A stretch of DNA of 64,000 bases from Cyclospora cayetanensis (lineage: Eukaryota > Apicomplexa > Conoidasida > Eucoccidiorida > Eimeriidae). The notes beneath the pieces were generated by a model. That model was not told where the DNA came from, searched no databases, and saw only the letters and a list, made by a program, of their open reading frames with translations. This document shows positions 1 to 64,000 of this stretch, one piece after another. The stretch covers positions 1 to 64,000 of the forward strand of contig NW_020312128.1 of NCBI RefSeq assembly GCF_002999335.1, written 5' to 3'. Made by a program: the position numbers and the translations under genes. The stretch's first letter is position 1, and each line of letters opens with the position of its first letter.

Positions 1-3000
1 AAAGACTAAATAGTATTTATCTGTATTTTTAATCCGAGAGCAGTTCGGTTGCTTGGATGCGTGGTGCAGTGGGATCAGGAATCGAGAATTTTCATGTCAT
101 TACAAACTTGGCTGTGCATTTGCCTTTACAACGTTTCAGGCGTTCACTACTGCGCAGTGCACAGATGGTTCTTGACCGTTTGAAACTTATGTGTAGGAGT
201 CTATTGATACAGTCGCAGTAGGCCTGCGGGATAGCACCGGAGGCGCGTCACAATTTTTTGTCGTGCATATTTGGCAGTTTGCACAATGCGCGTCACATAG
301 AGAGTGCGGATCAGTCTACGGGACATTGGTAAGAAGATAGCACCACTCATGTTCTTCTGGTATTAATTACACTTTGTATCTGCGGAAGTTAAATTGCGTT
401 CCGTGAGTACAATTCCTGTGCTTAGCTACCCTAGTATGCAATGCTACATTCGGTAGCCCCTTGCCGTCCTCCATCTCTTGTTTGTATTAAGCAGCCGGTC
501 TCCCATCCGGGCATGAAGCCGTTGGTCTCACGCGGGACATTGAGGGGAAATGTCATTGAGAGACCCATGTGCTTACTATCGCTTCCCCTAACTGATGAAG
601 ATCATCCATGGCTATTAACACCGGCTATCTGGAAAGACTCGAAAAGCTAGTAATTTTTTGTGGGCTTCCCCATGTAGTACTGCGTGGGAAGGCAGAAGCA
701 CCACAGGGTGGCTTAGACGTCCTCGAGCTTGGGATTATTGAGTACTGAGATAACACTAAAGAACAGCCGTAAAAAGAATGTGGTAAGGAGCACTCACAGG
801 TTCAGTTGTTGAGTGCGGAGCAGATGTAGGCTCCCTTGCCTGCCGCAATAACGCAACTCCGCTTGGTAACGAACTCGGATTTTCATAGTGTTGCTCGCAT
901 CTTGGTAATCGCGTTATTCTCGTGCATGTTAAATACCAAAGAGCTGCACTCACATGTTGCAGTGCGTTGAAGGCGCGCATGTGATTGTGGCGCATGCTGT
1001 CTACTCGGCTTATGCTTTGATTTTTAAACGTAATGTTGCTTTTATAGCGTTCGCCACGCGTTCTTGTGACGTTGCAGAGAGGCGGTAGCAAACCTGTGTA
1101 TGTTAATCTTTTAACCTAGTAAATTCGTTTTCTATTATTGCAGAATGAAAAGCTCATATTCCAGGCCCCCGAAGATAAAGTGCAACCGGACCTCCGCGGG
1201 CACGTTGATTGGGTGCTGCGTTTGTTGGTTAGTGTGTTTCTCTGCTTCCCTTTCACTGTCATCTTCTACTATTTAGATTAACTTTCTCGTCCGGAATGTT
1301 TTGGATTTCTTTCTGGAAAAATGATTTGGATCATCTTCTTATAGTTGCCATTATCTATATATAGGGAACAGAATGTCTGGTTTGCAATGTTGGGGACGGC
1401 GTATCGGCCTGCTGAATCAAATAAGTTTTGTTTCAGCGGATATATGTCGCTTCCAAGAATAAAAGATCAGACTAAATAACTTGATCATTAGTATATGCTC
1501 TTTATCACAGATTTATTTTGGGCTTACACAAAAAGACGCACGGTAGCGAAGGTTTGTGCAGAAAATGCTATCTTACCGAAAATCTGGTTATTTCGCATAG
1601 CTGCGATACTTGTATTTTTTTCAGAATTCATCAAGCACTGTGGCAATTTGCATGCTTGCAGTGCGTGTGTTCAGCTTCTTCCAGAATGTATGCAGCACCC
1701 TGGGCTTCGTTTTGGTGCTTCCTGCAGTGTGTAATGCCTTGAGCTGCATTTGCTGAGTGTCCTAGTACTCACAAGTATCATAGGGCTTGTCCCATGAACT
1801 GTAATGGAAAATACTTTTACACCAAATTATATCAATAGAGCAAAGGTTGTACTGGATTACCATGATTCTTCGGGTATGGCTTGCGTGGTCTGGTAATCAG
1901 TTTAGTCTGGGAGCTCACTGGTTTAATGTGCATGGCTCGAGGCGTGTATCCCAAAAAACACTTTAGAGGACTATGCTATAAGCAGATTGCGGGCAGAGGA
2001 GTGGTTTTGTGGTTTATTGACTAGACGCTGACCATGAGCATCACACGGCCGCATGCTCCAAAAAAATTGTCTTTTAAGGAGGCTGGAAATTGCTGGGATG
2101 CCGTAAATCCACTGTTGAGTTCAGGCATGCACAGAGAGAGTAAGACACGACAATCGGTAGAATTTGGGGGAACAAAGCTCACCTTGGACTATCGAAGGTT
2201 GTGCTTGGGGGTGTAGCTGAGCCTGAGACCCTCTGCTATCGACTTTGGTGCCCTCAAAACTCTACGTTGCCATCTACACGGAACAACCGAAAATCTGGCG
2301 TCCAATCGTTGGTGTTTGGCTGGCTGTACCTAACCTTGGCTTTGGTGAAACGAAACAGGAGACATTGAGTGGGATGCAGGTAAAGCCCTCGAATCAGCCG
2401 TTGGTGATACAGCGCCTTCTCGTTTTTCTCTCGAGGGTGTCCCTTTATAGTGGAGAATGATTTGGCTGATGTAAAGGTAAGCGGCAAGATGTTAGGATAT
2501 TCCGGACTCGCAACCGAGTTCCTGTGCAGACGTGAGGAGGCTTCTCCCAAGTGTCCAGAGATGGGAATCTGCAATTTGTCTTATGGCTCTGCGTTGGAAT
2601 TGCCTGCTGACGCTTTTGCACGCATGCGAGCGCATCACTCGAGGCATTAGTGGTGTCTATTGGATCGTCTAATTCAGCGTGAACGCAAGCCCGTAGGGTA
2701 ATGATTATGCTCGCAGTTGCTGCTGGCTCGTAGACGTTTAGGAAAACGGTTTTATGTTGAGACATTAGCAGACACCATCCGACGTCTCGCGTATTCCATC
2801 GAATTAGGCTTACAAATGTTGATAGCATTGACTGCAAGCATTAATCCCTCGAGCGTATGAACACGTAAAGTGCTTATAAGTACAATAAAAGTGATGATGG
2901 CCAGTGGGTTTCTCATGTGAAGAACGCCATGATGTACAGTATTATTTTTCATGTGTTTCCTACTTTATAGCATGGGAAAACACAGAGTCGAGTATACTCT

Positions 3001-3300
3001 TACAGGTGATTTTTCAAGCCTGAATATACCACACAATAAGCAATAATGGTGATAAACAGGGAGAGCAACGGGTGTTCTGAACTAGCCAATCAATCTTCAG
3101 AATGCGGGTATCAGAGTATGTCGAATCGCAGACGGGATATGTCCCGGTGGGTGAAGTGTAGCATTAAGTTGTCTATACATACAACCAATGAACCGCTGCA
3201 ACACACGTTATGTTGTTCAATTAGAATAACTGCCAAAACATATCTAAATAAAATTCCTCAGCATATCTGTGCGGTCGATAAAAACCACACAGTAAGAGAC
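1..3300. other. Gene-poor stretch, nothing recognised
   Basis: No open frame longer than about 130 codons occurs here, and none of the translations has domain character, a signal peptide or a convincing series of GT-AG-bounded exons. The short open frames on both strands overlap each other in several frames, as expected by chance. The far ends of untranslated regions or introns of a neighbouring gene could lie here, but the sequence does not show it. Confidence 0.5.
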
Positions 3301-6300
3301 TGACCGCCGACTATTTTTCCACTGTCGCAATTTGCTAAAAGTCTGTGCTACTGGTATCTTTACATTCAAGAACGAAATTGAAATGCTGCTTCATCATACC
3401 TTATTTCGTTCGCTAGCAACATATAAAAATTTTTTGTTATAGTTCAGTTTGTTCTGAAGAAACTAATGTGGTCAACGCTAATAACGATAAGCACACAACA
3501 AATCAAAAACACAAAAAATGCTCTGATATGCAGTTGTGTATTTTCGCGTTGTTGCAAAGGTGCGCTGCGCTAGTCTCGTTTCACAGCACACATTGCGTTG
3601 CACAGTGTCGCGTATCTTGAAAAATGTTCACAATTTGCATTGAAAACTCATGCATTGTGATGTTTTTACAAAAAAACAATAGAACATGTTTGAACACTAC
3701 ATGCACCTTAACTCAAACTGCTCAAGCTGCTTGCAGAGCCTAGCATTTCAAAAAAGCTTTTGTTTCATTTGCTTTTATCGTGACTAGAAAGATGTCGTAA
3801 CTGTTTAAGAAGAAAAGCATTCTGATAACCATGAGTGCAGCAAAAGGTGCGCTTACAAACGTTCGGCATGGCAAACAAGCATGCTGGGATAGCGAAGGAA
3901 TACCAAATAAGAGAGACACTAGTTATATGACCTCCCGTGAAGAAAGCCTGAGGATCCGTAAAGTATTGAAGCTTACTTGTTGAACAAAATGTCTGCTTAG
4001 TGATGTGCGTGATATTGCATGGAACAAACGATTTTGCGTTAGCGCAAAGCACTTCGAGACTCGTGAAAAATTTTCACACATTGCTTACGGTCTAGAGGTT
4101 CGCGGTCTGTTAGCAATCATTAAAAAAAAAATTCTACACTTGATAACCATGGAAAATGAATTTTTTATATACACTAAAAAACATGTTTCATGAGCTATGC
4201 CAAGCGCATTATTGCTGGGTAGTTTGGAATGAATACTACTAAAGCGTATTCAGCTTGATAAACAGCAATGCTAGCTTAGGTCCTGCATGTAACAACATTT
4301 AGCATAGAGGCACCGGGCATTATCCAGATATGATTGAAGGAAGTAATTGTATCAAATCAACGGAAAAAGGACAGGCTTGCTTTTTCCTGCATTTCATAGT
4401 AATCCTATATACAGTCTTAGTTTCTGGTGCTTTCATGGCAAAATGTGGTATATATTTCATTTGCTTAGGTGCAGGTTGCCTTTATATTTTGGCTCCCTGT
4501 AATGAGGATATTGATGCGAGAGTGAATACAGCATTTTTTTTAGTTTCGTGTTTTAAAATCGCGCACCCAACTATTCTGTTTCTCTTTTCATGTGTACAGG
4601 CATAGAATGGTTTTCATGTTGGTATCCATGTTGATGTTTTTAAGTGTTTTTATTTGCACAGTAGGGCATTGCAAGTATCTGCAGCGCTGGCGCTTCAATA
4701 AAAAAAGTTACGCTAGTTTGCTAGGCAAGACATGTCTTTATGAGAATACTTGTATTATGTGATGTTTTGGTGTTAAAGTGTTTGTATTTTTGGCAATCGT
4801 AGAATGTACCCAAACTTCAGTAAAGAACTTTGGTGCTTTTACTTACTCTGTGAAAATGTATCTCTCTTCCAAGGATATTTTCAGTTTTCGTAGCCTTGCT
4901 GGTATATATTTGTCCATTGCGTACACGTATCAGAGCAACTCCGAATACATTTGGACGTCCTGTCTTCATATCAGCACAGCCTTTGCTATCTGTCAAAAAC
5001 AACGCACATAGATATGATTCATAAACTTGTCAGCATGCTTGAAATTTTACATATTCGCTTCCGAAGCTGTAAAAGTAGCTAGTATTTGCGGATTCATCGT
5101 AGCCTGTAAAACGCCAATTATAATATCTTGGACACATACGGAATTTTCAGAGGACTCGTAACTAAAACGTCAGAAATACCGAGTCGCTAGCTAGCTGAAT
5201 GCTAAACTCTCTGATATGTGTTAAAGAATATTAGAATTAATTTTCTCGACGAACTGTGCACGCAAGAACCATATTTTTCAACTTTTAGATTGTCTGTGAT
5301 CTAGCACAGCGCACAGCTGTAGAAAAAACTTTAAAAGTACATCATGAAAGAAAGTAGGTCTACACAAAAACATAGTTCTCTGCCGATACAAGCACATCCA
5401 AACACAAAATAAACATAGCCTTTTACAGAGATGTGGCATTTTGCTGCAGCCGCATTTGTAAATATACATGGTGGAGCTCCCTCGATCACAAAAAAAGTCG
5501 ACTGCTGTAATATAGCAGATCAGCTAGACTGAGACTCAAAAAAGAAAATGCCAAGAATTAACTATTGCACTTTACAAACGAACGTTTTCGATGAACATTA
5601 CACTCTTTACTAAATCTAATAAAGCCCTATTAGTTTTTTTTAACCAATTATCTGAATATGGCATTATTATAAGAAAAAAGATATCCAGACCTTGAAAAAA
5701 ATCAAATACTAGAGTTGACGTGTAATCAGGGATGGCGTATTTTCCTTGCCGCTGTGTATGTGTGCTAAATTCCTTTTTATCTAAACGTATCTACCAGCTC
5801 ATGTTCCTCTGTAGAATCATTTGTTGCTCACCTGTTCAAATATGTTGAGCTAAGAAAAATGATTAGGACAAATCCGACAGCCGAAGGAGCATGCCAATAG
5901 TGCTCTTGCCAGAAAACTCACAAGCGTTTACTTTTCATTTTCACGAATTCTGAGGATGGCCTTTAATCAGAAATGCGTGTTGAAATTAATAGCTTTTGCA
6001 GTCTAACACCATCTGACATGTATGAGCAACCAAGAGTTCAGCAAAGCATATATTAGCGGCTAACGTGAAAGTACGCTCGACACTATATGTTCGGTGGCAA
6101 ATGTACGAAAATCTATATTGCGAAATTGCATACTTTACAGGACATGCTTTACAGGGTTACAATCTTGATTGGCACGTGGATTATCAACCGACTGAAAACG
6201 TCACTAGCTGGCTTGCCAGTAAATGTAAAAACCTTTGTTCTCACTCTATTAGGCAGCTCTAATATTTTCTTAAAGACGGTTTCCCGTTGTATTCTAATAA

Positions 6301-7070
6301 GAAGGAAATAACATATATTTGAGTGACATTTAGTTCCTGAGGAGTTAAAATCATCAATATAGAGTAAGCCAATAGGTCGAGATTTTGAAAATTCGCCTCT
6401 TACAAAAGCAGAGCTTTCTGTAGTTTGTCGAGTGCTCTTAATTTCGCTCACTTATTTTCTGGGTTTAACATTTAGAAACACAATTTGCAGAGCGTGTACA
6501 CGTCAAAGATTTGATACTGATTTCCTATCAAAACACACTTTGTTCTACAGTACTGGGAGATATATACATTTTACACTCTTTTCTTTGCTAAGCAAGCACA
6601 TAAACAAGACTTTCCTGGAGAGCTGTTTGCAGCCGTACGAAACTCGAATTTCGTCAGTTCTTGAATGCACACTGCTCAAATCATAGAGTATGTTTGGACA
6701 TCAACTGTAATATATATATTATAATTGTGTGCATTCAAAAGGGTCACGAATACAAAAGTAATCACTGTAACCCGGAAACCGATATCGAGCTTTCCTCTCT
6801 ATGGAAGAACATAGGTGTAATGGACTTGGCACTAGTGTTTCTCAAAAAAGGATTTGTGATATAGCGTCACATGATTATGTATATGCGATGAACTACTCAA
6901 AAATCCTAGACGCCTACTGACATCGCTGTGCCCAACACCGCAACCCAATAATAATCCTCAAGAACGCATGAAAGCAAAGGTCCTAATGATTACTTACTAT
7001 GCTTCGTCAAAATGTCTGACTGAGCCACCTTACTAGATCTTCAAGCTTACTCTGTTTGTCGAAAACACGA
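3300..7070. other. AT-rich gene-free stretch
   Basis: Compared with its flanks this stretch is visibly richer in A and T, with many A or T runs of 6-9 bases and a short alternating TA tract near 6,709. Open frames are all under about 100 codons and look random. I see no exon series, RNA gene or mobile-element motif. It is probably intergenic DNA. Confidence 0.45.
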
Positions 7071-10000
7071 CGCAAACTACCGCAAACGTCGCTGGTGGCA
7101 ACATAAAAATAAAGCAATTAGGCAGCCTGTAAATTTTGTTTTTCTCTGACAACATGGACCAGGGCGCCTGCGCGCTGCCTCTCCGCCCCCACGCTTCAAC
7201 TGGCAAAACGATAACATAAAGAAAATAGAGTGGCTTTTAAGAAGTGCTCTATTATCAAAGAAAATCGACTTCAACTCATTGACAAGCAGCGACTACTGCC
7301 AGCAGTGGACATTTATATTTAGATAGCCTCACGACCAAAGCAACTATAAGTTACCCAACAAACATATCTCCGTAGTCACGTTCCCCCCTCTGCTCTGCTA
7401 AGCAGCATTCTAAAATCAAATAGTAAACCGAGGGCAAAACAGTGTACAAAAGTAAAACGTTGGCACCAAGAAAAATGCCGATTTACTACAACACTTTAAA
7501 GGTCACCTAAGAACACACGCAACGTTATTCGTTTCATTCTTGAAATGTCAAAAGACTTGCCCACTACCAATTCGCGTATGCTTGCAGGTAGTTTGCTTGA
7601 GCAAAGAGTACCTGCATCTAAAACTACACCAGCCTTGTGCCTTGAAACCAGCGAACACGCTATGTTTTACGACTATTTCTTAACCTAACTAAATTGTTGA
7701 CGGGGTCACTCAAGTGAGACACCCAGACCTGTCAGATTCATCGTTATGTTCATGTGCTCAGGAGGTCAAATATTACTGAATTTAAGCAGCATGCATTCGT
7801 GGATAGGATTATTAGGCCCGTGTGCTGCAACGCTAATTGCCAACAGTCTAAACATGAGGTGGCCTTTTTACAATACGCTCTTCAGCATAGTCACTCAGAT
7901 GCAGCACTGTTCTGACGAATCCCAACCACCATCAGCTTCAAAAAAAAGTTAAGCAGATGGAGGGTATTGTAACTATCATAAAACACAGAACGCCTACCAA
8001 CCAGGGGTGCATGCAGTTCAAAGAACGCAAAAAATCAGGTGGGGCAGCCCTAAGTTCCCTATTTTACTGAGGCAGGAGGACACTTCCAACATGACTTCAC
8101 CACAGTATAAGAAATGCGAACTCACCAGCTAGATGGAGCAATAGCATCGTTAACACCTCACTTTACAAAAGGACTTGCTGCCGGTCAAAAGGCCAAGAAA
8201 TCAATCTGCAAGAACACTCTCTTCAGCTCTTTCTCAAATGGAATTCCAATCAAAGTAACCACTATCCAGGCACTTCCAAAACGCACTACAAAAAGCTCCA
8301 CCGTCAAAAAAATATGTTCACTTATTGCTCTTGTCACCGCACCGCACAAAAAGTTTGCCACAGCTCCCTTAGGTGCTGGTTCTACCGCGTTTTAGGTAGA
8401 AAAAATAAATGGTTTTGAGAAAACCAAGAGACGCACCCTCGGCGGCTGTCCCGGCCCTAACCTTCCACAGGAATCCTACGTTCCCACATGGCTTTCTTGC
8501 ATTGGGACATTCATTGTACACCAACGACTAAGTCACTATGCTAGGCACCAGCCAACTCTGTCCTGCTAGCAAAATAGGTATCCTTCGAGGTTTGATGTTG
8601 CATACAACTTCCCCATGCTGGTGAAATAGTACTTTTGTGCGTCCTAGCAAATGTGAGACTTAGGGACTGCGCCAAATAATCAACAGCCATGTTACCCCTG
8701 TGCGGCCTGCCCATCGGCAAGCGATACACTTCATTAGCTCGATAGAGTAACACTCCCACTTCATGAATATTAGGATGTATGCTTAGAACGGATATTACTC
8801 GTTCCGTAGATCTCTTTCTTCTGCAACACATTTGGCCTCATAGTATCCTTCTTCGAGCATTTCTCAATGTCTTGATGGTCTTCTGCTAACCAGCCAATCT
8901 GCATCTGGATTTCTCCCTTCGTTCGCCCAGTGGTTCGACGCTGTCACCTTTTCGGTAACATAGAGAACCAAAAGATACAACACCGTACCAGTAGCTTGTG
9001 GAACTATTGGGTGCTCTCCAATTACTGTTGCCAGGAGGAGGGTCCTGCTGTTATCTTTTCATGTTCCGCTTAGACTGTAGGCAAAGCCTGCTCGGCATGC
9101 CCATGATATTGCTGTATCTTTATTGTTTTCAAAGCTCTTCGTTAGTAACTAACGATTCAACAGGTCCTCTTTGATCGCCCCCCAAGGATCGATCATGCCC
9201 TTTTATGAATGCACAGCCTCTGATTCGTTTCATGGGTATCCATCCTCTGAGCACCCGACGAAGCACGTCAATTGGACGTGTGTTGGGATAATGCCAAAGA
9301 AGATGTACAGGTATGTAGGGGCTTCCGAGAGTAGAAGCCCCGTAGTTTTCAATAGAATGATTCAGTGACCAAAATGCCCCAATCAGCTCATCTTGGCATA
9401 AACATAGGACTCAGGGTCAGAATAAAGGCATAAAACAAATGATCACAGCAGGCACATTACCTCTGGATGGACTAGCCTTATCTCAGCACCAGGAGACGTA
9501 TCTTGGCGTGCACGTTAACAAGCTTCAATATGTGAGTCGTCTTGGATGCTCAACAAAGCTAGACACTGCAACCAGAGTCACCATGCGTGTCGTTTCTCCC
9601 ATACAGTGAAAGTATTGGCGGTTCGGGGATGTAAATTACGCAGCTTCTTAAACAGTACATTCAGGAGCTTTTCATTAAATTGCTATTCTACATGGATTAA
9701 GCTGTGGGCCGACAAAGACACTCTCTGAAAAGTTACAGTTTCACAACTCAAACCCGTCGGGGCTCCGGTAGGAGGACAAAAAGACCAATACAGTCTGCAT
9801 AGCTCTGGCGTTTAGCACTCCGTGCATTAACAACTAGTTGTTGATTGAGACTAGCGCACATATGCATACTAGTGCGCCTCCTATCGAGCCCACAGTAAAC
9901 TTCACAAGCACAGACGAATCAGTAGAAAATTTAGGAAGCATTATTGATTCAATACAACTAGTGTAGCAGGCGCCGAACAGTAGGTCAGCGAAACACATCT

Positions 10001-10180
10001 AAATTATCAACGCCTGGAAGCTCATCAAAACGTTAGCGCACAGGCGCTGCTCTTCCGTAGCATATGCCAATAAGCCTCTTCCGCGAACATTTTTCTTGAA
10101 AAGGCCTGCAAAGTAGGTTAACCTATTTCGCAGCCATCCCTGCTCTTTTCCCATCGCCAACTAACAGCAACTGGTAGGGG
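7070..10180. other. Gene-poor stretch, possible element debris
   Basis: No gene could be supported. Base composition rises back to the level of the transposon-bearing region on the right. A minus-strand open frame at 8,541-8,831 has a more protein-like composition than its surroundings, with a run reading RLPMGRP and a hydrophobic stretch after it. It has no partner exons and may be a fragment of another decayed element. The remainder shows nothing recognisable. Confidence 0.4.
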
Positions 10181-12200
10181 TTGAAGAGTGCGCAGAGGAG
10201 CATCAGTGCGCACAGAGATTCTTTGGTGACCCAAGAATCTTAGCTGCTGTTTTTGAATAAAGCCAGCTGCTTACGCAGAACATTAAATTCCTTGAAGCAG
10301 CGAGGAGTCATGATGGTCTCTAGCTTGACTACGTGCACCCAATGGCCATGAAAACTAGAGAACTGACATTAGTCCCATGGTAGTTTTTGCACAGATTAGC
10401 GTTGATGTTCGAAGCATTACCAGAAAGTATGTATCTGGTGTAACGGACTTTACATGGGTATTCATGAAGGTTAAGCAGGGTGGTGATAGAGTTTAGAACC
10501 CACACACGGACAGACCCAGCTGGCACGGAAGAGCCTTGGCTTTGGCTTATGCTAAAGAAAATCTAGGATACAGTCGTCACCCATCAGCAAGCGTCATTCA
10601 AAGGAAGGGCCGCTATTGGTAGCCTGGTTATGTGGAAGGAGAGAATGGGACAGGATAGGAGGCAGCTGGGTATAGCTGGAGTGCGTGTTGGTGCTACCAT
10701 TAAGCCTGCTAGGATCGCTGCAATGCTTTGTAGTCCTTGGGTATGCCTCTAAGCTGCTGCAAGGGGGGCGTCTCACATAGATTGCATCAGTACCATACCA
10801 ACGAAGCTTGCGGACCTCAAGCGAGTGGGAGTATGGGGGGTCTTTCTGCTGCGAATCCATCAGCGAAGCCGTTCATAAGCTTTTCCAATGAAGACCTTTG
10901 CATGCTTTTGCGAAGGGCTGCTTGCGAGCTTGAGGAGGCTGGGAACTAAGGCGCGCGCGTGGCTTTCAACTTGGTACCAGCAGAGCAAAGGATGTTCGCA
11001 GCAGAGTGGTAGAGAAAATACAAGTAGAAGCAAAAGGCAGCAATCTGCTTGACATCGGCGTTAAACTGAACAGCCAGCAAGAGCTTATCAACGAATATAT
11101 TATGTCATCCGAAGAGACAGTTGCTCGTGAGTTCTGGAGTCAAGCAAGGAACCGCTTGCTCGACAAGTGACTGTTCAGTGACGGAGGCGTTTCGCCCTGG
11201 ATGCATGAAGCGGCTTCTTTGTATGAATCCGCAGCACTTCATTGACAGCTCACCTACCCAGTTGCGTTCAGCGAAGCCGATTAAGCACACTATTACCCTT
11301 GTGCTAGGCAGTTGTCCAGCAAGCGTGGAGTAAAGCACCAGACGAACACGAAAGACCCGGGATTTCTGGATGAGGGTAAATAGAGTTCGTTGACGTCTTC
11401 GCCGCTCTCGAAACACGCAGGTATGCCTCGTAAAGGATGAGGCATAGGGCAAGCAAAGGTATAGGTTAGCTGCGAATTACACTCATTTCCGTGGAGTGGT
11501 TGGCACGGTTGCACACGCATGACCATTCAATGGACAAAATGTTGAAGACCACAAGCATACCCATATCTTTGGTGCGAACCATACCCAAGGTACGCTGCCG
11601 TCCCATAACCACTTGAAGGCATACCAAACGCCCCACAGAACATCGAAATGACCCCATCAGGTTCAATGGCAGCACCAACAGCCACTCCAGCTATTCCCAG
11701 CTGCCTCCTATCCTGTCCCATCCTCTCCTTCTACATGACCAGGCTACCAATAGCGGCCCTTCGTTTAAACGATGCTTCCTGATGAGCTGTAGCTGTATCC
11801 TAAATTCTTTCAACATGAGCAGGAAGCACGGCCCTCCCATGCGGGCTGAGTCCGTGACTCGGTAGATCCCAAACTCTATCACCACTATGCTTAGCCTTCC
11901 TCCAAACCCATCCAAAATCTATCACACGAGATACGCACTCTTCGGCCATGTTGTGGAATATCAATGCAAATACTGTACAAAGACTACCATGAGACTAATG
12001 TCATTTTTCTCACTTTCATGTTCAATGGGTGAGCTGCTGCACACCAGCAAGCTCGAGTGTCAACATGGATCTTCGCTGCTGAAAGCAACTCAACGCTGTA
12101 CATGAACAGCCAGCTATACACAAAAGCAGCAACTAAGGTTTTGGGGTCATCAAAGAATGTCCCTGCGCGTACTCGGATGTGTAAGCAAAGTTGAGCCTTC
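10180..12200. repeat. Imperfect inverted repeat of an unidentified element
   Basis: Two diverged copies of one sequence lie in opposite orientation: a left arm of about 10,190-10,800 and a right arm of about 11,545-12,160 read on the minus strand. Conserved blocks include TTGGTAGCCTGGT, GGGACAGGATAGGAGGCAGC, TGACATTAGTC and GGTGGTGATAGAGTTT, in the same order in both arms, with substitutions and small indels between them. Protein fragments are shared too, for example MGQDRRQLGIAGV in both arms, with stops in each. The spacer of roughly 750 bases is not obviously repeated. Two old insertions of one element in opposite directions, or a fold-back transposon, would both explain this. I do not recognise the encoded protein. 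Confidence 0.8.
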
Positions 12201-13950
12201 AGGCATATAGGCATCCCGGGCGCCTCTACCCGTTCAATCACCAGGATATGCCCAAAAAAATTTTGCTTATGCTTGCTGGTGCTCTATGCCTGACTATAAC
12301 TACAAGCGTTTTTTCAATAAAGCTTAAGGAGCAAAGTTTGGATGAAATTCCTCCCCTCAACGATTGTAGGGGGCAAAGTCCTTGCTAGTACATTCTACAG
12401 ATAATAATGCATCTGCGCTGCGCCTTCTGCTAGATTTGGTATGCTAATTTAACCGTGTATCTATGTGCTTTTCATTATTTTGGCGTACTTATAGACAATA
12501 AGCCGTCGATTTGCGACGTTGTGCGCTAGATGCTGTGTGCAACAAGTGAATGGAAGGAATGTTTAGTGAATTCCTGCTACGCATTCCCTAGCTGTTGCTC
12601 TACATGTTGAGCCTACTGCTGGCGTAGGCACAGAAAGTAGACCATCTATTCAATTTCTTCGTTAAAATGGTGCATGACTCCGGGCTCAAGGGGGACACCG
12701 TAGAAACATACTAGGTCAGTTTCGAGAAGCCGTAGTTCTCTCCCTGTACCCCCGCCCCTCATGGTTAAGAGATAAGAGGAAAACAAAAACTAGAAGTGTG
12801 CGTCGCTAGCCCCTAGAAGCATACATGAGCGGCCATAACTAGTGACACACACCGTCTAGCGCATACACGCATAACAATGCGTCGCCTTCTGCGCATGTAA
12901 CACTGCTCTGCAGTAGCTAAAATACTGGAAACGGCTAGCCAATTAGAATACTTTTTGCTTACTTTTCTTGAATATTTTCAGTGAAGTAGGAAGTATCCAA
13001 CTTTCCTTAAGCAAACTACATCCTTCGCATTTAAGAGCAGACGCCCTCGTGCTCCGTAATTGTCCGTCTAGTACAGGTGCTTGTAGAACAGTGGAAGAGG
13101 TTGTGCCCTATCAGTACTGCCCGAGCAGATACAACAAAAACCTAGTGCAAGTGATAAAACCAACGCATGCAGCAGCTGGTATAGAGTAAATGGAGAGGAG
13201 AAAAGCACAAACATTAGCCACCAACAAATAAGTGGTCGACCAACACGATCGCGGAGGCGCGAGGCCTCACTGTCGGCCTACTGGGATGTGTAAGGCTCCT
13301 TGTACGAGAAAGGCGAAGAGAAGTAAAATATGATTGAGGAATATATATACGCACTGATTCAGCAATGCCTTCACGTCTCAAAGAATCATGTCTGTCTGTC
13401 AATACAGCCGCAACATGCAGCGCAAACGACCTCCAAGCTCCAAAAAGGGGCTAAGCATTCGTGTGAGGACAACATGCGTGGAATACCCGCGCATAGGGCT
13501 CGGGTGTAACGCGCATCCTCACAATGCTAACCGGGAATTTTACAAGCAATCTCCATACATAAGAGAGAGCTTTTTTTTCGCAGAACAAGAGGAAAAGCTG
13601 ACGACAGAAGATAATGTTCTGTCCATGGCGGCCAAAGTTGTCAACGAAACAGGATTACGGACCGCATGCGACAAGGCCCATAAACGCTCCTCCGTCACCC
13701 ACGAGGGTTGGCGTCCTCATCTCCACTCAACTAGAGCTCCCTTCTAGTGTGTCCTCGGCGCTCGAAAATTCTAAAATCCAGCGCCTCTACGATTTGCTGT
13801 AGAATCCTCTGCCTCCGCACGCGTTGCTTGCCATTTAGATTACGGATGCGAAAACATCCGGGAGCTTTGGACTGCCTCTAGGTAGCGATTATTGCTAGTT
13901 CTGTGCCACCTGCAGCTTTGAAGCAAGATGATAGGAAGAGAAACTTGTTT
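12200..13950. other. Gene-free stretch between two decayed elements
   Basis: No gene, RNA or clear repeat was recognised. A plus-strand open frame of 119 codons at 13,388 has no domain features and overlaps other random frames. The left long terminal repeat of the neighbouring retroelement might lie here, but I found no matching copy on the far side. Confidence 0.4.
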
Positions 13951-13969
13951 GATTAGAATGAAAAGATTG

Positions 13970-14890
13970 CAAACAATCTTACCCTAATGGTCACACATTT
14001 CTTTGCCTGCTCGCCTTCTGGTGCATTCCGTGAAGGCTACCAACCACCAGGACCAAATCTCCAGGTTGAAAGCACACAGCCAACTACCAACCATCTAAAT
14101 TCCATGCTGTCTCTCTCGAGCTCGGCAAATACTTTAGTCTGCCTCAGCCCGCGACTCCCTGAATTCATCTTCTGCGGAAGGGGGCTGCTGACTCCAGACC
14201 AGTAGCTCTAGGCTGGGATCCTTGAAGGGTTCCTCACAGTAGACCAAGGATAGAGAGAAATCATGGGTATGCAACTGTATGCTTATGCATTATAAACCAG
14301 CTCTTCGTACAGAGTCGTGAGCTCCGTAGCAGCCTGCGGTTGGTGCACTTTGTCTATCTATTTGTCTCGAACTGCTGCGCAGGGATCATAGTCGATGCAT
14401 ACGGAGGACATGAACGGACGCGAGGCAGCACTAATATACTTCGAATGCCTGTCCGTGATGGCACTTCTGGGGATATTCTGGAGCTTTCAAAAATGAGCGA
14501 AAGCCAGTTAAGGAGGTTTTTGAGCCTTGACAGAGCTGAAGCAAGGGATAACATAGGCTTATTTACTGCGTGTGTCGACAACGACATTCATGGTATCGGG
14601 ACCCTTAGCCTCCCGCACTCCATCTACCGTGATAGATCAGTTCAAATCTATTGAGCAGCCCAAAGGATCCGCAGAAGGATGGTTTAGGAGAACTGCACCA
14701 CTTCAGCTGCTCACAATCCAGGCATGACAGTCCATATACGTGCAACTGCGGGACACAGCCTAGGCCACCAGGAGGACCGTGAGAGCTTTTTCATTGAGGA
14801 AATAAAACCGGCATGGCCTGCAAGCCATTGCTCTGAAGTTTAAGAAATGGCACTGCGGATCAAAGTTGGCATGTGCAAAGAATGGATTCC
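13970..14890 (-). pseudogene. Integrase relic (Ty3/gypsy)
   Basis: The minus strand shows the zinc-finger region with AGHAGFISSMKKLSRSSWWP (14,764-14,825) and a following C-x-x-C (CLDC). The catalytic core has VVVDTRSK and, around 14,404-14,462, ITDRHSKYISAASRPFMSS, which matches the 'ISDRD.KF.S.FW' box holding the second catalytic aspartate. A pre-C-terminal helix and a PGDLVLV motif follow near 14,050. Stops and frameshifts separate the blocks. Live integrases insert the cDNA into the host chromosome; this one is dead. I did not recognise a chromodomain after the GDLVLV motif. Confidence 0.75.
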
Positions 14891-15059
14891 CTGCGCCGTT
14901 CTGAGACATAGATTATCATCCTCGACATAGTGGTGCTTCACCTTTTGTTATTCTGGGTTTTGGAGATACCAGCGGATATCTGTGTGCTGAAAGTGTATGC
15001 GTCGAGCAAATTATGTAGGAAACCTTAGTTACACCGATATGAGCGGTTGTGATGCATAA

Positions 15060-15470
15060 TACTAAGCCGCTGCAGCTTCTCACGAACCCATCGGCGACCA
15101 CATTGGTCATACCCTCAATGTACTTTACATCAAAGTCTTACTGCAAGAAGCCCCCACGCCAGCAAGAATCTAAAGCATTACCAAGGTCCTGAACGCACTT
15201 TGTAAGCGCCAGTATAGTCTGCGGGAACGGTGATATAATGCCGACATAAATAGTGCTGGCGTTTTTCCACGCACCATAACACCATAGAGTGTCTTTTCTG
15301 TAGCTGCATAACACCGTTTGCTTTCGATGAAGCGATGCAAATAACAAGCGATGATTTGGTGTTGTGGAAAGCTCATGACCTGTTGGTGGAGAATAGCACC
15401 CACCGTTACGGCCCTAGCTTTGGTTGTGAGGAAAAGGATAATACTCTTAATCGGGTAGCGCAAGTACTAA
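15060..15470 (-). pseudogene. RNase H relic (Ty3/gypsy)
   Basis: Directly downstream of the RT relic, the minus strand reads VTVGAILHQQ, then IIACYLHRFIESKRCYAATE, then after a frameshift DFDVKYIEGMTNVVADGF. These correspond to the family's '(D)AS..G.G.VL.Q', the 'YSRKL..AE.NY...EKE' box, and the closing 'Y..G..N.VADALSR'. A stop codon precedes the last block. In live elements this domain removes the RNA strand of the RNA-DNA hybrid. The match over three consecutive boxes is the strongest single evidence for the element. Confidence 0.8.
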
Positions 15471-15510
15471 AGGAGATGTAAGCCGGCCGATAGGCGTCCT
15501 TCCTTCGGCA

Positions 15511-16110
15511 TTATCCTCCTCTTTTAGGTCCTAGAAGGCGATTCTTAAAGTGGATTGGCCAAAGGAGCAGCAATTCAAGAAAATCCATGACTGGAGTTTC
15601 GGTAATTAGATGGGTCCCCATGAAACTTCGCGAAGTCCGATCCTCCCACAGGCACACGCCAGGCGATAGAAACACAGCTAAATCCGCGAAAACAAACAGT
15701 TGCTTGTTTTTACATACCAATGCTTGCCCTGCAACAGCTAAAGCGCGCTGGAGCTGCTTTAGGGACACTTGAACGTTTGGGTTGAAGGATAAGCCGTCGT
15801 TAATACAGATAACCACCTAGCTCTCCTTAATAAGGCCCACTATAATCCTGATGAACTTATAGTTGGGGGGTCAACTGGGGGATTGATTTGTCCAAACGGC
15901 ATATACATGTGCTGGAGTGTGCGGCCCCCAGTTTAGAGTGCTGTTCCTTGGGTCAATGCCGTTTAGTAAGAAGCCGCCTGTGAAATCTAATGCTGAGTAG
16001 GATGTTAGTCCGTGTAGATTCTAAAGTTATGAGCCAACAAGTGGCATCAAAAACCTTCGATTTACGATAATCCTGTAAAAAATCCAACGGGCGTCATCTT
16101 CCGCCCATTT
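15511..16110 (-). pseudogene. Reverse transcriptase relic (Ty3/gypsy)
   Basis: The minus strand preserves several RT landmarks in order. A motif A region reads YSALDFTGGFLLNGIDP. The 'MPFGLTNAP' box reads YMPFGQINPPV. Motif C reads VVICINDGLSF where a functional enzyme has a V-x-IDD-x-L core. It is followed by a helix like the usual H-x-x-H-L and by a thumb region ending in MDFLELL, the position of the RSFLGL box. The catalytic aspartate pair is broken (IND) and stop codons lie between motifs. The family copies RNA into DNA during transposition; this copy is inactive. Confidence 0.75.
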
Positions 16111-17014
16111 CCCCAATCCCACACGGGGTCATGCCGAAAGGCACTAGCCAATTCCTGCACCATTTTTGTCCAAAAAAAAATTCGCCTGCCTCTACGTCTC
16201 CTCTGCATGCTCGGGAGAGCTTTGCATATTGCGAGAAGGTAGCTTGAATCTAAAACACGGGGGAGCTTCTTACGGTTCTCTAAAAGACTACTAGGTGGCC
16301 AGCATGCTGGCAATTCATCATTGGGGAGGCACATCCCGCTCCCCTTCGTATATTTGCCCATTCCTGCTTTTTCTCAAGTTAATGCTCAATGGAGTTTCTT
16401 ATTTAAGATTTAGCTACAGAACCACCTGCAGGGCTCTGTCTCACCCAGTTGAGGCGTTGACTCAATCCCACTCGCCACATATGAAATTAGCGTTGTTTAA
16501 GAAGCCAGGAGATGCTCTTTTCTAGCGCTTTCTGACACACCAACCTCCATAGCGCTCAGATGTGGCCACGTGTGCTTTTTGTTGGGCCGCGCATGGCACA
16601 CCTGGGACTACATCACGGTGCACAGGTCCAGCCCAAAAGTCTCGCATACTGGTAATAGAGCCTAATAGTAATTTGACGAGGCACACGGGGCCTAGACTAG
16701 CCACTTCTTGCATTCGGTCGCCCTTCAGCAAGCCTGAGACAGGGCAGATTGCCGTTCTACGCCGCCTCCTTATGATAGGTCCACCTAACATCCAGCATCA
16801 AGTGATGCTCGCAATTTTTGACCCGTGGCGTAAACTACATCGGCACCCAATCGATTACTGAGAGATCCCCAATTAATGCTTCATCTCGCCCTGCCTCGTG
16901 TGGTCCCCATAGCTTCGCCGCCGCCTGAGTGGGGGCTGTCTGCTCACCTATTGAGGAATCTTCGCTCGCCAAGCAGCCTGCTTTTGAACTCTCGTGCTTT
17001 TTTTGCGTGGGCTT

Positions 17015-17850
17015 GCAGTTCCGGACTAGATGACCCGATTTTCCACATGTAAGCAGATACGTTGTTGGGGACTGTCTAAAGCTGCCTAGAAGAGAGGGTT
17101 TCCTCTACTTCTTCTCCTTAGTACACTGTCTGCTAGGGCCAGTTGAGGCAGCTCCGACATCCGTAGACTCCAACTTTCCACTTGGCTCTTGCTGTCAGCT
17201 AAAGATGCGGGAGTTTTAGTAATTTGCCATCCGAGCCTCAGGGTGTCCATCATCTGTAAAAGCTCCACCTGTCATCGTCGGAGTGTTTAGTTGACGCGCA
17301 GCCTGCCACCGCTTGATGTAAGACTTCGGGGTAACCCGATAGACACCAATGACTCAGCAGCCATCTTCCTACAGCCAAAGTTTCATCTTCCACTACATAT
17401 CGATTTATTAACAGGCTTGAGCTTTCTCAAGTTATTTTAAGCTTGCTACTGACTGAATCTTGGCGTACACCTACGATTCAGGGCTTGTATGAAACTCGAC
17501 GCGCGGGAATCCCCGCAGGTTAAAGCGGCTTCCTCTTTGTGTAGAGAGTCACCATGAAAATGCTCCTCCCTCCAGTAACAGTGTCGCAAGAAGCACTTGC
17601 TTCTTGTCAGCTGGCGCTCACAAAGCGAAGTACATCTCCAATTTGCTGATGAAAGCCCTCAAACACTTTCCCATACATACGGGCGTCATATTTTTCTGGT
17701 CGAAATATCATCATCGACGGTCCCATGACCATTTTATTGGCCAAAGTCCAGTACCATTTTGCCAGCTGCAGAGCTACTGCGTTCACATCACCCTGCAGGC
17801 CGGTCTTTGTCTTCTCAACATGCGTTGCGCCACCGTCTGCTTCCATCGAA
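17015..17850 (-). pseudogene. Gag relic with zinc knuckle
   Basis: On the minus strand near 17,020-17,065 the translation reads CGKSGHLVRNC, which matches the CX4HX4C half of a retroviral-type CCHC zinc knuckle. The first cysteine is recovered only if a one-base frameshift is assumed just upstream. The sequence on the N-terminal side up to about 17,850 contains open pieces such as FRPEKYDARMYGKVFEGF that have Gag-like charge and helix character but no diagnostic motif. In Ty3 elements the knuckle binds the RNA genome during packaging. Position just before the polymerase part agrees with a Gag assignment. Confidence 0.55.
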
Positions 17851-17899
17851 AGTCCGTTCTTCCCATGTCTCTGCCAACGAACATCAAGTAGTCAAAGTG

Positions 17900-19430
17900 C
17901 CAACTGACTCGACTAGAATAAGACGAGTGTTGCAAGGAGAGCTGACACTTCACCTTATCTTTAGGCAGCTGATGAGCGGAGAACAGCTGTATCCAATCAT
18001 AGGGTGCTACCAACTACAGCGCTCAATCTTAGATCTGTGTATTAACTCCAGCCTCAGTACGCAGTCAGTAGAAAACTGCTGACAGTTGCTGAGGAGAAGT
18101 TTCGTTTTCTTTTGCCTGCTCAGAGCTTCGATCTGTGGAAACAGGCGCATTTAGGGTGCGCTCAGCTGCGCCCTGGAAGCATTTCGAGCATTAGGTACTA
18201 GCTGCACATAGCATCTGGCGCAGATGTGCATAAGATTGCGCCTTCTTGCATCAAGCAAGCGACACTCTGCAAGGAATAAAATATATTAACAGATCACCAG
18301 TAGGTCTAAATCTAGTTAAATAAAAGTGGTGTAGAAAATGTCAAAGTGTAGCGAGGCTTGCCACGGAGGAGTTGCGTAGAGTTACTATGTCTGTCAGGGG
18401 TTCAGTCAAGCTCTACAGCACCGTTTGCCTACCTAGGGCTCTGCGCTGTGTCTGATAGTGGCTCAAGCGGGGTGCTCAGGTGCACTGCCAGCAAGCGCGG
18501 CAGCTCTACGCCAGCTAACTCCTATCTTAGTGCCTCCCTCCACACACCCAGGCTCCAAGCGACAACCCGATCTTCAGAAGACGGCTACTGATGATATCGA
18601 GCGCTGTAATAAGCCATTTAACACTATGGGGTGCCATGGTCTTTGGTCCTGGCTAAGCGCGCGCGTGGGTGGATCTTGAACTTGATCACTTTTGTGTTCA
18701 CCCTTCTTCGAAGCCCGTGCCAAGTTTATCTACAGAACGAATCAATCTTTCGTTGCGCTGTAAAGCTCGATAAAATGCTGAAAGACGGCTATGAGATTAA
18801 TGCCGATTTGTACGCTTGCACGGCCACTGGGTCGGCTGCAGCACGCTTGTAAGTCAGACCCCACCACATATATGAAGAGCCTTCCTTAAGAGAAGCAGTC
18901 TTCTTCTTCGAGAAAGCAAACGCTTTTTGCAAAATAAGCACTTAAAGAATGCTGGGCCATAAAAAAATGTTCATATGCACTACAGGCTGGACCTCGGGTA
19001 TAATGGCTTCCTCATTGGCCCAGGGGCATCCCTGGCACTTCAGCTACAACTATTTGGCCGACAAAATTCATTTGTTCATTCTCCAGCTCTTTCCGCAGTT
19101 TCGCTCAGTTTACTTGTTGAACTACGCTTTGATGGAAGGCAAGCACTTATAGCAAAGTCTGAAAGGCCACCCTTCCCGACAATCATTCTAGTTACAGAAT
19201 ATCCCAATTAGCAGATGATTAAGACGGCTCTGTATCTGTATTAACACTTTGGAGCCGAGACCCCTGATAGACTATGGGCGGACCAGACTTCTACCGGTTT
19301 AGCTACCATTGGGTTGAGCGTGCTTCCACCTGGGAATTAACTAGTTCGAGGGGCGACTGTAGTATTAGTACACTGCGTGTGCCACAAGTATAACAACGAT
19401 GATACTTGTGAAAGCACGAAGCAATGCTTG
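17900..19430. other. Gene-free stretch right of the retroelement
   Basis: No gene is supported. This is where the 5' part of Gag and the 5' long terminal repeat of the minus-strand element would be expected, but no long repeat shared with the other side was seen. Short plus-strand frames around 18,358-18,852 read serine/alanine-rich and may be debris. Confidence 0.4.
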
Positions 19431-21212
19431 TTAAAGCTCTCCTTGCTTTGCAGCTAGCAGGGACAAAAAGTCTTCCAGGAGTTCTACAACAGGAGGACCC
19501 TTATACAGGGCTTGCGTCTTCAAAGACCTTGACCCTGGTGGATAAACGGCGATTGCTGGTTTGTTTTTCTTCACGTCAAAAACAAGTATGTCATTCAGCA
19601 GCCCGTTGATTTGGCCGAAGATGATCTCACCCTTCACACCCGCTTGATTTGTAAAGTCCTTGGCTACCGTCTGCCATAACTTTAGGTAGTGTTGACAATC
19701 TAAGGACTCTGGTTCGTAATACAGAATACCTAATGGGGCTGTACGTGGTGAGTGCAAGAGGTCAAGAAGCTGCACATAATTGAGTTCCATAACAGGGCTA
19801 CCCATATCAGAGTATTCATAGCGATTTGACCGGATGTGTAGCCTACGCTGGCCTCTTTCCCACTTTTCGAAAAAAGCCTTCATACTGTGGTAATTAAATG
19901 GCATTGACAACGAATACTCAGCAGATGGAACTGCTTCCCGCACACCGTGCGCTATCCTCTGGTGACCTGATAAGTTTGCATATTGATCTGATAAGATAGC
20001 ACCACCCCATGTGTGGTTGAATATGACTTCAGAACGTGCCGCCGTTTTTAGCGAGCTGCTGGCTATGTGAAAAGCAATGCGGTCCTGATATCTTGGTTGG
20101 AATTCCATAAGCAACGATGCGATGTCTTGCAGGTTTTCAAATTGACTAGCGTAAACAGTAAAAAGCTTGCGAGTTCCTAATAACGCCTGGGGTGGACTTT
20201 CACCATAGAAGACCTTTCGGTTTTCTGCTTCAAGCAGCAGAGCCATTATTTCTGTTGGCTCCCACACTGCCCCCTGTGCACTCAGGAACTCCTCCTCTCC
20301 TACATCAAAGGGCAGTTGCTTCCTGTAGACACGTAGCTCTTCTGCTTCGGAGGAGTCTACATACTGGATGCTAAACAATGTAAGCCTAGATGGCAGCTGA
20401 GTCCTCATCCTTGAAAGCTGGTACACAAGCTCAGCTCGTGGGCTTCCATTGTGGACACAGGCGTGCACAACAGGGCCCACCGGAGATCCTATAGTAGATG
20501 CCTTGCTGGAAGCCGTGTGACCACCTGCTGTCTTTTGTAGTGTTGCGTCTTCAAGGCTAATGACCCAATGAGCGATTTCTATGGCCGTTATATCCGTACC
20601 GTTATATGGTACGCTATGCAGGATATCCAAGCTACCGTCGGCATAGAAGCACAGGTGGGGAGCGGATTCGATTCCCAGGAGGGAAGCTAGCCCCGGCTCC
20701 TTGACTATGTCGATCGTAGAAACAATAGTCAACCCTCCAAGATTCCGTATCATCGAATGTGCAATCTGAGCCTCACGAAGGGCCTCTTCGGAGAGGCGGC
20801 ACCCTGCAGTTGTAAACACAACTAAACGCGGGCGTTTCGTGAGGGTGATTCTTTGTAGGTCATGGCTAGTAATCCGTTCAGCATCTAAGGCATCATATTG
20901 TAGACTTTTTTGCTTGGGGTTTGCATGTGCTTCATGTAGTTTTTTTTTTGTGAACTCCAGATCCACCCAAATATTGGCGAATTCCTCATTTTCTTGTTTT
21001 GGCAAGCGGCCATTCAGAGCATATGCTGAATTCACTTCTCGATCGGAATTTACGGGCTTTACTTCAAAGTCGAACCTTCCATGTGCGTCCAACTCGTCGA
21101 CCAGAGTCTTGGGGGGATTTGCTACCCCTAATGCAAGCCCTTCACAAAGCCAAACGTGAGTGCCTTGAGGAAGAGTGGAGACCAAAGAGAAAAAAAGAAT
21201 GGCTTTCCACAT
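19431..21212 (-). CDS. Secreted thioredoxin/PDI-like protein lacking CxxC
   Basis: This single-exon gene encodes 593 residues when started at the ATG at 21,212; the frame is open 39 codons further upstream, but only this start gives an N-terminal signal peptide (MWKAILFFSLVSTL). Residues 125-222 resemble a thioredoxin domain: a hydrophobic beta strand (LVVFTTAGC), CRLS at the active-site position (residues 138-141), and the family's cis-proline segment SAPH at 184-186. A second thioredoxin-like region lies near residues 490-586 (GILYYEPESLDCQHYL, then AVYPPGS). Neither carries the CxxC of a disulfide isomerase. The product therefore probably acts in the secretory pathway as a chaperone or scaffold of PDI type rather than as a full oxidoreductase. 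The C-terminus ends QGEL, only loosely like an ER-retention signal. The middle 250-480 region is unassigned. Confidence 0.85.
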   Translation of the reverse strand: MWKAILFFSLVSTLPQGTHVWLCEGLALGVANPPKTLVDELDAHGRFDFEVKPVNSDREVNSAYALNGRLPKQENEEFANIWVDLEFTKKKLHEAHANPKQKSLQYDALDAERITSHDLQRITLTKRPRLVVFTTAGCRLSEEALREAQIAHSMIRNLGGLTIVSTIDIVKEPGLASLLGIESAPHLCFYADGSLDILHSVPYNGTDITAIEIAHWVISLEDATLQKTAGGHTASSKASTIGSPVGPVVHACVHNGSPRAELVYQLSRMRTQLPSRLTLFSIQYVDSSEAEELRVYRKQLPFDVGEEEFLSAQGAVWEPTEIMALLLEAENRKVFYGESPPQALLGTRKLFTVYASQFENLQDIASLLMEFQPRYQDRIAFHIASSSLKTAARSEVIFNHTWGGAILSDQYANLSGHQRIAHGVREAVPSAEYSLSMPFNYHSMKAFFEKWERGQRRLHIRSNRYEYSDMGSPVMELNYVQLLDLLHSPRTAPLGILYYEPESLDCQHYLKLWQTVAKDFTNQAGVKGEIIFGQINGLLNDILVFDVKKNKPAIAVYPPGSRSLKTQALYKGPPVVELLEDFLSLLAAKQGEL

Positions 21213-21329
21213 TTGTAGCTCACCGCTCTGCCGCAATATGGGCTTACGCGAACTATTGACTCGCTGTTTCGGCACGTGGAACGACTGTTCAACGCAGACT
21301 TCGAGGTCGCGTGTGCGCGTCCCACCCAA

Positions 21330-24300
21330 TCTGAACTTTCAGATACGATCTTTAGTTTTCCATGCATTCCTCAGAATGGGAGCCAACGTTGCAAGCTCAT
21401 GTGTGGATAAGTATTGTCAGGCTCCATTGAGGCATTAAAATCTTGGTGATTAAAGTTAGTGCCAGTTTTGACTCAATCTGCATGTTTTTTCCGCTTGCAG
21501 TAATATGGGGTTAAGTAGGATGGATAATCTTGGCGAGGGAGAGGCTGGAGAGTCCTCTTCATGGAAGTGCATGCAAATGGCTGTTGTGAAAGCAGAAGTG
21601 AGGGAGAAGAAAGTTAAATTAATTTTACCCTGAAATAAATCGCCAATGGACTCAACCATAAGCTCTCAATCAACCAGAATGGATATTACTGATTGCCGCA
21701 AACCTACCATTGATACTCAAGCTGTAGGACGGGGCGCTGGTATTTTGGGGGATAGTTCTGGCGGATTATATGAACTTGGGGCACTGCGTAACACGAAATT
21801 ATGATTGAAGTCACCGTTGGTGTACTCTGAGCATGCTTGCAGTTTGGCTAAAGCGAAATAAGGTGTCAGCCGTATTCTACAGCTAAAGATTGAAGGTTCT
21901 TTGCAAGTATGGATCACGTTGAATTACTCAAAGTGCCGTAACTGAGTGGTATGCACAACAGGGAGCTGGAAGCGACAATCCCACCACAGGGCTGCATGCA
22001 AAGATGCACAGGGAACGCCTAAGCTAAGGATGACTTTTCCGAGGGAATGACTTGTTAACAATGTTGCAGCTGTGTAGAATATAGCCAAATGCAGGGAAAA
22101 TAGTGGTTTTATTTCTAAGCAACAGCATGGGGCTATGCACCTCTCACAGAGGGTAAATTGCACTGAACTGAGGTGTAACAACGGTCGCGTGCTTTACTGA
22201 TCGCAGCAGAGGTTTCTTATACCTTCCGAGGACCTGTTAAGATCGAAATCAAAAGATATGTACTAAATAGCAGGTGATTCGTGCTTCAGCAATAGAGTTA
22301 CATTGCAATTCATCAAAATTGTAGACATGGCCTTACAAGCACTCTGCATCGGGCCCCCAAAGGGGGACTCACGTGCAAAACACAGGCAAACCTTGAAAAC
22401 CTATAATTCCATCAAAGGTGTTTACACCTCCTGCCGTTAACACAAAGGGTCCCTGTCTTACAGGTAGGATTCATGCCAGGTGTGCAACTAATCCCCACGC
22501 TGTGCCATCCGAACACTTACGTTCTCCTTCACAACGCACAATATTGAATCTTAAAAAAACTTACTGTGTAGCAAGAAGAACATGAGACCAGCCATTCTAC
22601 ATTCCAGCTATGCCCGAAGCGCCTTAACCCTAATTGATACACTAACTGTATTTGCATGTTTTGCTTAGTAATGGCTCTCTGGTCTGGCTGCTCTCTTATT
22701 ATGTATAAATTGGGATAGCTCCTTATCACTAGAATGCATGCTGCCACGCTCTGTCCTCAGTCATTGCGTGCGAAGGCTCGGGGTGCTCAGACGGCGCTGC
22801 TAGTGCAACCCCAGCTTCCCTTCCTCGCAAACGAAAACTGTCCGACGTGAGGGTAACGTGAAGGTAAACTTATTTTGTTATGGTTTTTGATCTAGCTTTT
22901 GAACCTAGAGGTCTATGTTTGGATGCCCTAGTATGAGAGTTACCGTGAGCAGCTATTTACAAACTCATTAAGTTTTGGGGCCTTAAGGATCAAGAAGGCC
23001 CATAGTGACTCCGCCAAGACACGGAAGGAGCTCCGGTCCCTTTACCTACTTAAGCCCACGAAAACAAACTACATGTTCTTGCTTCCAGTGATAACCTGCT
23101 GAGTGTAGAGCTGTTACTGATATGCATTCAATGAAGTCATCTTGATGCACGATGTGGTAGGGCAAGCACACGAGAGGGTGGGTCGAGTTTCCATGTCCTT
23201 CGTGGGTAGCATATAATTCCACTGTCCTAAGGCCTTAAGCGCGTCTCGCTCACTACGAATCTTTTGGTTTTAGTGTTTGAACTGCGGTATCGCAAGGGGA
23301 CTGCATTGCCCATTCTAGAACCTAATGAGAAAAACCTAATTCTATTCTATATCGGCTAAACCCCTCTAGAAGAATGGGAAAAAAATATAGTTAAATGTTC
23401 GTCGTATTACTGGACATGAGAATCTTGAAATTTCAAGGTCACTGAAGGTTTTGTACCCAGTGGGCAGTCTGCCTTGCCACCAAGCGACCGGCTTGCAGGG
23501 GTTTTGCTCCTAACGACGCCCTAGGCATAATGGCTTTGATGCATTGCTCTCTGCAGTGTCTTGTACAGCTGTTGTTTATCCTCTAAGATTCTTTTTGCCG
23601 TGGTCCATGGTAATGCCCCGAGCTGAATATGTTAATGGCACATACAGTGTGGATTGTGCACCATTTATCATAGCGCATTGTCTTGTGTACTGCTGCTTTG
23701 AGTATTAATCCTTAGACTGCTTCTTGAAGTTAGTGCTGTGCCAGGCCCGGCTATTTCCAAACTCGTCTTAAGATGTCCTCTTGTAGTGGTAAAGATGACA
23801 AAAAGAGTATAGCGCGCCCGACTGCACAACTTGCAATGAAAACCCGTGGCGGTAGTGCATAGCTGACGGCGCACCGACGCCGTGGACTAGGGACAGTTGT
23901 CTAGCTCTACAACGAGCTGCTTCACTTATGGCTGGAAGATCACAGAACCCTTTTTTTCGGCTCAAAACATTTACTTCAGTCCTCTTCTGGTACAGCCCAC
24001 ATCCCATATTGTATCGCATAGTTAAGGAGTTGTGTGGTCGTCCTTGATGACACTTTGCTATAATTCGATGAAAAGGATTATGAAGATAGGGCATTTAGGT
24101 TGAGTGCTGTTAAGGAGTCCTACTAGCATGTTAAGATATATTCTTGGGGCCGGGGTAGGGGTGGAAATGCCTCAACGGCTGCAGCTTTAGGTCTAGTGTT
24201 CACCGGATCCGCGCATTGCTCGTGCTACCCGTCAGTCGTGATTGTTGCAGTGGAAACCAAAGTTCCTGGGCACTTCGTGAGCCAACAAAGCTGTATCACA

Positions 24301-25910
24301 TCAACAAATTCTTTCGCAAAGAATGGAAGTTTGATGGCTTATATAGAAGGGCGGTAAACACCTTGCTTTGCGTATATGCACTAACCGTTTGTCACTGCAC
24401 CCAGAGCTTGCCCAGAACCACCATCATATGTAAAGTGGGTGTCCTGAGTGCTAAAGACCACGAGAAGGGTGTTGATAAAGCTGTTCCATTAATGGGGACT
24501 GGATATACGACGCTTGCAAAAACTCAAAGCCAGCAGTGTCTCGAAAATGAGAAATAGTGAAGTCTAAAGCTTCTAATTTTTGCCTTTCATTTTTCATGGA
24601 TCTCTGAACTATTGGATTATTGACAATCACTCATTGCCCATGTATTTTATTTATGTTGCTTTATGTACAGATAAGCAGCTTGAAATTATGCAAAAACTGC
24701 ATGCCCATCGCAACGTGCATCTTCAATGGAGCTCATGCCCATTAAGCAGCGTACGTGACAGCAAGTGTTTCAAGAACAGATGGTAGCAGAGGGCGACATG
24801 ATATTTTGGCCTTGTCACTGGTCGAATAACGCACACAAAGAGGGGCGAAACTCTTAGGTAATACTAGCGTCCCCAGAAAACTAATAAGTTGAAGTGCTTG
24901 ATGCGGTAGGGAAGAAATCCTTCTAAAGAAACGAAGCTTATACAGGAAAAACGTTTCTTTTGTTTACAGAGCCGGGTGGAATGCAGTAGAAACGGCACAT
25001 CTCTGAAAGCAGAGCAATATCGCGTTTAAATAAAAAGTGTGAATTGTGGTGGAGTTATAGAGCGTCAGGACCACAAAGTGGTCAAAGGAGACGCAATGGC
25101 TACGCGCCAAACGCGTGCCACGTAGTGAGCTTGATTTGAATGAAGACCCTTGAGGTAAACGGTGTTACGCACCGGAACCTGATGTGTATAGCCAAAGCAC
25201 TTGCTGTCAATACGTTGCAGAGTGACTGAGAAAACTTGCAGGCTTTGCCAAGGACGCTAAATTATGCTAAAGAGCTCTTAGGGCTTTAAAGAATGGATAT
25301 GCAAACCAGAAATTCGCAGGCTGGAAGGTCTACCTCTCAGAATTGCTATTCATTCTACAGTTTACCTAATAATGGGATAGACCATCCTACAGCAATGCAG
25401 GAAATGAAGATCTTTTGTCGGTACGCTTGTGTTACACTGGCAAGTACCCGACGAGGGTCTACCTGATTGGTATCCTCTCAGAAGCATATTCATTCATAAT
25501 CAAGGATAACGAGCCTGAATGCTACTGTTTGGGGAAAGTTGGTTGATCGCATACTTAGCCATCAAACAAATTGTTTGTACAGCCGAGTATATGTCGAGTC
25601 TCTTTATGTTGATCTTGCCTAGAACCCTGCTCAGGAAACTTCGACTAAAAGGGTGATCTGCTCACAGAGCTTTAAGGGGAAGTTCCACTGAACTCAGCTG
25701 CGCAGCCGTATATATTGCATAAGTGGAGGACGGTGTTCCGGTGAATATGTCCATTCTTTGTTCTGACGGAGTAATACTTGTTCTGCTCAGTGCAAACAAG
25801 GCTTGCTATCTATTGAATAATAATGCAGGCCCACAGGGTTCAATTTTACGCCTGTCCCACTGAGGTGCCTGTGGGATCAGCACTTAAGGGGCTTTCTCCG
25901 TAGATCACGT
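21330..25910. other. Gene-free stretch between the PDI-like and ankyrin genes
   Basis: About 4.6 kb without a supportable gene. Open frames do not exceed 113 codons and none shows domain motifs, a signal peptide or matching splice borders. The right end may hold the 3' untranslated region of the minus-strand ankyrin gene, and the left end the promoter of the minus-strand PDI-like gene. No specific signal was recognised. Confidence 0.45.
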
Positions 25911-25912
25911 AG

Positions 25913-27732
25913 TCATACACCCATTAACATGCTTTCGTCAAGCTTCGAGGCGGCGCTCTCTTGATCGCCATGCATTGGACCTTGTTGTGAATTGTAGGAT
26001 TCATTAAATTCAATGACACACCCAACTCCTGAAGTACTGTGGGGGCTGCTGACGGCACAGGTACCTTCTTCGCTTGCTTCGTTTGGTTGCACGGCCTTTT
26101 CCGTGCTCACGCTGGTGGCTGTGTGCTGCTCCAAACGCTTTTGCATAGCCTCAAGATGCTTGCTATGCTGCTGAGTACTGAATCTGTTGGCATATACGCC
26201 TCTGTAGAGCAGAAACGAAGCGAGCCCAGGAGAGGCTGCATAGGCTGCAACGTGGTAGCAGGTCAGTCCCACCTGATTTTCACCGTTTGAATAGCACGCA
26301 CATGACTCATGAACTGGTTGTATTAGAGCCACATAGGGAATACAACATTAGCTTTTCCTGCCACACTCTGGTATTAAGCCGTATCGTCGTCTGCGAAGTG
26401 TGGAGCCTGAATGCGGTGCTGGCCCTATGTGAAGAATGGGAACTGCATGCATATCGTACGTTGTTTTCTCGGTTCATCGTTGCTCCCTTGCTAAGAAGCA
26501 ACGCTATGATCTATTGGCATATGCGCACATACATTTCCAGTCAGGAACTTCGATTTCAAAACTGCTACTACATAGGAACCAGTACAGTAAACAAAGAAGT
26601 TTCTGAAAGTCCCTGCATGCTGCTTTAAGCCGCTATAAAAATCTTATTTAGATGTGAGCCTGGACTGCAGGGAGGAGCACAAGCAGCTTTAGCTTACTTC
26701 CATATGCTTCGCATAAACTGCGAGAAACAACGGTGTTTCACCGGCCTGCAGAATACTTGACGCCACTAACCGTGCTGTGTACTCCAAAGGGCAATTCTGT
26801 GTTGAGCGACTCCAATGCCCGTTACTGTGCATCCAGCCCCTATCTAATCACTGAAGCCCCGTCTATCAATATAAACTACTTGGTAAGATGGATAATTTGC
26901 ATACTGTGGAATGTCGTTTTTCAACACTTGCTTTAGAGGAGTGTAGTCTGTGGGCCTTTGTACTGTCACAGATGCTTAATGCCACCCTGACCATGCCATA
27001 GAAAGCTATGGACGGTGGGACCGCCGCTTAAAACATTGTTTCTTAGAGCTCTGCAAGCTCCATCGTGCTTGTCAACCCTCAGCTGTATGATGTGCACTGC
27101 ACCTCCATACACGGCCCTCGTTCACCGCACAATAGAATAGTAAGAACCTGAGAGAGCCCTGAAAGGCTGCCTAGACTAACAACTGACTCACACAGTCGGG
27201 AACGTCAACGCTTGCTCCTCGTTCAATGAGAAGCTCGGTAATCTGCCGATGCCCATGAACAGAGGCTTCGTGTAGAGCTGTTGAGCCGCGAATATCCTGG
27301 TGGTTAGCGCTGGCTCCGTGATCCAACAGAAGGCGGGCAACCTCCTCGTGGCCACGACAAGCGGCATGCCACAGCGCGGTACGAAAATACTGCAAACAGG
27401 AAACACTACATTAACGCGTTTGCGGCTACAATCATTTGTGAGAAATAGGTTGTACCGATGCTACTGATGAGCTGGAGGATTCTGCGTAAGTCGTTCAGGG
27501 AAGAAGGATCAGTTCTGCAACAGTATTATTTGCTAATTTAATGCATACTCCCCAGCACAAACTTCTATTAATTGAAATACACTGTGACCTATTTAGACAC
27601 TCCTGATACATCAAGAGTGGTATAACATACTGGGGGCTCTGCAAAATCAAGAGACGGGAGAAGTTTCATGAGCTCCTTGCAGTCACGGACCTTGCCATCG
27701 CGAGCTGCAGCAATCAATTTCCGCCCAGCTTC
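25913..27732 (-). CDS. Ankyrin-repeat protein, multi-exon, 5' end uncertain
   Basis: Three exons join in one frame with phase-0 introns: 27,631-27,732, 27,192-27,389 and 25,913-26,272. The borders are CAG before each exon and GTATGT and GTGAGT after the first two. The joined protein reads as ankyrin repeats: a capping helix pair (KLIAAARDGKVRDCKELMK), then TALWHAACRGHEEVARLLLD and TALHEASVHGHRQITELLIE, then a third repeat formed across the last junction (GLTCYHVAAYAASPGLASFL). A glutamine-, serine- and glutamate-rich tail of about 80 residues follows. Ankyrin repeats bind other proteins; no enzymatic domain is seen, so the partner is unknown. No ATG opens the first exon in frame, so at least one exon is missing upstream. 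A candidate is 29,422-29,476 (ends in GTGAGT, phase 0), but it is weak. Confidence 0.7.
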
Positions 27733-29420
27733 CTGAGCATCACATGACTACTGGACATGAAATGCAGGCATGCAACGCTTTTCGAGGCAAAATCGATTAT
27801 TTTTAATGTTTAATTTTTCAGTGCATTAATTCCTGAAAGCATGCAACTCGCGTACAATGTATAATGGCTAATTGTTTTAGATAAGTACAGTGTCTGTGGA
27901 AGCTCTGAAGTTTCTAGCTTACAGTCATGATGACTACGCAGGAATAACATTACTGGAGTCAAAAAGCGTATATTGCATCCACTCTAAGGAACGCAATTCA
28001 TAATTCATGTGGAGATTAGGTTCCAGCTAGCCAGCTGCGCAAGCTGGCATGGCAGCAACAGCGCTCGCCTGCTAGCCGAGAGTTTTCAGTGGGTGCACTG
28101 TTAGGCGTATATATATCAGCGACAAAGCTATCACTAACTCCCGGTGTATGGCGGTTCTTTATGCAAAATAGGGCACTTTCTTGGGGCTGGGGCCACGAAA
28201 GGAGGCGTACCTCTTAGTCCCCATGTAGCCTGGGTAACTACAAACCCAAAATTGAGCCATCCCACGTATCAGGCTATAAAATAGTATTAAAGGAATCGTT
28301 CGCTCGTCAGGGCTAATATGGAGTCTTTCTTTGCACAAACTTGTTAATTTGGGAACCCGTTGCTACTGTCCTTCCACCAGCAAAAACTTTGACCGCCGCT
28401 GCAGTGTTGTAGCACTATATAGATGGTAGATTAGTATCATTACTATGCACTGCCGTTATTCAAAACAGAAATTTGTGTGAGCTAAAGACGGGTGCTTGTA
28501 TTTGTATGCTCTGCCCACTTTTGCGGGGCTTTCTTCGTGGTACAGCGGGATACACAACCCCGGAGGCTAAAAAGTCTCTGTAAAGAATTCGCAATAACAT
28601 TTTTTCACTGCTTAATGCTAATTTATGTTTTACCTGTGACTTTGTGCCTACCACTATTGTACCGAGGGTTTGGGGACCGTTGGGGGGTATAAAAGTGGCC
28701 GCTGCTGTATGGCCAAGTGACCTTGCGAAAAGTATTGCACAAATCCGACACACGAGAATGACTGATGAAACTTTTGTCGCTTTCCTTTCATATATAGAGC
28801 ACTAATAATCGCCTATTCTGGTCCAGCAAGGATTTCGCACCCAACGCACCTCCGCTAGAGAAATTAAAGTATCTAGAGCAGCTAGCGATCAAAGACTCAG
28901 GAGCTGAACAGTTCAAGTGATGTATAAAGAGATGGAGTGGTGCATGCGACTCATTCCTTAAGTGGTGCGACAGCCAATGAAATGCGTGGTTGTGGCTGAA
29001 GACCCCTCCATGGGATTACATATCACAATGCAGCGCATGTAAAAGCCTGAAAATGGAAGCGATAGCCTGGCACTAGCTGGCCTGTGCCCGCATGTGGCAT
29101 GCCATCAGATAACTCTTTTTGCTCACATTTACAACATTTGGGTCTTGGTATAGTCTATATGGAGAGGGGTAGCTGAAGATACGTTCTTAGGAATCACAAT
29201 AAAATTCTATAAATAAATTTTTGTAAGAATCCCAGCGTATACACAATGCTGAACTATCCTGACAAGCATCCTTGTCCATCACAAAGGGTAAATGCGCCGC
29301 ATGACGACATGTGTGATCTGCATGGCACTTTCGGAGCGTACAAAAGTATGCACAGCACTTAAAAATGACGCATATTTGGATATAAAAAGTTGTGGACGAG
29401 CAACTGAATGGTGAAACTCA
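27733..29420. other. Stretch without recognised exons
   Basis: Probably the large first intron or the promoter region of the ankyrin-repeat gene. The part near 27,780-27,960 is AT-rich. No open frame of more than 97 codons is present and none looks like protein. No RNA gene or mobile-element motif was recognised. Confidence 0.4.
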
Positions 29421-29731
29421 CAGAATCAAAGAGTTTACGGTGCAGCAACCTTTGACGCAGATAGCTGGTCAAAAGTGACAAGAGCGCTTGCGGCAATGGT
29501 AAAAAATAAACGCCAACGTTTCGCCTAAAGATTCACCCTGTAAAGATGATTCTGTGAGGAACCGTGGCGGCACACCGCCTTGGGCGTGTGAAGTGCATGC
29601 TCCTGCTATTTGGCGCTAATGGAGCAGATAAGCTGTTTGATCCAGGACATCTTGACAAAAATAGCTCAAAAAAGCGATCTTACTTAAATGCTCCAGGCAC
29701 AGAAAGAGAAGCGTCAGTAGCTTTGGCCACC

Positions 29732-30792
29732 TCACAGTGTGCTACGACTGTTTGTACCCCCATTAGGAATGCCTGATGAGCTACTAATGGAGCAACTCTC
29801 TGCACTTTCTGAGGAGTTGCTGTTTGAGTGGCGTATTCGATTCTGCTGGGTTTCCAGCTGAACAGAAGCCTGATCTACTGGAGAGCAGCTTGCTGATGAC
29901 GATGAGCTACTGCAGTCATTTGATGAGTTGGTAGCAGAGAAGCTGCTTGTGGTGCCGCTGGACGATTGTCTGCTGGAATGATGCTGAGAAAAGCTTCCTT
30001 GTATGGGCGTGAGCCCATTGTTGAGCGTAGTCACCATGTTATGATTGCCACGACTGCGAATGTCTTCGCGTCTACTTTGACCTCTCGTGCCTTCGCTCGT
30101 CCGGCTGCTACTGCTGCTGCTACTCCCGCTGCTCTTGCTAGCACTAGTTCCGCTCATGCTCTCTCTAATAGCCCGGTTATTGCTCATGCTGACCTCTTCG
30201 CCGGATTCGCTCGTGCTTTCGGCCACACGCTCTCCAGATGTAAGGCGATCAAGCAGCGAGCAATTTTTTGCCATAGGCTTGGAGCCTGCAATCAACTTAG
30301 GGGGAGCACTGTAGGAACCACTACTAGACCGGCTCTCAAAAGACTGGGCATGCAAAGTTGACGGGTTTGAAGACTTCCTGATTGACGTCACTATCGTTTC
30401 TGAGGAGGTCTGGGATGCCGTTCTGCTGACATATTCTTCGCTAGAGTCTGTCTCGTCGCTGCTACTCGTTTCGGTATTGCTGGTTTCCTCTGTACTGCTT
30501 TTCTGACTGCTGGTTCCTTCTCGGTGGCTAGTATCGCTTCTGCTGGATGCGCTACTTTGCTGCAGTACTGCAAAGTCCTGTGACGAGTTCGCTGTACTTT
30601 TTCCATCACTGTTGTAGCTACTGGCTGCCTCTTCTGTGCCCCTACTCTGAAGAGACAGGTTGCTGGAAGCGGCTTGCATACTGCTACAGGCTTGCGCCAG
30701 TAGTTTTAGATTCGCAAGTGTTGTCCGCAGGAATGAGCCCTCAGCGAGCGACTCGATGATACATTCGATGCTTGACAAGGTGGGCCCACGTG
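29732..30792 (-). other. Serine-rich C-terminal exon
   Basis: The largest exon of the coiled-coil region starts after a pyrimidine-rich acceptor (GTGTTCGCAG) and runs to a TGA. After about 45 ordinary helical residues (SSIECIIESLAEGSF and following) the protein becomes roughly 40% serine with threonine, glutamate and glycine, including short pure serine runs. The serine codons are mixed (AGC, AGT, TCN), so this is a compositionally biased protein rather than a simple triplet expansion. Such tails are usually disordered and often phosphorylated. The opposite strand shows leucine- and alanine-rich open frames that are only shadows of it. Confidence 0.7.
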
Positions 30793-33700
30793 CTGCGAAC
30801 ACAAATGCAAGGTAAGCTGTCGCTCCAAAGATCCCACACTGTACTTGGCAGAGCAAAGCTGTTGGTTTCTTCCATGGGCTCCAAAATATGGAGGCTAGTT
30901 CATTGCCTTTCCGCAGATACTGCGTACAAGCCTACAAGCCTACCAGTAATGCTTGTGGACCTCTCATATAGTTCGTATGACCCATTATCAGCTTCTTCTT
31001 CAACGATCTTCCAGATTATAGGGTGGCTCATGTCTAGTAACTCTTTTCTTCCCATCTTCCATGCCCTACAAGAGTGACAACATGCACTGCAACCCCATTC
31101 AAAATCTCCGGCAAGGATATTGCTAGGCACATCAGGCGGTTTGTGCAGCTTTCCGCATGCGAAAAGGGAGATTGTGACACACTTCGCCTGGTTTTCCTTT
31201 TGCGGTGATGACTGCGGGTAGCCTATGCTCAGTTTCGCTAACTTCTTCCGGGATTTCTAGAGACAAACACACAGGTAAGTCACATCGCAAGAAACAAAGC
31301 TCTGTGATTTAGAAGATGTGTTCTTTGCCAGTAAATCCAGCAGAGCACCGTTAGGATGAAGTAATAGTGTCACTTCACACAATTGTATAGGCTGTTCCAA
31401 TGCCAAGCATTATTTGGACCGTTACTACAGGATTGCACTCTTACTAGAGCTTTTATCCCCGCAGCCGGACTATTCCGGATGCCACATGTGCCCTTGCCCT
31501 GGCGTCGCTCAGTACGTTTTCCCGCTTTCCGCTTCATGACTAAACGCTGGCGATCTTTTTCCTCCCTCTGAGCCTGTGTTATTGCATTGATAAACCTATC
31601 CAAATGTGTGGAGAATGCATTGGCGCTTTTTCGCCATTCACTTCCATTAGCAAGTAGAGTACTTGCCCGGCTTCCAGACCTTATCCGACTTTGCCATTCT
31701 GCAACAAGCTTTTGTGGAATATCTTTTGAGGGGGTACCAGCGGGATGTGGGTCAGATGCAACTATGCGAAGTGTGGAGCATGTCCCGATGTCTTGACATG
31801 CAGCCGGCTTCACCGGTGTCCGTTGAGGCGTCTGGTGTACCGTGCACACAGAATGCTCATGGCAGCTTAATTCTGTGTACCGTCATTGCTCAACGTTAGA
31901 ATCTCTTGCCTTGTGCAGCTAGCTCCCTTAGGTATGAAACGGATAAAGCAGAATGACCTGCTTTAGTATATGCGGATACTTTCATCACCTTTTGGGTTGT
32001 GGCTTGTTCGCTTGTGTTAGTGTTGCCGTCGATCACCAGCTGTGTTGACATAGAAGCTCACAAATCCACTATGTGTTTCCATCCACTTTGTAAAAAACTG
32101 TGGAGCACTTTGACACCTTTGAGGCCACATGAGTCCTGTTGCAACTAACCTGAGCAAGCTCTGATTGATGCCTCTCCTTCAAGTGCTCTATTTCTCTCCC
32201 TCCATCTATCATCACCTGTAGTGCATCAGGAAACTGCAGTCAGATGTTCTCTCAGGTGTCTAGGGAGTTACTACTACTCTTTGGGGTATTGCAATTCATT
32301 TGCTTATCGATGTAGTGATGAGCTCGAATATCACCTGTGCTAGTCTTGAGGATGTAAGTTTTTCGATTTGATGCTATATACAAAGCACAGACGACCATAG
32401 GAACAAAGTCGCAGTCACACATGTGGCTCCTGAGAAGAGAAGACTGATCAACGGAGATTAATCTGGAATCACACATTTAACTTGGCTTGGGGTTACCCCT
32501 TTTTCGTACACGAGCATCCTCCGACATCTGTTGCCTTGCAACCGCAGCAAGTTCATCAGTACGCGATTCTTTGCCGAAGCTTTCGTTTGAAGGAAAACCG
32601 CAACGCACGATGCATTTGAGTATGCAGAACACAGCCAAAGAATCATTCGCCTCACATAAGAGTGTTTAGCGGCAGGCAGTTTCCATGCCGATGCTCAGCT
32701 ACGCAGACATAGGTTCCTCACTGAAGCTTATCTTCTGTCTTCTGCTGTGCTTCGCGGCGTATGTATTCCGTCAGCAGAACATGATGAAGATTATGCAGCT
32801 GCTGCAGGTCTTCAAGCTCAGCTTTGTGAAAGCTAAGTAGTAACTGCAGGTAGGGCATTGCGAAGTGTATCAACTTTTTGTAACTACCACGAGCACGATA
32901 AGTTGCATTAGCGGTGAGCATATAAAGGCCCAATAACACTGCATGACACTGTTTAAAAATAGCTGAAGTTTTCTTTTGTGAAGACCATCTTGGGCATGCT
33001 TCTCATCAGTCGGTGAATCAGCAGTTGGCGCTTCTTAGATTAAGATTGGGGTTAAGATGGAATTGAACCTCTTTCTTAAATTCGGTTCTGTCAAAAAATT
33101 CCGGCTGATCGCCCTGTAGTTCTTCAAATATCTCAATCCTCGATAGCTACAGGCACATAAGTAATTGGCCACACACGAAGGACCTCTGTGCAAAACGGTG
33201 TTTCCATCACATGGTAGCTGGGCTTTTGTGTGCGTCTACCAGGCCTACTTTCCACTGAGTCTCTAGCAGCAGCCGTTGGTTTTGAAGTTCTTGTTCAATG
33301 CGTTCGGTGCAATGAGACAATATACGCTGTCGCCTGTCGTCAGTTGCGGCCTTCACCTGGAGCTTAGAGGCATCCTTTGGTCACCAAGCACACAACAGTG
33401 ACCGTCGACGTCTCTATTTGGCTGCACTACCTCAAAGTATCGTTGGCACTTGGCTGGGGAGCAAACCTACCGCTTGCACGCAGGCTTAGGAAAGCTTTTT
33501 ACAGTGTAGCCATTGGATCAATAGCTCTAAACGAGCTCAAGATGGCTACAGTGGTTTTGAAGCAGAGTCGAATCGAGATTTTAGCGAATGAAATCTATAC
33601 GGTTACTTGCTTAGCCACAGAAAGTAGCGACACCATGTAGTGCTGTGGCAACAATTATCAAACTGCTGCTTCGACAGGGCTTCCACCTTATCGTAATATT

Positions 33701-36700
33701 GTATGTAGTTATGAATTAATTCGGCTTCCTAGACTATCTGCTTGTCTGAGAGTAAAAAGATTCGTCAAGATCGTACCTCTAAAAGGGTTATTTGCTTTTC
33801 TATAGGGTCAGCCTCCTTTTCAATCGTATTCAGTGCCTCTGAGAAATTCAACATATGAACCCAGAGACTCGGGGTTTTCAGATGTGGCTTTGAGCTTTCT
33901 GAAGAGGGTGGTGGCAAGAGTATCACTGGCTAGTGAGCTCTGCTGCTCTTAAAGTTTGTACCAATATCTTCACAGGCATTTTCCTAAAAACGCAATGACA
34001 TTCGCAGCCATGCGATACTTCAGGATGGTGTATGCTCTGCTAGCAAGTTGTGCGTAACGGTACGTACATGCATATTAGCAATCCAAACCAGTCTCAGTTA
34101 AAGCTGAGTAGCTTACTGCCTGTTTCCTGAGGGCCAATAACTTATCTCTCAAGGGATGCGTATTCAATGATCTCTCTTTTTCAGCTTCCTGCAATAAAAG
34201 ACATCGCGCGACTTGATTGCGCCGTATGTTTTCATGTGCATCAAAAAAACACGCTCCAGAGAATCAGCCACTCTGTGCACAAGTTAGTAGTTACGCAGGT
34301 TCACAACGATGTGCAGCCTCGTGGTGGGCTTTAAAGATACATTTATCTTGTATTGAATTGCCGAGAGTTCTTCTGCCTGCTTTTGCTTGAGCTCATGAAT
34401 GCGATCACTGTTGGTCTCCTCTGTAGACTCGTAGTACTCCCTAGCGTGCCACCTGCAGGTTATCGTGAGTTACAGGCGCTCCTACTGCACATTTCATGCT
34501 GGAGGTGGTACCTTACGTGTCTAAAAGTTGTTGAGAAAACAAGAAATCCATTTCCACCAGCGCTCGTGCACACATTTCTTAACTTGGTAAGTTAAAAAGG
34601 CCCACCGAGGTTCCCTGCTACTTGTTGCACCAAGAAACAGTTTCATCACTGCTCGTTGATGTAAAGTAGCAGCCATCCATTCGGCTTCCCATTCTTGTGG
34701 AAAGCTGCCACGGAACGTTTCATCTGCCTAAAGGAAGGAACAAAATCAACACAGCAGGTTTTGCTCTGGTGACTTTCAGGCCGCGATTTTTTCTAATGCT
34801 CATACGCACTTGACGACATTTGCATACCAGCTGTAACTTCTCTCGGCGCGTGGAAGTTTGGAGCAAAGAGTCTTCAAGCTGCTTCGACCAGGTATTTACA
34901 AGTGCATGGACAAATTCTGCCCATTGCGCAATACTGCTCTCTAGAAGAGCTTGACGTTCATGGATTGGCACTAAGGGTGGAGCAATTACTGGTGAGAGTC
35001 TGGCCAGCATGTAGCAGAATGCATTTTCCTGTTCCTTTGACCTCTTAGCTGTTAAGTTATCGGCGAAATCAATTGTCGAAACCTCATCGGACCATTTTTG
35101 ACGCAGCTTATTAAGTAGCACGAAAAATTGCTGATCACTTATTTGGCAAGTCAGCAGGTGCATCTCGGAATGCTGCCGGTTTACGGCATTGCGTTTTGCG
35201 ATGTACTGCGACAAAGACAACCAACGCATTCAAAGCCTACTTATCAGCAAAGCTGAGTTGACAACATGCACAGGGCCACTTTGGTGCGTGGTGAAACGTT
35301 GCCTGCGTCTGTGTGAACGGCTCAGGACTGCACTGGCAGTGTCAGCCGCATCCAGGTTCATATTCCGAACGCACCTGCCGTTCTGTCCACAAGACGCATT
35401 GCTTCCGTGCCTGTTGCTCGACGCTGATACGATTCAGTAGCAGTTGCTTCCTGTGTTCACATCGTTTTGCGTGCTCGGCCTCCCTGAACTTGCTTTGTTC
35501 GAGCATCAGTGCATCCATATCCTGTACCTGCCTTGAAGATTCAGCCTATGCAGCACAATCCATACTAGAGTGTGCTACTATGCTCAAGCCATTTTAGCGG
35601 CTTAACAGACTTTCTATTGGAATGGCACGTGCAATCAACCTACATTCAATGATTCGATGGCGTTTGCTAGCTCTGCTTCCGTCCAAAGCCATGATGGTTC
35701 TGCCTTTGCCTGAAACAATCCAAATTCGAAAGTATGTGGCAGAAGCTAAAACAAAAAGCTTTCACATTATGATGCCACCGGATTCTTAAGGAAATTTGTT
35801 GTGCCTTGTAATGCCGCTGCTTTAATCAAGCTCTTACATATGCTATTTGAGACACAAGGCGATCACGCTCATCCTCAATAAATTGGTGCCTTATTCGTTC
35901 AATAAACAAGTTGTCGTGAGCAGCATTTATTCCAGTTGCGACCTCTAGGTTTTGTACAGAAATTTTGGTGCTAAAGGAGCCTTGCCACTCCTCGTACTCA
36001 TTCAGAACCCTGCAATCAGCAGGATTTGCATGCACAAAGTTGGCCTGTGGGGCGTCTTTTCTCTAATCGAGGAGGCTGCGCTACTATTGACTCACGTATG
36101 CAGGCGTGGAGCAAGCATACAATCATTTTGCTGGAACGTGTTGCATGGTTCATATTAATCTCATGCCGGTGTTTCGACTTACTGTTGCTGCTGCGCTCTC
36201 AAAAAATCGATAATTCGAGTAAACTCCTCTTCCTCCAGCTCGGCGGACCGTAGGAGAGACGTACGACAATTCCTGACCTCTTCGATCGCTTTGATGTATG
36301 CTTCATCATGGGCTAAAGTTAATGCATGAGCGAGTGTCCCATATGTAGCTCGAGTGTTTCTATTGAGCACGTCGAGGCACTGCTGTAGCTCGATTGCAAC
36401 TGTAACCGGATCTGACGTTTCCAGAAGAATCTGGTCAAAATGATGAGGGCAGCGAACTTCAATACCGTTTCATCACTGCCGTGATTGTTTAAAACATGAG
36501 GGTGCTCCACAGCAATTTCCCTTTAGGTGAAATAACAAACGGATAACTGCGAAGAGGACCAAGCGTCCTGCAGCTCACCTTCAACTTCGCTAGGTAATCT
36601 TCAATCTCAATCATTATCCGAGCACGGAAGCGTCTTAAGTGCTACAGACGGATGTTACACATGTTCAACTGGTTTCCAAAATGGTGTCACAATACATATG

Positions 36701-39338
36701 CAGCTAGACCCTAGTAAGCAGTAGAGTCTAAGAGGGCAATCCAGCATGCACATCAAAAGCTTACCTGGTGCCTAGTCTTTTCCAGCTTGGTTTGAGCATT
36801 TAAAAGGCAAGTGAGCTCGCTGGAGACTATTTTCAGCTTTAGGTCGTAGCTCAGGACAGCGCTGTTGTGTTCCGCCTGTGCGATTGCTTTTGCTATGCTA
36901 AACCGTTTTCCAGTCAGTTGCAGGCACAGGGCGCAACTCTTGTTTAATGTGGCTTTAAGGTCAGCTTGTGCAGTTTGTTGCTCGAGGGTAACTCTCTTTA
37001 GTTGCTGCAATTGGGACAGACGCGTCAGATGTGGCACTACCATGCGATCTAACGACTGGCATGTACTTTACCTAAGGGCATTTACAATCGGCACCAGGAC
37101 TCACTGGATCAGTTTCAGCTTGACATTCTTCAGATAGCTCATCAGCTGAATCACTCGCTAGATACGAACGACTCAGGCAGTCGTTCCTTGCTCGTTCTAC
37201 CATAAGCCGTCGTTCCAGCTCGTATCTGCAGGCTCAACATGAGGAGGGCCTTGTAAGGATTCCTCGGGATCCCAAACAAAACAGAGCAGCTATTCGTCTA
37301 TATTCTAATTGGTGTGGTAGCTTGCAGGCAGCCACTTATGAACAGCCATATACGAATAATAACCATGAGGAGTCTCAGCGCTACAATGTGTCTGCATGCT
37401 TTACCTGTAAGCTAGCTGCTCTTGATTTATTTGGGCAAGGGCAGAATGGTAGGCTGTTTGGTTAGCCGCTTGGGCAGCTTCGCATTGGAAGTAAATACTC
37501 TGCTCTACATTTGCAAGATCCTGAATGTAGTAATAATCAATACGGCGGCTACTGCATACTAGGATTCCTTTACAGTCGAAGTATGCTTCGGTGTGGTACC
37601 CATGGGCACCTTTTCAACCAGACGACATCAGTCCTCACTTGTTTGCCTTCTTCTACGGACTTTCGGCACTGGGCCACCAGGTCCTCAACAGAATGCTTAA
37701 TCACAGTCGTTCGCTGACGTAACATCGCTTCTACTTCTTGTTCGGCTGCTTTCTCTTTTTCCGCGAATTCCTGATAATATCAAGTAGAGGCTAGAAGGAC
37801 AGCTTCTCAACAAAACGATCAGAAAGGTGTCTTAGAGTCAATCAGGCTGCTTTTATTTACTAGAAAGCTGTAAAAGGCAGCTTTGAGATGGAAAAATCCC
37901 GGACTAGCAACGGGAGCCACCCAGTCACCAGCAGGCCACACCATCACATCTAACCTTATACATGCTTTCAGCAGTATCCACGAACTGTTTCTGGATTATT
38001 GGAAGCGTGGTGATATTTCTCATAGACAAGGCTTTTTCGTAGCTTTTCCTTGTATTACAAAAAAGAGTAAATATTCCTTCTTGGAGCGTTGCCAGGCCAT
38101 TGCTTATTTGTCCAAACTGCTGTAGCAGCAGTGAGTCCATTTCTTTTTGCTTGGGAAATCACAAACAGTTTCACAGTGCTTCATACTTGTACAAGTGCCC
38201 TTTGTACTTTGCTCGTTGGTTGAAAATCAAGATTTGATGAATGCTGGTAACGATACTGTATGTTTTGGAGGACATTCAACCCTTGGTTTTGAGTTACGGG
38301 CTTTGTCTATCTGGTCTGAAGGTTGCACAAGGACCAAGCAAGAATCGCCGAACCTCGTGGGCAGCGATTGCGTTGCTTTTATCCACAAGCGTTCCCAGCG
38401 CATTCTCAATAAAGCGTCTTCTCTCACAGAGCTCGCTGCGTGTCGAGGCCAAAGTCGCCTAACCGCAAGAAAGAGCAGGGCCACAACCACTTGGTTATTG
38501 CACGAAATGCGTTACACGTAGAGCACTATTAATGCAAGCTCGCTCACTTCTGGTTTTAGCCCATCGGTAGCAGAAATGCAAATACTGGCTGCCTGAGAAC
38601 AGTCTCATGACGTGAAAAACGTATACTAGTGATCCAGGTAGGACGTGTAAAAAGCCAGCACCCCGAGCCCCATTAACCATTAAATTTAAATTTTCGTTGG
38701 GATGAAGGTATAGAGAAATCCGTATAAACAGGCTAAACAAACAAAGATTTACCTTGAGCGTTTCTTGAAGACTATTCTCGTATGCTGGCAGATCACCAGG
38801 TGTATGGTACAGTACTCCAGTAAGCTGGACCTCCAACTTTCCCGGCACCTGTTTTGCCGCTTCCACTGCTTTTAGGTGATGCAGTGCTTGTGTTGTTGCA
38901 GCACTCTGCTCTACTCCGAGCGCAGCTGCAAATGATTCTGCAGTGACATCAGCAATTTCATGAAATCTTGGGGACGTATCATGAGCGTTTGGCTCAGCTG
39001 AACGAGATCCTAAATGTACGTTGAGCGTCAAGGAGGTGAGGCCGTCGTTTCGCTGTATCTAGAAAACGCTCAGAGCACAAGCACACTATCGAACTGTACA
39101 TGTACAAGCCAATGGGTAAATCACAACGAATAGGAGAAACAACTGTATTAACATAGCTAGTCCTACAAGGTACAATTGGGACCTGCGTCAATGGCTTCAT
39201 ACGCTCCATTTCGGCCTCCTTCATAGCCTCGCATGCCCTCCGTACAGCTTCTTCGAGCGTTCCCTTGCGGAGCAGCATTGCGTTTTTCAGAGAAACCAAC
39301 TTTTCGCTTAGCTCCGCATTTTCGACTTCAGCCATTTC
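29732..39338 (-). CDS. Coiled-coil, serine-rich multi-exon region (likely cytoplasmic part of the giant gene)
   Basis: More than twenty short exons encode charged, helical, glutamine/glutamate-rich sequence of coiled-coil type. The better-defined ones are 39,167-39,338; 38,753-38,997; 37,955-38,119; 37,639-37,770; 37,405-37,520; 37,105-37,225; 36,765-37,004; 36,579-36,641; 36,183-36,430; 35,838-36,009; 35,644-35,709; 35,375-35,545; 34,810-35,205 and 34,584-34,727. Weaker ones follow near 34,350-34,455, 34,145-34,190, 33,780-33,885, 33,645-33,720, 33,250-33,355, 33,050-33,140, 32,735-32,855, 32,510-32,590, 32,151-32,219, 31,900-31,950, 31,455-31,850 and 30,920-31,100. The last exon (29,732-30,792) is serine-rich. 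If a separate gene, its start would be the ATG at 39,335 (MAEVENAELSEKL). However, that exon opens with a phase-0 acceptor (GAATAG before GAA ATG), which fits the preceding membrane-protein exon, so I favour one gene. Function is unknown; a structural or scaffold role beneath the membrane is inference. Confidence 0.7.
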
Positions 39339-39587
39339 CTATTCGGCCACGCCAACAAGCCGAAGACCTGATGTTTGACTAGTTGGCCAGCAATTCGGCC
39401 ACGTCATTTGAATTCGTGTGCGGACCACAATCACAGTGAGTAGCTCTTCTTTTCACTGTAGATGCAGCTCTAAGCCAAGAGGTCACCAATAGCATGTCGT
39501 GAAGCAAATGAACTCCTGAAGATAGGCGATGCTGATGGCAGTCTCTAGGGGGCAATAGTTCAATTGTGTACGACGTAGTAGCAGTAC

Positions 39588-42500
39588 CTTCTTTTCCGAT
39601 GCCTCAGTCAGAACTGGAAGCAATGCAGACTTTAAAGGCCCACCCATATCAAGTTCCAGCTCAATCAATGTATCCTGGTGCGCTCCCAGGAGTTGTAGTT
39701 TGCTGCCTAGAGTACCCATTGTTTCAAGCAGTTTGCAATATACTGCTTGGAAGGCACGGGGGTCCAAATCGGGAAAAGTGATTGTGCTCTCGCCTTCTGC
39801 GTGCTTTTTGCTTTTGCACCAAAGTATGGCTTCATGTAAGCTTTTCGGATGAATCTGTTGTCTGAAGAAGTAAAACCAAGGCCACCAGAACTCCGTGGTC
39901 TTGTTATTTTGCAGACAGATCGCAAGCCCTCATTTCCGGCCTATATCTCTGTCTGGGTGGTATAAGTTGTCTTGCACTGCCAGTAGTACAAATTACATTG
40001 ATTCACCATGACTTCTAAAGCGTCATCTGTCTCTAAATGGAGCCTTTCGTAAATGGTGTAGACTAAACTTACAGGCTTTCTTTGGAATGGTCTCCATGTT
40101 CAATTTCTTGAGGATTAGCAAACGTCCAGTACTTTAAGCGCACTTGGTATTGAGCCAGTAATATTGCAAGTACAAGTACCAGCAGAATTAGAAAAGTAAC
40201 ATAGATGGTGTTCCAGTCTGGAGGTCCATATAGAACTGCTGCAGGGAGCTTCAGCGGCAGTGTCGCAATTGATTCGTGTGTTGCTGTGTGCGGCAGGTTG
40301 ACAGTCATAGGGCCACACTGCGTCACTTGCTCTACGACATTAATAATGGTGATACGGTTAGTGCCACGGTTTGTTGCAAACACAGAAACTCCTGGAGCTG
40401 TGAATGTATAGCCAAAGAGCAAGAACGGAGCCCCCGATTCCATTTCTATTTGAAGTTTCCTGAATTCACGCCCACATCGTTGTGCTTCAAATTCTCTTAG
40501 CTCAATGAATGTGTCATTTACAAATCTAAGTTCCATGCTATGGGCCACAATTGCCCATTGGATAAGAGAAACCACCTACTTGAACTCGCCATCGTCGAAG
40601 ATGGGGTTTGTGTTCAGTAGAGAATCGTTGATGTGCACGGGGTACACTGGCTCGCTTCCAGGACTCAGTTGCCACAGGATAGATGAACCCACCAAAGTGC
40701 ATAGCAGAGGACTTTCGATAAACGGCACTTGATTTGTAGCTTGAACAAATTTAGCTACATTTTGCGCTGGCCGTCTCAGTTTTGATGTGTCCATACTGAT
40801 CACCGTGGATCTTTCAGCTACACTTAAGGACAATCGTTCACTCATAGCCTCCAGGAGCTCCTCGGGTACTCCGAAGTAGCCACGTGTGGTGCCATCTGGG
40901 GTACAACGCAAACACAGCAGTGGAGCGCTTATGGAGGCTTGTGCGTCACTGTTGCTGAGGGTCGTTGAGGCCTGTGTCAGGTTACCTTGAGCAGCTGCAA
41001 GGAAGATGACCGGGCACGAATCTTCATCGCACGATGGAGGGCCAAAAAGCACGGCAGAGCGCCCCTTTAGAGCCCCTATGCTGAAGCTTGTCCGAATGCT
41101 GCCGTTGCCACTTTTGACAAGTAGTGCCTTTCCGTCAGTAGAAAAAGTTTGCTGTTGCTCTCGGCAATTCTCGTCACACACATCAGTGACAGCAGGAAGA
41201 AAATTGCATGAGCACAGGCCGCTTTTTGGAATGTACGACCCACCCTTGGGCCCACAGAAATTTTGACAGAACTGGTTCGTGCTTTGGCACTGCCCAGTAT
41301 GGGTACGTATAGCGCCTCCGCCACATTCGGGATATTCCTGAACACCATAGTAAAACAGCAAGAGCATTGAAGCAATATAAGGAAAGAAGGGTAAATAATA
41401 TGAAGCCGGATAGAAAAAGTTCCTCCACAGCTACAGGCGTACCCAAATCTTATTCAGTCTTACCTTTGGAAGACACGGCTCCTCGCTGTCTTCGTGCGAA
41501 AAGTCGGTGCCTTCAGAATATGGATGACAGTGTGAGCACTCAAAATTGAAGGTATAGATGTACTGCAATGCAATAGGCCCTAAAGGGTCTGTGATTCTAG
41601 ACTGAATCGCGCTACTGAATACAGGAGACATGCTCTATTCGCAGCTACTCGAAAGAGTTGCAACAGTTTACTGAGTTTCATGTACCTGAGATGATATGTT
41701 CATAGCCGTTCTTACAGATACACGCTCCCGTGCTTGGCTGGTAAACTCTGTTTGCTCCCAAGCATTTGCATTCAAAGTCTCCGACTTCCGTAAACGAGCT
41801 GCCACCGCATGCTGTACAGCTACCCTGCCCCATTTTGTCAGTATAAGATCCTACCTGTGGAAGCCACAGCATAGCACTCCTTGCTTTAAGAGTTGTCCAT
41901 TTAGCAGCAAACCACACTCGCAAATATATATTGGGGCGTAAGTTCATTGACCTTTCTACTGCAGCGTTCTGGCGCTAGGGCCCGTTGATAAGCACCGGAG
42001 TAGTTGCAGGGCAAAATCTGTGTGTACTTATACAGGGCATTTCAAGCAATTTTCAATGGCTTCTTTTCCAGAATCTGGATTATATGTCCCGGCGGGGCAC
42101 GGAACCATGGTAGCTGAACCTTCTGGGCAGTAGTAACCAGGTGCGCAAGGTATCCCGCCGTCATCTTCTAAGGTCTTTGGATACCTAAGTAATGCATGCA
42201 CTCCCCACTGAATGAGCAAGATTGCTGCTGATGCCTGAGCATAATTTTGCTGAAGTCAATCATGCAACATCTAAGCAAGCTGCTCGTCTTGCATGAGACG
42301 CATACAGAGAGTCTAAAGTGACGAGAGTTGATATACTGCAGAAGAAGCTTTGCTTTCAGTGTACAGTTAATGCTGCCCTATTTCCACATAATATCGGGGT
42401 CTAGAAGATCGAAGCTAAATGCCGTGTTGATGATTTTGCAGTTGAGTTGGTTTAGCACCTTAGTCAAAGGCGACAGGAAAAAGCATGAAAGAAACCTACC

Positions 42501-45500
42501 TACAGGCCCACTATGTTGGCTCACCTGGTCTGGCAGCCTACTTTGCAGATGTAGCCAGGCTGACACGGCGTACAGTCCCGGCTGCCATCGGTGTCGCTGT
42601 AGGTGCCCTATACCGCAATCATAGAATGCCCTCAAACTGTATATAAAGCCAGAAACTCCGAACCTCATTGACAGATGGTGCTAGCACAACCATACGTGCA
42701 GCACTGTGCAAACTGGTCGTTCTCAAGTGTAACTTCTTGCATGAATCTGACCTCTTCACAGGCTACGCAGGCGGTGCTGGCAGAGCTACGTAAGATATCA
42801 TAGGGATTCATTCGGCTTCCTGCTGGGCACGCGTAGGGAGCTGTCGCCCCTGATGGGCAGTAGAAACCCTGGGGACATGTCTCAGGGACCGAAGACATCA
42901 ACGGGCAGAACGATCCCCCAGGACAAGTGCTTGGCACAGCTGATCCAGCAGGGCAGTACGTGCCCGGCGGACAAGGCAGCGCCACTGGGGTTTTAGCAGG
43001 GCAGTAATACCCCTCGGGGCAGGGCACTGAAAGGTCAGCAGTGCCAGGTTTTCCGCAAAAGATTCCGCCTGCACAAGTCAATCCCTATATGCGCCAGTGT
43101 GTGCAAAAGCAGTCAGTCTGTAAGTGCATTTGAAGCATCTATCCCTATAGCTACCTTGGCAGCTCACCTGGGCAAGGCCGACAATCAGAAGAGCTAAGAG
43201 AGCCCATTTGAGGGTTGTGATAGCCAGCAGCGCATGGCAAAGCTTTGCTGGACCCTTGTATGCAGTAGTGCCCCTCGGGGCACAGGTTTTCATCCGTTAG
43301 CTCACTAGTGCCCTCTTGGGGACATGTCATTCCTGAGTTGTGTAAATTGCAGGTTAGTGGAGCACTACGCTATTCATCTAAACTTTCATCCTACAAAGGA
43401 TTATAAAATTTATTATAATATATCTGGGAAATTCTCAAAATTTCCAAGCACAAGCTAGGCCGAGAACCATGCCTCACCGGCTGGGCACAACAAGCAGCTC
43501 GATGAACTAGACTGTCCTTCGCGAGCATTGTAATATCTTTCTGGGCAAGCTGTAGGCGTTTGGCTGCCACGGCTGCAATAATGACCTTTGGGGCACGGTG
43601 TGGGGATTGCGACAGTGGGTGTGCAGTAGTAGCTGAGTACGGTTCAGCACAAGGCAAATGCGACCTTGAATGCCATATTCTTAGATGTCTTCCTATTTTA
43701 TGAGAAAGTATGCACAATTGAGCACCAAGGGTGGCGAAGGCACTGTAAAGCATTAATATAGAATATAAGTCTTTAAGAGAGCCGTGGGCTGCTCGCTCAC
43801 CCTGCAGGGCACAAGGAGCAATCAGATGGCCATCGGCCTCCTTTCTCAAGCCTGAAGGACCCCCTGTTGCAATTACTTGGTTCAGTTGCCCCTTCCGTGC
43901 AGTAGTATCCTGGAGGGCAGGGAATGCCTCCATATGCGTTATCGAGCATTGCTTCCCAGTTTGTCTCAGTTAGTACTACCCCAGTGCCGGCTTCTTTGAC
44001 ATCTTCTGGAATATATGGATCTCGGGGAAACTTCGAATAGTCAGGATTGGGTAGAGAGTTCCCAAGCCCACAGAGAAATCTGAATTTAAGTGAGAAGACA
44101 GTAGTGTGCACAAAAGTTGGTAAAGTACTGTGTGAATTTCCAACCTGTAACTGCATCTGCAGTCAGCTTTCTCTTTTTAGAGCACTCAGACACTTGCCAG
44201 TGTGACCGGGGGCATTCGTGTGCGTGCTCCTAATATATTCGCGTTAAGGCAACTTCAGCTCACCCTGCGCTACATGGTCCAGCAATAATACCAGCCCTAC
44301 AGTACTTGCCCCTTGGACAAGGAGCGCATGCATTAGTTAGACCTGAGCTGTTTGCTCGAGTTTTGTAGGCACCGTATGGGCAGTGAGTCCCCTTCATTGT
44401 TCCTTCGGGACATACCTAATGATCGGAGTGGCACTTCAAACAAAGGCTCAGGTCAAGCAACGCAACTATGGACGAGCTGCACGAAAGGGCTTTTCGCCTC
44501 GATGCCAGGCGCAAACTGTGGCAAAGTCCCGGCATGTCAGCCTTTCGCTAGTTGTTTGCAATCTCCAGAAGCAGCTTATTTAAAATGAATTTGCACATGT
44601 ACTCCTGCTATGGTAGTTATACGCTGAAGCGGCTTACTTTTTGAATTACTGATTAATACACTATAACATGCTCTGAACACGGTATTTTTTGCTTACAGGT
44701 GGATGCAGACTTTACAGATGGAACTGTCAAACTATAGCTTTTGAGATATAGTTACACTTTACAGGGCCTTGGATCAACATAAAGACTCCGTGGTCGATTT
44801 TTTCTTACCAGTCCGTCGGGGCACTGAGATGGTGTTGGGCTTAATAGAGGGCATTTGTAGCCAGCGGGACATGGTGCGCATGCTGATTGTCCAGCAAGAG
44901 GCGTATATTGACCCGGAGGGCATGCTTTAGGCACCACACTGCCCATCGGGCAGTGCCACCCAGCAGGGCATTGCCCACCTGAGACTCCATCAGCTGGCTG
45001 TGGCGTGCTAGACCCTTTAAGACAGTAGTAACCAGGGTCGCATAATGTCACCGGACGCGTTAGACCTTTCTCAGTGCATGCATATCCTGGAGTGCAGGGC
45101 TTGCATTCCACGGACCCAACTCCGTCCTATTCCGGCACAACAATGCACTGCAAGAGCACGCTTTGTAGAGTGTTACATGGTGATACTCGTAAGATCATGT
45201 GGGTGGGTGGAGGCCGGGTAGAAAACGGTAGTCTGGATCCAAAAACTACCTGATACGTTCCTGGATGACAGGGCGAGGGCGCCGCAGAGCCGGAAGGGCA
45301 GTAGTGCCCAGGGGGACACAATCCGTGGTCCTCATGCTCTTCTCCAAATACATGGAGGGGTAGCAAGTCGCTTTGGGCACCGCTGGAGCAAACAAATCCG
45401 CTGGGGCAAATTGCTGATGGGCGAGAGAGTCCGGCATCGTCACATACAAATCCACCTGCGTAATTTCGCCGAACGCTCATTAGTGCACTCCGCATAACGT

Positions 45501-48500
45501 GGCTGAGATTTTTTCGCCAAGCACTAGGTTTGGCCGGCCTTAGGAGGAACAGATGCATGCAACAGGCTTCCTTACCAGAGCAGGGCTCGCATTCAGAGCT
45601 GCCTTGGCTTGCAGCAAAGGTTCCCAATGGGCAGGGAACGGGAAATACTGTCCCCTCGGGACAGGCGTATCCTGCTGGGCAAATTACGTCTGGAGTTGCG
45701 AGAGCGGATTGCTGGCATGACCATCCAACAGTACATTGTGTGCATACTCCTCTCCCTCCTTCACTGAATGTACCGGGGGGGCAAGGCTGTGTCGGAAGCC
45801 ACAGCCGCAGAATGTCAATGCACAAACCTCAGCAAGGGATAGTGATGAATGAATTTTTGTATTGGAACGATTCTGGCTAGACTCATGCCGCATTCAAACC
45901 TGGGAAACGTAGGAGCCTTCCGGACAGTAGTGTCCTGCTGGACACCTCCCGCCGTGTTGGTCCTCCGAGGGAGTAGGTGTTGTGCTGCCTTCAGTACAGT
46001 AGTAGCCTTCAGCACAGAGACCAGTCCCCATAGAGTTGGAGCAATAGTTTCCTGGCAAGCAGGCCAAACAGTCGCTTGCTTGCTTGCCTCCTGGAACTTC
46101 AGAACTTGTTCCCCTGCAGTCCGTTCTCACACTGCATTCAACCTCGACTGAAAGCTCGGTGGACCCAGCAACCTCAAGCTTTCGGAGGCTGCGCGACGAG
46201 GTATATCATTTACATTCCCAGCCTTTAATGAACGGTTTCCGTACTCTGGGCACTGCGTCGGGGTTGTGGCTCCACTAGTGCAGTAGTAACCCTTCGGACA
46301 GAGGCTGCCTGATGATCCAGCAATGCCGTCAGGATTGCTCTCTTCAGCATGGGGAGCTGGGGACCAGGCTCCTCCTTGGCAGTAATACCCCTGTGGTTGT
46401 AGCAGCATATATATACATCCACTAACATCTCGTTTCGTAACTTTACCTAGCTTTGTGAAAAGGCTGCTGTGCCTTCTATAAGCGGCCAATGGGATACGGC
46501 TGAAAAATTGCTCACAGCTAGACAGTCTCCAGTGGGCTCAGTCAGACCACGGGAGCCACAGTACTTTCCGGGGGGGCACGGTAAGCACTCCGATGAGCTT
46601 TTGGCTCCAACTTGATTATTGTATGTTCCCAGGGGGCATGGGTATTCGTACCCACTGAATGATCCTTTGAGGCAGTAGTAGCCCTGTGGACACTTCAGAG
46701 ACGGTGTGGCTGAAGTGTCGGTGCAGTAGTTTCCTGCAGGGCATACTTTGCATTCTGTTTGAGCTTTCAAGTCCTGATACCAACCAGGAGGGCACGGCGT
46801 TGGGGAGGCGGGGCCTAAAACACAGAGGATAGTACGAATTTAGCTCGTTCGACAGTCGGCAACCGTTTCTTGGCACAGTCATAACCAGCTAAATGAGCTG
46901 TTTTCAGCCAAGATGTTTGTGACTTGTCTTCTTAGCTGCATTGCCACATACCAGGGGCACTTGTTCCAAATACCATAATTTCTGAAATGAATACTTGCGC
47001 GTCTGGTGAGACCAGCATGATTTTTGTCGTGGCCACTTCCCCAAAGCTCATTGAGTAGTCTGAATGCTCGTTGGATGCTACGCTGAAGAGATCAAGGTAA
47101 GAGGAAGACGAAGAGTGGAAGTACTGCATCGAGAAGGAGGAAATAGTCTGCATTCACAAATAATTGATACAGATGCAACTAATGCATATTGTGACTGGGA
47201 TAGTTGTTTCTGAATCTCTTCAAGAACAGCTTCAGTGGTAGCAAAAGAGCCAGTGAAAGACGTGAAGCACTCTAAAGTTTATCGACGTCAAGGTTTCGCA
47301 TAGCCTACTTGGTTTTTGGAGTTAGGGAAATCTCACTGACATACCTTGCTTTCTGTTTGCCCACCAGAAATAATTCTGATCTCGCTGATGAAAAACAGTT
47401 TGCCTAAATCAATTATCAAGCCATGCTCTAAGTTTTCGGTGCTCTGAGAAATCCATCCAGTGCCTAGGTCAGTATCACCGTCTGTCACATGCTCGGGCGT
47501 ATTTCCACCAACAAAATCTCCAGAAGTCAGTGTGTCCACAATGGCGTTATGCGCAACATTAAAAAGCGCACCTGTGGATACAGAGCCAGAGTACGTTGCA
47601 CCGTTCATTTGCCCTATATCATGCCTTGCATCACTCCATCTCCTGTTTCCCGATCAAATGGTATCCACTCACTTTCAGGTGATTTGCAGAAATGACCCCG
47701 TGGACAAGGCAGAGCGTTTGTTCTGGAACTACCTTCAGGGCAGTAATAACCCTCAGAACAGCGACTTGTCACCTGTGGTTGCCCCACGCCCTGGCAGGCA
47801 TAGCCTAAATGCCATTCACAGCAACAGAATGGCGGGCTTTTCCTGGCGCCCTTGTTCTTTCATTGCTCGTAAGCATCAGGCTCCACTTAGTATGCCAAGA
47901 ATAATTTCTCGTCTATGATATGATTTTTGTCATTCTAACTGTCATATAGGTATACATATCAAGAAATAAGCTCTGGGCTGTTTGACTCGTCGAAAGTGGA
48001 AAGTCTTCTAGGACGAACCAGCAGGACACGGAATGCAATCATCGGATGTTGATGCGCCTTCACTGTCTGAAAACGTTCCCTCTGGACAAGGAAGCTCAGC
48101 GGTGCTCTCTCCTCTATCGGAGGGAGAAATAAAAACCTTCCGAACGCGTTGATTGCCGCTGTCAAGGACATAGAGCGTCTTGGTTGGGGCGCCATGCTGA
48201 GTACAAAGTCGTAGATGCTTGAAGGGCCAAAGTGCTAGAACTCTGATTCCACAGTATGTGCTCACTCTCTTCCTGCTGATGCCTACCTTTTCACCCACTG
48301 CCACTCCCGTTGGAGTGTTGATTTGTGCTTCAGGCGCAGGGATAATCCGTCCATCACCACTGAATCCTTCTGAGCCTGTTCCAAGCACTTGCTCAATGCG
48401 ATGTGTGTCCAAGTCCAGCCTCCAGACTCTGAAGCAGATTGGAATATTTAGAATTTATGCAGGAACGTGTCACTTTTACGCCTTGTGACTATTGGATGAG

Positions 48501-51500
48501 GAAAACTATACTAGACCGCGTTTGGCCGTAAAGGCCACGAAAGCATAGGATTCAAGGCCAGTAACTCCTCACATGTGTTTTGTGGCGTCAGCAAGAAACA
48601 ACGTCGACTGCATGCTCGAAAATCAGGGCACACACCAAAATCTCAGATCAATAAACTGAGAGCAAACCAGAATATTCAAGAGTAATTGGCCTTCTGCTTT
48701 TCCTACCGATTGTAGGCTTCCAAATGTTAGAGCAACGATATAGCCCAGATTGTAATCAATTGCTGTTTCCTTCATGGTCCGTATCCGTGGTGGCTGAATT
48801 TGAATTATCTCCACATTCTCCCCGTCAGCCAAGATTATCTAGCACATAAGACGTAGAAAATAGCAAATGTGTACTTGAGCAATGCGGGTAGCTCTAGCAG
48901 CTAATATGGTCTCTAAGTAGCTTAAGAGTAAGGGAGCACATGGTGAATTAAAAAAACTGACAAGCCATAATTTACTGCCTGTAAGTGGATGAAGCAGAGC
49001 ACTGGCCAAACGTACTCTCCGGTTCCCCGTATCGGCTACGTAAAGCTTCTCATCGAGGGCAACAGCGACTGCATAAGGGGAGTTTAGCGTGATATTCGCT
49101 GCGGCAGCAAATAAGACGCCCGTGAATTGCAATTCACTCAAGCTTGTACTGTGTCAAATCGACGTCACTGACGGCAGTGAAGGGCAAAGCAAGGCTACTG
49201 TACCTGAAGATAATCCGCTTAAGACACTTTCAGGCAATGGGGGAAACCAAGCACTTTTGTACCTCATAGTGGTTCACCCGGTTCTACATAGGGGGCCTAC
49301 CAGGAGCTCCGCTTCCTATAACATCGGTCAGGCTCTTATTACTCAGTTTAATCGCAGAAATTTTGTTTGCGCCTGCTTGAGCAACGTAGAGCGTCTCGCC
49401 ATCTAGTGAGAGGCTTAATCCCCACGGTTCGCTTAAGCCGGTTTGGACATCGGTGACTCCAGAGTCTTCCAGGCTAATAGCAATGACCTTTCCATCTTCT
49501 GTATAGCCGGACAAAGGTGCAAGCTTCGTCCAGTGAAAGCTTACTATCATAAACGTGTGTCATGTAAGCTGTTGGACAGACTGTATGCTGTCAACAAGGG
49601 ATATCGCATCCCGCATCAGGCATGTTAAAATGCATCATCTTTGGGACAGCAACGTTGGGGTTGACAGCCTTAAAAGCTTAAGGGCAACGCTGCTTTAGCA
49701 TCTTGGGGGCCTGACCTGACAGTGATGCATACAATATGTTTCCGTCATTTGACACTGCAAGGCCTCCAGGCTTTTTAAGGCCAGTTTTAATCTTAGTTAC
49801 AAGCCCTAAGGGAAGAATCACAGTTCACACTTGTGTGAGCATGTCAATTTACTTGGGCAGGCTCTCTTTCCCTTGCCATCCATTCCCTGTATTTCCCCAA
49901 ATCAACTTCGAAGCACCCTATCTACGTGGCGCTCTCACGGAAAATATAAGCTCTCACCGCGCGGGGTAATGTTTGGTTAAATCACTTTAATCCATAGATA
50001 AAGATGACAGCTACATAAGGCAGCTTGAAAATGGAGGAGAAAATAGCCATACAAGCTGGAACTCGCTTACGTGCCTCAGAAAAGGTGTGCAAACTTTAGT
50101 GGCGGAATAACTGGCAGTCTACCTGTGGACAGGTGGATGGAGCTGATTCGTCCCTCTTGATACTCCGCCACTATGAGCTCGCCTCGAATATGGTTCACAG
50201 CGATTCCTGTCAGCTGACTAAACGTTGCTTCTGGCGCAGACAGTCCGTCACCAGCGGCCTTTGTATTACCGTTTCCTTTAAGTGTATCGACCAAAGGAGC
50301 TGCAAAACAACGTTGAGGGGACACGCGGCTTTTTCCTCCTCTCAAGGGTCTAGGCTAGCCCAGCGCCTTGGTAATAGCAGCTGCAACTATGAACACAGGA
50401 GACTCAAGAACTGTTCTTGCGGAGCTTAGTGTCTTAAAGGCAAGGATTGCGAACCAGTGTGGCAGTAATATCCTGCAGGACACGGGTATCCCTGATATTT
50501 TTCGGGGCACATCTCCCCAGACGTTGCAGCTTCAGGGCTGTGTGTTGAAGATCTCTGTTTGCAGATGTATCCACCCCGGCAGCGGCCAGTGGGCCATTCA
50601 AGAGCTTCGTTTGCACAATAATATCCAGAGGGGCATGGCGTAGGGAGCGTCGAGTTCTCGGGGCAATATTCGCCGTAAGTGCAAGCTGTAGGGGTTACAG
50701 ACCCTGTCCCATTAGCGCAGTAATATCCTGCAGACAGTGCAAAACTCAAGTGCTCACTCCAACAAAACCGATGACAATATGACGCAGGATGGGTGCTGTT
50801 TCTCCACGAAATATGCAAGATGACAATGCAAAGATGCAAGCAATGTTTATGACCGGGAGGAGTACGAGGAGCTTTTTGCGCCAGCTTCGACGGTGCTCCA
50901 CGAGTACACATTTAAAGGCAGAATGCTTTTGGTATATTCGCACGCCGACCTGCTGGGCAGGGAGTCATAGCAAGATCCCCCTGTGCCGATGTTCCAGGGG
51001 TGCTGCACAGTTGACCACCCAGACAGAGGTGGCAGCTCGCAGAGGAGATAGCACCTTGGGCTACGCCGTACGTCCCTTGCGGACAAGGAAACTGAAACTT
51101 ATGCTGAGTGCCGGCAGGGCAGAAAAAGCCTGCTGGACACGTTTTGGGAGCAGTCGAACCCGGTTCGCAGTACGATCCTGTAACAGGAAAAGATGTTCCA
51201 GACAACCCGATAAATCAGACACTAAAAATTTTCCCTGGTTTGAGTGTGGCTGGCTACAGCTGCGTTCAGCAAACCTTGTGGGCAGGTTAAACATATCGTC
51301 GCCCCCTTTTGCGGCTGGTATGTGCCGCTCTCGCATGGAATGGCGGTGTGAGTCCCTTCTGGACAGTAGTGCCCCTCAGCACAGAGCTTGGTGGGATCAA
51401 CAGGAGCCGCGCTTCCCTCTTCACAGAAGAATCCTGCAAGCACCCAGGGCGTCATGCTTGTCACCAGAGTGGAACTACTGCATCATGGTAGATTATGCAA

Positions 51501-54500
51501 ACAACAATGCACAGAAACGCACAATTTCAATCCGCACCAGCACTGCAGTATCCAGAGGGAGATGCAAGCCCCGGAAACGCGCAATACTGTCCTAGTGGGC
51601 AAGACTGGCACTGCTGCTCTTCCCATGCTCCTCTGCACACACGCGTTTTCGCATATCAGTACGACTACTCCTGAGTCAAGCTGCAGGAAACCGTGGTGCA
51701 TCCTGACGGGCTAACTAAAAGATACGAATTTCATGACCTTGCCCTAGGCATACCTCGTGAGGGGTGGCAGGTGTAATATCAATGGAAGATAGGGGTTTGT
51801 TTTCTTACGATGCAGGAAGGTATTTGCCTGCGGGGCAAGGGACTTTTGTTGGGCTGCCTTCCGGGCAGTAGTAACCCGGCGGGCATGCATTTTCTGCATT
51901 AGATGGGTCGATAGTGCCTGAGATTGAGCCAGAACAGGCCAGATTTCCAGCCATATGTAGCACATCTAAATACTCAGTACAAGAGCATATGCGTCGTATA
52001 ATAAGTACCGTAGTCGCACCTTCAGGACAAAAGAAGCCAGGACGGCATTCTCCTGAATGCTCGGACTGTCCCATGGAGTTGCAGTATTTTCCAGCAGGAC
52101 ATGGCTGTGGAGAACCACTTCCGTGAGGGCAGATATAACCCAGCGGACATAGGCCTGCCTCAATACAAAGTTTTCGGAAAAATACACTTTGTTGTTCCTC
52201 TTCGGGAGCCTCCACAGTCCCGCACCTGCGTCAAAAAAAGAAAAGCTCTCTAAACTCTGCCACTTCGACCAATGGATGCTGCCTTTCTAGCATGGACGCT
52301 GCATGGGAGAGAAAGCAGGGAAGGCACCTAATGTGAAATCCCAGCTCATTCGCCTCTATCCCGACACAGGCGTCGAGACTCGAGCACCGTCGTTCTGCTT
52401 CAACTTTTTCAAGATATGGGCCGGCGTCACCGTTACAGCTGCCTGTCCCCCGTCCCAAAACGCCCGAGTCATATATACACCCTGAGAAGCATTAATTCGC
52501 CGGACTGTTGATCATTGTGCATTAGCCTTCTCGTCTTTCTATTCAGCTATTTACAGTTACCCAGATTGCACAAAGTAGAGCAGTCCTCCCTTAGCGCAAG
52601 ATCAATGAACGGAAATTGTTGTTTGGCGTAAGAGTCTCCAAGAGAGCCGCAACCTGAATTTTTTTCCCAAAGTCTACGTGTAAGCACCAGCGTACGTGGC
52701 CACAACGTCTGCACCCACCTGTATGGACTTCTTTTTCGTAACGAGCACCAGACGAACAATAGAAGCCGTCTGCACAGTCTCCAGTTGGAGATGTGAGGCC
52801 AGCGCGGTCACAGTATTTCCCAGGTGGGCAAGGCGAACAGCCAAGCACAGATAGGATGCCCACATGTGGGTTGTAAAACCCTAAAGAACAGACATCGTAT
52901 GTTCGAAGCTAAGTCCAATAAAAGAATAGTCAAAGGCTGACTATTCTCCGGGCCAGGTAGGAACCGCTTCAGTCTTGCCAAAAATTTACCCACAGTGGCC
53001 GTACCTGGAGGACAGAGGTACTCCTTTTCACTTTTCGTTCCTGCTGGGCAGAACGACCCTGCTGGGCAGATGTACTTGTCATTAAATGTAACTTCGGCTC
53101 CCTTGGGACAATAATAGCCGGCACCGCAAGAATTGCAGTAGGTACTGCCTTCCAAATCTTGGTATGTTCCCTGTCGATAGCGAGCACACCCAAGCGCGCA
53201 CAACAAGTTGCAATAAATACGTCTAGAGGTGATACCTGTCTATCCAGCCTCAACGGCAGGCACCTAAGCTGAACTATGGATCAACTGCTCACCGGGAGAC
53301 AAGGGATTGCGTAGCTTGAGCCCAGGGGGCACCTGTGTCCTTGTGGGCACTTTTTACCAGCGGGCTCTGCTTTAGTCTCTCCTGCAAGTGCAGAAAACAT
53401 AGGATACAACAAAAGCATTGACCGCTTTCACGAATCGAACACGACAGTATCGGGGCAGTCATCAAGCCCGCGGAATCGCATATTCTCTCAGGATGTGTGC
53501 ATGGATTTTAGTAACGCAGAGTGTTTTTATCGACTTTCCTCAAGCCTCCTACACTCTCTATTGTGGCTATCTCTACTACGCTTTTGCTTCATTCACAGTA
53601 AGGGCACGTGGGGGTTCCGTCTCACCCCCCTCACAAAAATACCCTGGTGAACACGGAGCACTCGGTGTAGTTAACCCTTTGTTTTCACAGTACCTGCACA
53701 AATGGCCTATCTGCAGGTGAGCCTACAAGCTTAAGGTCAAGCCGCTCAAGAAACAAAAACAAATTGAATAGAAGAAAAAGCACAAAATGACAGTGCTTGA
53801 AATATTTTTTCGTATGGGGAACTGCAGACGATCGGCATTTTAATGCATTGCTGCTGGAATGGGTCCAGCTAGTATTGTAGCAACGTACCAGCCAGATTTG
53901 CATTGAAGACACTCCTCTAACTTGGACGCATGCGTTGATGGCTGATAGGTGCCTTCGGGACAGGGAATAGGGGCCTCTGTCCCTTCTGGGCAATATGAAC
54001 CAGCTGGGCAAGGCCCGTTTCCGAAGGAGTCCGTCTCCTGCACAAGACAAATATAAGTAACTTGATTGTACCGTGTGTTCCATCGATATGATTCCCAACT
54101 CACTGCGTAAAAGGGTGTGGGTCCTTTTCAATCTGGTGCCACGAGCACTCCCAAACTCAAGCAGTGTGGTTTGTGTAGTCGCTCACCAATGGGGCTATGC
54201 TTGTACTCCTGGAAGCACAGTAGTACCCAGCTGCACAGTCGCCACTAGGTTGTTCTAACTCCTCTGTTTGGCAGTACTTTCCGGCAGGACACATACGGCA
54301 GTCGTCAATACTCTTGCCGTTCTGCTCAGGGTTGTATGTTCCTGGCGGGCAGTTCGTGTGGAAGACAGAACCCTCTGGGCAGTACATGCCCTTTCGACAG
54401 TCTTTGGGAGGGTGATCTAGGTGCAAACCCTGAATGCGCAGCATACTGAACTTTTCTGTGTAGGCGACAGAAGAATACGCTGGTTTACGCTAAGGGGAGG

Positions 54501-57500
54501 CTGTTTTAATTTTTTGTCTGGGTGGTGAAGCATACCGCTTCATCGCAGTAGTAGCCTGCAGGACAGAGATCACAGCTTGCAGCTCCTGCTTTTGCTGACC
54601 ATGTACCTGGCCTGCATGCCTCCGCGGTAGCGCTACCCTCGGGAGCAAAGCTTCCTGCAGGCGCAATGCTTGCTGTGGGGCTTGACGAGCCCTCTGGGCA
54701 ATAGTATCCTGCTCGGCATTTTTCCACTATGGGAGTTGTTGGATCGTTTGGATCCACCGTGCAGTAATACCCAGGAAAGCACGGCCTGCAGTCTTCTTCG
54801 GAGGTACCACCTTCGTAAGGATTAAAGTGCCCCGTTGAGCAAGCCCTTACAGCTGTAGCGCCCTCTGGACAGTATCCGTAGGCAGGACATAAGACGCCTG
54901 AAATCAGGGGGTTGCACATTGTTGGGTTCCGTAAGAGGGAAGCATGACTGCCGACATGCGGATCTTACTTACGATATCCCTGTCGGATGAGATATCCTCC
55001 ATTCATCAAAGTCACTGGCCGTCAGCCGGCAGTTACCCATATATTCGGACGAAGGTTATCCATTTTTATAACCGTTTCTGATAATCGAAGCCCATGCTGA
55101 CTTGACTGATAAATGGTACAAGGCTTTAACCAATTCACCTGTGAGGCCGTCCCTAGGTGCCAGGTGCGTAGCGCGCTCCAAGCACAGCGTTCCCGCAGCA
55201 CATGGCCCGGTTGGTTCAGACAGCGCCTTGGTTGCACAATAACGGCCAGCAGGGCATGGAGTGCAGTCATGTTCCGACGTGGCTCCAGTCTCGTTCCTAC
55301 AGTCATGCATAAGATACCAAGCTCACTGGAACAGTGATGCCTTCTCCTGGTTTCGACAGTGCAGCTACTACTTTGAAATATTTCACTTACCTGAGCGTTC
55401 CCACTGGGCATGGTCTTGGTTCTGATATCCCAACGGGGCAGTACATCCCTTTTGGACACTCGACCGGTTCGAAGGTACCGAGTGTACAGAACTTACCCGC
55501 CGGGCACGGCAAGCAATCATTAGCGGATTTGCCTCCCGAATTAGGGTTATATGTTCTGTTCATACATTGCACGAGCAGGCAGAGAGTCCAAAACAAAAGC
55601 GTTTTTGGCGAAAGATGAGTACGCCATCCATCACTGCACAGCAATTACCACGTAATTAAGAGGTACCCACTGATATTTGCAGTTTTTCAGATATTGCATG
55701 GCTTCCCGCCTTCCTTCTCTTTTTGAAAGCAGGTTTATCGTGGCTTACTGGGAGGGACAGGCAACTTGATCAGGCTTGGAAGACCCAGGCGGACAAAAGT
55801 ACCCCTGTCAGATGACAGCAAGACGTAATTAGCGACCTTTGGAAGGTACAGACCGGATGTAGTGAACTCGGCGCAACAGCCTTGATGCTCTTAGTTGGCA
55901 TTTACCTTTTGGCAAGAGCCACTGCCAGCGGCCGAAATAGTTCCTTCCTTTGCGTATGTACCAGCCTTTGAAATGATGCAATCAGACACTTTTTCTCGCC
56001 GTTCTAGGGGATTAAATGTCCCTTCCGGGCATGGAGTTGCCTCCGCTGCTCCAGCAGGGCAGTAATGGCCCTTTGGGCAGGGCGAACTTTTTGAAAGGTC
56101 CACTGCAGCGAAGAAGACCTTATGTCGGAGTGGAAACTGTGTTCAGGGGTAGCAGCTCTAGGACTCACAAATAGCATACATTTTACTACTCCGGTATGTT
56201 TGCTTGCATCTGAAGCTGTTATATTGTGTCTGTTATCCCTTACCCCATCCTTCCTCGGTACAGAGCATTCCGGCACTGCAACGAAACGACTCTAGCATAT
56301 CGTACGTCGTGACATCAATAGGGCAGTATGACCCCTGAAGTAATAAAAACCATGCTCACAAACAGAATGTAGAAAGGTTTTTGTGCAGTTTAGAATTGTT
56401 GAACAAGTTCCATTGGCACGTGAAGCACCAATGAGCGGTTTTTCCTACTTCCAGGCGACTAGACAGACTACCTACTCTAGGGCAATCCATGCAAATGCCA
56501 TCTCCTTCTTTTGAGGTTTTCCCTGGCCCACACGGAGTTCTTGTGCCATTTGTACAGCTATATCCAGCAGGGCATCGCATGCACATAGACTTATGGCTGC
56601 CGGGTCCTGGACCCTTGGTGCCGTAGCCGTCGCTGTAAGTCCCTACATAGAAGTGTCGAAGCAAACACCCAGAGCAGAGTAAATCACCACAAAATATGTT
56701 GTTCAAACGGAAAAGACGTCTAGCAGCTTTCTGAGTGCAGTATGCAGCTCCACCTTAAGTCTTTTAGAGTTTCAAAAACTCACTTTCAGGACAGTCCAAG
56801 GGCGTAGAAGAACCTTGAGGGCAATACTTGCCAGTTGGACACGGTAGGCATTCCACGATATCCTATAGCCAGTGACACACCACACTCAGTTCATGGATTC
56901 ATTTGATGGATGATCGCGTGAAAGTGAGCATCCGTTCACAGGTAAAACACGCTTTGAAAACAGCTGAGAGCACTCACGATGGCCATTTCAGAAGGGTTGT
57001 AAGTGCCTCCAGGGCACGGATGATGATCTGGCGATTTCGTTCTCTTGGGACAGAAGGACCCCCTGGGGCATTTTATTTGACTCGTTGAGCCTTGTGGACA
57101 ATAGTAGCCCGGCATGCATGAAATGCACTCTCCAGCATCCGCCAGTGAGGTAGAGGGGGAGTACGTGCCAGCGAGGCAAGGCCTTTGTTTACCTACTGCT
57201 GTGCCTGTAGTGCATATAAAAACACACTGTGCATACAGCAGTGTTTTGCAATGTGGAAAGAGCAGGAATGCTCACTGGGCTTGCGGTGATTCTAAAATAT
57301 TGGGATCTGCCTCACCAGTGGGGCAGTAGTAACCTTTCGGGCAAACTTGAACTGTATTTGTTTCAGTATCGCACATCTGAAAAGTAGGAAAGATTCGTGT
57401 CATAAAGTAAGAGTGTTGGTTTTGCTTAAGCAAGTGCATTAAATATTCTTGTTGAAGCTAAGAAGCATACGGAAATCAGCCACTATTGTAATAAGTCACA

Positions 57501-60500
57501 GCAGACGGCCATCGATTTGGAATTTGCGTGTGGGCTCTTCTGCATCGCAAGTTCTCTATTTCCCAGTTGGTGCAAGAACGAAGACGCCATGAGGACCTGT
57601 GCAATCTAAATGATAATTGTGAGTGCTGCAATTTACTTTACAGCATTGTAGTACTGAGGGTAAGGTAATGCTGTCTCACCATTCGGGCAGGGCATGGTTC
57701 ACAATGTAGCGCTGATGTACCAAGTTGGAACCTACTGAAGTATCCAATTGAGCAGCTGAGCCTCACTCCGCCCCAGCCGTATGGAATCAACCCGCTATTT
57801 CTGAGGGACGTAACATCAAAGCACACTAGGTAGCCACTACTTTCCCTCCATCCTCAGACGTGCCTGACTTTCCATGCCTGTTTTTGTCAAGGAGACACTT
57901 TAGAAATGTGTCACGCCGTAGTTCGTAAAAAACCAATACGAAATAGACGGTATACAATTGGTCGGCACTCACAGGGAGCGCAGTAGCCGGGCCCTGGGGA
58001 AGCAATCCCATGCTGCCCATCAGCACGCAACGCACATAGGTGATACGCAGATTTGATCTCGAAACCTACCTTCGACGTAGTACCAGCGTCTCGGCAGTCT
58101 TAACTGGAACAAATCCTGGTGGGAACAAAATGCAAGCGTCCTGTGATGCCGCTCCGTCTGTTTTTGTGTATGTTCCTAGTGGGCACGGCAACGGCGGTTC
58201 AGTTGAAATGGGACAGTAGTACCCCGCAGGACATGTCATGCAAGCGGCGGGGTCAGTTGGAGCTGTGCAAAGGCAATGCACAAATATTAATGGTGTACGT
58301 TTGTAGAATAGTCAAAATATACCAAAAACAGTTGTGCCAAATCCTTGTAACATGCACAAGCAAATGGCCTCCCACCGAATGACTGGAACAAAGTGCGTAA
58401 TACGAGCCCAGGGAGGAGGGTTGAAGCCCCAGAATGCGCACTGAAGTCGGTATCCGCTGACAACACCGTTCCTGGAGGACAGGTAATTTTGCCGGCTCCC
58501 CATCCTTGGCAAATCTCGCCATGAGCGCACACTTGCCATGCGGATGATCCGGGAGGGCAAATTGCACCGCGCGGACACGGAATAGCTTCTTGGACTGACT
58601 GCAAATTATCCTTCAGGGCGTAATAACCTGAATAGAATATACTACAGAGGTCAACAGCATACTTCAGGTTCAGCACGCGAAAATGCATGTGCCTTGGCAT
58701 CCAAAAAAATCGCAACTCTAGGCACTGGATGTACGGAGAGCTGATTCGTAGTACAAGGGATGTACACGATATGAACGGCGACGTTGGGCAGAAATGCTAA
58801 CCCTCATCTAGCAAAAGTGGTGCTGAAGCTCCCGGAGGGCAGATATAGCCCCTGGAACAAGTGAGACACTTTCCGCTTGCACAGTATCCTAGGGGTCCAT
58901 ACGGAAAACAGCCTGTTCCTTGGTAGTAACGACCTGGGGGGCATTCTGGCTCCGCTCGTGAGCGGATGCTGAATTGCGCACATTTATTGGATTCATCGTT
59001 TGCGGTTACAAAAGCAAGCGTTGCCTTTTTACGCACTGTCGAGCAATTGCTTGCGGTGCTGAACAATTTTTATGATTGGTAGAGAGCCTACTTTTCGCGG
59101 AGTTGCAAATCGTGGACGGTTGCAGCATCGTTTAAATGGGCCTTCGAGCATACGCCCTCTCCTTCTAGTGCAGTAAACCCAGGCTTACACGCTTGAGGTT
59201 CGTCGCCCTCGCAGCTAAAGTCTGGCATAGGAAGGCACAATGCGACGCTGCTTTGAAGAAACAAGGTCGCTTACACTGGACAAAAGGTTTCTCCGTTACC
59301 TTCTAAAGAGAGCAAATAGAAGCCATTGGGATTCCGGATTAAGTGACCACTTTTTTTGCGTACCTCTCGGACACGGCTTGCATATCTGCTGCCCTGGGGG
59401 CGCGAATTGGGTTGGCTTCTCACAAGCGAGCTGTTCCAGCGGGGTTGGGCAAGCAAAGTTTCGCGGACAAGGCTCACAGATTGACATTCCCTGAAGGTAG
59501 ATACTGAAACTCTGCAGCTTAAGAACCTTCGCTTCCGCCGCATCACTCATGTAGGGTGGGCACCACAAGCAATAAGAAGTGGTCTGCCGAAATCGTCATT
59601 CGCTATTCTCTAAGCTCAAGGGCAGATAAGGGAGACTTGCTTGACATCTGGATAACTCGCCTCCTTCGAGTATTCACCAGGGTTGCAGGGCAAAAACAGC
59701 TGTGTTCCAGAATGACCCAGACACTTGACACCGGCAGGACAGGGGGTGCACGATATCGAGCCAGCGTCACTGTATGTTCCTGAAGGACAGACCTGCAGCA
59801 CCCAAACACAACCCCCGATTACCGCCATGCATGTTCAGCTTAAGACAGGACTCAATACTTTTGCACCCTAGATTATTGGTATTAGTTTTAGCTGTGAATG
59901 GGGGTATCGAACGAGTTCGCACTGAAGCTTTTAGCCCTCCTAATGCCCTGTTAAGACGGATTGTCGACTTTTGTATTGGTGTGGATGCGTACACTCATGT
60001 CTGAAAGCTTGGATGTGGGACAAAAACTTCCTTGAGGGCACCGAATACAGGATACAGAGCCTTGGAAGCTGTAGGTTCCTGTAGGGCACGGTTGCGGCTC
60101 CGCAAGACCGTGCACTGGGCAAAAAAAGCCTTCGGGGCAAACAATGCATGCACCACTTGCAGCATAGTGGCCTGCTGGGCAAGCTGTAGATTGCCGCGCT
60201 GCGCAAGGCGAGCCTGAAGCAAATTCCACAGACACAATAGCGGGACGCGTAAGCAGAGAATTCTGTCAAGAGTTTGTTAGCGGTACTAGGTTGTTGATTT
60301 GCAAGTAAAGCCTTCTGGCAGAACCTGTACCTATTGGACACAGATGGCATGTTGCTTCTCCTGCTTTAGACGTGGATCCCTGGGGGCACGGTTCTGCACT
60401 GCTGGAACCTTCCACGCAGAAATGCCCTTCGAGACACTGCAAGCATGCAGAGGTGCCTGGTAGTCTGCGACACACACAATGCATACACAGGCTACAATCT

Positions 60501-63500
60501 GGTCAGTTCATGAAAAGAACGGTGCCCTTCTTTCCCTGCACAAAACTCCACTTGCGCCGCTACAGAATTGCCTAGTTTCGACAAGGCTGTGGGCGAAAGT
60601 CTCAGGTAGAGCGGATGAGCAAGACGTACCTGTAGGTTCCGGCAGGGCAGTGGGAGTAGCGAGACAGCTTGCATTGCTGGCCGGAGTAGCAGGGACACTG
60701 TGCTCTGTACGTACCATCTGCACAGTGCTGCTTGAAAATCAAAATAGCTAACCCGTAATCTCCGACTTCTTGGGATGCGTGGTTAGTGCCCGAATTGGAG
60801 GTAAAGCGGTTGTCTCCAGACTCGGTAATTACTTCACAAGTCTCCAGACTAGTTTGCTTTCCCGCTTCTGCGCATGAGCAGTAATCAGCACATTCAATAA
60901 TGTCGAAAAACTGTACAAAGATCGTCTCTTGCAGAAAGACACGGAATATATAAGTTGCCGCGATCATAATAAATTTTCCTTCTGCAATGTCCATTGGTGA
61001 CTACGCTTGCAAGTAACGTCTGGAGAGGCAATAGCCACGCAACCTCGCTCAAGTGCTGTCCGCACCCCCATCATCTTTCGCCTTTAGACGGAAGACTGCT
61101 CCTTTTCTCCATTGAAGCGGAGTCAGTGTAAAGCTGTTGCTGATGAGGGGTTCCAAGAGAGGCCCGCAGTTGAGTGTGACTGATACCGATTCAATTGGCT
61201 GTATTGAGAGACTGAATGGAAGCGCCAGTGAATCCCCTGCCAAAACAGCCCTAGTTGTGTCATCCCACAGGACCTGAAAGCAACATAAGCACGCGGACAG
61301 GGGAGCAGCCTGCGATGAAACTGATCGCACGATACAATGGAGAAGGGAGCAAGCCCAGCGTTTCCTCTGTGTTGCAGAAGAAGTATTATTTATGACCGAT
61401 TTCAGCGCTGACCCTGCCGACTGCATCCTCGCCCACGAAGAAAATCAGTTCCTCCTTTTCAGAGGCTCTGGAAAGGACCGAGTGTCCCCGAAGAATATGC
61501 GTTATCACGAACTTGCTGGGAACAACTCCTAACGAGGGCGACCCCGGCGCCATCTGTGATTTAGAACAGCATCTGTTGTATTTTGGCCATTTCCATGAAG
61601 TATTTGTTGTGCTATCTGGCGCGCCTGCTAGCGTGGTGTGTGTATTTGCTAGGTAGGTATAAACAAGGCAACTGACGAGAAAATGCGCTCATTAGGCCTG
61701 CTGGCAACTTAGGCCTCATGACAGTTTAGGAACTAAAGATATAACGCTATGCAGGTGATGGATGTGCACGAATTCGCAAGAAAGTAGACAGATCACTCAC
61801 AATGGGGGCAGCAGGAAACGTGCTGTTGACACCAACCCGCACGCGCTGAGCAATGTTCCAATTCTCTGAATCAAATTCCATTGTCAACGGCTCTGCAGTA
61901 ATGCCGACAGGGGCCTCCAGGGTAACGTCAATGGGCCCCTTGATTGGTGAAAAACCCAGAGACACATCGTAGAAAACCTGCAACCGCAAACGCTCTGTCT
62001 CACACATACTGTATTATAGTCCACAGCGGTGCAGGCGATACGCAGAGCACCTCTTGTGGCCGTTCTCATGCATCCTGCTCAAGTCCTACAGAAGCGGAGA
62101 TGACTGCTTGCGACTTTGCAGTTGCCTACCACGTCCCCACGCCGGAGCAGCATTGGTTCCTCTTCAAACAAGAAGTGCAGTAGCTTTCTGTCATTGTCTA
62201 GGACTTTTACTGTAATGAATGGCTCGTCAACCCACTCAATCGCACCGGCATCCCACAACGGATCCTCGGATTTCGCTTGCAGGTGCACGCGGTAGTGCTG
62301 GATAAACAATCTCGACTCAGCGTCGGAGACATCTGCGCTGTATTGCAAAAGAGCGTCATCAACTGCCTTAGCGCAGGACACAAATTGCGAAGGAGGCCAG
62401 GAACAGTTCATACGCTACAGGTCGCAGGGGAATGCTGTAACAATGCCGACGAGGCATTGACAGCAAACAATCGATATCCGTAAAACTGGAGGAGATGCAC
62501 TGAGGGTTGCTACTCCTTTCCAACGTTTCTGTAATCTATTCGGTAGCATGTTCATGGTACTTCACGCCCACAAAGCTGAGTATGTGGCGGTATAGATCGG
62601 ACTAGTAAACAGCACTTCCCGTGTTTCTTCATGCTAGGCATCTCCTACCTTGATTAGAATTTTCTGATTGCTTGGGCCGTCGGTAGGACTGAAATGCAGT
62701 GTTTCAGGTTCAATGGTGAGAGCTGGTGTCCGTCCAGCGCTGTGCATTGCTATGGATTCGATATGGGATACCTTCACAGTAACTGGGGCGGTTGGCCATC
62801 GTTGAACAAGGGTTTCAAGAGATACCGTCACGGAGCACTCGTCATCTCCTTCGTTGCTGCCCTCTACTAACAAATTGCATGCTGTGGTGATGACCAAAGA
62901 CGTGTTCCATACGCTGCTATGCGAAGAGCCTGTCACCCTTGTTGTGCAAGTGGTGCATTCAGCCTGTCAGCGCATCAGCAGCAAACCAAAATGCTGAAGA
63001 AATTAGGCATGCCCAATGCTTTTTTTCTCTTCCTGCTTGAGTAGTCGCAGCTAAGTATAATTTGAGCTTTTTCCCGTTAATAAGGCAGAAAAAAGTGTGG
63101 TTAGGCTATTGCTGGACCTGGAGAAGCAAAGGGGCTTCGGAACTCAAGAAGGCGATATCTTCAAAGACCGCAATGCCCGAACTTATATCTGATACGGCTG
63201 CAGTTGTGCCTAGGATTGCCGATGCCAAAGAATTACTTTCCCATAGGCTTAATCTGATGGTGTGCCTTTCAGGAACTGCGTTGCCATGGGCGTCGACGAG
63301 CTGTACTGTTACTGAGAATGCCGCACCGGCACCGACATCTGCGGGGGGATGCTGTAGGAATACAAGTTCTGCAGGCTCTGATGCTTCCACTTTGAAGGGC
63401 TCACTAACCACCTCGATGGGGCTCCCCGTTGTCGGAGAAAGGAGGACAAATTTCAACTGATGACCAACTCCAGCTGCCGCAATTACCAAATTTGGAAATG

Positions 63501-64000
63501 CCGCACGACCGTCGTTGAAAGGACGCGTCAATACCCCCATTACCGATGGCTCATCTACCGAGCCTGCAAGATACGAAAGACAGAACTGTGTCTTCGGAAA
63601 ATTGCAAGCCTTGCTGCTTTAATTTCTAAAACGTTGGCAATGGAACGCGCCTCCACTTACGCGCTGCGGAGGCACTCAGCCTGCCTGGGAGCAAGTTCAC
63701 GTGTACATGTCCAGCCAGGTCCACGATAACGTTGCCAAATATATCTGTAGCCTCGACGACAGGGTTTACGCTTAGCGGTGCTCCACTGTGGCTGTTGCCT
63801 GGCTGCTGTATAAGGCGGAGGGAGAAGGGCTCTCCACAAACAACACGCACTGGCCGTGAGACAGCAGACAGGCAGCTGTCGCATGTGGCTTTTACCTTAT
63901 AAAGCCCTGTCTTCAAGATGCGCCAGTTGCTCACGGACGCCGAACCTGCATCGTTCGACAGGTGATGCGTACAGAGCATGTTCGACTCTGTCGGAAAGAC
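39588..64000 (-). CDS. Giant GCC2/GCC3 cysteine-rich single-pass membrane protein, 5' part beyond window
   Basis: About fifty exons on the minus strand encode a very large modular surface or secretory-organelle protein. From the N-terminal side the window shows Ig/filamin-like repeats, Calx-beta-like repeats, a long GCC2/GCC3 array, an NHL-like propeller, a discoidin-like domain, a second GCC2/GCC3 array, a membrane-proximal domain and one transmembrane helix. By hand I count roughly 70-80 'C-P-x-G-x-Y/F-C' motifs. The first exon is open to the window edge, so the signal peptide and start lie outside. The helix exon ends at 40,073 in a consensus GTAAGT donor; the next exon, 39,588-39,861, starts after TTTTACTTCTTCAG and keeps the frame, giving a cytoplasmic tail of coiled-coil type. 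Proteins of this family in apicomplexans are large adhesive or wall-type extracellular proteins, mostly uncharacterised. The ligand is unknown. Confidence 0.85.
39862..40072 (-). other. Intron linking the membrane helix to coiled-coil exons
   Basis: The donor is GTAAGT after …AAAGAAAGCCT, and the acceptor is TTTTACTTCTTCAG with a strong pyrimidine tract. The upstream exon ends two bases into a codon; the downstream exon supplies the third base (CT + A, leucine) and continues without a stop for 91 codons (QQIHPKSLHEAILW onward) with coiled-coil character. The unspliced alternative would end three codons after the donor. Confidence 0.65.
40143..40206 (-). other. Single transmembrane helix
   Basis: The translation IYVTFLILLVLVLAILLA is an uninterrupted hydrophobic stretch of about 20 residues, followed by a positively charged KYW-containing segment (QVRLKYW) that marks the cytoplasmic side. 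It is the only clear membrane segment after the long cysteine-rich ectodomain, so the protein would be type I. The helix lies about 25 codons before a GTAAGT splice donor. Confidence 0.9.
40207..41640 (-). other. Membrane-proximal ectodomain
   Basis: A short cysteine-containing exon (41,460-41,620) precedes a large one (40,580-41,340). It opens with a compact cysteine cluster (ECGGGAIRTHTGQCQST, then CQNFCGPKGGSY and CSCNF) followed by about 180 residues with few cysteines that I cannot assign. The part after 40,537 continues to the membrane and contains two cysteines (RCGREF and QCGPMT). Predicted strands and scattered N-glycosylation sequons (NLT, NDS, NDT) agree with an extracellular location. 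Confidence 0.6.
40538..40579 (-). other. Putative 42-base intron containing an in-frame TAG
   Basis: The frame of the large ectodomain exon meets a TAG at 40,576-40,578 and continues open in the same frame for another 168 codons, including the transmembrane helix. A GTAGGT donor overlaps the TAG and a CATAG acceptor lies 42 bases on. Removing these bases keeps the frame (…EF-N-MELRFVND). Alternatives are a recent nonsense mutation, a sequencing error or stop-codon readthrough. Confidence 0.5.
41678..46840 (-). other. Second GCC2/GCC3 cysteine-module array
   Basis: The cysteine modules resume after the discoidin-like domain. Clear exons are 46,447-46,790, 45,894-46,130, 45,250-45,800, 44,752-45,111, 43,797-44,000 and 42,690-43,081; the last has five consecutive modules (GYYCPAK, GTYCPAG, GSFCPLM, GFYCPSG and others). 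The C-terminal end (42,028-42,200 and 41,700-41,900) becomes less regular, with TNF-receptor/EGF-like spacing such as CTACGGSSF and ECKCLGANRVY. Two GT-AG introns interrupt most 500-base stretches. Confidence 0.8.
46932..47608 (-). other. Discoidin / F5/8 type C-like domain
   Basis: Two exons form a domain resembling the galactose-binding-like fold. The N-terminal half (about 47,340-47,608) has HVTDGDTDLGTGWISQS, then LEHGLIIDLGKLFFISEI, matching the usual 'DG-x(n)-W-x-S' and 'I-x-x-D-L-G-x-x-x-x-I-x-x-I' strands. The second half (about 46,940-47,150) has a Y-S-M-S-F-G strand and ends in QVFISEIMVFG, where the family normally has 'ISEI-x-V-F'. Such domains bind sugars or lipids. A ligand role for the giant protein is inference. 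Confidence 0.65.
48008..50345 (-). other. NHL-like beta-propeller domain
   Basis: Between the two cysteine arrays, several exons carry NHL-type blades. The segments are FSQLTGIAVNHIRGELIVAE (about 50,130-50,290), LSEPWGLSLSLDGETLYVAQ (about 49,370-49,440), LNSPYAVAVALDEKLYVADT followed by GNRRVRL (about 49,010-49,100), and TPTGVAVGEK with LYVLDSGNQRVRKV (about 48,140-48,330). The recurring pattern is a P-x-G-h-A-V strand, then a L-Y-V-A-D-T/S-G-N-x-R-V-R strand. At least four blades are recognisable; six are usual. Such propellers bind proteins, glycans or small ligands. The domain is followed directly by a further CIPCPAG module. Confidence 0.75.
50426..60990 (-). other. First GCC2/GCC3 cysteine-module array
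   Basis: An uninterrupted series of short exons, each with one to four modules of the type C-P-x-G-x-Y/F-C-P-x-G-S/T followed by P-C-P-x-G-T-Y and a closing C-x-x-C. The first exon (about 60,610-60,970) leads in with a cysteine-rich stretch (ECADYCSCAEAG) before the first C-P-A-G-T-Y. Clear examples lie at 59,951-60,235, 58,070-58,280, 56,500-56,640, 55,900-56,103, 55,387-55,580, 54,506-54,919, 52,960-53,190, 51,805-52,215 and 50,426-50,740. Introns of 50-500 bases separate them. The family fold is a small disulfide-stapled unit, so the whole array should form a long rod outside the cell. Confidence 0.85.
54626..54670 (-). other. GCC module with both leading cysteines replaced by alanine
   Basis: Inside the exon at 54,506-54,919 one module reads APAGSFAPEGS where its neighbours read CPAGYYCPEGS. 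Both cysteines are alanine while the rest of the module is intact, and the later ACRPGTW part keeps its cysteine. Paired loss suggests that a disulfide was removed as a unit rather than that the exon is decaying. Confidence 0.7.
61064..62923 (-). other. Calx-beta-like repeat region
   Basis: Exons at about 62,648-62,923, 62,132-62,420, 61,801-61,977 and 61,064-61,273 each end with a similar strand. Examples are LHFSPTDGPSNQKILIKV, MEFDSENWNIAQRVRVGV and FTLTPLQWRKGAVFRLKA. This is the common 'L-x-F-x-P-x-N/Q-W-x-x-x-Q-x-V-x-V' ending found in Calx-beta and related extracellular beta-sandwich repeats; one repeat also ends in VKVLDND. Each repeat is roughly one exon. Such repeats act as spacers or calcium-binding units; calcium binding here is not shown. 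Confidence 0.55.
63118..64000 (-). other. Immunoglobulin/filamin-like repeats
   Basis: Two exons, 63,661-64,000 (open to the edge; donor GTAAGT) and 63,118-63,563 (acceptor TATCTTGCAG), each carry a similar beta-sandwich motif. One reads LRLIQQPGNSHSGAPL then ATDIFGNVI. The other reads LVFLQHPPADVGAGAAF then QLVDAHGNAVP and later GIAVFEDIAF. The pattern 'hydrophobic strand, QP, G, strand, D-x-x-GN-x-V, G-x-A-x-F' is typical of tandem extracellular Ig-like repeats. A CDSC pair in the first exon may form a disulfide. Further copies probably lie beyond the window edge. Confidence 0.6.

Follow-up and report, generated by a model that had tools for sequence, protein, structure and literature searches.

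The locus

The window analysed here is a stretch of 64,000 bases from Cyclospora cayetanensis, bases 1-64000 of contig NW_020312128.1 (labelled C93 where contigs must be told apart). Coordinates are window positions, and the gene is read on the minus strand. Its parts are listed in reading order; P numbers denote database proteins described below.

41464-64000, minus strand: GCC2/GCC3 (Ephrin_rec_like) ectodomain exons, from the gene finder and Pfam family PF07699; the 5' end of the gene lies outside the window
40580-41337, minus strand: juxtamembrane ectodomain exons; P0002 has 41337-40986 and 40895-40580, without the stretch between
40073-40459, minus strand: transmembrane exon, phase 2/2, ending in YWTFANPQEIEHGDHSKES plus the CT of a split Leu codon
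40067-40072, minus strand: GTAAGT donor lying over an in-frame TAA (40071-40069), read from the window letters
39588-39861, minus strand: first cytoplasmic exon, with ILWCKSK and DLDPRAFQAVY and no in-frame ATG before ETMG
34117-39338, minus strand: helical rod, 17 further exons of a hand-picked chain, 13 of which overlap a P0001 tblastn match
29736-34116, minus strand: rod end (provisional exons) and serine-rich tail, from the gene finder, P0001 and P0004

Elsewhere in the window, a separate gene of five exons is predicted at 21572-19431 on the minus strand. Its 635-codon open frame has no Pfam match at E ≤ 0.1.

The splice junction

The original prediction, made from the letters of the window, held that the transmembrane exon ends in a consensus GTAAGT donor and that a phase-compatible acceptor lies at 39,861/39,862. 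Both elements are in place. The exon (40459-40073, 387 nt, phase 2 in and phase 2 out) ends in CCT directly before GTAAGT, with a donor score of 5.2. The acceptor before 39861, TTCTTCAG followed by ACAA, scores 6.9, is in phase with the donor after 40073, and leads into a frame that stays open beyond.

Read unspliced, the same exon runs into the TAA at 40071-40069, within the donor, to give a product whose tail ends in HSKESL. Because this in-frame stop overlaps the donor, a short-tailed protein is a rival to the fusion that is built into the locus. From the TAA to the acceptor exon there is a gap of 207 nt with four ATGs. One of these, at 39933, could begin a first coding exon of 17 nt that ends in phase 2 at a weak donor after 39917 (GTCTGC, score 2.1).

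Fused proteins in the databases

All six distinct proteins that the database searches returned, from five species, read in frame over the junction, passing from ectodomain through transmembrane helix to helical rod:

P0001, Eimeria brunetti, 2261 aa: fused; 42% identical over 95% of the rod query
P0002, C. cayetanensis, 850 aa: fused
P0003, E. praecox, 930 aa: fused
P0004, C. cayetanensis, 3768 aa: fused
P0005, E. stiedai, 5647 aa: fused
P0006, E. flavescens, 6036 aa: fused

Three queries delivered this set. The rod query, against candidates of about 756-2406 aa chosen by an exact-word prefilter (7993 best scored), returned P0001, P0002, and P0003 at E ≤ 0.01; the part of the long model around the junction, against candidates of about 2320-7380 aa (6578 scored), returned P0004, P0005, and P0006; and P0006 itself, against candidates of about 3320-10560 aa (962 best scored), returned those same three only. 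Neither a stand-alone rod protein nor an orthologue from Toxoplasma or other Sarcocystidae appeared among these 7993 best, 6578, and 962 best candidates, limited as they were by length and exact words. Because of those two limits, the Sarcocystidae result is no evidence of absence.

P0002 and P0004 join exactly as predicted (SKESL-QQIHPKS). P0002 is 100% identical to the window over matches at 41854-41681 and 39860-39588, and the first cytoplasmic exon is 100% identical to P0002 and 58% to P0003. In the alignment of the six proteins' junction region, YWTF is conserved before the junction, the junction residues themselves vary, and conservation resumes about ten residues past it, with the block DLDPR[VA]FQAVY. 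The stretch from the junction to that block is free of Met in the window and in all six proteins. A cysteine motif, SILCCK or SVLCCK (ILCCK/VLCCK), follows the junction in three of the four Eimeria sequences; Cyclospora has ILWCK, and E. brunetti is without the LCCK stretch. The Eimeria sequences were compared as proteins alone, so the shared join is a protein-level one rather than a set of mapped exon borders.

Entries for the fused gene include cyc_01966 and LOC113147307 (C. cayetanensis), Esti_005101 (E. stiedai), and Efla_006804 (E. flavescens). The E. brunetti and E. praecox entries are conserved hypothetical proteins, at which UniRef names begin "GCC2 and GCC3 domain-containing" and "ephrin type A/.. 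receptor". Four of the six models are incomplete, at one end or at both. The original prediction had also stated that no apicomplexan protein of this arrangement is described. For the literature this stands: no published description of the fused architecture was found among open-licence papers. For the databases it does not, the architecture being there already in proteins named hypothetical or uncharacterised.

How the models were made governs how they may be read. P0004 probably comes from the 2016 C. cayetanensis gene set, built with AUGUSTUS, SNAP, and GeneMark-ES; a term search of that paper found neither RNA-seq nor a transcriptome mentioned (PMC4851813). P0005 and P0006 probably come from the rabbit Eimeria gene set, for which AUGUSTUS was trained on E. 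stiedae oocyst transcripts and combined with two ab initio predictors (PMC12659853). A predictor bias common to the fused models is possible. Since the gene sets with described methods are predictor-based, the agreement of six models speaks to conservation of the reading and is not transcript proof. At that level the predicted fusion of ectodomain to rod is supported by in-frame models from five species that join at the same place. The search in other coccidia likewise favours it, with all four Eimeria species fused and no separate rod returned within the length and word limits.

Ectodomain and membrane helix

Two PF07699 matches fall in the window, at 51243-51374 and 42016-42138 (32.7 and 28.1 bits, against a curated cut-off of 23.1), and they assign the ectodomain to the GCC2/GCC3 family; the second overruns its exon end and has one TAA inside. 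With the same profile, a piece of P0006 scores 45.4 bits and whole P0004 scores 21.0, under the cut-off of 23.1. The N-terminal portions of P0005 and P0006 map downward from 63940 and 63946, respectively. Residues 107-197 of P0005 map to C93 64919-64647, past the window edge, where there is an N-terminal exon.

Among the cysteine-rich repeats, at about 50300-47000 of the window (placement by eye), sit an NHL stretch and an F5/8 type C-like module. The NHL stretch is a Pfam match in the P0004 ectodomain (E 3.7e-6); the F5/8 type C matches, in pieces of P0004 and P0006, are weak and under cut-off (E 0.007 and 0.13). In protein terms they come from P0004, up to about residue 990, and from a 133-aa piece.

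Nearer the membrane, the juxtamembrane ectodomain is kept in P0001, P0002, and P0003, and P0005 and P0006 have its second part only. An AlphaFold model of this block from E. praecox has a mean pLDDT of 42.7; the transmembrane exon forms a helix in it, with two blocks at pLDDT 87 and 76. At that mean pLDDT it was dropped as a fold-search query.

Five proteins were scanned for hydropathy, and each has a single strong hydrophobic helix, which in P0004 is TIYVTFLILLVLVLAILLA with a Kyte-Doolittle peak of 2.97; P0005 has a second, weak peak of 1.89 in its ectodomain. A hydropathy scan, used in place of a signal-peptide predictor, detected no N-terminal hydrophobic window above the 1.8 threshold in P0005 or P0006. 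In the four long-tailed proteins, cysteine makes up 5.33-7.81% of residues before the helix versus 0.97-1.62% after it. The topology, cysteine-rich part outside and the remainder within, is inferred from this one strong helix and the change in cysteine content across it.

The rod and the tail

From YWTF onward the four long-tailed proteins run for 1600-1754 residues. With the last 400 residues excluded, Glu, Lys, Arg, Gln, Leu, and Ala account for 55.3-57.5% of the post-helix tail in the four proteins. The last 400 residues are 23.5-32.8% serine, so that the serine-rich tail expected after the rod is indeed where the four longest proteins end. By our cut the rod itself measures roughly 1,100-1,250 residues.

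Modelled with AlphaFold, 839 residues of the P0005 rod come out almost wholly helical; the model has low confidence (mean pLDDT 58.6, pTM 0.37) and served for helix content only. Hydrophobic periodicity was measured separately. Residues LIVMF recur with a period of 3.64-3.68 in the mean spectrum of all four proteins (P0001, P0004, P0005, and P0006), and a wider residue set gives 3.60-3.68; synthetic controls gave 3.50 for a heptad and 3.66 for a hendecad. Among single windows (95-109 per protein, LIVMF), 36-56 peak at 3.56-3.72 and 7-15 at 3.45-3.55. Against block shuffles, z at 3.67 is 6.4-11.2 for the rods (P0004 is slightly higher at 3.60) and -0.8 to 1.6 for ectodomain controls, two of which reach 3.5 at period 3.30. 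The 3.5 period of a canonical heptad coiled coil is not what the rod displays. Predicted as a coiled coil, the rod is thus helical as expected, but its period of about 3.66 is not the classical one. Given that period, "hendecad-like helical rod" is a more exact label than "coiled coil", although ordinary amphipathic helices (3.6) may also fit.

The rod has no Pfam match in four of four members, nor any match among PDB sequences. A fold search of the PDB with the P0005 rod model listed 360 matches at E ≤ 10, none of which reached E ≤ 0.001; the best had E 0.1.

Exon chain and gene finders

From 39861 to 34117, 18 hand-picked exons join stop-free, with donors scoring 2.4-7.3 and acceptors 1.7-8.0. 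P0002 joins exons 2 and 3 differently (39183/39058), in a frame that is open there too, and several rod exons differ among P0002, P0004, and the hand-picked chain. Exon borders between 34,117 and 30,792 are provisional. In that stretch, overlapping helical open frames occur in different frames at 33983-32722, parts of which the database models omit. Irregular rod frames had been suspected near 33,983-33,777 and 33,146-32,721; the first is crossed by ordinary P0004 exons (ENACEDI-E-ALNTIE), and so we do not claim a lesion. The last large exon (by P0004, 30792-29736; broken at 30082 by the finder) holds the serine-rich tail; both P0004 and this exon end in NSRSTL. P0001 residues 1890-2248 match 30793-29741 with an E value of 2.7e-26, which flatters, because low-complexity sequence was left unmasked.

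Training of the gene finder used the window plus twenty 10-kb pieces, and a mixed version added the 18 rod exons. Trained without those hand-picked exons, the finder left both the transmembrane exon and the rod uncalled, and in a junction test it preferred a split to a fused gene by 1.0 nat, with the rod chain in neither path. The mixed finder, unforced, called 28 exons between 39861 and 29784 and skipped the transmembrane exon with the frame kept. Of these exons, 18 were its own training exons, some with other borders; since the rod exons were training data, its rod call is no independent support. With the transmembrane exon fixed, a forced split fell 15.6 nats below the fused model, and 33.9 nats below it when ATG 39933 was also barred. 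Start and stop penalties set by us account for 13 nats of the gap, which makes the split-versus-fused score weak evidence. Sequence statistics by themselves do not decide between the fused and the split model.

A second gene in Cyclospora

Searched against its own genome (43.2 Mb, 392 contigs), P0001 gave 23 matches: 17 on C93 and 6 on a second contig, C375. There, a gene at C375:33251-41500 has the juxtamembrane block followed by helical exons with DPRVFIAV. On our reading its transmembrane exon is 36960-37340, in phase 2/2; the finder's exon ends at 37031, before the helix. The helical exons after it were called unforced by the mixed gene finder, and the called exons from 37420 on comprise 644 residues with 1.9% Cys, 3.6% Pro plus Gly, and a hydrophobic period of 3.62. 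In-frame ATGs open the first rod exon, making a separate start possible.

A scan of 539,914 codons for the motif DPR[VA]F.AV, which was picked after both occurrences were known, gave two hits: one in the first cytoplasmic exon of the window, the other at the corresponding position in C375. A rod profile was also tried as a route to homology between the two rods and found no match; its best hit (E 0.75) was serine-rich sequence elsewhere (4357 six-frame pieces, 21 loci). The C375 gene is likely a paralogue sharing the same layout; its rod has just a short motif in common with that of the window.

Genome-wide, PF07699 has at least 18 matches on seven contigs (C93, C363, C326, C342, C329, C375, and C223). 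Some of the other loci may be CRMP genes.

Alternative readings

Two adjacent same-strand genes would also account for the locus: a short-tailed surface protein ending in HSKESL, and a cytosolic helical protein starting at ATG 39933 or downstream. The TAA in frame inside the donor provides the stop, ATG 39933 with the phase-2 donor after 39917 makes a legal start, and the finder without hand-picked rod exons preferred the TAA ending by its 1.0 nat; type I proteins, moreover, usually have short cytoplasmic tails. Yet the second gene would depend on the weak GTCTGC donor (2.1) within a gap of 207 nt, what follows the join is conserved and offers no Met, six models from five species share the join point, and the length- and word-limited candidates contained no stand-alone rod. 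We consider two genes improbable. Regulated splicing into several products overlaps with the fused reading and is somewhat less unlikely, though still doubtful: retaining the intron would give a short tail and removing it the fused protein, and a third form might lack the transmembrane exon. Besides the overlap of stop and donor, it draws on the symmetry of the transmembrane exon (387 nt, 2/2), repeated in C375 by our reading (36960-37340), so that skipping would preserve the frame, as it did when the unforced finder skipped this exon. However, that skip may just reflect low scores of hydrophobic codons, and all six database models join the transmembrane exon to the rod.

A divergent CRMP acting in rhoptry secretion is the least probable reading, and we give it very little weight. 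The CRMPs (CRMPA and CRMPB of Toxoplasma, CRMP1-4 of Plasmodium, BboGDP of Babesia) are likewise very large, with GCC2/GCC3 or other cysteine-rich regions; CRMPb carries the annotation GCC2 and GCC3 domain-containing (PMC11321763), and the giant size and GCC2/GCC3 repeats found here recall the Toxoplasma CRMPs. A coil coil is named among the SMART domains of selected CRMPs in the Figure 1 legend of PMC9815656. Against this stands the transmembrane count. The T. gondii CRMPs have nine transmembrane domains (PMC9815656, PMC9670195), and BboGDP has eight segments in two table rows, versus one here and a long helical rod; with a single strong helix, the protein is not a CRMP by that count. CRMPs also have two EGF-like domains in their conserved core, and CRMPA a Kringle; a Pfam scan that covered P0004 and four pieces (three of P0006, one of P0004) showed neither type.

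A proposed giant linker across the membrane

The fused reading, by contrast with these three, is one that we hold with considerable confidence, judged from sequence: a single gene, reaching from at least 64.9 kb down to 29736 on the minus strand, very probably encodes a giant type I membrane protein with an intracellular rod. Outside the cell would lie an N-terminal region, dozens of GCC2/GCC3 repeats, an inserted NHL stretch, perhaps an F5/8C-like module, and the juxtamembrane block; then one transmembrane helix; and inside, a juxtamembrane Cys motif, the helical rod, and the serine-rich tail.

How such a protein may work can be sketched. The ectodomain would bind or space some outside structure. 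Rod and tail would occupy the thin layer of cytoplasm beneath the plasma membrane and anchor the protein there, for example to the inner membrane complex, to which the rod is long enough that it could span, or to the subpellicular network. Just past the junction, the Cys pair that three of the four Eimeria proteins carry (Cyclospora has a single Cys) may be lipidated, holding the base of the rod at the membrane. An adhesive stalk might in this way be tied to the subpellicular cytoskeleton, as originally suggested. Integrin-talin and spectrin-type linkers offer an analogy: a surface ectodomain, one membrane helix, and a long inner rod. The likeness is one of layout; no similarity to them was found, the rod being without Pfam or PDB-sequence match and its best fold match having E 0.1 with a low-confidence model.

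A wider proposal is possible, and we advance it tentatively, as less likely than not to hold in full: a hitherto undescribed eimeriid family of giant trans-membrane linkers, with at least two Cyclospora paralogues, a host-facing stalk, a hendecad rod maybe reaching the inner membrane complex, and a stop-overlapping donor that possibly switches the rod by stage.

Implications

To our knowledge, apicomplexan surface adhesins have short tails and depend on adaptor proteins for their connection to the motor or cytoskeleton. Several thousand residues outside the cell and some 1,600-1,750 inside would, if the fused reading is right, make a direct physical connection in one protein. Its rod is conserved in five species and is without Pfam, PDB-sequence, or significant fold match. 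Were the splice regulated, it would be a simple on/off switch for the intracellular domain. C. cayetanensis is a human pathogen that cannot be cultured, and Eimeria is tractable; as the gene is present in tractable Eimeria too, its localisation is directly testable. If true, the linker would provide a new handle on pellicle or apical membrane organisation in coccidian zoites.
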